Part shown: positions 1 through 30,795 of the stretch, piece after piece | Position numbering within the stretch: position 1 is the stretch's first letter | How the letters are laid out: every line of letters starts with the position of its first letter | IMG/VR virus record: IMGVR_UViG_3300023108_000105 | Location: 1-30,795 of that record | DNA length: 30,795 nucleotides | Reading direction: 5' to 3' (one strand) | Origin: a virus | Notes under the pieces: model-generated | Seen by the model: the letters and a program-made list of their open reading frames with translations, nothing else | Told to the model about the DNA's origin: nothing | Databases searched by the model: none | Translations under genes and position numbers: made by a program

Positions 1-566
1 GTTGTGAAACGATTGCGAAGAGTTAATGTATTCATATTATGTTTATCGCTGGCTTCAATACCAATACCTTCACTACCTTTCATGTGAAGTGTATCTGCTA
101 ATTTAGGTGTCAACGTTTTACTGTTGACTTTGATTTGAGCGAAGTTATTTTGTTTTACATCAAAGGTGAGATTATCATTCTCATTTCGTGTAACTTTGAA
201 ACCAGAATGTTCATCAAAGTTTAGTCGATGAAATCCTGTTTCATCAAAATTTTCTGAAGAAACACCAAATCCTACAAAACCTATTCTACCTAAATCACGT
301 GGCACAAGATTACCCGTCACATCATCATAAATCTTTTGAATCAGATCCAGTTGTTCTTGATTATTATTTGCTTTACTTGCGTTTGAAATCTTTTTGAGTT
401 CTGAAGCATCAATTCTTTTATTCGTTGGAACATCATCATTGATAAAATCGGCTTCAATTTCAAAATCCTGTTCAGCAATTGTTTCAACTAATTCAAGGTT
501 TTTTGTAACCTCATCTAAAGTTGAATTATTATATACGAGTGCTGCTTTTACTTTTTCTAAAGACAT
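1..566 (-). CDS. Virion (tail-fibre-region) protein, C-terminus off window
   Basis: The frame is open from an ATG at 566 on the minus strand through base 1, so only the first 188 residues are visible and the 3' end lies outside the window. The N-terminal 60 residues are acidic and probably helical (starting MSLEKVKAALVYNN). They are followed by a beta-rich stretch with repeated G-F-x-G and N-x-F/L-x-F elements of the kind seen in phage fibre and baseplate proteins. It is the last visible gene of a minus-strand run whose other members carry recognisable fibre modules. I do not recognise the family; a structural role is inferred from the layout. Confidence 0.7.
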   Translation of the reverse strand, partial: MSLEKVKAALVYNNSTLDEVTKNLELVETIAEQDFEIEADFINDDVPTNKRIDASELKKISNASKANNNQEQLDLIQKIYDDVTGNLVPRDLGRIGFVGFGVSSENFDETGFHRLNFDEHSGFKVTRNENDNLTFDVKQNNFAQIKVNSKTLTPKLADTLHMKGSEGIGIEASDKHNMNTLTLRNRFT

Positions 567-570
567 AGAC

Positions 571-906
571 TTAGGATGTATAAGTTGGAATTACATTCAC
601 CTGTCCTTGCATCAGAATTGAACGCACACCTGAAGTGTGTAACATCATTACATCATAATTATAATGACCAGGTGGAATGGTTTTAGTAATCTGTGAATCC
701 ATAAACAAAACAAAGTCAGTCTCATTTTTCAGAATTTCAAACTGCCAAAACTTTTTTGATTCATGATTCTTACGCATTTGAGCAAACAATGCATAACCAA
801 CCAAATCTTCAGGTGCGTTATCAATTTCAGCACACTGAACACCACGAACAAAATCTGTTCCTGGAAAAACATCAATGATTGATAAATTTGTTTGTGGTGT
901 TCCCAT
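571..906 (-). CDS. Small beta-sandwich virion protein
   Basis: This 111-residue protein is mostly beta strand by eye. It has the pattern of small Ig-like phage virion proteins: an early 'PGTDF' turn, a 'DLVGYALFAQMR' strand, a central 'IPPGHYNYDVMM' hairpin near residue 80 and a final strand ending 'QGQVNVIPTYTS'. In known families the motif 'L-P-x-G-x-Y-x-Y-D-V' belongs to baseplate or fibre accessory domains. It lies 4 bases from the next gene and is probably translated from the same late message. The exact structural position in the particle cannot be told. Confidence 0.75.
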   Translation of the reverse strand: MGTPQTNLSIIDVFPGTDFVRGVQCAEIDNAPEDLVGYALFAQMRKNHESKKFWQFEILKNETDFVLFMDSQITKTIPPGHYNYDVMMLHTSGVRSILMQGQVNVIPTYTS

Positions 907-911
907 AACTC

Positions 912-1091
912 TTAGTTTGATTGTTGTGTGTTGTCCTCCGACAACTCTTTCTTCATTTCATTGATCATCGCAACAGCACCAACATTCATCAGTTTTTGCT
1001 GAGTCAATTGATCGATTCTTTTTTCAATCTCTTCTTGCATAGTTTTGATTTCTTCAAATTTTTGTTCAAGCCATTCAACACTTACAGACAT
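912..1091 (-). CDS. Short coiled-coil virion-region protein
   Basis: A 59-residue frame with a strong ribosome binding site (GAGGAGA, about 5 bases before the ATG). The protein is almost wholly helical: residues 5-55 show a heptad-like pattern of I, L, M and F with many E, K and Q (start MSVSVEWLEQKFEEIK). It fits tightly between its neighbours (5 bases to one side, 9 to the other), which argues that it is real. The function is unknown. It could be a small assembly partner or a trimerisation coil for the adjacent fibre proteins. Confidence 0.7.
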   Translation of the reverse strand: MSVSVEWLEQKFEEIKTMQEEIEKRIDQLTQQKLMNVGAVAMINEMKKELSEDNTQQSN

Positions 1092-1100
1092 AAAATCTCC

Positions 1101-1676
1101 TCATAAAAATATTTTAATTGTAAACCTCGATACATCATGTCGGTCAACTACATTGACATCCGAAATATTTGTTTTACCAGTTTTGACCACACAATTATTT
1201 GTTTCTCGGTCAAAAACGGCACCATAGTTAAGTTCTTCTCCAAAGTTATCAAACTTTTGAATATCTAAACTTACAGTATAAGCATTATTTGGAAATGGTG
1301 AAACGAAATATAATTTATATTCACCCACATCAATCTTTTCTACTCTCTGTATGTTTACTTTATTTATTATAGTTCCAGAAGAAGGAGCAAAATCTAATTC
1401 AGAATAATAGCGATAATCATGTGTATATGGAGGTCTTACTTTTGAGTAAACATCAATTTTTTGGTCTTTCAAATCATTTAGATTTGACCTGCGATAATCA
1501 ACAACAGCACGAAAGATTTCTTTTGGATCGGCTGTGAAATAATTGATTGAATTTGATGATGCATCATTGTAGAATAACCTACCATCTTTTAGATTGATTG
1601 CTAATTCACCATCTAGTAAAGAAGTTGGTTGTCTTCCATCTACATCTGAATTTTTGATTTTGACTACATTCGCCAT
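1101..1676 (-). CDS. Tail-fibre-like structural protein
   Basis: 191 residues. The N-terminus has the widespread phage fibre attachment motif: 'VVKIKNSDVDGRQPTSLLDG' runs straight into 'ELAINLKDGRLFYND' (residues 4-38). Many tail-fibre and minor structural proteins start with a 'K-x-S-x-V-x-G-x-x-P...L-x-x-G-E-L-A-x-N-x-x-D-G-x-L' signature, which is the basis for the call. The rest is beta-rich and ends in a probable small binding or cap domain. Its start overlaps the end of the upstream S74 gene by 13 bases, a sign of coupled translation in one operon. The receptor or ligand cannot be inferred. Confidence 0.82.
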   Translation of the reverse strand: MANVVKIKNSDVDGRQPTSLLDGELAINLKDGRLFYNDASSNSINYFTADPKEIFRAVVDYRRSNLNDLKDQKIDVYSKVRPPYTHDYRYYSELDFAPSSGTIINKVNIQRVEKIDVGEYKLYFVSPFPNNAYTVSLDIQKFDNFGEELNYGAVFDRETNNCVVKTGKTNISDVNVVDRHDVSRFTIKIFL

Positions 1677-2101
1677 AGTTTCTCAACTTTCTTATCCATT
1701 TCTTTCATTCCAGCAATCAACAAAGCAATTAGTCTTGTGTAGTGAACACCAGTGAGTTCACCTTTTTTGCTTTCTGCAAGTTCAGGATAAACTTGAACAA
1801 CTTCTTCCGCAATTAAACCAGGAATATTTTTTTCTGTTTTTGATTTAATTGAATCATAAATGACCGGATGAAATTGACGAATCAGTCCCATAGCATTTTG
1901 AACTTCTTGAATATTTTCTTTAGAGGCTAAAGTTGATTCTTGAACTACACTCTGAACAGTGATATTTCCTGAAGCATCTCTGCGAACAAGCGTATCTGCT
2001 ACATTCTGGTCCGTTGCAGCATTCAAATCATTCAGTGCTTGATTGAAAGAATCTCGCCAAGTGCTAAAATCATCAGTTAATTCAATTGGATCGATAGGCA
2101 T
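1664..2101 (-). CDS. Fibre protein with S74-type intramolecular chaperone domain
   Basis: 145 residues. The C-terminal two thirds match the peptidase S74 / endosialidase intramolecular chaperone domain: 'SKENIQEV' (60-67), 'FHPVIYD' (77-83), 'GLIAEEVVQVYPEL' (95-108) and 'HYTRLIALLIAGMKEMDKKV' (120-139). In that family a Ser-Lys dyad five residues apart cleaves the chaperone from the assembled fibre trimer; here Ser56 and Lys61 have exactly that spacing. The short N-terminal part has a fibre-like linker ('VRRDASGNITVQ'). It is unusually short, because S74 domains normally end long fibres or tailspikes. It is probably released after trimer assembly or acts as a small fibre tip. Confidence 0.88.
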   Translation of the reverse strand: MPIDPIELTDDFSTWRDSFNQALNDLNAATDQNVADTLVRRDASGNITVQSVVQESTLASKENIQEVQNAMGLIRQFHPVIYDSIKSKTEKNIPGLIAEEVVQVYPELAESKKGELTGVHYTRLIALLIAGMKEMDKKVEKLWRM

Positions 2102-2143
2102 AGTATTGTCTCGGAAAAAAAATTAAAAAAAGACTTGACTTTT

Positions 2144-2539
2144 TTAGGAGATTACTTTATTATAGAAGACAAGAACATTCGAACCATTTGCTATTGGTGC
2201 GTGAAACTGTAGAAGTGAATACGAATCCATTGATATGATTTGATATTCTCGCACTTCATAATGTCCCGTGACGGGATTGTGAGCAGATGGTTTCTGAATT
2301 GCTCCTTCCAAAAATACTAAAGCATTATAAATATTTGTAGGGTGTGCCAGTTTGATGAGAGTTTCACCGTCTGGGCTTGGATCACCAGCAACAATGGTTT
2401 CAATTGTATCAAACATTGAAGGCCTTGTTGTTTCAAGATATGCCTTTGAGACAGCATCGTCAGGATCAACAGCAGTGCCTACATTTTTGATACGAAAATT
2501 ACTGAGGTTTAGATCTCTGTCCATGGTCGTTTCTGACAT
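2144..2539 (-). CDS. Tail-fibre-like structural protein
   Basis: 131 residues. Residues 7-36 carry the repeated fibre linker common in phages: 'DLNLSNFRIKNVGTAVDPDD' then 'AVSKAYLE' (compare the general pattern 'L-N-x-x-x-I-x-N-V-x-x-P-x-x-x-x-D-A-x-x-K-x-Y-V'). The C-terminal part is beta-rich ('NALVFLEGAIQKP...YEVREYQII'), resembling small fibre domains seen downstream of such linkers. It is the first gene of the minus-strand virion run. Two T4-like late boxes lie upstream (2600-2607 and 2585-2592 on the minus strand). Confidence 0.85.
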   Translation of the reverse strand: MSETTMDRDLNLSNFRIKNVGTAVDPDDAVSKAYLETTRPSMFDTIETIVAGDPSPDGETLIKLAHPTNIYNALVFLEGAIQKPSAHNPVTGHYEVREYQIISMDSYSLLQFHAPIANGSNVLVFYNKVIS

Positions 2540-2584
2540 AATCCTTATACCCTATTGATGTGTTTGAAATTAGTTTTACTAAGT

Positions 2585-2607
2585 TATTTATGCTTTTAAT
2601 ATTTATC
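2585..2607 (-). promoter_or_regulatory. T4-like late promoter boxes for the minus-strand virion operon
   Basis: Read on the minus strand, GATAAATA (2607-2600) and CATAAATA (2592-2585) lie 61 and 46 bases before the ATG at 2539. The T4 late consensus is TATAAATA; the G-first variant recurs at the late-type start sites of this genome. The operon encodes structural proteins, as expected for late control. Confidence 0.5.
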
Positions 2608-2619
2608 AAAGAATGATTT

Positions 2620-3288
2620 ATGATACTTCCAGAAAAACCAGATTATACTTTTGCTCAACTCAAAACAAAAAACATTGATGGTAAAAGACATTACGTTACC
2701 ACGGAAGGTGATTCCTTTATATCAATCACAACGCTCCTCGGACACTTTAGCGCAAAAGGAATTGCCGCTTGGCGAAAGAAAGTTGGAGAAGAAGAAGCTA
2801 ATCGAATCACTGCTGAATCCTCATCTAACGGCACAGCAATGCACAACTCTCTTGAGGTATACCTCGAAGGGGGTGATTACAAAAAAACAATCAAATCTCA
2901 AAACGAGCAAAATCAATTTGATTGTATAAAAGATCATTTAGATCAGTATCTTCAAGCCACCTGGTGGCAGGAAGAACCTCTTTATTCAAATCGCCTCGGA
3001 GTCGCAGGCCGAGTTGATATGATTGGTGTCTACGAAAATGCGCCAACAATCGTAGACTTTAAAACTTCTCGCAAGTTTAAGAAAAAAGAGTATATCACTA
3101 ACTATTTTGAACAAGCAACTTTCTATGCCATGGCATTCTATGAGATGACAGGTTACCCAATCAAAGATATATGTATTCTCATTTCTGTAAATAAAGGTGA
3201 AGAACTTCAAGTTTACAGAGAAAAGGTGAGCAACTATATGGGTTCACTTCACTCAAAAATCAAAGAATATAAGGCATTACAAAAATGA
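2620..3288 (+). CDS. Cas4/RecB-like PD-(D/E)XK exonuclease
   Basis: 222 residues with the ordered motifs of RecB/Cas4-type nucleases: 'GTAMH' (71-75, metal-binding His), 'GRVDM' (130-134, catalytic Asp), 'IVDFKTS' (144-150, the D-x-K core) and a downstream 'Q-x-x-x-Y' (165-169). Family members are metal-dependent nucleases acting on DNA ends, and T4-like phages often encode one in early or recombination modules. The gene is divergent from the virion operon and its stop overlaps the next start (ATGA). No helicase partner is visible here. The nuclease fold is secure; the substrate is inferred. Confidence 0.88.
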   Translation: MILPEKPDYTFAQLKTKNIDGKRHYVTTEGDSFISITTLLGHFSAKGIAAWRKKVGEEEANRITAESSSNGTAMHNSLEVYLEGGDYKKTIKSQNEQNQFDCIKDHLDQYLQATWWQEEPLYSNRLGVAGRVDMIGVYENAPTIVDFKTSRKFKKKEYITNYFEQATFYAMAFYEMTGYPIKDICILISVNKGEELQVYREKVSNYMGSLHSKIKEYKALQK

Positions 3289-3557
3289 AATCCTTTTCAA
3301 CTGTAGCTACACAACTAAAAAAGATGACTAAGATCGATCTTCTTCTCAAAAAACAAGCAGAGAAATTGATTGAAATGAATCCTTTCTTTCGTGAGCATCA
3401 AGATGAAAATGTTTTTATTCACTGGAAAAATGGTCAGCCATTTCTTCTTCCACACAAGATGACGGGCAAAGAAGCCAAGCAGCAAGGCTTTGAGACTATG
3501 GTCAACACGGTCCGTCTTTCCTCTATTCTTCAGGGAAAAGCTCATATTAGCACTTGA
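3285..3557 (+). CDS. Hypothetical protein downstream of nuclease
   Basis: 90 residues, starting at an ATG that overlaps the nuclease stop by four bases (ATGA), so it is probably translationally coupled to it. The N-terminal half is basic and helical (residues 1-35). The C-terminal half contains 'HWKNGQPFLLPHKMTG', reminiscent of a small beta-hairpin, then a helix. It begins MKSFS like the capsid-targeted proteins elsewhere in the window, but lacks the L-x-E cleavage point, so I do not call it packaged. Function unknown. Confidence 0.7.
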   Translation: MKSFSTVATQLKKMTKIDLLLKKQAEKLIEMNPFFREHQDENVFIHWKNGQPFLLPHKMTGKEAKQQGFETMVNTVRLSSILQGKAHIST

Positions 3558-3582
3558 CTTTTTCCTAACAATCTGCTAATAT
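3554..3582 (+). promoter_or_regulatory. Sigma70-type promoter
   Basis: TTGACT at 3554-3559, a 17-base spacer ending in TGC, and TAATAT at 3577-3582. It begins inside the end of the preceding gene and reads toward the gene at 3714. A late box overlaps its -10 region. Confidence 0.6.
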
Positions 3583-3587
3583 AAATA
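3580..3587 (+). promoter_or_regulatory. Exact T4 late box TATAAATA overlapping an early promoter
   Basis: An exact TATAAATA sits on the -10 of the sigma70-type promoter, so the same region could be used both early and late. The downstream ATG is 126 bases away, longer than for the other late boxes, so its use is uncertain. Confidence 0.4.
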
Positions 3588-3713
3588 TTGAAACATCATG
3601 AGTCTGTGAGTCACGCCACTCAGCGAGGTGACGAGATCTTTCACATTGATATCAGAAGAATCCAGCGCACTCGATGAGTGATTTTCTTAATTTATTTTTC
3701 TGAGGATTTTTTT
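3588..3713 (+). other. Untranslated leader with short inverted repeats
   Basis: About 125 bases without a convincing reading frame. CACTC-GAT-GAGTG (3668-3680) forms a small hairpin followed by a T-rich run, and GTCAC/GTGAC can pair further upstream. The tract ends in the TGAGGA ribosome site of the gene at 3714. It may be a regulatory leader or a weak attenuator; pairing is modest. Confidence 0.3.
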
Positions 3714-3911
3714 ATGTTTTCAAATTTACCATCAATAGAAGATACTCCGGAGGAGATAGAGAAATTCAAATACAACTATCGCAAAGCGTGGGATTTTGAT
3801 TTTCAGGACAGGAGTCCAACAGAAAAGGTCATGAGAGGCCTTTTTCAATCAACTTTTGATGCTAATGATAAATGTTGGCGAGAAATCGCACTACTTCAGA
3901 AAATAGCTTGA
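3714..3911 (+). CDS. Small acidic hypothetical protein
   Basis: 65 residues from the ATG at 3714, chosen over an upstream in-frame GTG because TGAGGA lies just before it. The protein is soluble and helical (MFSNLPSIEDTPEEIEKFKY), with aromatic-rich 'RKAWDFDFQ' and no known motif. It is preceded by a promoter with a long leader and followed within a few bases by the promoter of the next gene, so it is probably a single-gene early unit. Function unknown. Confidence 0.65.
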   Translation: MFSNLPSIEDTPEEIEKFKYNYRKAWDFDFQDRSPTEKVMRGLFQSTFDANDKCWREIALLQKIA

Positions 3912-3936
3912 CATTTTTAATTGACTGTGATATAAT
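3908..3936 (+). promoter_or_regulatory. Near-perfect sigma70 promoter
   Basis: TTGACA (3908-3913), a 17-base spacer ending TGTGA, TATAAT (3931-3936): both hexamers match the consensus exactly. It reads into the gene at 3969. Confidence 0.85.
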
Positions 3937-3968
3937 GTGTTTTTGGAGTCAATTGTTTAGGAGGTTTT

Positions 3969-4238
3969 ATGGCACGAACTTATCGCAACCCTGCTTCGAA
4001 AAATTCTATATTTCGCAAACCACGGCATAAAGGAGCTTTAGTCGCCGCATCCGATGAATACGGAATTCGCAAAAAAGCAATTCCACCTACAGATTATGAT
4101 GATATTCCTGTATCAGGAATACATGAAGACTTTCACCTTTATAAATTGGATCGCAAAACTGATAAACTTTTTCGTGACCTTCGCAAGGAACGAGAGCGAA
4201 TTTATAACGAAAGCATAGAACAACCTCAAATTGCCTGA
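3969..4238 (+). CDS. Basic hypothetical early protein
   Basis: 89 residues with a strong ribosome site (AGGAGG, 6 bases before ATG). The N-terminus is very basic (MARTYRNPASKNSIFRKPRH), the middle has 'AIPPTDYDDIPVSGIHED', and the C-terminus is a charged helix ('LFRDLRKERERIYNE'). The near-consensus promoter and strong translation signal suggest high early expression. Nucleic-acid binding is possible from the charge alone. Family not recognised. Confidence 0.75.
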   Translation: MARTYRNPASKNSIFRKPRHKGALVAASDEYGIRKKAIPPTDYDDIPVSGIHEDFHLYKLDRKTDKLFRDLRKERERIYNESIEQPQIA

Positions 4239-4259
4239 CAATTAAATCTTTCTTTAGGT

Positions 4260-4276
4260 GGGGGCTTTACGCCCTC
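4260..4276 (+). other. Hairpin in the leader of the next gene
   Basis: GGGGGC (4260-4265) and GCCCTC (4271-4276) can pair around a 5-base loop with one G-U pair. No U-tract follows, so it is more likely a leader or processing structure than a terminator. Confidence 0.35.
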
Positions 4277-4296
4277 ATTCACATTTAGGAGAAAAT

Positions 4297-4482
4297 GTGA
4301 GAGAACTTTTAGATATAAGAACACCTCAACAACCAGCACACGACCTACGACAAAGAGTTCATGAATTAAATCAAAACAAAAGAGGTGATTTTTATTCACT
4401 CTTGCCAGTCTATTGTGAAAGAAATCCTGTAGTATATTATTACTTAGTCAAGGAATATGAAACTAAATCTTATCGTTACTGA
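4297..4482 (+). CDS. Small hypothetical protein with GTG start
   Basis: 61 residues. I choose the GTG at 4297 because AGGAGA lies 4 bases before it; a longer in-frame reading from 4258 would start inside the leader hairpin. The protein is charged at the start (RELLDIRTPQQPAHDLRQRV) and aromatic at the end ('VYYYLVKEYETKSYRY'). It overlaps the Mom-like gene by 26 bases, suggesting translational coupling. Function unknown. Confidence 0.6.
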   Translation: MRELLDIRTPQQPAHDLRQRVHELNQNKRGDFYSLLPVYCERNPVVYYYLVKEYETKSYRY

Positions 4483-5254
4483 AATTGACCGAAAACTTGC
4501 CACACACTTTGTTGAAAAAACACATTACTCGCCCATTATGCCAAGACTGACAAGACATTTTCTTGGGTTCTATCAAGAGAATGAATTGAAAGGTGTATTG
4601 ACACTTGGTTGGGGAACAAGACCACGACACACAATTCAGAAATTATTTCCTTCTTTGAACACCGATGATTATTTCGAAATTGGAAAGATGTGCATGGGTG
4701 ATGAAATGCCAAGAAATTCTGAATCACAAATGATTGCTCAGACTGTCAAGTGGTTGAAACAATATCATCCATCAAGAATCTTTCTCTACACAATGGCTGA
4801 TGGTATCATGGGCAAATGTGGCTATGTGTATCAAGCATCAAACTTTTATTATGGTGGTCAATATCTGACAATGGTTTATTTGATGCCGAATGGTGAGAAA
4901 CTTCACCCTCGTTCCACAAAGAAACTTCTAATCGAAAATCAGGAATTCTCAGGTCAGAAGAAACTTCACTGGATGACCAGAGACTTCATGAATCACAAGG
5001 GTATTCGCCTGATTGAAGGTCAGATGTTTCGCTACATCTATCCTCTGAACAAGTCTGCGAAGAGAATGATGGAGAAAGAATCCACCACAGAGTGGACAAA
5101 GAACTATCCAAAAGACCATGACTTGATTTGGTATGACAAAACTACATTACCTAAACAGGTGATTCCAAAACCAGATTTCACATATGAGAATATGGAATTC
5201 AATCCTCAAGCACAGAAATCTTCTGAAATCAATTTGTTAGAGTTTTTCAGTTGA
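4457..5254 (+). CDS. Mom-like GNAT-fold DNA modification protein
   Basis: 265 residues. The central part shows the layout of the phage Mom family, acyltransferase-fold enzymes that modify adenine in DNA: an early 'HYSPIMPR' segment (23-30), two strands 'HFLGFYQENELKGVLTLGWG' (34-53), 'FEIGKMCMGDEMPRNSESQM' (73-92) with the conserved N-S-E-S, a helix, 'FLYTMADGIMGKCGYVYQAS' (109-128) and 'NFYYGG' (129-134). The pattern N-x-E-S...Y-x-x-x...G-x-x-Y-Q-A-S-N-F-x-Y-x-G is characteristic. A modification role fits three methyltransferases elsewhere in the window. The acyl donor and target base are not deducible. It ends 18 bases into the convergent gene on the other strand. Confidence 0.75.
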   Translation: MKLNLIVTEIDRKLATHFVEKTHYSPIMPRLTRHFLGFYQENELKGVLTLGWGTRPRHTIQKLFPSLNTDDYFEIGKMCMGDEMPRNSESQMIAQTVKWLKQYHPSRIFLYTMADGIMGKCGYVYQASNFYYGGQYLTMVYLMPNGEKLHPRSTKKLLIENQEFSGQKKLHWMTRDFMNHKGIRLIEGQMFRYIYPLNKSAKRMMEKESTTEWTKNYPKDHDLIWYDKTTLPKQVIPKPDFTYENMEFNPQAQKSSEINLLEFFS

Positions 5255-5935
5255 AATAATACTCTCTGCTTTTTTCTGGTCAAAATTCTCAAAGTTTTGA
5301 TCAATGTATTTTAGAAACTCAATATATTGACTACGAACTTTTGATTTTTTTGGTTCCGTGGCAAAATCAATCCAGCCAGGGTCCTCCACACTTTCACATA
5401 GATAAAAATTATTTGATATATTCTTTCTTTCATTCTCAGTGAGTGGATGATATTCATGTTGATTATTTACAGTAAGTAAAAGTATTTTTGATCTTTTAGG
5501 CAGAAGTTCCGTAAAGAACTTATGTGAAAATATATCATCACTATAGTTTTCTTTTATGTTTTCGGATGTTACTCCTACTTCTCGCATACCGTCATGTTCT
5601 CGAGCAATTTGTCGTATGAATAAAAAATTTGTTTCTGTATCCTTTTTATATTCTTTAAATCTTTCAATTCTTCTTTGATAATCACTCAGTGTTTTTTCAA
5701 CACCTCCTATCAAATGAGGCATTTTTATATTATATTTTTTTGAATATAATATTACATTCTTTTTTTGCCATTCGCAATCGTCAAATAAATCTTGAGAACC
5801 TGTTATGAATAAATCAAGAGCCTTTTTAAAAGTCCAACTATTCATATGATCCAAAGGATCTGATTGACCACCATAACCACATGATTTCGCCATCACCTTC
5901 CACCAACAATTACAACCTAATGATATTACTCGCAT
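5237..5935 (-). CDS. DUF1796-like putative papain-like cysteine peptidase
   Basis: 232 residues on the minus strand in an otherwise plus region. The start 'VISLGCNCWWK' (3-13), followed by 'SDPLDHMNSW' (25-34), matches the family of putative papain-like cysteine peptidases (DUF1796: 'SLGxNC...PFDW'), with Cys8/Cys10 as possible nucleophile and His30 or Asp29 nearby. The middle has 'NFLFIRQIARE' and 'KILLLTVNN', resembling the strand pattern of the family. Its AT content is higher than that of its neighbours and it has no clear ribosome site (poly-A before ATG), as expected for a transferred cargo gene. Peptidase activity is predicted for the family, not shown here. Confidence 0.7.
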   Translation of the reverse strand: MRVISLGCNCWWKVMAKSCGYGGQSDPLDHMNSWTFKKALDLFITGSQDLFDDCEWQKKNVILYSKKYNIKMPHLIGGVEKTLSDYQRRIERFKEYKKDTETNFLFIRQIAREHDGMREVGVTSENIKENYSDDIFSHKFFTELLPKRSKILLLTVNNQHEYHPLTENERKNISNNFYLCESVEDPGWIDFATEPKKSKVRSQYIEFLKYIDQNFENFDQKKAESIISTEKL

Positions 5936-5942
5936 TTTTTTT

Positions 5943-5988
5943 CTCGAAAAAAGTTCTTGACATTCCTGACCAATCTGATATGATCTTA
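5943..5988 (+). repeat. Direct repeat copy 1 carrying a promoter
   Basis: About 46 bases starting CTCGAAAAAAGTTCTTGAC and running through the -10 TATGATCTTA. It is nearly identical (two internal mismatches) to 6114-6159 on the other side of the tRNA gene. Confidence 0.85.
5957..5984 (+). promoter_or_regulatory. Extended -10 sigma70 promoter before tRNA-Tyr
   Basis: TTGACA (5957-5962), 16-base spacer ending CTGA, TATGAT (5979-5984). The tRNA starts 20 bases downstream, consistent with direct transcription of the tRNA. Confidence 0.8.
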
Positions 5989-6003
5989 TCTATCAATGAA
6001 ACA

Positions 6004-6088
6004 GGGGAGATTCCCGAGCGGTCAAAGGGGGCAGACTGTAAATCTGTTGGCTCAGCCTTCGAAGGTTCGAATCCTTCTCTCCCCACCA
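6004..6088 (+). tRNA. tRNA-Tyr (anticodon GTA)
   Basis: An 85-base tRNA with a long variable arm, as bacterial tRNA-Tyr has. The acceptor stem GGGGAGA (6004-6010) pairs with TCTCCCC; the anticodon GTA is at 6038-6040 in a 'CTGTAAATCTG' loop region; the T arm is GAAGG-TTCGAAT-CCTTC; CCA is encoded (6086-6088). The body closely resembles bacterial tRNA-Tyr from memory. It stands between two near-identical promoter repeats and after an inverted cargo gene. A phage tRNA of this kind usually supplements host supply or escapes host tRNA cleavage; which applies cannot be seen. Confidence 0.97.
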
Positions 6089-6113
6089 ACCAACTCAAAT
6101 TTTTTTTAAAAAA

Positions 6114-6159
6114 CTCGAAAAAAGTTCTTGACATTTCTGACCAAGCTGATATGATCTTA
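6114..6159 (+). repeat. Direct repeat copy 2 carrying a promoter
   Basis: Second copy of the repeat at 5943-5988, separated from it by 171 bases start to start, with the tRNA-Tyr gene in between. Confidence 0.85.
6128..6155 (+). promoter_or_regulatory. Extended -10 sigma70 promoter before the AAA+ gene
   Basis: TTGACA (6128-6133), 16-base spacer ending CTGA, TATGAT (6150-6155). It gives the AAA+ ATPase gene a leader of about 60 bases, which contains the small inverted repeat GACTGAGTTAGTC. Confidence 0.82.
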
Positions 6160-6221
6160 ACATGATGAGCGACTGAGTTAGTCACTCAATTTCAAAACAA
6201 GCCAAAACGAAAGGCATTTCT

Positions 6222-7196
6222 ATGGCAAAGCGAATCACACTCGAAGCCTTCTCCGCAGGTATCGTTTCTCACTACGGCCGAAACACAATGACACGCAAAG
6301 AAGTCATCGCCTACGCAAACTACGCAGGTGTCGGTCGCCCAGCTGGCTGGGATTCAGATTCTCCCGGTCGCAATCAGTTCCGCTACAACGCAACATCTGT
6401 TGCTCGTTCTTCTCGTATCAAGATTGACTACAATTCTCTGTCAGATACCGAGACAACAGAGATCTTCGAAGATCTTGAGATGCTGACAGAAGTTGTCGCA
6501 AAGCGCAATGTGAATTCTCTCATCGTGAACGGCTCCGCCGGTGTTGGCAAAACACACACCGTTCTCGAAACATTAGCCAAAAAAGGATTAGTCAAAGATC
6601 GTGACTATGTTGTTCTGAAGTCCAAGACTTCTCCACTCGGTCTCTACATGACCTTGTTTCTAAACCATGACAAAGTGATTGTGCTTGATGACATGGATGA
6701 TGCGCTCAAGAATGATGATTGTGCTTCAATTCTGAAAGCCGCTCTCGACAGCTACGAAGTCCGTGAAATTAGCTGGTCCTCCAAGAAGATGGTGAACACT
6801 GTCGGTGTTGACAAGAAGACTCGCACCGCAATTGAGAACGAAGCTCGAACTGCTCTGCTCAACGGCGAGACAGATGTTGCTCTACCAAATCGTTTCATCT
6901 TCAAGGGTCAAGTGATTTTCATCAGCAACATGCCATCCGAGAAGTTTGATTCAGCCGTCAAGTCTCGTTCAGTTTGCATTGACTTGACACTGAGTGACAA
7001 GCAAGTTTTCGGTCGCATGAAGTCAGTAGTTACCAAGCTGAAGAATTCTGATATCGCAAAGCGAGCCTTGACCGGCATCATCGATAAATACAACAAGGGT
7101 CAAGTCAATGCTCCGAACATTCGCACCGTTCTCAACTACGCAAATGTTCTCTCCAGTGGCGTCAAGAATGCTGACCGCTTGAGCAAGTATTGCTAA
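6222..7196 (+). CDS. AAA+ ATPase of unknown role
   Basis: 324 residues. Walker A is 'GSAGVGKT' (104-111), Walker B 'VIVLDDMDD' (152-160) and sensor-1-like 'IFISNMP' (232-238). The N-terminal 95 residues hold a small helical domain with 'TRKEVIAYANYAGVGRPAGW' (24-43), possibly winged-helix-like. The C-terminus is a helical lid. The GC content and codon use (many C-ending codons) are higher than in neighbours and resemble the gp32 gene, suggesting strong expression. It has its own promoter and is followed by a hairpin terminator. It is not a recognisable T4 clamp loader, helicase or terminase. Remodelling of a protein or nucleic-acid complex early in infection is an inference. Confidence 0.88.
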   Translation: MAKRITLEAFSAGIVSHYGRNTMTRKEVIAYANYAGVGRPAGWDSDSPGRNQFRYNATSVARSSRIKIDYNSLSDTETTEIFEDLEMLTEVVAKRNVNSLIVNGSAGVGKTHTVLETLAKKGLVKDRDYVVLKSKTSPLGLYMTLFLNHDKVIVLDDMDDALKNDDCASILKAALDSYEVREISWSSKKMVNTVGVDKKTRTAIENEARTALLNGETDVALPNRFIFKGQVIFISNMPSEKFDSAVKSRSVCIDLTLSDKQVFGRMKSVVTKLKNSDIAKRALTGIIDKYNKGQVNAPNIRTVLNYANVLSSGVKNADRLSKYC

Positions 7197-7202
7197 TTCT
7201 TT

Positions 7203-7224
7203 TGCCGTGCCAAGCACGGCACTT
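7203..7224 (+). terminator. Hairpin terminator after the AAA+ gene
   Basis: TGCCGTGC (7203-7210) pairs with GCACGGCA (7214-7221) around a 3-base loop and is followed by a short pyrimidine run (CTTTC). The U-tract is weak, so termination may be partial. Confidence 0.6.
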
Positions 7225-7247
7225 TCAATATTCATTTGAGTGAGATT

Positions 7248-7433
7248 ATGTTTTATTATACAGTGAAAATTCGCACCACAGATAATCAAATCCTTGTAGT
7301 TAATGGTTATCAACAGAATGGTAAACTCACCAAAAAAGCCGCAGAGCAAATAGCCCGTGAAGAGTTGAGTGATCCTAAGCATTGTTCTGCCGCAGTATAC
7401 AATTCAAATGGCAAAAAAATCTATTCACGATAA
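7248..7433 (+). CDS. Small hypothetical protein
   Basis: 61 residues from the ATG at 7248; an in-frame TTG at 7236 is possible but less likely. It is a beta-rich start (MFYYTVKIRTTDNQILVVNG) followed by an amphipathic helix ('KLTKKAAEQIAREEL') and a final hairpin ending 'NGKKIYSR'. This is a compact alpha/beta domain of unknown family. It is first in a run of closely spaced small genes. Confidence 0.65.
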   Translation: MFYYTVKIRTTDNQILVVNGYQQNGKLTKKAAEQIAREELSDPKHCSAAVYNSNGKKIYSR

Positions 7434-7441
7434 GAGGAATC

Positions 7442-7951
7442 ATGGGACTTGATATGTTTGTTCGAGAAATTCGCAAATGGGAAAAACAAGAACTTTCACT
7501 ATTTGCACAAGCAATTCTAAACACAATACCAAAATCCTTTAATGTAAATAATCCTGATCCGGATGTTGAAGAGGATTTCAACATTGATTCATTTTTAGCT
7601 AAACATCCTACAATACCAGTTCCTTACAAACTTGGTGAAGAACTTTGTTATTGGCGTAAACATCCAGATGTACATGGTTGGATGAAAAACTTATTCTTTG
7701 ACAAAGGTGGTATCACAACTTCAGACTTCAATCATGATACAATCTTTCTCACCCGTGAGGATGTTACAAATCTTGAAAAAGCCATTCAGCAAAAAGAATT
7801 ACCTTCAACATCAGGTTTCTTTTTTGGCTCATCTTATGGTGATGACAAAGAATGGGAAGAATATCGTAATGAACAAGACCGAATATGTATTGAAAAAATG
7901 TTCAAGGCTCTTGATAATGGCTCAGTAATCTATTACACTTCATCATGGTAA
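7442..7951 (+). CDS. Conserved phage protein of the 'MGLDM' type
   Basis: 169 residues from ATG 7442, which follows AGAGGA; a longer upstream reading lacks a ribosome site. The start MGLDMFVRE and the segment 'LCYWRKHPDVHGWM' resemble a family of short phage and bacterial proteins starting MGLDMY with a Y-W-R-K-x-x-x-x-H-x-W motif. No enzymatic motif is seen. Some databases label such proteins as kinases, which the sequence does not support. Role unknown. Confidence 0.75.
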   Translation: MGLDMFVREIRKWEKQELSLFAQAILNTIPKSFNVNNPDPDVEEDFNIDSFLAKHPTIPVPYKLGEELCYWRKHPDVHGWMKNLFFDKGGITTSDFNHDTIFLTREDVTNLEKAIQQKELPSTSGFFFGSSYGDDKEWEEYRNEQDRICIEKMFKALDNGSVIYYTSSW

Positions 7952-7955
7952 AAGT

Positions 7956-8327
7956 ATGTCAAAGCGAACAATCAAAGCAGGTAAACTTACACCAAGACAA
8001 AAGCTTGAGATTGAACATCGTCAGTATAATAAAGAGATGAGAAGTATTCATTGTCATCATCTTCAAAAGACATTTGAGCAATACATCGCCTATAAATATA
8101 ATCATGGACAAGTGACGCCTCGGGTTCTACCAAGAGAACCAGAACTCTATCGTAAACCTGAGCAAATCATACCATCACGGCATTCAACTTCTTTTTGTCC
8201 AACGGCTCCTGTTTCACGCACATATACTGGTGATGTTGTTCAAGGTGTTGCGACAATGCATAAAAGTAATGCTGTTCCAATTATTAATGAACAACAGGCA
8301 AAAGACTGTGCTACAATGAGAAGATAA
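7956..8327 (+). CDS. Conserved T4-like phage hypothetical protein
   Basis: 123 residues, basic. The C-terminal motif 'YTGDVVQGVATMHKSNAVPI' followed by 'INEQQAKDCATMRR' is one I associate with a conserved short protein of marine T4-like phages; the N-terminal half is helical with several His ('MRSIHCHHLQKTFEQYIAYK'). No catalytic signature is recognised. It is 4 bases after the previous gene and 2 bases before the next, clearly part of one transcript. Confidence 0.75.
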   Translation: MSKRTIKAGKLTPRQKLEIEHRQYNKEMRSIHCHHLQKTFEQYIAYKYNHGQVTPRVLPREPELYRKPEQIIPSRHSTSFCPTAPVSRTYTGDVVQGVATMHKSNAVPIINEQQAKDCATMRR

Positions 8328-8329
8328 TT

Positions 8330-9022
8330 ATGCTAACAACATTAAACATGATACCGGATTCAAATGATTCGGATATCAAATATATTTTCCCAACAACAAT
8401 TATACAAACACAAATTACGGGAGATGATTTTCAATCAATCACGAAAGAAATCAATGATTCGTTAGAACACCAAAAGAGTTATATTCCTAGTAACTTCATA
8501 GGCAATTCTCCATATTTTTCAAATGGTGAAGAAACAAAAATGGATATTGAGTCTGGAAGAGGAGTCAACCGTTCGCCAATTACTGCTAATTATATTTCTG
8601 ATTATTCAATTGACACTTTAGGAAGATGTGTAAGTGAGCAGTTAAAGAAATATCTTCAAATAACTTATACAACTTTGCCTGATTATCTGTTATCAAGACT
8701 TGTTTTGAATTCATGGTTGGCAGATTATCGTGATGAAAAAACACATCTGCTTGCTCATCAACATGAAAATTCATTTATAAATGCTGTATATTATCATCAA
8801 GTAAATGAAAATCCAGGAGGTGAATTAGTTTTATATTCTCCAAGCTCTTATATGAGCTACATAAATCCATCTCATCAAAAAATCTTTATAAAACCAACTC
8901 AAGGAATGCTTTTAGTATTTCCCTCATGGATGCAACATGCTGTAAATTCATTTGCGTCAGATTCAAATGAAAGAAGAATTGCCATTTCAATTACATGCAG
9001 ATTTGAATATCAACATGAGTAA
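8330..9022 (+). CDS. 2OG-Fe(II) oxygenase-like protein
   Basis: 230 residues. The C-terminal half has the phage-type 2-oxoglutarate/Fe(II) dioxygenase pattern: 'HQHENSFINAVYYHQ' (143-157) with the H-x-H pair, 'PGGELVLYSP' (162-171), 'PTQGMLLVFPSWMQHAV' (189-205) with the distal His203, and 'RRIAISI' (215-221) with the probable 2OG-binding Arg. T4-like phages of marine hosts often carry such enzymes. The substrate, which could be protein, nucleic acid or a metabolite, is unknown. The stop overlaps the next ATG. Confidence 0.85.
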   Translation: MLTTLNMIPDSNDSDIKYIFPTTIIQTQITGDDFQSITKEINDSLEHQKSYIPSNFIGNSPYFSNGEETKMDIESGRGVNRSPITANYISDYSIDTLGRCVSEQLKKYLQITYTTLPDYLLSRLVLNSWLADYRDEKTHLLAHQHENSFINAVYYHQVNENPGGELVLYSPSSYMSYINPSHQKIFIKPTQGMLLVFPSWMQHAVNSFASDSNERRIAISITCRFEYQHE

Positions 9023-9374
9023 ACTTTCGGAGAAAGACTACGAAACACTTCGGCATTCTGCTGAAGTGTATATGGTCAATACAATTTATGATGATTTTCA
9101 TTTTCCTTTTCTTGTTTCATTTGGCAAAAAACATATCTTTCAGGAATTCTCTCATGGAGATATTCATTTAGGTGTTCTTTATCTGGAATGGCACAAGTTA
9201 GAAAATGAAAAAAGAGGATATTATAAACGTACTTGGTTCAATTCATTTGAAGAAGCTGCTGAAAAAGCAATTGAAATTCAATCGAATAAAATTGTGAATG
9301 AAGAAAAGTTATATCGTTATCACCAATCATATTTTCAAGACATTTATAATCCACCTGAAAGGTTATATTCATGA
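9015..9374 (+). CDS. Hypothetical protein
   Basis: 119 residues from the ATG at 9015, which overlaps the end of the oxygenase gene by 8 bases; an in-frame ATG at 8952 would force a longer overlap. It is mixed alpha/beta with a His-rich centre ('YDDFHFPFLVSFGKKHIFQE', 'FSHGDIHLGVLYLEWHK') and a helical C-terminus. Family not recognised. The overlap on both sides (4 bases with the next gene) suggests coupled translation with the oxygenase and the decarboxylase homologue. Confidence 0.65.
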   Translation: MSKLSEKDYETLRHSAEVYMVNTIYDDFHFPFLVSFGKKHIFQEFSHGDIHLGVLYLEWHKLENEKRGYYKRTWFNSFEEAAEKAIEIQSNKIVNEEKLYRYHQSYFQDIYNPPERLYS

Positions 9375-10018
9375 AGCCTCTTGACCGAATTATATTATCA
9401 CTTGATACAACTGATACGGATTATGCTAATCGAATGATTGAAAAATATTCAGAAATAATCTATGGATTTAAGTTGAATCATTTATTGTTCAATCAACATT
9501 CACTTCTTCGTTATTCTTATACAGATGTTCCTACATTAGTTGATTATAAATTGTTTGATATACCAAACACCATGACACATATTCTGATGGATCTGATTGA
9601 CCGTGGTGTTGATATGGTGACAGTTCATATGTCAAACAGTCGACATGCTCTCGATTGTCTCGCAGATTATGCAGACCAAATCAAAATCTGTGGTGTAACA
9701 TTGTTGACTAGTTGGACTGATGCTGATTCTCAAGCACGATATGGTAAAACTCCAGCTGAACTATATGCTGAAAGTATTGCTGAGATGGAAAAATATGGTT
9801 TCTGGGGAATGATTTGTGCGCCAACTGACCTTGAATATGCAAAGATGGCAAATACAACTCTCAAAAAAATATGTCCTGGTATTCGCCCCAATACCTCAAT
9901 CGCAACCTTGATTAGTACAGATGACCAAGTTCGTATTATGACACCTGACCAGGCAATTGAAGCCGGAGCAGACTACTTGGTGATGGGCCGATCCTTCTAT
10001 GAATATGTCAATGATTGA
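9371..10018 (+). CDS. pyrF: Orotidine 5'-phosphate decarboxylase homologue
   Basis: 215 residues with the OMP decarboxylase signatures in order: Asp12 of strand 1 ('LSLDTTD'), Lys34 ('GFKLN'), the catalytic array D-x-K-x-x-D-I at 58-64 in 'VDYKLFDIPNT', 'VTVHMS' (83-88), 'GVTLLTS' (108-114), 'GIRP' (170-173) and the phosphate-binding Arg207 in 'DYLVMGRSFY'. The enzyme converts OMP to UMP, the last step of de novo pyrimidine synthesis. The length is close to that of short archaeal forms. All key acidic and Lys residues are present, so activity is likely. A related sugar-phosphate decarboxylase is less likely because D-I-P-N-T and G-I-R-P are kept. Confidence 0.88.
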   Translation: MKPLDRIILSLDTTDTDYANRMIEKYSEIIYGFKLNHLLFNQHSLLRYSYTDVPTLVDYKLFDIPNTMTHILMDLIDRGVDMVTVHMSNSRHALDCLADYADQIKICGVTLLTSWTDADSQARYGKTPAELYAESIAEMEKYGFWGMICAPTDLEYAKMANTTLKKICPGIRPNTSIATLISTDDQVRIMTPDQAIEAGADYLVMGRSFYEYVND

Positions 10019-11039
10019 AAATTATCTTAATCGCAAGAACTCCTTACGAGAATTACCTGATTCTGAATTTGATGAAAAAGTTGAAAGCTTGGCTGAAGAA
10101 CTGTCTCAAATGAATTATCGTTATTCATATCGTAACATTGAACTTCATAATGATTGGAGAGATTTATGTAGGTATGATACAACTTTTCTTCAGAATTCAG
10201 CATCAACAACAAGAACTGGATTGAAACTTTGTGAACATTATTTTCCAAATTTCTTTGAGATTCAAAATTCAAAAGGTCAAAGTTTCGCAAATTGCTGGAC
10301 CAAAGAAAACTTGGTCAAAGTCCTGAAATGGAATCGCAAGTCACACCAGACACCATATCTCTCGGAGCTTCGTAGAGGTGTTTATTTCTGCTGTGGTTTG
10401 ACGAAAAACACCATGTTCAGACCTCACATCGCAAAAACGGTTTGTGCAAATTTTTCGAAAAAAACGGTTTTAGATCCTTGTTGCGGTTGGGGTGGCCGAA
10501 TGATTGGTGCCCTTGCTGCAGGCAAACACTATATCGGATTTGAACCAAATGGTGATACTTATCGAGGTTTGTTACAACTCGCTGATTTTTTGAATGCTCG
10601 TAATCGTGTTGAAATTTACAATGACGGTGCTGAGAACATGACTAAATATAATTTTGAGAGTGTTGATTTGATTCTCACATCTCCTCCTTATTTCAACTTA
10701 GAGATTTATTCAGAATCAAAACTTCAATCTGAGAATATGTTTTCAAATTATGATGAATGGCGAGATGAATGGCTAAAGCCTGTGATTCGTCAGTCTCTCG
10801 ATAAATTGAATAATGATGGTTATTCGGCATGGAATGTTCACAATGTAGGTAAAATGAAAATGATTTTCGATGTTGAGAAAATTCACAAAGAATATGGATA
10901 TGATGTGACCTCTGAAATCTCCTTATCCTCTTCGAAACGCCAAGCAAACAACCATCGTCAGAAAAACAACGACCTGACAAGAATATTCTATTCAACAGAG
11001 CGAAAGCAAAAAAATGCTTTTCTCGAAATTTTTTCTTGA
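10011..11039 (+). CDS. DNA methyltransferase with TSPPY motif (copy A)
   Basis: 342 residues from the ATG at 10011 (ATGATTGA overlaps the previous stop; in-frame ATGs at 9999 and 10005 are alternatives). The SAM site is 'VLDPCCGWGGRM' (about 153-164) and the catalytic motif IV is 'LTSPPYFNLEIY' (about 222-233). S-P-P-Y is more often linked to N4-cytosine than N6-adenine enzymes, but the motif alone does not decide. It is a clear paralogue of the gene at 14966: shared 'RYSY...N-x-E-L', 'GLKLC-x-H', 'FPNF' and 'SKG-x-SF'. The conserved N-terminal 130 residues, outside the catalytic domain, are probably for target recognition. Confidence 0.9.
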   Translation: MIENYLNRKNSLRELPDSEFDEKVESLAEELSQMNYRYSYRNIELHNDWRDLCRYDTTFLQNSASTTRTGLKLCEHYFPNFFEIQNSKGQSFANCWTKENLVKVLKWNRKSHQTPYLSELRRGVYFCCGLTKNTMFRPHIAKTVCANFSKKTVLDPCCGWGGRMIGALAAGKHYIGFEPNGDTYRGLLQLADFLNARNRVEIYNDGAENMTKYNFESVDLILTSPPYFNLEIYSESKLQSENMFSNYDEWRDEWLKPVIRQSLDKLNNDGYSAWNVHNVGKMKMIFDVEKIHKEYGYDVTSEISLSSSKRQANNHRQKNNDLTRIFYSTERKQKNAFLEIFS

Positions 11040-11064
11040 CAAAGAGAAAATTATCTGATATGAT
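11036..11064 (+). promoter_or_regulatory. Extended -10 sigma70 promoter
   Basis: TTGACA (11036-11041), 17-base spacer ending TCTGA, TATGAT (11059-11064). The -35 overlaps the stop codon of the methyltransferase gene. It reads into the phosphoesterase gene. Confidence 0.82.
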
Positions 11065-11117
11065 CTAATCTGAGGTAAAAATTGAACGACCTAAAATTCA
11101 CTACAGCAGGAGAGTAC

Positions 11118-11696
11118 ATGCAAGGTGAAATCTTCTTGACATCTGATACACACTATCACCATTCAAACATTTTGAAGTTCACTGATTCACAAGGAGTTCC
11201 TGTCCGTGGTGGTTTTGAAACTGTAGAAGAAATGAATGAAGCAATGTTTGACGGATGGAATGAGACTATTCGTGAAAATGATACTGTTTACCATCTAGGT
11301 GATTTGGCGATGGGTCCATATAAGAGCAGTGATTTTGCTGAAAGATTTCGTTCTTTACCTGGTAAGAAATACTTGATTGTAGGTAATCATGATGATATCA
11401 AATGGTGTGTGAAAAGTAAAATATTTAAAGAAGTGATGATGTGGAGAAAATTTAAAGATAAAAAAATATTGCTTTCTCATGTACCACTCGATGTGAGTAG
11501 TTTAAAAACATATGATGATGGAAGTAAAATGTTAAACTATCATGGACATATTCATCAAATGAAAAGCCCGACACCTCAACATCGTTGTGTTTGTGTTGAA
11601 TGGACTAACTATAAACCAATACATATTGATGAAGTTGAACAACTTAACAACTTCATAAGATACGATTTCAATTATTATACCGAAAGTAAAGTATGA
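11118..11696 (+). CDS. Calcineurin-like metallophosphoesterase
   Basis: 192 residues from ATG 11118, chosen for the AGGAGA just upstream rather than a TTG at 11082. All metal-binding motifs of the family are present in order: 'TSDTHYHH' (D-x-H), 'HLGDLAMG' (G-D), 'VGNHDD' (G-N-H-D), 'LSHVPLD' (H) and 'NYHGHIHQ' (G-H-x-H). Such enzymes hydrolyse phosphomono- or diesters with two metal ions; small phage members may act on nucleotides or nucleic acids. The 3' end overlaps the next start (ATGA). The substrate is not deducible. Confidence 0.9.
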   Translation: MQGEIFLTSDTHYHHSNILKFTDSQGVPVRGGFETVEEMNEAMFDGWNETIRENDTVYHLGDLAMGPYKSSDFAERFRSLPGKKYLIVGNHDDIKWCVKSKIFKEVMMWRKFKDKKILLSHVPLDVSSLKTYDDGSKMLNYHGHIHQMKSPTPQHRCVCVEWTNYKPIHIDEVEQLNNFIRYDFNYYTESKV

Positions 11697-13213
11697 AAAT
11701 ATCATCAATTACAATTGTTGGAAATGGTCTTGATTTGTGGATGACATCCGCTCTTCTGCTGAAAAGATGTCCTCAATTTAAAATTAACATCATTGATTTA
11801 AAAAAAGAATCTACAGATAAAAATATTACCGTAAGTGAAATATTTTCACTCTACTCATATCTAGTAGGACTCGATGACCTAAAGTGGAAAGAAAATACAA
11901 ATGCTGTATACAGAGCAGGTACTGAGTATTATAATTTTGCTCAAGAAGGTCATTATTTTTGTATGCCCAATAGTCACTATGAAATTCCAAAACCAAACAA
12001 AGATGAAAACTGGGATTTGTCACAGTTATTTGATTTAAAAAATTATTATTCAAATAAAATAACACATAAAGACCTTCTTAATTTTATAACATATACACCA
12101 TGGTTGATTGCTCAAAATCGTTTAACTGAATCTTTTGAAACAACCAAAGACACACGAAGACCTTTTTCATTTAATGACGAGATTTCATTTTCTTTTGAGA
12201 AAAATCTTTTTGCGGATCTTCTAAAAGAAATTGCTATATCTACAGTAAATGTCTATGAGAATTCGAATCCAAATATTACTCGTAATGAAGATGGTTCAAT
12301 TAAGTCAATTGATGTTGACAGTGTAACATTATACAGTGATTTGTATATTGACCTTTCAAGTAATTCAATTTTAGTTCAAAAAGAAGAATCAAATCCTTTT
12401 TTAAAGATTGAAAAGTTTCATGAAGATTCAAAAGATGTTTTTGTCCTGCCATATCAAAGCACTTTAGAACAAGTTAAAAACGTCAAGCTGGCCGATTCAG
12501 TAGTTGGAACTGATTTTGGTTTTGCGAAAAAAATCCCGACTTGGGAAAGATGTTCATTTGAATATTTTTATAATTCAAATGAAACAAACCAGAATGAAAT
12601 TGAAAAGATTATACAAGGATTTTTTGAACAAGAAGTTGAACATTCACATCAAGAAGTTGTAAATGGTACTTATGCCTTAGCTTGGTCTAATAATGTATTG
12701 TCTCTTGGTCATGCTTATATAAAACTTGAAAATAAGATTGTTGATTCAACCTCTTATCTGATTGATTCATTAGTTTATCTTCTCAATATAATTGACAAAA
12801 ATATTACGCATTATGACATTTCATTATTCAATACACATTGTCGAAGAAACTTTTTGAAAAGTATTGATAATGACTTAATTTTCAATTCGTTCTGCACAAG
12901 AAAAGGCAAGTTCTGGGAACATTATAATTCATTTGAGTATTTTACTGAATCTGTTGAATACAATATATATAATTTATTAACAACATCAAACTCAAATATA
13001 TTACCTAAAGATTTATTTTTATTACTTGGGTTTGATGTTTCTCTATACAATAGCAAATTTCAAACGAATATAATTGCTGAGAAAAACAAAGATTTTGTGA
13101 AGTTTTTAGATTACTTAAAATTTGGATATGATCGATTTATGGAACAAATGTTTGAAGAAGTCAAAACTTTTGAAAATGTACATGATTATACAGTAGCAAA
13201 TATTTACACCTAA
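11693..13213 (+). CDS. Degenerate flavin-dependent tryptophan-halogenase-like protein
   Basis: 506 residues. The N-terminal 'ITIVGNGLDLWMTSALLL' (6-23) is in the place of the FAD-binding G-x-G-x-x-G-W-M element of tryptophan halogenases; 'SEIFSLYSYLVGLDD' (48-62) then 'NAVYRAGTEYYNF' (70-82) matches the stretch that holds the catalytic Lys in 'F-K-x-G'. That Lys is Arg74 here. The hallmark W-x-W-x-I-P is 'GFAKKIP' (276-282), so both Trp are lost. Later 'NNVLSLGHAYIKLENKIVDS' (333-352) corresponds to the 'N-x-x-x-x-G-x-x-x-x-x-x-E-P-L-E-S-T' region. The fold is probably kept, but chlorination as known is doubtful. Cyanophages are known to carry halogenase-like genes. Confidence 0.72.
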   Translation: MKISSITIVGNGLDLWMTSALLLKRCPQFKINIIDLKKESTDKNITVSEIFSLYSYLVGLDDLKWKENTNAVYRAGTEYYNFAQEGHYFCMPNSHYEIPKPNKDENWDLSQLFDLKNYYSNKITHKDLLNFITYTPWLIAQNRLTESFETTKDTRRPFSFNDEISFSFEKNLFADLLKEIAISTVNVYENSNPNITRNEDGSIKSIDVDSVTLYSDLYIDLSSNSILVQKEESNPFLKIEKFHEDSKDVFVLPYQSTLEQVKNVKLADSVVGTDFGFAKKIPTWERCSFEYFYNSNETNQNEIEKIIQGFFEQEVEHSHQEVVNGTYALAWSNNVLSLGHAYIKLENKIVDSTSYLIDSLVYLLNIIDKNITHYDISLFNTHCRRNFLKSIDNDLIFNSFCTRKGKFWEHYNSFEYFTESVEYNIYNLLTTSNSNILPKDLFLLLGFDVSLYNSKFQTNIIAEKNKDFVKFLDYLKFGYDRFMEQMFEEVKTFENVHDYTVANIYT

Positions 13214-13225
13214 AAGAGAAGTATA

Positions 13226-13402
13226 ATGTTTGATATAGTATTTGGTGGTCTTTTATTTTTAGCAGCAGGGACAGGAGCAGTACTGATTGCTTTATTCTTT
13301 GTCCTGTGGCCTTTGGCTCAAAAAAGAAAACATGAGTATTGGTGCCATCGTGATAATTTAGATCCTGGTGATGACCATGGAAATCAAGAACCGCATGTAT
13401 AA
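13226..13402 (+). CDS. Small membrane protein
   Basis: 58 residues. One long hydrophobic helix (residues 3-31, starting MFDIVFGGLLFLAAGTGAVL) is followed by a basic stretch (QKRKH) and a polar His/Asp tail. The positive charges after the helix suggest N-terminus out, C-terminus in. It lies 12 bases after the halogenase-like gene, with AGAGAAG before the ATG, and ends just before a promoter. It could be an inner-membrane accessory protein; no family recognised. Confidence 0.65.
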   Translation: MFDIVFGGLLFLAAGTGAVLIALFFVLWPLAQKRKHEYWCHRDNLDPGDDHGNQEPHV

Positions 13403-13408
13403 AAAGCC

Positions 13409-13437
13409 TTGACATTTGAAAAAGAATGTGATAAGAT
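13409..13437 (+). promoter_or_regulatory. Sigma70 promoter before the coiled-coil gene
   Basis: TTGACA (13409-13414), 17-base spacer ending TGTGA, TAAGAT (13432-13437). The leader is about 40 bases long with an AGGAGA ribosome site. Confidence 0.75.
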
Positions 13438-13481
13438 CATTAAATAGAATAAAAAAATAAACAACTCTCTAGGAGATTATT

Positions 13482-14066
13482 ATGCAAATCAATCTACGCA
13501 AAGCCTCTGCTCTTCAGTCCGACATTCAATCAATGATCCGCTCCATTTCAGTGGATACACGTGCTTCTTTCGAAGAACGTGAAACTGTTGCTGAAGAAAT
13601 GACAGAGGCCATTAACGAGTGGAGGACAAACCTGGACCGAAAAACCGACCTGATTAATGTTCTTTTTGGTATTCGTGAAAAGGTTGGTGTTGCAAATGCT
13701 GAATGTGGCCTCAACACAAAGCTCACTGAGCATCGCCGAGTTTCCGAGCAAAAGGAGTTGATTGAAGATACTATTGATGGCCGAAGAGGCCGAATGCTCA
13801 CCACTGAGCAAGTGATTGATAAACTAACCAAAATGGAAGAACGAGTTGAGAACGCCAAGGAAGCCCTCTTTGGCAGAAGCCGTGATATCGAAGTGTACAC
13901 AGAACTCCTTGATAAGGAGGAGTTGGATAGCTTTCGTAAAGAAATTCGTTCTCTCAAAAAACTTCAACGTTCAATCAATGAGGAGGTGCTTGAGCTAAAT
14001 ATACGCACTCACATTGTTTTATCGGAAGCGGAAGTTCAAGTTCTTAGAAACGAGGACCTGATCTGA
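13482..14066 (+). CDS. Coiled-coil early protein of unknown function
   Basis: 194 residues, nearly all helical, with dense E, R, K and L heptads between residues 25 and 185 (for example 'EERETVAEEMTEAINEW' and 'EEVLELNIRTHIVLSEAEV'). There are no membrane helices or enzyme motifs. The strong promoter, good ribosome site (AGGAGA) and higher GC content put it in the same expression class as the AAA+ and gp32 genes. A structured non-coding RNA follows directly, perhaps cut from the same transcript. A scaffold or host-protein binder are possibilities only. Confidence 0.75.
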   Translation: MQINLRKASALQSDIQSMIRSISVDTRASFEERETVAEEMTEAINEWRTNLDRKTDLINVLFGIREKVGVANAECGLNTKLTEHRRVSEQKELIEDTIDGRRGRMLTTEQVIDKLTKMEERVENAKEALFGRSRDIEVYTELLDKEELDSFRKEIRSLKKLQRSINEEVLELNIRTHIVLSEAEVQVLRNEDLI

Positions 14067-14072
14067 CGCCCA

Positions 14073-14416
14073 GTGGATTGTAGGTAAGAAACGGTCAATA
14101 TCAGCAATATGCTGAAACACAACTACTGAAACCTCCAAACTGGTTGTCAATGTTTTCGGGATAAGGTCTTGGCGGACCTTCTTTGTTTATTTGCTCCCGA
14201 AGTTAGACCATTGTTTAAATGTTAGCATTGTTCATTGCTGCCTTCGGGTTATGTTGTTTTGTTTCGTTGACACGCCTCATTTACAATCCACACCCAAAGA
14301 CATTCGAATAGGGAATCCTAGCAGATGCTCCCAGTATAGCTTACGAACGGCCAAGAGCATGGTACAAGTAGAAGTCTGGCTGCGAAGATTCCCTATTTGA
14401 GTGTCTTTTTTATTTT
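14073..14416 (+). ncRNA. Candidate structured RNA with two helical domains
   Basis: No convincing reading frame fills this stretch, but it folds by eye. Domain 1 is closed by GTGGATTGTA (14073-14082) pairing with TACAATCCAC (14282-14291), followed inward by CGGTCAA (14092-14098) with TTGAC-A-CG (14267-14274), hairpins TCAGC/GCTGA (14101-14115), AAGGTC/GACCTT (14163-14180), and TTCGGGA/TCCCGAA (14155-14161, 14195-14201). Domain 2 is a 19-bp helix (14299-14317 with 14387-14405, two G-U pairs) that encloses ATGCTC/GAGCAT (14325-14330, 14355-14360) and ends in a T-rich run (14406-14416). CCCGAAG (14196-14202) can instead pair with CTTCGGG (14242-14248), an alternative fold. I match it to no known RNA family. 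Confidence 0.7.
14299..14416 (+). terminator. Long helix plus U-tract ending the structured RNA
   Basis: The 19-bp helix of domain 2 is followed at once by TTTTTTATTTT. It probably stops transcription coming from the coiled-coil gene before the late operon starts. The helix loop is 69 bases and itself structured, unlike a simple terminator. Confidence 0.55.
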
Positions 14417-14434
14417 AAGCATGTGAAAAATTTG

Positions 14435-14442
14435 TATAAATA
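14435..14442 (+). promoter_or_regulatory. T4-like late promoter TATAAATA
   Basis: An exact late consensus, 35 bases before the ATG of the [DE]RR-repeat gene at 14478. It follows the U-tract of the structured RNA by 18 bases, so it restarts transcription for the late operon. Confidence 0.75.
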
Positions 14443-14477
14443 GTAAGAGAATATTTCAACATTTATCTTACAGAAAA

Positions 14478-14951
14478 ATGACAAATATAATTCACGACCG
14501 AAGAGATCCTCATGAACGTCGAGTAACACATGACCGGCGAGAAGAAGAGGAAGATAATTTTTATACAGACCAAAGAAGAGAAGAACGAAGAAGTGACAAA
14601 GACCGTCGACAGTTGACAAGAAGGACTCAACATGACCGTCGAGTTCAAACTGTGACAGTTACAAATGACCGTCGAAAGTCTTCACGAAGATTTACAGATG
14701 CTGCTCAATTTCAAGAAGCATTGTCAGTAAAATCTGAAGAAGTGAATTTAGAAGCGTTACCTGATTGGGTGAGTGGTACATTACAAGAAGCTGAGAAAAG
14801 AAGGGCTGAACAGCCAGCATTGTCACCACCTCCTGTAGATATGACCGGATCAGAAAACAAAGAAAAGTATTTTGATGTGTGGGTGATCACAGTTACACTA
14901 ATTATTCTTTTATGTTTTATAGGAGCAGGTTATATATTTTATTTTACTTGA
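14478..14951 (+). CDS. [DE]RR-repeat tail-anchored membrane protein (A)
   Basis: 157 residues. The first 71 residues hold about ten x-R-R triplets, mostly D-R-R or E-R-R (7-9, 13-15, 19-21, 32-34, 36-38, 42-44, 48-50, 53-55, 64-66, 69-71). A more ordinary middle follows ('FQEALSVKSEEVNLEALPDW'), then a proline-rich link and a single C-terminal membrane helix (about 134-156). Orientation is probably Arg-rich part in the cytoplasm. Runs of R-R-x-x-x-R-R are known from linkers near PilZ and other signalling domains, but no such domain is present. A similar protein is encoded at 15895. RNA, DNA or phospholipid binding is inferred from charge only. Confidence 0.75.
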   Translation: MTNIIHDRRDPHERRVTHDRREEEEDNFYTDQRREERRSDKDRRQLTRRTQHDRRVQTVTVTNDRRKSSRRFTDAAQFQEALSVKSEEVNLEALPDWVSGTLQEAEKRRAEQPALSPPPVDMTGSENKEKYFDVWVITVTLIILLCFIGAGYIFYFT

Positions 14952-14965
14952 GAAAAAGATTATGA

Positions 14966-15895
14966 ATGTCAGCAAAATTACCTGTAGATATTACAACTGA
15001 AGAGATTATAGCATTAGATTTTCGTTATTCTTATACAAATTCAGAATTATATAAAGATTGGCAGAAATTACAAAACACAATCTTATATAAAACAGGTTCT
15101 CAATTCAAACCAGGATTGAAACTTTGTCAGCACTTTTTTCCTAACTTCTGGAAAATCGAAAATTCGAAAGGATTATCTTTTGAAAAATGTTGGCAAGATC
15201 GAACATTGATGAAGAAAATTCATGAATGGGGTTTGAATTCAATGAGTTCTCTATGGCTCTCATGGATTCGCAGAGCCGTATACCTAGCGGGTGGTTTACC
15301 AAACTCATCTTATTACCGTCCGCATTTTTCTAAACAAATCATTGAGCAATTTGCAAAAAAGAAAAATGGAATCTTATTTGATCCTTGTGCTGGTTGGGGC
15401 GGGCGTATGCTCGGAACTGTGGCTGCTGGCTGGTCTTATGTTGCATGCGAACCGAATCGAGAGACGTATGAGAATTTATCAAAACTGATTGATTTTCTTG
15501 ACATCTCGAATTCTGTTACACTACATAACATACCAGCAGAGAAGTTTACCTATGACCAAAAGGTGGACATTGTTCTTACATCTCCACCTTACTTCAACCT
15601 TGAAATATATACGAGAGACTTAGACCAATCGTATCATCGTTATCTTGAATATGAAATTTGGAATGAAAAATGGTTTCGGCCATTGATTGAAAATTCAATG
15701 TCAATGCTGAATGAGAATGGTCTTTCTTGCTGGAATGTAATGAATTTTGGCAAACAAGACCTTGTTGAAACAGTCATTGATGTTCATGTAAAAAATAATT
15801 ATCGCTATCTTGACCGTGTTGGTTTTACAAGTCCTCTTGCGAATATAAGAAACCTTAAAAATAAAGATGTTACTTATATTTACCAAAGGATTTAA
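14966..15895 (+). CDS. DNA methyltransferase with TSPPY motif (copy B)
   Basis: 309 residues. The SAM motif is 'FDPCAGWGGRM' (138-148) and motif IV is 'LTSPPYFNLEIY' (204-215). It is a paralogue of the gene at 10011 along its whole length, including the N-terminal 'DFRYSYTNSELYKDWQKL' and 'GLKLCQHFFPNFWKIENSKG' segments. The C-terminal halves diverge ('GFTSPLANIRNLKNKDVTYI' here), which may mean different target sites. It lies between two [DE]RR-repeat genes, starting 14 bases after one and sharing one base with the other. Its late-operon position is odd for a DNA methyltransferase and may mean modification shortly before packaging. Confidence 0.88.
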   Translation: MSAKLPVDITTEEIIALDFRYSYTNSELYKDWQKLQNTILYKTGSQFKPGLKLCQHFFPNFWKIENSKGLSFEKCWQDRTLMKKIHEWGLNSMSSLWLSWIRRAVYLAGGLPNSSYYRPHFSKQIIEQFAKKKNGILFDPCAGWGGRMLGTVAAGWSYVACEPNRETYENLSKLIDFLDISNSVTLHNIPAEKFTYDQKVDIVLTSPPYFNLEIYTRDLDQSYHRYLEYEIWNEKWFRPLIENSMSMLNENGLSCWNVMNFGKQDLVETVIDVHVKNNYRYLDRVGFTSPLANIRNLKNKDVTYIYQRI

Positions 15896-16275
15896 TGTTA
15901 GACGAATATGAAATCAAACTAAATGAGAAATCAAGTAGATTTTTATATGATACAAAGAATGCTGACCGAAGACAATATGTTCAGCGAAGAGCAACATCAG
16001 TAAGAAGAGAATTAGCAGACCGCCGACGTGAACAGCTTGCGGTTGATATTGAACGAAGAAAAGAACAAAGACGAAAGTTAAATGATCGAAGATTCTTTGA
16101 AGAGAGAAGAGTTACTTCAAATTACTCTCAAGAAAGATTAGAAGAAGAAAGACGAAAGCTTGAATTTCGAAAAAGTGGAGATGCTCCTTTTTATGTGATT
16201 GCATTTGTTTTTCTTGGACTTTTACTTTCAATGGGATATTTTTTATACACTGAATTTATAACTAATTATGTCTAA
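15895..16275 (+). CDS. [DE]RR-repeat tail-anchored membrane protein (B)
   Basis: 126 residues. Nine x-R-R triplets lie between residues 24 and 87 (DRR 24-26, 42-44, 64-66; ERR 53-55, 70-72, 85-87; QRR 30-32, 58-60; VRR 37-39), in what is probably one long helix. A single C-terminal membrane helix follows (about 99-118). The plan matches the protein at 14478, though outside the triplets the two are not obviously alignable, so they may be paralogues under relaxed sequence constraint. The start shares one base with the methyltransferase stop (TAATG), and the stop overlaps the next gene by 8 bases. The function is unknown. Confidence 0.75.
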   Translation: MLDEYEIKLNEKSSRFLYDTKNADRRQYVQRRATSVRRELADRRREQLAVDIERRKEQRRKLNDRRFFEERRVTSNYSQERLEEERRKLEFRKSGDAPFYVIAFVFLGLLLSMGYFLYTEFITNYV

Positions 16276-17257
16276 AAATTTTTTATTTGAATTTGATAAT
16301 CCATCACCGCAAAAAGTAAAAAAAGGAGTATTTGATAATCTTGATACAAATGTAGAAAAGAAAAAAACTAATTTTGAAAGAGAAATCGAAGAATTTTATG
16401 ATTCATTTCGTTATGAAAAATACAGTGCATATAATAGGCCATCATGTGATTACTTAAGAGTTGAAGATAAAAGTATGAATGAGGATACAGAATTCCATCC
16501 AACAATATACGACTCTTCGATCTTTAACATAAATTATGAAAATATTGAAAAACGAATAAAGGTAAAACCTATATATGATAGTTGGTGTTATGTAACCATC
16601 GATGACTTTTATATTAATCCATTGTCTGTTCGGAAGTTTGCTGAGAAAACACCAGTTGCTTTAGCTAAACAAATTTCACCAACATCATATCCTGGCTACA
16701 CAAATGCTCAATTTGCTGATGGATTTGTTTTATCTGAACTTAAATATATTTTTGAGCAAATCTTTAAAAAATATTTTTTAAGATGCTTTGGCTTACCAAA
16801 TGAATTTGAAGATTATTTTCAATATAGTAATGATTATTTTTCAATTCAATCTACATTTGGGATTTTTAATCCAACTCATATTACATATGAAAATAGTATT
16901 GAAACAATACATACTGATGGTGAAAAAACTTCGATTTTTACAGAACAACCTTTGGCTGTGGTGATTTACTTAAATTTACCAAGTGAGTGCCAAGGGGGGA
17001 CTGCTTTATATCAACAATTTGATCATCAGCCAGAACCTGAACTCATTGATATAATTGAAATGAAATTCAATCGAGTTGCCATATATCCAACATTTGTTCA
17101 ACATAAACATACCTATGATAAACGACATTGGCAACATAAATGGAGAGTAATTCAAAGACTTTTTTATAATTTAACAATTCAAGATCAAGACATGGCAAGA
17201 AAATATAATGAATACTTCGTGAAAGGTAGTTTTGATCTTTTAGACGAAAGTTTTTAA
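16268..17257 (+). CDS. DUF6445-like 2OG-Fe(II) oxygenase
   Basis: 329 residues. The C-terminal 220 residues resemble the DUF6445 family: 'VTIDDFYINPLSVRKFA' (109-125), 'YPGYTNAQ' (141-148), 'IHTDGEKTSIF' (214-224) with H215-x-D217, 'AVVIYLNLPSECQGGTALYQ' (230-249), and 'FNRVAIYPTFVQHKHTY' (267-283) with a distal His; Arg293 or Arg297 could bind 2OG. Bacterial relatives often sit next to tryptophan halogenase genes; here a halogenase-like gene lies 3 kb upstream. The N-terminal 95 residues are a charged extension without a recognised domain. The substrate is unknown, but the gene overlaps a [DE]RR-repeat gene in a late operon. Confidence 0.75.
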   Translation: MSKNFLFEFDNPSPQKVKKGVFDNLDTNVEKKKTNFEREIEEFYDSFRYEKYSAYNRPSCDYLRVEDKSMNEDTEFHPTIYDSSIFNINYENIEKRIKVKPIYDSWCYVTIDDFYINPLSVRKFAEKTPVALAKQISPTSYPGYTNAQFADGFVLSELKYIFEQIFKKYFLRCFGLPNEFEDYFQYSNDYFSIQSTFGIFNPTHITYENSIETIHTDGEKTSIFTEQPLAVVIYLNLPSECQGGTALYQQFDHQPEPELIDIIEMKFNRVAIYPTFVQHKHTYDKRHWQHKWRVIQRLFYNLTIQDQDMARKYNEYFVKGSFDLLDESF

Positions 17258-17258
17258 A

Positions 17259-17639
17259 ATGGCTGCCAAAATATATTTAACAATTATAATACTTGCTATT
17301 TTATCTGGTTTGTGTTATACTGCTTATAGCTATGTCATGATGACAAGAGCAGAGATTGCTACATTGAAAGAGAATTCAGCAAAGCTTGAAGGTGCTGTAA
17401 AACAATCTCAAGAAACAATCACTCAAATGCAAAAACAGCAGGTTCAGATTGAAGATGCTACTAAAGAATTACGAATTGGACTCGAAAAAGCTGAAGTATA
17501 TCAAGATGAAATAAGTCAAAAGTTAAGAGATCATAATCTCACTAAATTGGCAAATGCCAAACCCGGTCTTATTCAAAAGAGAGTCAATGATGCAACTCAG
17601 AAGTTATTTAAAGAGATGGAAGAAATTACTGCTAATTAG
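17259..17639 (+). CDS. Rz-like inner-membrane spanin
   Basis: 126 residues. One N-terminal membrane helix (about 5-27) is followed by a periplasmic coiled coil (about 33-90, rich in K, E, Q and A), the i-spanin plan. The lipoprotein gene that starts inside its 3' end in another frame completes the classic overlapping Rz/Rz1 arrangement. Spanins fuse inner and outer membranes at the last step of Gram-negative lysis. There is no holin or endolysin beside it. It starts one base after the previous stop. Sequence identity to any known Rz is not claimed. Confidence 0.8.
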   Translation: MAAKIYLTIIILAILSGLCYTAYSYVMMTRAEIATLKENSAKLEGAVKQSQETITQMQKQQVQIEDATKELRIGLEKAEVYQDEISQKLRDHNLTKLANAKPGLIQKRVNDATQKLFKEMEEITAN

Positions 17640-18006
17640 TAGTCTTCCTTCTTTTTTATTTGGCTGTTCAATTTTTTCATCTCCAACACCTGAACCGCCA
17701 CCACCTGAACCTAAGGTCATTATTGAAACAAAGTTTGTTGAAAAAAACATTCCGATTCAACCACGACCAAAAGGTTTAAAATTTAATGATGTTCAATGGT
17801 ATGTAGTCACACCCGACACTGTTGATTCACTTGTTCCAATGTTTGAAAAACAGTTGGGTGGGAAGTGGGCATTCTTTGTAATCTCAGTCAAAGATTATGA
17901 GAACCTCGCATTGAATGTGGCTGATATCAAAAGATATCTTGAACAACAACGTGAATTGATCATATATTATGAAACTGCTGTTCAACCAACCGAAACAACC
18001 GAATAG
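17587..18006 (+). CDS. Rz1-like outer-membrane lipoprotein (o-spanin)
   Basis: 139 residues. The start at 17587 (ATGATG after AAGAGAG) gives a basic n-region, a hydrophobic core and the lipobox 'LFGC', with Cys27 as the lipidated residue. A proline-rich stretch 'PTPEPPPPEPK' follows, typical of o-spanins. The C-terminal 80 residues ('FNDVQWYVVTPDTVD...ALNVADIKRYLEQQ') form a domain I recognise from T4-like marine phages. The first 53 bases overlap the i-spanin gene in a different frame. Confidence 0.82.
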   Translation: MMQLRSYLKRWKKLLLISSLPSFLFGCSIFSSPTPEPPPPEPKVIIETKFVEKNIPIQPRPKGLKFNDVQWYVVTPDTVDSLVPMFEKQLGGKWAFFVISVKDYENLALNVADIKRYLEQQRELIIYYETAVQPTETTE

Positions 18007-18014
18007 GAGGACCA

Positions 18015-18302
18015 TTGTTTGAAACAGTTGAAAGTTTTCAGAAGAAAATTTATGTATTACAACAAAAAACCAATCAAGGATTGATTGATACAATTATACA
18101 ATTTTGTGATGAAAGAGAAATCGAATATGAATCAGTTGCTCCATTCGTTACCGGTAAACTCAAATCAGATATCGAAAATGAAGGACACCGAAGACACTTA
18201 TTTGATAAACGAAAAAAGAGAAAGGAGAGGTCATTTCCAGACATCTTTAGTCACACCGGAGGAAGTGAAAGAAAATTATCAAGCAATCAAATTACATTTT
18301 AG
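18015..18302 (+). CDS. 33: gp33-like late-promoter co-activator, TTG start
   Basis: 95 residues beginning at TTG 18015, chosen because a full AGGAGG lies 4 bases before it; no ATG fits. The core 'LIDTIIQFCDEREIEYESVA' (23-42) matches the pattern of T4 gp33 homologues ('...II-x-F/Y-C-E-x-x-x-I-E-x-E-x-V...'), followed by 'LKSDIENEGHRRHLF' and a basic tail. gp33 bridges the sliding clamp and RNA polymerase for late transcription. It is next to gp59 and gp32 as in T4. 'FPDIF' near 74-78 is a possible clamp-binding motif. The last 125 bases overlap the gp59 gene. The protein is slightly shorter than T4 gp33 (112). Confidence 0.8.
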   Translation: MFETVESFQKKIYVLQQKTNQGLIDTIIQFCDEREIEYESVAPFVTGKLKSDIENEGHRRHLFDKRKKRKERSFPDIFSHTGGSERKLSSNQITF

Positions 18303-18843
18303 TTCAAAGAATTATAATTACAACAAGTATAATGGTAAAGTAAAATCAAATATTTACAAAGATTTAGTTCCTTATTCAATGATTGCCAAGGGAAAAAGAA
18401 AAGATGACTTTCCCGACTTTTTCATACCAGGACTATTTCAAAATCCTAAAATAGGAATCAATTTTTTTCTTACCGATGATTATATCTCAGTGTGGAAATA
18501 TTGGGTTAGCTATCAGAAGTCACCTAAATATTTCTTTGAACGTGAACTGATTGACTTGAGGGAATACCTTGATAAAAGAAACTTACAAACCGATGAAATT
18601 TTTCGAATCAAAACAAATGAACTTCCGTTGATTTATAAATTTATCGTGAAAAATCAAATATCTCCACAGACATTTCTCTATCTGGATAAAGTGTTTGATT
18701 TTTCGAAAAGGATGGATTTAAAGATTAGCGAGAAGATTTATTATCCAATCGTGAAAGCAAGGCTTTCAAAGCTTGAAACATTTCTCAAATCTAAAGAAAG
18801 GGAGGACTTGAAAAAAATCGTCAAGGACGTTTTTAATACTTGA
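18178..18843 (+). CDS. 59: gp59-like loader of replicative helicase
   Basis: 221 residues from ATG 18178, close to the T4 gp59 length (217); in-frame ATGs exist further upstream, and the start is the least sure part. The diagnostic region is 'VTPEEVKENYQAIKLHFSSK' then 'NYNYNKYNGKV', followed by an aromatic-rich helical body ('DYISVWKYWVSYQKSPKYFF'), as in gp59 homologues. gp59 loads helicase gp41 onto forked DNA covered with gp32, and gp32 is encoded next. Unusually, the 5' part overlaps the gp33 gene by 125 bases in another frame. Confidence 0.88.
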   Translation: MKDTEDTYLINEKRERRGHFQTSLVTPEEVKENYQAIKLHFSSKNYNYNKYNGKVKSNIYKDLVPYSMIAKGKRKDDFPDFFIPGLFQNPKIGINFFLTDDYISVWKYWVSYQKSPKYFFERELIDLREYLDKRNLQTDEIFRIKTNELPLIYKFIVKNQISPQTFLYLDKVFDFSKRMDLKISEKIYYPIVKARLSKLETFLKSKEREDLKKIVKDVFNT

Positions 18844-18868
18844 CATTTTCAAATCAATGTGATATACT
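18840..18868 (+). promoter_or_regulatory. Sigma70 promoter for gene 32
   Basis: TTGACA (18840-18845), starting inside the gp59 stop codon, a 17-base spacer ending TGTGA, TATACT (18863-18868). It gives gp32 independent high expression with a leader of about 45 bases. Confidence 0.82.
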
Positions 18869-18918
18869 ATTCTCTGTGAGTAGCAAAAGTTTCCGAAACC
18901 CTAAGATAAAGGAAAATT

Positions 18919-19848
18919 ATGAACTTCAAAGATGCACTCAAATCCCGAACCTCAAGACTTCAATCAATGCAAGCCCGACTCGAGAAAGAGTCAAAGGCAA
19001 CTTCATACGAAGACACACGATTCTGGCGTCTTGAAGGCAAAGATGGAGTTGGTTCCGCAATCATTCGTTTTCTTCCTCCACCACCAAATGAAGAGAAAGA
19101 ATATGTTCGTTATTATCGCCATGAGTTCAAAGGCAATCATGGCTGGCTGATTGATAATTGTCCGACAAGTATCGGTGAAAAGTGTCCGATTTGTGAGGCA
19201 AACAATCTGCTTTGGTCTGAAGGTGGTTCTGAGAATGAAGAACTTGCTCGTTCACGCAAGCGTCGAATGAAGTATGTCTCAAACATTCTTGTTGTTCAGG
19301 ACAACGCCAATCCTGATAATGTTGGTAAAGTCTTTTTGTTCCAATATGGCGCAAAAATCTTTGAATTCATTCAAGAAAAAATTGATCCTCCGACACCAGA
19401 GTTCGATGACATGAAGCCAGCGGAACCTGTGTATGTGTTTGATTTTCTTGAAGGCTGTAACTTCCGTCTGCGAATGCGACGTGAAAAAGGTTACATCACC
19501 TATGATAAATCATCCTTTGATGAGCCTTCTCAACTCGCTGAAGATGATGATGCGATGGAAGCAATCTGGCGTGCACAGCACTCATTGACTGAGTTCGAAA
19601 GCGCAGATTATTACAAGTCCTACGATGACTTAAAAAAGCGTTTTGTCACTGTAACAACTGGTGCTTCAACTGAAACCACCAAACCTTCCGTAATCGAAAC
19701 TCCTTCTGAAGATGAAGAAGTAGTCGCTGAAACAAAAAAGCGAAAGCAACCTGAGTTTGTCACTAAGAGTGACCGAGTATCAAAACCCACAGATGCTAAT
19801 GATGGTGATGACGAATTGGCATTTTTCGAAAAACTAGCAGAAGAGTAA
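18919..19848 (+). CDS. 32: Single-stranded DNA-binding protein gp32
   Basis: 309 residues. It has the basic N-terminal cooperativity region ('SRLQSMQARLEKE', 12-24), a core with 'RFLPPPPNEE', and a zinc site His68, Cys81, Cys89, Cys92 ('CPTSIGEKCPIC', 81-92) with spacing similar to T4 gp32. The C-terminus is a low-complexity hinge ending in the acidic tail 'DGDDELAFFEKLAEE', the docking point for gp59, polymerase and recombination proteins. A dedicated promoter and C-rich codons suggest high expression. Identification is secure. Confidence 0.96.
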   Translation: MNFKDALKSRTSRLQSMQARLEKESKATSYEDTRFWRLEGKDGVGSAIIRFLPPPPNEEKEYVRYYRHEFKGNHGWLIDNCPTSIGEKCPICEANNLLWSEGGSENEELARSRKRRMKYVSNILVVQDNANPDNVGKVFLFQYGAKIFEFIQEKIDPPTPEFDDMKPAEPVYVFDFLEGCNFRLRMRREKGYITYDKSSFDEPSQLAEDDDAMEAIWRAQHSLTEFESADYYKSYDDLKKRFVTVTTGASTETTKPSVIETPSEDEEVVAETKKRKQPEFVTKSDRVSKPTDANDGDDELAFFEKLAEE

Positions 19849-19851
19849 CAT

Positions 19852-20055
19852 ATGAGTGAGAGTTCCGCTCTCACTTCAAATATGAAAGACTTTATCTTTT
19901 CTTTAGTTGGTGCTGTAATTTATATTTCGGGTGAAGTTCCGAGTGTCCTTGAAAAAATTGAAATAGACCTTCAAGTAATTTCTTTTCTTGTTGCCGAGGA
20001 AACAAGGATTCGTAAGCCCGAAATTTATTATCAGGTTGTTAACTTTATGGAGTGA
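19852..20055 (+). CDS. Small hypothetical protein after gp32
   Basis: 67 residues, starting 3 bases after the gp32 stop; no strong ribosome site is seen, so it may be coupled to gp32. It has a hydrophobic stretch (residues 13-27, 'DFIFSLVGAVIYISG'), too short and mixed to be a sure membrane helix, then helices with 'EIDLQVISFLVAEETRIRKP'. Family not recognised. The stop overlaps an in-frame GTG of the next gene. Confidence 0.6.
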   Translation: MSESSALTSNMKDFIFSLVGAVIYISGEVPSVLEKIEIDLQVISFLVAEETRIRKPEIYYQVVNFME

Positions 20056-20060
20056 GTTTT

Positions 20061-21017
20061 ATGATGCGTGAGTATACCTATCCAGAAAAAGATGCAGATG
20101 GACATGATACAGGATTTAGATTGCCATATATGAATGTTTTTCGAATAAATGAAGATCAAAATATTCGTGCTGACCTTCGTATTACATCTGGCGAAAAACA
20201 AGATGTTTTTAGCGACCAGACAAAAAAGCAAACTGGATTTGAAACTGGTATGATTGGTGAAACACTTTTCGGAGATGTTTTTCCTGATTGCATTCTTCAA
20301 AGAGAAGCTTATGGTAAAACAAATGATGATGGTACAACTGAACTAGGTAAATATGCCGCTGATTGTGATTATGTCTTTTTCTCTGAGAAGTTGAAAAAAG
20401 TTGTTCGAATTGATGTGAAGACTCGGGTATATCGAAATCGTCGAAAAAATGGAAAAACATTTAAGTATCCAGCATCTTTCTTCGATATGTTTATACCAAA
20501 AGAGAAATATGACCTTGTGAAAAACGGTAATTACAAAACTGATTATTATGCTTTTATGGGGCATCATGAGGAGAGACATGAAGGGTATTTTTTTGGTCTA
20601 GTTAAACCTGAGGTTTTCTTCCAACACGCCAAACTTATTCCCATCTATGAAGATGTCATGTTTACACTTTACGATAGTTTATGTGTTCCTATCTCACTCA
20701 TTTATAAATTAAGTGAACATGAAAAAATAGGATTGAAACCATCTTTTGATTTTGAAAATAAACTTGACGAAGAGTGTAATTATTTGATTCCTCAAGGAAC
20801 ACCTTTCAAAGCTCAAGTCTATGAAAATGATCAATTTCTTGGTGTAAAAGAAGGTCACTTAAAGAAAGATGAACAATTTAATTACAATGAATCTTTTTAT
20901 GAATATCAAGGTGACCGTAAATACACTTTTCGCTTTCATCGTGAAGATGCTTCGAGAGATCGAATGTATCATTTACTTATAGACCGCCAGTACATTTCAC
21001 ATTGCGCTGGAGTATAA
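20061..21017 (+). CDS. Putative PD-(D/E)XK-fold nuclease
   Basis: 318 residues from ATG 20061, which follows GGAGTGAG; a GTG at 20052 is less likely. 'GMIGETLFGDVF' (63-74, Glu67), 'AADCDYVFF' (99-107, Asp101/103) and 'RIDVKTRVY' (116-124, D118-x-K120) are ordered as in the PD-(D/E)XK nuclease core: helix Glu, strand Asp, strand D/E-x-K. The C-terminal half is beta-rich with no known domain. The position after gp32 suggests a DNA repair or degradation role. The fold call is from motif order only, so an alternative such as a DNA-binding virion protein remains open. Confidence 0.6.
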   Translation: MMREYTYPEKDADGHDTGFRLPYMNVFRINEDQNIRADLRITSGEKQDVFSDQTKKQTGFETGMIGETLFGDVFPDCILQREAYGKTNDDGTTELGKYAADCDYVFFSEKLKKVVRIDVKTRVYRNRRKNGKTFKYPASFFDMFIPKEKYDLVKNGNYKTDYYAFMGHHEERHEGYFFGLVKPEVFFQHAKLIPIYEDVMFTLYDSLCVPISLIYKLSEHEKIGLKPSFDFENKLDEECNYLIPQGTPFKAQVYENDQFLGVKEGHLKKDEQFNYNESFYEYQGDRKYTFRFHREDASRDRMYHLLIDRQYISHCAGV

Positions 21018-21226
21018 TGTTTATTTTCTATCGTCTTTGGTTGTGGCATAAAACAAAGAATGAAGAATTCAAACCTGGTCATTCGGAAAAAATGAATCAT
21101 CTGATTCAGGAATCACCGATTGGCTGGGTGAAAGAATTACAAACAAGAAAAAACATAATCATTTGGATACTTACTGGTTATAAACCATGGTTTAAACATT
21201 TTATGATGATTCGTGTAAAGGACTAA
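21017..21226 (+). CDS. Small basic hypothetical protein
   Basis: 69 residues from ATG 21017, which shares a base with the previous stop (TAATG). It is rich in W, F, K and H (MFIFYRLWLWHKTKNEEFKP ... 'IGWVKELQTRKNIIIWILTG'), with two short hydrophobic patches that could lie on a membrane. No family recognised. It is followed by a 34-base gap and the DoxX-like gene. Confidence 0.55.
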   Translation: MFIFYRLWLWHKTKNEEFKPGHSEKMNHLIQESPIGWVKELQTRKNIIIWILTGYKPWFKHFMMIRVKD

Positions 21227-21260
21227 GTAGCTGCATGAAAACCCTGAATAACAAGAGGTC

Positions 21261-22079
21261 ATGATGGAAAATATTTTTTCAACATCCGTTTTATACGGGT
21301 TGTTCACCTTTTTATTTGAAAGAAATTGGCATTATTTCGTTGTCGGTGTAACAATGCTGGCAATTTTTGGTCTCTACTATCACATTACACACCATGATGA
21401 ACATACAGGTAATACACTAAAACTATATCATGGTATTAATTATAATAATGTGAGTGTTCTTCTTGCAAGATTCTATCTAGCAAGTGTCTTTTTAGTGATG
21501 GGTGGCCTTCATGGTATCTTCAACTTTGTTCCTTCAGGTGTAGTTGAAATGACAACAGAAGCAGACCTTTTTGTTCGTGGTCTGGTTGCCTCTGGTTATC
21601 TATTACCTGCTGTGAAAACTATTGAATTGATTGTAGGAATTACTTTTCTTTTTGGTCTTTACATGCCATTGACCTTGATTGTTTCCGCACCGATTGTGTT
21701 GAACATCGGTCTTTATCATCTCTTTCTTGACTGGTCTGGTCTACCAATTGCTTTGTTGATGGGCGTTGCTCTTCTCTATCTTGTTCATCGATATCGATCA
21801 TACTTTCGCCCCTTCTTTACAATGAGAGCAGAGGTTTCTTCTTTTCATATGACACAAAGAGAAGAGAAAGAAATACATAGTTTACTTGATGGTGAAGATA
21901 TCAGTAGTCAAAACTTACCTCACTTTCTTCCCGACAAAATGGCACAGAAAGCATTTGTTCTGATTGCGGGTTTATGTTTTGCTTTTATGGGCGCCGCAGC
22001 AATGATTCTCACATCTTCACCTGACGAACCGGGCACAAAAACAAAAGCCTTCATTGATGATGGCAGCTACTCAGATTGA
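21261..22079 (+). CDS. DoxX-like integral membrane protein
   Basis: 272 residues with about five to six membrane helices: one near 22-40, 'LARFYLASVFLVMGGLHGIF' (67-86) in the style of the DoxX family first helix, 'TIELIVGITFLFGLYMPLTL' (119-138), two following helices to about 178, and one near 228-250. Between the last helices lies a soluble stretch with 'REEKEIHSLLDGED'. DoxX-type proteins are linked to quinone or redox processes in the bacterial membrane; the role in a phage is unknown. The ribosome site is AGAGG before ATGATG. Confidence 0.7.
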   Translation: MMENIFSTSVLYGLFTFLFERNWHYFVVGVTMLAIFGLYYHITHHDEHTGNTLKLYHGINYNNVSVLLARFYLASVFLVMGGLHGIFNFVPSGVVEMTTEADLFVRGLVASGYLLPAVKTIELIVGITFLFGLYMPLTLIVSAPIVLNIGLYHLFLDWSGLPIALLMGVALLYLVHRYRSYFRPFFTMRAEVSSFHMTQREEKEIHSLLDGEDISSQNLPHFLPDKMAQKAFVLIAGLCFAFMGAAAMILTSSPDEPGTKTKAFIDDGSYSD

Positions 22080-22085
22080 TAAATA
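22078..22085 (+). promoter_or_regulatory. T4-like late promoter variant GATAAATA
   Basis: Overlaps the stop of the DoxX-like gene and stands 32 bases before the ATG of a capsid-targeted protein gene. It has the same G-first variant as the boxes at 27991 and 30087. Confidence 0.6.
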
Positions 22086-22117
22086 TAGGTAACTTATAAT
22101 TTATCAAAGAGTTACCT

Positions 22118-23176
22118 ATGAAATCATTCTCACAATTCCTAATCGAAGCACCACTCGACAGCTATGATGATAAAGATGTAGCGAATCGTCGAACAAGAAA
22201 AGGTAAGCTAATCCTTAATAAAAGTGAAAAACCTAAATCCTCTTTTTCGAGAGCCGACCAGGCGAAGATTAAAAATCCAAGAACAAAAGACACACTCACC
22301 AGAGTTCTCAAAGAATTCAAACAAAGTTTTCGAATTTACTTTGGTGATTTTGAAGGAAGTAATCGTTGGTCAGAACATGGTGTTTTAACAGACCGTGACC
22401 TAAAAGGTGAAAGTAAATTAAATGATTATCTTGAAAGAGCCAAGATTCTTTCACCAACCGGCGGTCTTACACCACAAGCAAGCAAGTCAATCAATGTGGT
22501 TTATGTAAACAATGTAGGTGATCAAAAAATTGGTATGACTCCTTGGATCATTATGCATCGTATGGGTCATGGGTTGAACCGTGGTGGATCAAAGTCTGCT
22601 TTTTATAGTAACTTTGTGGAAGCTATTCGTTATGAAATTTATGAGTTTCTAATCGACAACTATATGCCTGATGAAGATCGATACAAAACAGACCGAGGTT
22701 ATGAGCAAGCAAGAAAAGCTTGGATTGATCGTCTTCGAACACTGAGAACAAATAATATCAACGATGGTCAAGATATTATTCACTGGTTCTTTCGAACATT
22801 CGGTAACTTCAATAGTGCTAGACAAACAGACAAATACGAGCAAGGAGAAGGAAAACGCAACAAAGGAACAGTAACGTATCAGCGTTTTTACGAACTGCTC
22901 TATGACACTTTTGTAGCATTTGTTTGGTATGCTTCAGGAACAAAGAATGTTTGGGAAGAAGAACCACCGGGCAAACTCCCTTTTCGATTTGAGTTAGATA
23001 AACTTCCGGAAAAACTTGTCTACAGAGGTTCTGGTATGGGAAGCATCGCATTGGCGATCTCTGATAAGTTTGTAATGGAACAAGCAGTGAGCTATTATAA
23101 GAAAATGATCAGTAATACTGAATCATCAATTAACAAAATGTTTGATAGTGTAGTTGGAAAGGTAATAGTAATGTAA
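22118..23176 (+). CDS. Capsid-targeted internal virion protein with HRMGH motif
   Basis: 352 residues. The start 'MKSFSQFLIEA' matches the T4 capsid-targeting sequence (T4 internal proteins begin MKTYQEFIAEA), with likely prohead-protease cleavage after Glu10 (L-I-E|A). Residues 80-110 are basic. 'WIIMHRMGHGLNRG' (143-156) looks like a zinc-metallopeptidase helix, but the catalytic Glu of H-E-x-x-H is Arg148 here, so peptidase activity is not expected. The C-terminal half is helical with many aromatics ('FVAFVWYASGTKNVWEEEP'). It is probably packaged with DNA and injected. A late box precedes it. The target is unknown. Confidence 0.75.
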   Translation: MKSFSQFLIEAPLDSYDDKDVANRRTRKGKLILNKSEKPKSSFSRADQAKIKNPRTKDTLTRVLKEFKQSFRIYFGDFEGSNRWSEHGVLTDRDLKGESKLNDYLERAKILSPTGGLTPQASKSINVVYVNNVGDQKIGMTPWIIMHRMGHGLNRGGSKSAFYSNFVEAIRYEIYEFLIDNYMPDEDRYKTDRGYEQARKAWIDRLRTLRTNNINDGQDIIHWFFRTFGNFNSARQTDKYEQGEGKRNKGTVTYQRFYELLYDTFVAFVWYASGTKNVWEEEPPGKLPFRFELDKLPEKLVYRGSGMGSIALAISDKFVMEQAVSYYKKMISNTESSINKMFDSVVGKVIVM

Positions 23177-23177
23177 T

Positions 23178-24071
23178 ATGAGATTAGAAGATGTATATAT
23201 GATCCCACCTATTTCTGTTCTTGATGTCAAGCAGAAGAGATGGAAAGACCGGCGTCGGTTTTGGTTGAATTTAGGAATTGAAAGTGAATTAGGACGAGAA
23301 GCAAACTTATTAGGCTTGTCTGAACTGTTAGCAAAAAAACAAAATCGCACCAGTATCTTTGATCCTGTGCTTTGTGAAATCATGTATAAATGGTTCACAA
23401 AAGAGAATGATTTGATTCTGGATCCTTTTGCTGGTGGCTCTGTTCGTGGTATCGTAGCAAGTCATTGTAAACGAAATTATACAGGTATTGATTTATCTTC
23501 GACACAGCTGGAACATAATCGCCAGCAGGCTCAGGATCTCTGCCAGTCGCATTTTCCTGAGTGGCTTCATGATGATGCTATGAATGTGAAAAAGCTGAAA
23601 AAAACATATGATTTTATGTTCACATGCCCTCCTTATTATGACCTTGAGGTCTATTCAAATGATAAGCGAGACCTGTCCGCAATGAAATCATATGCTGAGT
23701 TTCGTCACTTTTATGAAACAATCATTTATGAATCATGTAAGAAATTGAAAGAAAATTCATTTGCTGTTTTCGTTGTGGGAGAAGTTCGTGAGAATGGTAA
23801 CTATGTTGGTCTTGCTTCAGATACTGTTCGTGCTTTCAAGAACGCAGGGTTGAATTTTTATAATGAAATGATTTTACTACAAGAACCCGCAACAGCAGCA
23901 CTACGATCTAACCGGTTTATGAATGCTTCTCGTAAGATTGCTAAATGTCATCAGAACGTTTTGATGTTTATCAAGGGTGATGCGAAAAAAATTGCTGAAC
24001 GATTAGGACCGGTAACAATCGAAAAACAGGAAGAAAGCATTCTTTTTGAACTTTTTACCAAGGAAGCATGA
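23178..24071 (+). CDS. DNA methyltransferase with CPPY motif (copy C)
   Basis: 297 residues. The SAM motif is 'ILDPFAGGSVRGIVA' (80-94) and motif IV is 'FTCPPYYDLEVYS' (148-160), where the first residue of x-P-P-Y is Cys. The general layout is that of beta/gamma-type amino-methyltransferases. It is only distantly related to the copies at 10011 and 14966 (shared 'PPY-x-x-L-E-x-Y'). It starts one base after the capsid-protein stop and its stop overlaps the start of the ADP-ribosyltransferase-like gene. The C-terminal 'NRFMNASRKIAKCHQNVLMF' resembles ends of other phage DNA modification methylases. Base and site specificity unknown. Confidence 0.88.
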   Translation: MRLEDVYMIPPISVLDVKQKRWKDRRRFWLNLGIESELGREANLLGLSELLAKKQNRTSIFDPVLCEIMYKWFTKENDLILDPFAGGSVRGIVASHCKRNYTGIDLSSTQLEHNRQQAQDLCQSHFPEWLHDDAMNVKKLKKTYDFMFTCPPYYDLEVYSNDKRDLSAMKSYAEFRHFYETIIYESCKKLKENSFAVFVVGEVRENGNYVGLASDTVRAFKNAGLNFYNEMILLQEPATAALRSNRFMNASRKIAKCHQNVLMFIKGDAKKIAERLGPVTIEKQEESILFELFTKEA

Positions 24072-24652
24072 AAACTTTTTCACAATTTCTCACCGAAGAT
24101 AAGAGTCTCGTTTTCTATCATGGTGGAAATCTCAAACTAAGTTCAGACAATCGACTAACACCAGAGGATATAGCAAGAGTTCCTCGCAGCAAAAGAATTG
24201 AATATGGACCTGGTCTCTATCTGACCACATCTGCTCAAGTTGTGGAGAAATATGCAAAGGGTTCACGCAAACTTTATAAAGTTCATGTCAATCCTGGAAA
24301 AGAAATCAATGAAGTCAAAGTCAACATCTCAAGTATTGATGAACTAATCAGTAGTCTTGGACGACCAAAGGTTCAAAAAATCAAAGATCGAATTGAAAAT
24401 TCTCGTTTTGATGAGAATGGAAAAGTTGGTGCTTACATTATTCTGAATTTTTGTATCAATGACAATTTGTTACGAACCGAAAGAGGACGTAAAGGAATGC
24501 GAGACTTTTTAGTTAAACATGGAGTTGATTATGAAATTCACAATTCACCATTTGGTTGGAAAGAAACAATGATGGTGTTGTTCAATACAAATAAGATTTC
24601 AATGATTCAACAAATTGACCGCAAACAAGCTATAGAGGATTTACACAAATGA
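24068..24652 (+). CDS. Capsid-targeted ADP-ribosyltransferase-like protein
   Basis: 194 residues. 'MKTFSQFLTE|D' is a T4-type capsid-targeting sequence with a possible cleavage point after Glu10. Then 'VFYHGGN' (15-21), 'IEYGPGLYLTTSAQVVEKYA' (44-63) and 'KLYKVHVNPG' (68-77) follow the order of PARP/ART-like folds: Tyr-His-Gly for NAD binding, G-x-G-L-Y-x-T-T with the conserved Tyr, and a strand. The third catalytic residue (often Glu) is not clear; Glu near 'FGWKETMM' is a candidate. T4 packages the ADP-ribosyltransferase Alt and injects it to modify host RNA polymerase; this could be a functional analogue. Confidence 0.7.
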   Translation: MKTFSQFLTEDKSLVFYHGGNLKLSSDNRLTPEDIARVPRSKRIEYGPGLYLTTSAQVVEKYAKGSRKLYKVHVNPGKEINEVKVNISSIDELISSLGRPKVQKIKDRIENSRFDENGKVGAYIILNFCINDNLLRTERGRKGMRDFLVKHGVDYEIHNSPFGWKETMMVLFNTNKISMIQQIDRKQAIEDLHK

Positions 24653-25011
24653 AAGCCGTTGATTATTTTTTTATTATATCCGTTGTTTTCTTCACAATTG
24701 TTGTCACCGCAAGCATCTGTTCTTCTGCTGAAGTGATGAGTGAGGAGAGTATCTTTAAGTTATCGAATGATACTGTTGATGATATGTTTTCGAATCCAAC
24801 AAAGTATCGTCCGGTCTTTCAAGAAGTTTTGAAATCAGAAGAATTATATCAAGAGATGTGCTTAGAATTGGCAGGAAGTATTGATGATATGTCAGAGGAA
24901 CAATACTATCGTTATAATGATTGTCGCAAATATTTTCGTGAAATGCTAAAAATATCACTTGATGATGCGATTGATATTCGAGATGAAGTGAATCAGCAAG
25001 ACCACAATTGA
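24649..25011 (+). CDS. Exported or membrane-anchored hypothetical protein
   Basis: 120 residues, starting at an ATG overlapping the previous stop (ATGA). Residues 7-28 are hydrophobic ('FFIISVVFFTIVVTASICSS') and fit a signal peptide or anchor, with possible cleavage near 'CSSA|E'. The mature part is acidic and helical with Asp/Glu/Met-rich repeats and two Cys (about residues 71 and 92) that could form a disulphide in the periplasm. No family recognised. The stop overlaps a small downstream frame (TGATG). Confidence 0.65.
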   Translation: MKAVDYFFIISVVFFTIVVTASICSSAEVMSEESIFKLSNDTVDDMFSNPTKYRPVFQEVLKSEELYQEMCLELAGSIDDMSEEQYYRYNDCRKYFREMLKISLDDAIDIRDEVNQQDHN

Positions 25012-25127
25012 TGTATACCATAAGTGGAATGACCAGCACCCTTGGGGTTTTCTCGTTCACAGGAAATAGGAAAACTATTCGAAACTTTTTTAGAACAACT
25101 CGCTACTACCACTATAAAAAGAAATAA
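25011..25127 (+). CDS. Small basic peptide (possible)
   Basis: 38 residues (MYTISGMTSTLGVFSFTGNR then a Lys/Arg/Tyr-rich end). The ATG overlaps the stop of the previous gene as TGATG, an arrangement that often allows re-initiation. No independent ribosome site is seen and the composition is unusual, so it could also be a chance frame in the 3' region. Confidence 0.35.
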   Translation: MYTISGMTSTLGVFSFTGNRKTIRNFFRTTRYYHYKKK

Positions 25128-25149
25128 ACTTGCTGTAATAATTCGTAAA

Positions 25150-25157
25150 TATTTATA
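25150..25157 (-). promoter_or_regulatory. Orphan TATAAATA on the minus strand
   Basis: An exact late box on the minus strand placed after the end of the minus-strand quartet and facing into the 3' end of the plus-strand genes. No minus gene follows it, so it may drive an antisense transcript or be a chance match. Confidence 0.3.
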
Positions 25158-25164
25158 ATCCATA

Positions 25165-25524
25165 TCAGTTAATTTGCTTTGTTGTTCCTAATTTTTGTTT
25201 AGGTGTATGCAATTGAATCAATTCAGCTATTCTTTTAGGTGGGTTTTTCACTCGTTTTTGAAACGACATCAAACTTTGACGAATCTGTCCAATTTCATTC
25301 ATTGTCAAAGCCACATCATAAGTCGCATTTTCTTTTTCTGACTTACTCATTTTTGTAAAAATAGGTGTATCAATTCTTGAAAATTTTCTTCCCAAAGGAG
25401 AATTTGAATCCAAGCTATTTTGAATCAACCATACATCTTCAGCAGAATACTTCGCACCTTCATAAAGATGAACGTTTGCTATACGATTGATCTCTTCATA
25501 TAATTGATAACTTATCTTCTCCAT
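25165..25524 (-). CDS. Quartet protein 4, probable virion-associated
   Basis: 119 residues, helical, basic at the end. The N-terminal 'YQLYEEINRIANVHLYEG' (6-23) follows the 'x-I-x-x-I/V-V/A-N' pattern shared by the three genes upstream on this strand. The middle has 'RIDTPIFTKMSKSEKENATYDVAL'-like charged helices (from residue 50). It overlaps the upstream gene by 13 bases. Function unknown; a late, packaged role is inferred from operon and late box at 26811. Confidence 0.65.
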   Translation of the reverse strand: MEKISYQLYEEINRIANVHLYEGAKYSAEDVWLIQNSLDSNSPLGRKFSRIDTPIFTKMSKSEKENATYDVALTMNEIGQIRQSLMSFQKRVKNPPKRIAELIQLHTPKQKLGTTKQIN

Positions 25525-25847
25525 TTGTCTCTTGAAACGCCAGCATTTTTTCGTTGAGCTTCTGAGCCAATTTTTTGAATCTTCTTATATTCAGGATCAT
25601 TTTTAATCAAATTATCCAAAGTAGTCTTTTCCATCATTTTTGTTTTTCCAAGTAATCCTTTGATTTGATTAAATTCAGGTGCTGTGATTCCATGAACTTC
25701 TTGTAATTCTTTAATTTGCTTATTCACCTGAACCAATAATTGACCTAAAGCAAACAAAGCATTCTGTTTCTTTTGAAAAGGACTTCGTGAATCTTCAAAT
25801 AAATTAACAATTTGATTGATATCTTCAATCACTTGTTTTTTGTTCAT
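25512..25847 (-). CDS. Quartet protein 3, helical
   Basis: 111 residues, nearly all helical, net basic. The N-terminus 'KKQVIEDINQIVNLFEDS' (3-20) carries the shared I-x-x-I-V-N motif. The body ('QNALFALGQLLVQVNKQIKE') suggests a coiled coil, and the end is Lys/Arg-rich ('QRKNAGVSRDKWRR'). It overlaps its neighbours by 4 and 13 bases, so all four quartet genes are probably translated from one message. No homologue recognised. Confidence 0.65.
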   Translation of the reverse strand: MNKKQVIEDINQIVNLFEDSRSPFQKKQNALFALGQLLVQVNKQIKELQEVHGITAPEFNQIKGLLGKTKMMEKTTLDNLIKNDPEYKKIQKIGSEAQRKNAGVSRDKWRR

Positions 25848-26155
25848 TTGCTCTCTTTTTCATCTGAAACTTCAGATGCTTTTGGAAATCCAGGACAGGC
25901 ATCCATCAAGTCATTCAAAGCTTTTTTCATTGGGTCCTTGAGTGCTTGAGCTTCTTGTCGTGCAGTTTTCTTTACTTCATTACTTCCAGTTTCTAAAGCA
26001 CGTGTAATTGCATGAACTACATCTTCTGCTGAAGGTGCCTTTGCAGCGCCAACTTTCATTGGAGCATCCGCTTCATTGATTGATCTTTTTCGAGCATATG
26101 CGGGATTAACTACAGAGGCGATATCCTGATAAACTGACTTGCTATGAATTGGCAT
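25844..26155 (-). CDS. Quartet protein 2, possible capsid-targeted protein
   Basis: 103 residues from the ATG at 26155, which has GGAAT upstream; a longer in-frame reading to 26206 would overlap the preceding gene and lacks a better site. The start 'SVYQDIASVVNPAYARKRSI' then 'NEADAPM' (7-31) carries the shared motif and ends in N-E|A, a possible prohead-protease site. The rest is Ala/Lys/Glu-rich helix like T4 internal proteins, ending in an acidic-basic tail. Two Cys-poor helices and no enzyme motif. A virion-internal role is inferred. Confidence 0.6.
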   Translation of the reverse strand: MPIHSKSVYQDIASVVNPAYARKRSINEADAPMKVGAAKAPSAEDVVHAITRALETGSNEVKKTARQEAQALKDPMKKALNDLMDACPGFPKASEVSDEKESK

Positions 26156-26171
26156 TTTTTTATTCCTTAGT

Positions 26172-26774
26172 TTAGATTTCAAAAGTTTGTCCAAAGACTT
26201 TAGCACTTATATTTACATAGTGACCACCATCTCTGACTAAATACTCTCCTTTTCGAAGAGTTCTTTTTTGTGTACCTGAAGCAAATTCTACATCAGGACC
26301 TGTGTATCGAGCAACTTCTCGCATTGTATCTTTTTTATGTTTCAAAGGACCACCCACATTTCCAGAATATTCTTTATTAAGTGCTGCCTTTTGTACTACT
26401 CTTGTTTGACCATCACTATCTTTAAATAAAAAGTCTCCATTTTTTGCTTTTATATTAACACTTTGGCTATTTAGTTTTTCAAGTTGACTTTTATCGCCTT
26501 TGATCATCATGTATGATTGAGTTTTCATTTTAGAAAAATTAGGTTCAACAGAAAATGTATATGGTTTTGTTTCACGAACTTTAAATTTCTTAAAAGATAG
26601 GTTTTTACAAATATTATTAAATCTTGTTGTATTTGTTTTTGGGTCTTCCTGAGTTGATCCTTCTGGTTTATTTGCTTGAGCTTTTGGACCAGGTTGTTCA
26701 ACTTCAGTCAAGTTTTTTGGAACAAAACTTGAATTCACAATTGAACTAATTTTGCTCAGTAAATCGGGCGTCAT
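26172..26774 (-). CDS. Quartet protein 1, possible capsid-targeted protein
   Basis: 200 residues. The start 'LLSKISSIVNSSFVPKNLTE' (5-24) has the shared motif and ends L-T-E|V, a possible cleavage site. A Pro/Gln/Lys/Thr-rich linker follows (25-50), then a beta-rich basic domain ('VRETKPYTFSVEP', 'GDFLFKDSDGQTRVVQKAAL', 'LRKGEYLVRDGGHYVNISAK'). An exact late box lies 36 bases upstream. It is the first gene of the quartet. No known domain recognised; the beta-rich part may be a small SH3- or barrel-like fold. Confidence 0.65.
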   Translation of the reverse strand: MTPDLLSKISSIVNSSFVPKNLTEVEQPGPKAQANKPEGSTQEDPKTNTTRFNNICKNLSFKKFKVRETKPYTFSVEPNFSKMKTQSYMMIKGDKSQLEKLNSQSVNIKAKNGDFLFKDSDGQTRVVQKAALNKEYSGNVGGPLKHKKDTMREVARYTGPDVEFASGTQKRTLRKGEYLVRDGGHYVNISAKVFGQTFEI

Positions 26775-26810
26775 AAAAATCCTCTTTATCTTATTGTAAA
26801 GTATATGGTA

Positions 26811-26818
26811 TATTTATA
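26811..26818 (-). promoter_or_regulatory. T4-like late promoter TATAAATA for the minus quartet
   Basis: Exact consensus on the minus strand, 36 bases before the ATG at 26774. It stands back to back with the early promoter at 26830. Confidence 0.72.
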
Positions 26819-26829
26819 TATTTTTTTTC

Positions 26830-26858
26830 TTGACTTTTCAATTTTCATATGCTATGAT
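26830..26858 (+). promoter_or_regulatory. Sigma70 promoter for a small basic protein
   Basis: TTGACT (26830-26835), 17-base spacer ending ATGC, TATGAT (26853-26858). It gives a short leader with a good ribosome site (AGGGAGA). Confidence 0.78.
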
Positions 26859-26891
26859 CTTTAAAATAATCAATCAACTAAGGGAGACCTC

Positions 26892-27026
26892 ATGAAAAAA
26901 GCAAGACTCGGAGCCGAAAGGGCTCTCCTTCTCCGCTCTCGCTATTCTGAGAAATTCGAAAAGATTCGAAAATATTCAAAGAAAGACCGTCAAGCAAACA
27001 AGCGGATTGACTATCGTTCTTTGTGA
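26892..27026 (+). CDS. Small basic early protein
   Basis: 44 residues: MKKARLGAERALLLRSRYSE followed by a Lys/Arg/Tyr-rich helix. It has a strong promoter and ribosome site, and higher GC than its surroundings, both signs of a real early gene. The high charge suggests nucleic-acid or RNA-polymerase binding, as with small T4 host-takeover proteins, but no family is recognised. Its last 16 bases overlap the convergent response-regulator gene. Confidence 0.65.
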   Translation: MKKARLGAERALLLRSRYSEKFEKIRKYSKKDRQANKRIDYRSL

Positions 27027-27553
27027 CATTTGTAACCATGTTCACCCAAGAATTGAATCGTTTGAGAAAGTTCTTGAGTGTTCACTGGTTTGCGTAACAA
27101 GAGAAAACGACCAGCGCCCAGTGTTTTAGCAATTGATTCAAACGGTGTGTCAGAATATGCTGTGATGAAGCAAATCTCAATGTTTGGATCAAGTTCGTTT
27201 AGTTTACAAGCAGTTTCGAATCCATTGATGCCCGGTGGCATTCGCATATCTAAGACAGCAACAAGATACGGATCTTGTTCTTCGAGAGCCTTTGAAACCA
27301 TTGAAATGGCTTCTTCACCTTGTTGAGCAGTATCTAAACGGAGTTTTACATTTTCTTGAATCACCTGAGAAGCACCGATGCTATCAAGAGACTGGTTGAA
27401 AGATTTGGCAACATGTGTTTCGTCATCAAAGAGTGCTGAAGCCATATTACGAAGTTCTTTGATTCCTATATCCTCTGTCCTTGAAAGGATATCCATATAG
27501 GCATCTAAGATTTTTTGCTCATCGTCTACAAGTAGAATGCGATAATTTGACAT
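27011..27553 (-). CDS. Stand-alone response-regulator receiver protein
   Basis: 180 residues. All receiver-domain landmarks are present: acidic pair Asp10-Asp11 ('LLVDDE'), phospho-acceptor Asp102 ('VAVLDMRMPPGINGFET'), Thr131 ('FITAYSD') and Lys155 ('LLRKPV'). A helical insertion of about 50 residues (roughly 25-70) sits between strand 1 and strand 2, making it longer than CheY. 'VLDMRMPPG' with 'TAYSD' is typical of regulators working with hybrid sensor kinases. There is no output domain and no kinase in the window, so it may intercept a host phosphorelay. An exact late box (27581-27588) lies 27 bases upstream. Confidence 0.9.
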   Translation of the reverse strand: MSNYRILLVDDEQKILDAYMDILSRTEDIGIKELRNMASALFDDETHVAKSFNQSLDSIGASQVIQENVKLRLDTAQQGEEAISMVSKALEEQDPYLVAVLDMRMPPGINGFETACKLNELDPNIEICFITAYSDTPFESIAKTLGAGRFLLLRKPVNTQELSQTIQFLGEHGYKCHKER

Positions 27554-27580
27554 GACAGTTCTCAGTGAAAGTTTTTTAAT

Positions 27581-27588
27581 TATTTATA
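27581..27588 (-). promoter_or_regulatory. T4-like late promoter TATAAATA for the response regulator
   Basis: Exact consensus on the minus strand, 27 bases before the ATG at 27553, back to back with the early promoter at 27598. Confidence 0.68.
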
Positions 27589-27597
27589 AAAAAAGAC

Positions 27598-27626
27598 TTG
27601 ACATTTTTGAATCAATCTGCTATGAT
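27598..27626 (+). promoter_or_regulatory. Extended -10 sigma70 promoter with TGATCTGATCA
   Basis: TTGACA (27598-27603), 17-base spacer ending CTGC, TATGAT (27621-27626), overlapping the inverted repeat TGATC-T-GATCA that also occurs at two other promoters of the window. Confidence 0.85.
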
Positions 27627-27659
27627 CTGATCATAGTCAACAATCTCTAGGAGAAGCTT

Positions 27660-27995
27660 ATGTCAGTAAGAGATGTTCTCGGAACACTCACAGAAAAGCA
27701 ATTAATTTGTGCTTTCACAGAAATCATGTTAGACCGCTTTAACAAAATTCGTAATCCTTACGGACAGACTTCAATCAAGATAGGTGAAACTGATGTGAAT
27801 GACCAATTGGAATCTCTTCAAGAATTTATTTCTCATCTAAGAAAAAGAAATCCTCTCAAGAATTATTCAATCCGTCGAAGAGGACGAGGCTCACGTGTAG
27901 CTCATGAAACATATGTTGGAGAATATCAATGTTATCTACCTTTAGATAAGGCTGAACGAGTTGCCGTTTATATTGTTGAAAGGTCTAAAAGATAA
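27660..27995 (+). CDS. Basic hypothetical early protein
   Basis: 111 residues with a strong promoter and ribosome site (AGGAGA). The N-terminal half is helical ('DVLGTLTEKQLICAFTEIML'), the C-terminal half is rich in Arg ('YSIRRRGRGSRVAHETYVGE') and ends in a strand-helix. It could bind nucleic acid by charge. It is alone in its transcription unit: a late box for the next gene begins within its stop region. Family not recognised. Confidence 0.7.
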   Translation: MSVRDVLGTLTEKQLICAFTEIMLDRFNKIRNPYGQTSIKIGETDVNDQLESLQEFISHLRKRNPLKNYSIRRRGRGSRVAHETYVGEYQCYLPLDKAERVAVYIVERSKR

Positions 27996-27998
27996 ATA
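27991..27998 (+). promoter_or_regulatory. T4-like late promoter variant GATAAATA
   Basis: Overlaps the stop of the preceding gene and lies 36 bases before the lipoprotein ATG at 28035. Confidence 0.6.
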
Positions 27999-28034
27999 AC
28001 AGAGTGTTTTTATTTTTATAATAAGGAGAATTTT

Positions 28035-28601
28035 ATGAAAAAATATATGTTATTTGCAATCGCAATTGCTCTATTGTCAGCCGGTTGTTCACAAGTAACT
28101 CTGCCGAATGATCCGTCAAATCCTATGGAGCGAATGCGATACAATCAGGAATTAACAGATGCCAGGCCTGAATGGACTCAACAAGGTATGTGGGAAGAAG
28201 GTGACTTTATTTACCAAGTTGGTCAATCAATGGTCTTTGATACTGAACGTGAAGCAAAAAAACACGCCTATCGTGATGCTTCTTTTCGGTTGAGTGAGTA
28301 TATCACACAATCCATTGACATGGATTATTCAGAAATGAATGTTGCTCAATCTGCTAGTACAAATGTAATCAATCAAAGCTATGCAACGAAAGAGAAAAAT
28401 AAGACCACCAGCCGAAGTGTGATCTCAAAAATTTCAGCATGGAGAACTTGGGTAGAACCAGTGTTTGATCAAAATGAACAACTTGGTTATTCAGCATTTG
28501 CGATGGTTCGTGTTCCGACCAAGTCTGTGAAATCTGCGACTCAACATCTTAAAAAAGCCGCAATACCAGAAGGACCCGTGGCTAATCTTGACAATCTCTA
28601 A
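28035..28601 (+). CDS. LPP20-like lipoprotein
   Basis: 188 residues. A signal peptide with the lipobox 'LSAGC' (Cys18) is clear. The body resembles the LPP20 lipoprotein layout: 'RPEWTQQGMWEEGDFIYQVG' (44-63), then a helix 'EREAKKHAYRDASFRLSEYI' (72-91), and later strands ('AWRTWVEP', 'GYSAFAMVRV'). It should be exported and lipidated in the host envelope, possibly for superinfection exclusion or lysis, but there is no proof. It has a good ribosome site (AAGGAGA) and a late box, so it is made late. Confidence 0.78.
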   Translation: MKKYMLFAIAIALLSAGCSQVTLPNDPSNPMERMRYNQELTDARPEWTQQGMWEEGDFIYQVGQSMVFDTEREAKKHAYRDASFRLSEYITQSIDMDYSEMNVAQSASTNVINQSYATKEKNKTTSRSVISKISAWRTWVEPVFDQNEQLGYSAFAMVRVPTKSVKSATQHLKKAAIPEGPVANLDNL

Positions 28602-28604
28602 CAT

Positions 28605-28871
28605 ATGAACTATATGGCACTCGCACCTAATTCGGTATGTGTTGTCGGTAGATTTATTGAAAAGGAATCAAGAAAGTTATACGAATATTCGAATAACGAT
28701 GAGGAGACGAGGTTTGAGTTTCCTCATAAAATATATGATGATGGTCATTATTATTATGGTAACGTGATGTTTTCTCGTGCAAAGGTTGTTGTTGATTCAA
28801 CAGCACCTTCTTTTGAAACGTGGTTGATGCTTGACAACAGCCACCGTATTATGAATTCTAAAAAGGAGTAA
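28605..28871 (+). CDS. Small hypothetical protein
   Basis: 88 residues, 3 bases after the lipoprotein gene. It is beta-rich ('SVCVVGRFI', 'YYYGNVMFSRAKVVVDS'), acidic in the middle ('NNDEETRFEFPH') and without known motif. Coupled translation with the lipoprotein gene is likely because no separate ribosome site is obvious. Function unknown. Confidence 0.6.
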   Translation: MNYMALAPNSVCVVGRFIEKESRKLYEYSNNDEETRFEFPHKIYDDGHYYYGNVMFSRAKVVVDSTAPSFETWLMLDNSHRIMNSKKE

Positions 28872-28875
28872 CATT

Positions 28876-29151
28876 ATGTCTTTATCTTCAGTTGTTGATC
28901 AATTCAATCATGTTCGTGAGCAAAAAGGTGATGTGTTGATTGATTTACATGACCTTCAACCAGATGATGCTGACGAGGTGTTTTATTACATTGATGATGC
29001 TTTGACCGAAACTGGCTATGTTCGTGGTAATCAGGCAAAAACTGTAGGATTTGGCCCATCAAACGAAGATGAGCATGTCACCTATCTCTCTGCTGTTGTT
29101 GACTTGCTTCAGAGCGGTTACGATACACCACAATACATTTCTAATTTCTAA
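28876..29151 (+). CDS. Small acidic hypothetical protein
   Basis: 91 residues with a strong ribosome site (AAGGAG). It is acidic and mixed alpha/beta: 'GDVLIDLHDLQPDDADEVFY' (18-37) then 'ALTETGYVRGNQAKTVGFGP' (42-61). Acidic small phage proteins of this type are sometimes DNA mimics or anti-host factors, but nothing here proves that. A hairpin terminator follows directly. Confidence 0.65.
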   Translation: MSLSSVVDQFNHVREQKGDVLIDLHDLQPDDADEVFYYIDDALTETGYVRGNQAKTVGFGPSNEDEHVTYLSAVVDLLQSGYDTPQYISNF

Positions 29152-29158
29152 CTCCACT

Positions 29159-29180
29159 GGCCAGCAACATGCTGGCCTTT
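29159..29180 (+). terminator. Hairpin terminator
   Basis: GGCCAGCA (29159-29166) and TGCTGGCC (29170-29177) form a perfect 8-bp stem with a 3-base loop, followed by only three T. It probably ends the lipoprotein transcript, perhaps incompletely. Confidence 0.65.
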
Positions 29181-29200
29181 ACTCACCGTGTCGACAACCT

Positions 29201-29323
29201 ATGAAATACTATATACTCGCATTCAAAGTTTTTTGTCTATTGGTGATTCTTGTGCCCTACATTCATGGTTCGATTTTTTTAAAAAAATCCCTTGACTTTT
29301 TCCGCCAATCTGATATGATCTGA
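29201..29323 (+). CDS. Possible small membrane peptide
   Basis: 40 residues with one hydrophobic helix (residues 4-25, 'YILAFKVFCLLVILVPYIHG'), then a polar tail. There is no ribosome site, and its 3' half coincides with the promoter of the next gene (29292-29319), so it may be a chance frame after the terminator. Confidence 0.25.
   Translation: MKYYILAFKVFCLLVILVPYIHGSIFLKKSLDFFRQSDMI
29292..29319 (+). promoter_or_regulatory. Extended -10 sigma70 promoter with TGATCTGATCA
   Basis: TTGACT (29292-29297), 16-base spacer ending CTGA, TATGAT (29314-29319), followed by the TGATC-T-GATCA repeat and GAGTGAGT as at 30462. Confidence 0.83.
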
Positions 29324-29362
29324 TCATTGAGTGAGTTTACTTTCCCCAACAACAGAGGTATC

Positions 29363-29734
29363 ATGGGAACAAGAAGTTATATCGCTTACGAAATGAAGAA
29401 TGGTATGTATTCAGGCTGCTACTGCCACTGGGATGGTTATCCTGAAGGTGTTGGCGCAACTCTCCTCAAGCATTACAATTCAGAAAATATTCGTGACCTC
29501 GTTGACCTCCAAGGCTTTTCTGCTTTAGCCGAAACAGTTGCTGAAACGAAGTCAAGTGCTTATCATGAAATGAAAGAAGTCTGTGAAACCAGAGGCGAAC
29601 TTTACAGTAATATTGCTTTAGACTATGGCTGTGAATATATCTATGTTCTGTTGAATAATGGTGATTGGATCTTCTGGGACGTTGATGAAGAAATGGAAAA
29701 GAATTTAAAAGAAGTTCTTAATGAAAAAGCGTGA
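29363..29734 (+). CDS. Conserved phage protein of the 'MGTRS' type
   Basis: 123 residues from ATG 29363 (AGAGG upstream); a TTG at 29327 in frame is too close to the transcription start. 'MGTRSYIAYEMKNGMYSGCY' then 'CHWDGYPEGVGATLL' matches a widespread family of small phage and bacterial proteins (M-G-T-R-S...H-W-D-G-Y-P-E-x-x-G-x-x-L). The family has no assigned function. It is the first gene of a unit with a strong early promoter. Confidence 0.82.
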   Translation: MGTRSYIAYEMKNGMYSGCYCHWDGYPEGVGATLLKHYNSENIRDLVDLQGFSALAETVAETKSSAYHEMKEVCETRGELYSNIALDYGCEYIYVLLNNGDWIFWDVDEEMEKNLKEVLNEKA

Positions 29735-29825
29735 ATCTCTCTTACCTCTGATTGGTATGATTCTGATGATTTTTGGACCTTCTTTCATCACCTTTGTGTA
29801 TATGAATTTTTACTGGAGCATATAA
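29721..29825 (+). CDS. Single-helix membrane microprotein
   Basis: 34 residues: a basic start (MKKRESLL) followed by a hydrophobic helix 'LIGMILMIFGPSFITFVYM' and a short end. It overlaps the preceding gene by 14 bases in another frame and shares one base with the next gene (TAATG). The tight nesting in a message and the positive-inside charge make it credible. Such peptides in phages often modify host membrane proteins. No family recognised. Confidence 0.55.
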   Translation: MKKRESLLPLIGMILMIFGPSFITFVYMNFYWSI

Positions 29826-30088
29826 TGAAAAAGCATGTATCTTGGTCTGTTCGCAAATATCGTGAAACATTAAAGAGATTCATGGATCTTTCACTCGAAG
29901 AAGCCATGAGAATTTATACCTCTGAAGCAGCACCACTTACACCCTGTCGCAATGCCTACTGGCTTGGTTGTCGCAAAGATTTTGCAAATCCTCATGTCAA
30001 GCATTCAATTGCCTATGCTGCTTTCGAAGCTGGTCGTAAAAGAAAAGCTGAACTAGCTCAGAATTATGTGAGTGAATATTGTTTTTGA
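29825..30088 (+). CDS. Small basic hypothetical protein
   Basis: 87 residues, starting on the last base of the microprotein stop. It is basic and mainly helical: 'KYRETLKRFMDLSLEEAMRI' (11-30), then 'CRNAYWLGCRKDFANPHVKH' (40-59) with Cys and His residues that could bind a metal, and 'AYAAFEAGRKRKAELAQNY'. No family recognised. It is the last gene of its unit; a late box follows at its stop. Confidence 0.65.
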   Translation: MKKHVSWSVRKYRETLKRFMDLSLEEAMRIYTSEAAPLTPCRNAYWLGCRKDFANPHVKHSIAYAAFEAGRKRKAELAQNYVSEYCF

Positions 30089-30094
30089 TAAATA
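30087..30094 (+). promoter_or_regulatory. T4-like late promoter variant GATAAATA
   Basis: Overlaps the preceding stop and lies 35 bases before the ATG at 30130, the same distance as for the other late boxes. Confidence 0.62.
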
Positions 30095-30129
30095 GTAAAT
30101 AATTACATTTACTTTATCAAAGGAAATCA

Positions 30130-30453
30130 ATGAAAAGTTACTCGGAGTTTATTCAAAGTGTTCATCGTGTGATGGAAGGAAAATGGGGAGGAATGGATAA
30201 TGTCGCAAGACCTCAAGGAAATATTCCTACAAATAATATTGATAGACGTTATCGTGAAGCAGGTGAAGATGATGGTTTGATATATGGACCTTCTCGCAAA
30301 CCAGTTCAAAATAAAAAAGAATTTGTAGAACAAATCGCAGACAAATTTGATTTAGAATATAGTCAAGTTTATGGAGTGATTCGACGCTTGGGAGAGCCTG
30401 TAGATTTTGATGTTCTTTATGATGAACTTCGAAAATTACAAAGAGGTGATTAA
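30130..30453 (+). CDS. Possible capsid-targeted internal protein
   Basis: 107 residues. The start 'MKSYSEFIQSVHRVMEGKWG' resembles the T4 capsid-targeting sequence (M-K-[TS]-Y-x-E-F-I) but the first acidic cleavage point (V-M-E|G) is at residue 16 rather than 10. The centre is Asn/Arg/Pro-rich and probably unstructured. The C-terminal 50 residues ('KKEFVEQIADKFDLEYSQVY' then 'GVIRRLGEPVDFDVLYDELR') look like a small helix-turn-helix fold. If packaged it could be an injected DNA-binding protein. The late box supports a virion role. Confidence 0.65.
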   Translation: MKSYSEFIQSVHRVMEGKWGGMDNVARPQGNIPTNNIDRRYREAGEDDGLIYGPSRKPVQNKKEFVEQIADKFDLEYSQVYGVIRRLGEPVDFDVLYDELRKLQRGD

Positions 30454-30461
30454 AAAAGTTC

Positions 30462-30489
30462 TTGACATTTCTGACCAGTCTGCTATGAT
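30462..30489 (+). promoter_or_regulatory. Extended -10 sigma70 promoter with TGATCTGATCA
   Basis: TTGACA (30462-30467), 16-base spacer ending CTGC, TATGAT (30484-30489). The 20 bases upstream and through the -35 match the two promoters around the tRNA gene. Confidence 0.85.
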
Positions 30490-30522
30490 CTGATCATTGA
30501 GTGAGTGATTGACCAACCTACA

Positions 30523-30771
30523 ATGAGATTCGCTATGTTTCTTCGTGAACAAAAACTCCTGAAACTCGCCACCCTGATGAACCTCACCCCTGCTCAGGCA
30601 GCCTGGCTTCCCGCAGCCTTCGACAAAGCCGCAGACATGGCAGAGATGAGCCATGACCTGTTCTGCCGCCACATGGAAACCAGCCAAGAGTTGCGAGACT
30701 ATATCAAAGATGGTATCGTGAGATGCTGTGGCAATGTGGCTCTTTCTGTTTACACCACACCAAAGGTTTGA
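30523..30771 (+). CDS. Small helical early protein
   Basis: 82 residues from ATG 30523; an ATG at 30535 has a better-placed GAGA, and a GTG at 30505 is also in frame, so the start is uncertain. The protein is helical and Ala/Leu/Met-rich: 'LATLMNLTPAQAAWLPAAFD' then 'KAADMAEMSHDLFCRHMETS'. GC content and C-ending codons are well above the neighbours, like the other strongly expressed early genes. Family not recognised. Confidence 0.65.
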   Translation: MRFAMFLREQKLLKLATLMNLTPAQAAWLPAAFDKAADMAEMSHDLFCRHMETSQELRDYIKDGIVRCCGNVALSVYTTPKV

Positions 30772-30773
30772 TC

Positions 30774-30795
30774 ATGGCAAAGCAAAAGTTTGACT
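30774..30795 (+). CDS. Start of a further gene, truncated by the window end
   Basis: Only MAKQKFD is visible. The ATG lies 2 bases after the previous stop, suggesting it is the next gene of the same unit. Nothing more can be said. Confidence 0.45.

Follow-up and report, generated by a model that had tools for sequence, protein, structure and literature searches.

A late-type, phage-borne receiver without output domain from a bacterial subfamily linked to HN-box sensor kinases

The window analyzed here is a viral record of 30,795 bases from a T4-like environmental phage. At 18919-19848 it encodes a T4-type gp32 single-strand-binding protein (PHROG 224, E = 5.7e-87), whose best isolate matches are cyanophage T4-likes at about 42%. 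The gene under study, P0001, occupies positions 27011-27553 on the minus strand, starts with ATG, and codes for a stand-alone receiver of 180 aa that matched Pfam PF00072 with E = 2.2e-15 and 57.2 bits (curated cut-off 30.2). An earlier note on this DNA had described a response regulator with a full phosphorylation site and no output domain, and the sequence agrees with it on both points. The site consists of the acidic pair Asp10-Asp11 for Mg2+ (27521-27526), the phospho-acceptor Asp102 (27248-27250), Thr131 of the switch (27161-27163), and the invariant Lys155 (27089-27091), all on the minus strand; these residues were unchanged in every phage homologue, including those with 70% identity. 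PF00072 was the only Pfam domain above cut-off, and the short segment after the core had no family match. P0001 is a genuine, conserved gene, and its sequence supports a phosphorylatable, phage-borne receiver without output domain. It is a phage-specific branch of a known protein kind and not a categorically new one.

The AlphaFold model of P0001 (pLDDT 80, pTM 0.73) has the (beta-alpha)5 fold of a classic receiver, with beta1 at residues 2-9, alpha1 at 13-24, two insertion helices at 31-42 and 45-53, beta2 at 69-76, and a long alpha5 at 159-178; its best PDB structure matches were ordinary receivers. The insertion of about 50 residues that had been claimed is present, at approximately residues 25-68 (27350-27481, minus strand), but the model puts it between helix alpha-1 and beta-2 and not directly after strand 1. 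Much of it was modelled at low confidence. Helix 31-42 ends in SALF, the bacterial counterpart of which is conserved as LExxLFG, and the linker at 43-68 is variable, with none of its 26 positions invariant among the phage proteins. Relative to CheY-type receivers, the loop between beta-3 and alpha-3 carries one extra residue, within an MPPG motif (27230-27241, minus strand). PDB sequence matches, with Spo0F among the nearest solved sequences, were limited to the part beyond the insertion, and thus no solved subfamily member was seen.

The protein ends in the tail FLGEHGYKCHK (residues 168-178; 27020-27052, minus strand), which by alignment is specific to the phages. All 11 tail positions are invariant among phages and one matches the bacterial majority; in the beta5-alpha5 region 26 of 32 positions are phage-invariant and only seven equal the bacterial majority, these figures coming from four sequences of a single clade. 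A pattern scan of genome contigs found EHGYKCH in no bacterial relative.

By its insertion and its extra loop residue, P0001 belongs to a receiver subfamily defined here as LFG-insert/MPPG, the marks of which are a helical insertion after alpha-1 and the motif DMRMPPGxxG. An initial scan of genome contigs with phage-only patterns gave no bacterial relative. The first ones came from a plasmid search (REC-GGDEF-EAL and others, aligning through the insertion), and genome relatives were recovered once the profile included a plasmid relative. A GTDB genome scan by pattern and tblastn then yielded 25 relatives of full length (L010-L034), all sharing the insertion and the MPPG motif. The insertion was considered as a phage innovation and rejected, because bacterial relatives align through it; it is not a phage-specific feature. 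With a profile that includes phage rows, full-length members scored 78-254 bits and other receivers at most 46. The subfamily is represented in Pseudomonadota, Planctomycetota, Verrucomicrobiota, and Myxococcota. With even sampling and a threshold of E <= 1e-12, matches were found in 28 of 398 genomes from the phylum of a Pseudomonas relative and in 31 of 288 from Verrucomicrobiota, the phylum of Pelagicoccus, so the subfamily is widespread yet a minority trait.

The architectures were REC-GGDEF-EAL, REC-PAS-GGDEF-EAL, REC-HisKA-HATPase_c, and REC alone, fusion to GGDEF-EAL, kinase, or PAS modules being usual. Fused receivers such as L010 from Pseudomonas, L141, and L013 (REC-GGDEF-EAL, REC-HisKA-HATPase, and REC-PAS forms) share with P0001 the insertion, the extra loop residue, and a full active site at roughly 30-47% identity; unlike P0001, they usually carry effector modules, have an HN-box kinase beside them, and lack the phage tail. 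Stand-alone bacterial members of the same subfamily (L009 from Indioceanicola, L149 in G451, L022 from Minicystis, L036 from Pelagicoccus, and L139) are single receivers like P0001; they too lack the tail, and they were not placed with the phages in trees (L009 in one tree only).

Five further phage records encode the stand-alone form. Two proteins (L002, L003) are identical to P0001; L004 aligns with it at 81% identity, and L005 and L006, whose linker is 14 residues shorter, do so at 70%. Judged by a dN of 0.15 and a dS of 1.2 between P0001 and L004, the phage receiver is under purifying selection. All six phage records are fragments of 15-49 kb; most of the T4-like records with the nearest gp32 run to about 170-200 kb. 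A tblastn search of INPHARED gave no P0001 homologue at E <= 1e-5, and its matches at E <= 1 were weak and covered ordinary receivers.

The phylogeny against host receivers proposed earlier recovered the phage proteins as one clade on a long stem in three trees (support 97/85, 98/97, and 100/98); a donor lineage was not found in trees of up to 86 sequences, which showed no close bacterial relative. The best bacterial match, L141, had 42% identity across the full domain (E = 1.9e-27). Grouping of the phages with an alphaproteobacterial/planctomycete PPGIDG set was neither rejected nor supported (AU p = 0.448). Two candidates were set aside. L072 behaved as a long-branch artefact when used as outgroup and was dropped, and L089, a Pseudomonas-like REC-PAS-GGDEF-EAL gene on a "viral" contig, grouped inside Pseudomonas and was not counted as a phage homologue, its contig being host DNA or a prophage flank.

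An exact T4-late-type promoter box, TATAAATA, lies at 27581-27588 on the minus strand, 35 nt upstream of the P0001 ATG, as the note had reported, and it is kept in the phage relatives. It is exact in four of the six phage records, including L002-L004 (38 nt upstream of the start in L004), and has one mismatch in L005 and L006. The window holds seven exact boxes against 1.73 expected, a number reached in 0 of 100 shuffles, and three of the seven precede a start codon by 35-44 nt (P = 0.0002 by randomisation). Motif, position, and conservation support a late promoter before P0001, from which we infer that the protein is made late in infection. T4 gp55 was not detected in the phage records, all of them fragments.

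On the other side of this box, a sigma-70-like promoter (TTGACA-17-TATGAT, 27598-27636, plus strand) serves a divergent gene at 27660-27995, a homologue of which adjoins the receiver in L004, L005, and L006. The perfect palindrome CTATGATC-T-GATCATAG (27620-27636) overlaps the -10 of that promoter, is partly kept in L004-L006, and could be an operator. A small plus-strand ORF (MKKARLGAERALLLRSRYSEKFEK..., 26892-27026) runs antisense to the receiver gene and overlaps its 3' end; a homologue of this ORF adjoins the receiver in L005 (2768-2923).

Most proteins adjoining the bacterial members were sensor kinases, equipped with CHASE4, HAMP, PAS, hemerythrin, or receiver modules. Six of this type were scanned and had HATPase_c and no HisKA match, and an HNxxN H-box and GFGLH are common to the cores of these adjoining kinases. 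In a profile survey of 22 genomes, such HN-box kinases, scoring 180 bits or more against 131 for the next match, were present in 12 of 12 receiver-positive and 0 of 10 receiver-negative genomes; six of the 12 had contributed a sequence to the profile and six had not, and since the positive genomes were picked for having the receiver, the survey tests association and not frequency. Each of the 12 had one strong kinase ending at most about 70 nt upstream of a receiver on the same strand. Altogether, 14 of the 21 strong kinases in those genomes were directly adjacent to a receiver and 18 were within 10 kb. The kinase lay downstream instead at loci L165, L167, and L168, and at many Pseudomonas loci the flank was too short to judge adjacency. 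Among the stand-alone members, L009 and L149 differ from P0001 in that a CHASE4 kinase directly precedes them.

The natural phosphodonors of the subfamily are thus probably HN-box sensor kinases, as far as gene neighborhoods tell. That P0001 might serve as a decoy to some hybrid kinase of the host, as suggested earlier, is plausible, and the neighborhoods point to a more specific partner class, with HNxxN/GFGLH cores and CHASE4, HAMP, PAS, or hemerythrin sensors. In the phages this adjacency was not seen: the window and the five related records, all six fragments, held no second receiver, no HATPase_c domain, and no HN-box kinase, which confirms that the window has no partner kinase. Some HN-box kinase loci (L150, L151) adjoin HNOB (haem-NO-binding)-PilZ proteins. 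The HNxxN/GFGLH kinase family tied to MPPG receivers (L149, L148, L009, L013, L150, L151, and others) may merit its own description.

Tentatively, we favor a reading of P0001 as a late, phospho-accepting single-domain regulator that would engage HN-box kinases of the host, whether by competition, as a sink, or by inhibition. Derived from the bacterial subfamily as a working single-domain response regulator and made late, P0001 would dock on the histidine domain of one or more host HN-box kinases and there take up or block the phosphoryl group. Receivers that belong to the host itself (c-di-GMP enzymes and other effectors) would then stay unphosphorylated, and one host sensory pathway would be frozen during virion production. 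The intact catalytic site, the likely HN-box partners, and the absence of an output domain favor such direct engagement. Against it, the helix that faces the kinase, alpha-1 (ILDAYMDIL), agrees only in part with that of some bacterial members, and all phage records are fragments, which leaves room for a phage kinase elsewhere. The residues at D+2 and T+2 are Arg104 and Tyr133. Arg and Tyr at these positions recall slow dephosphorylators, and Spo0F, with Lys and Tyr, holds its phosphoryl group long. On this comparison a fast-hydrolysing phosphate sink would be less likely than a role in titration, inhibition, or as an adaptor.

The tail, invariant in phages and unlike that of bacteria, favors an additional or alternative target and hints at one more binding partner, for which a mere decoy would have no use. 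P0001 might then be a phospho-switched adaptor, phosphorylated by a host kinase and, in that form, binding and altering a host or phage target through its alpha4-beta5-alpha5 face and tail, like CheY or EpsW; the phage would read a host signal, not block it. Phosphorylated EpsW activates an enzyme through direct binding (PMC12802240), and the phage-invariant tail and beta5-alpha5 region would fit a similar use. Invariance among four sequences of one clade is nevertheless limited evidence, and late expression leaves little time to use a signal once read. We regard such an adaptor, acting via the tail, as nearly as likely as the engagement of HN-box kinases.

It is improbable that P0001 belongs to a phage-encoded relay with its kinase or phosphotransfer partner elsewhere in the phage genome. 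The fragments fall well short of the genome length of most T4-likes closest in gp32, which leaves space for such a partner; against this, none of the six records has a HATPase_c domain or HN-box kinase, and the natural kinase lies directly beside the bacterial receivers but not beside those of the phages. We give still less credence to a co-opted scaffold, that is, a virion or assembly protein for which phosphorylation is no longer relevant. The late-type box would suit it, as would the adjoining minus-strand genes with a late-type box of their own, but the catalytic residues are all invariant at 70% identity while the linker varies freely, and the lack of a PHROG structural match also argues against it. 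A nucleotide-processing receiver of the cRec type, as proposed for jumbo phages, is very improbable: cRec domains are divergent phage-borne receivers (PMC7824862), characteristically linked to NAD/ADPr-processing genes and never to histidine-kinase systems, whereas P0001 sits in a canonical, kinase-tied subfamily with kinase-linked bacterial relatives. Its direct neighbors include no gene for a NAD/ADPr enzyme; a weak ART-like candidate (24068-24652) lies 2.4 kb away.

Engagement of host HN-box kinases has models among receivers without output. DivK, CheY, Spo0F, DifD, EpsW, and Osp resemble P0001 in this respect and are examples of sinks, adaptors, and kinase inhibitors. They are different receivers, and we know of no P0001-type insertion in them. 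Osp, a single-domain regulator, inhibits the kinase CckA directly (PMC9430884), and DifD with DifG is a phosphate sink (PMC12802240). Documented cases of phage control over host two-component signalling are rare. PIT4 of Pseudomonas phage LSL4 binds host histidine-kinase domains; before it, no phage protein directly interacting with a host two-component component had been reported (PMC10714779). The proposed P0001 would share with PIT4 its action on histidine kinases of the host, but PIT4 is the product of an early gene and was described as a phage protein not known before, rather than as a response regulator (PMC10714779). Foldseek also found phage receivers in BFVD, such as A0A6C0R1B8 of Alteromonas phage PT11-V22 and A0A6J5RMP2 ("CheY-like receiver"), with the same fold and stand-alone by length; compared with P0001, these two are shorter (143-149 aa) and have 16-19% identity.

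It is possible, and we say so with reserve, that a T4-like phage group made a dedicated inhibitor from the receiver half of an HN-box kinase/MPPG pair and gave it a new tail for the late shut-off or capture of one class of host sensory signalling, often c-di-GMP-linked. The P0001 sequence names a likely partner kinase family and candidate residues (Asp102 and tail 168-178), and it exposes a sequence-defined family of receiver/kinase pairs for which the PDB sequence matches include no solved receiver with the insertion.

Elsewhere in the window, four small proteins are encoded in a row at 25165-26774 (minus strand), some with similar N-termini (LLSKISSIVN, IASVVN, VIEDINQIVN); the first had no family match, and an exact late-type box of its own lies 44 nt upstream of it. 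The ART-like gene on the plus strand had an ADP-ribosyltransferase ART-PolyVal match below cut-off (E = 0.002). An orotidine 5'-phosphate decarboxylase is encoded at 9371-10018 (plus strand; PF00215, E = 6.8e-30). Three plus-strand genes, at 9999-11039, 14966-15895, and 23178-24071, resemble N6/N4 DNA methylases (PF01555); the match of the second falls below cut-off, and this gene looks like a paralogue of the first. The plus-strand gene at 4457-5254 had a strong match to the Mom family of phage DNA modification (PF25680, E = 4.2e-57).
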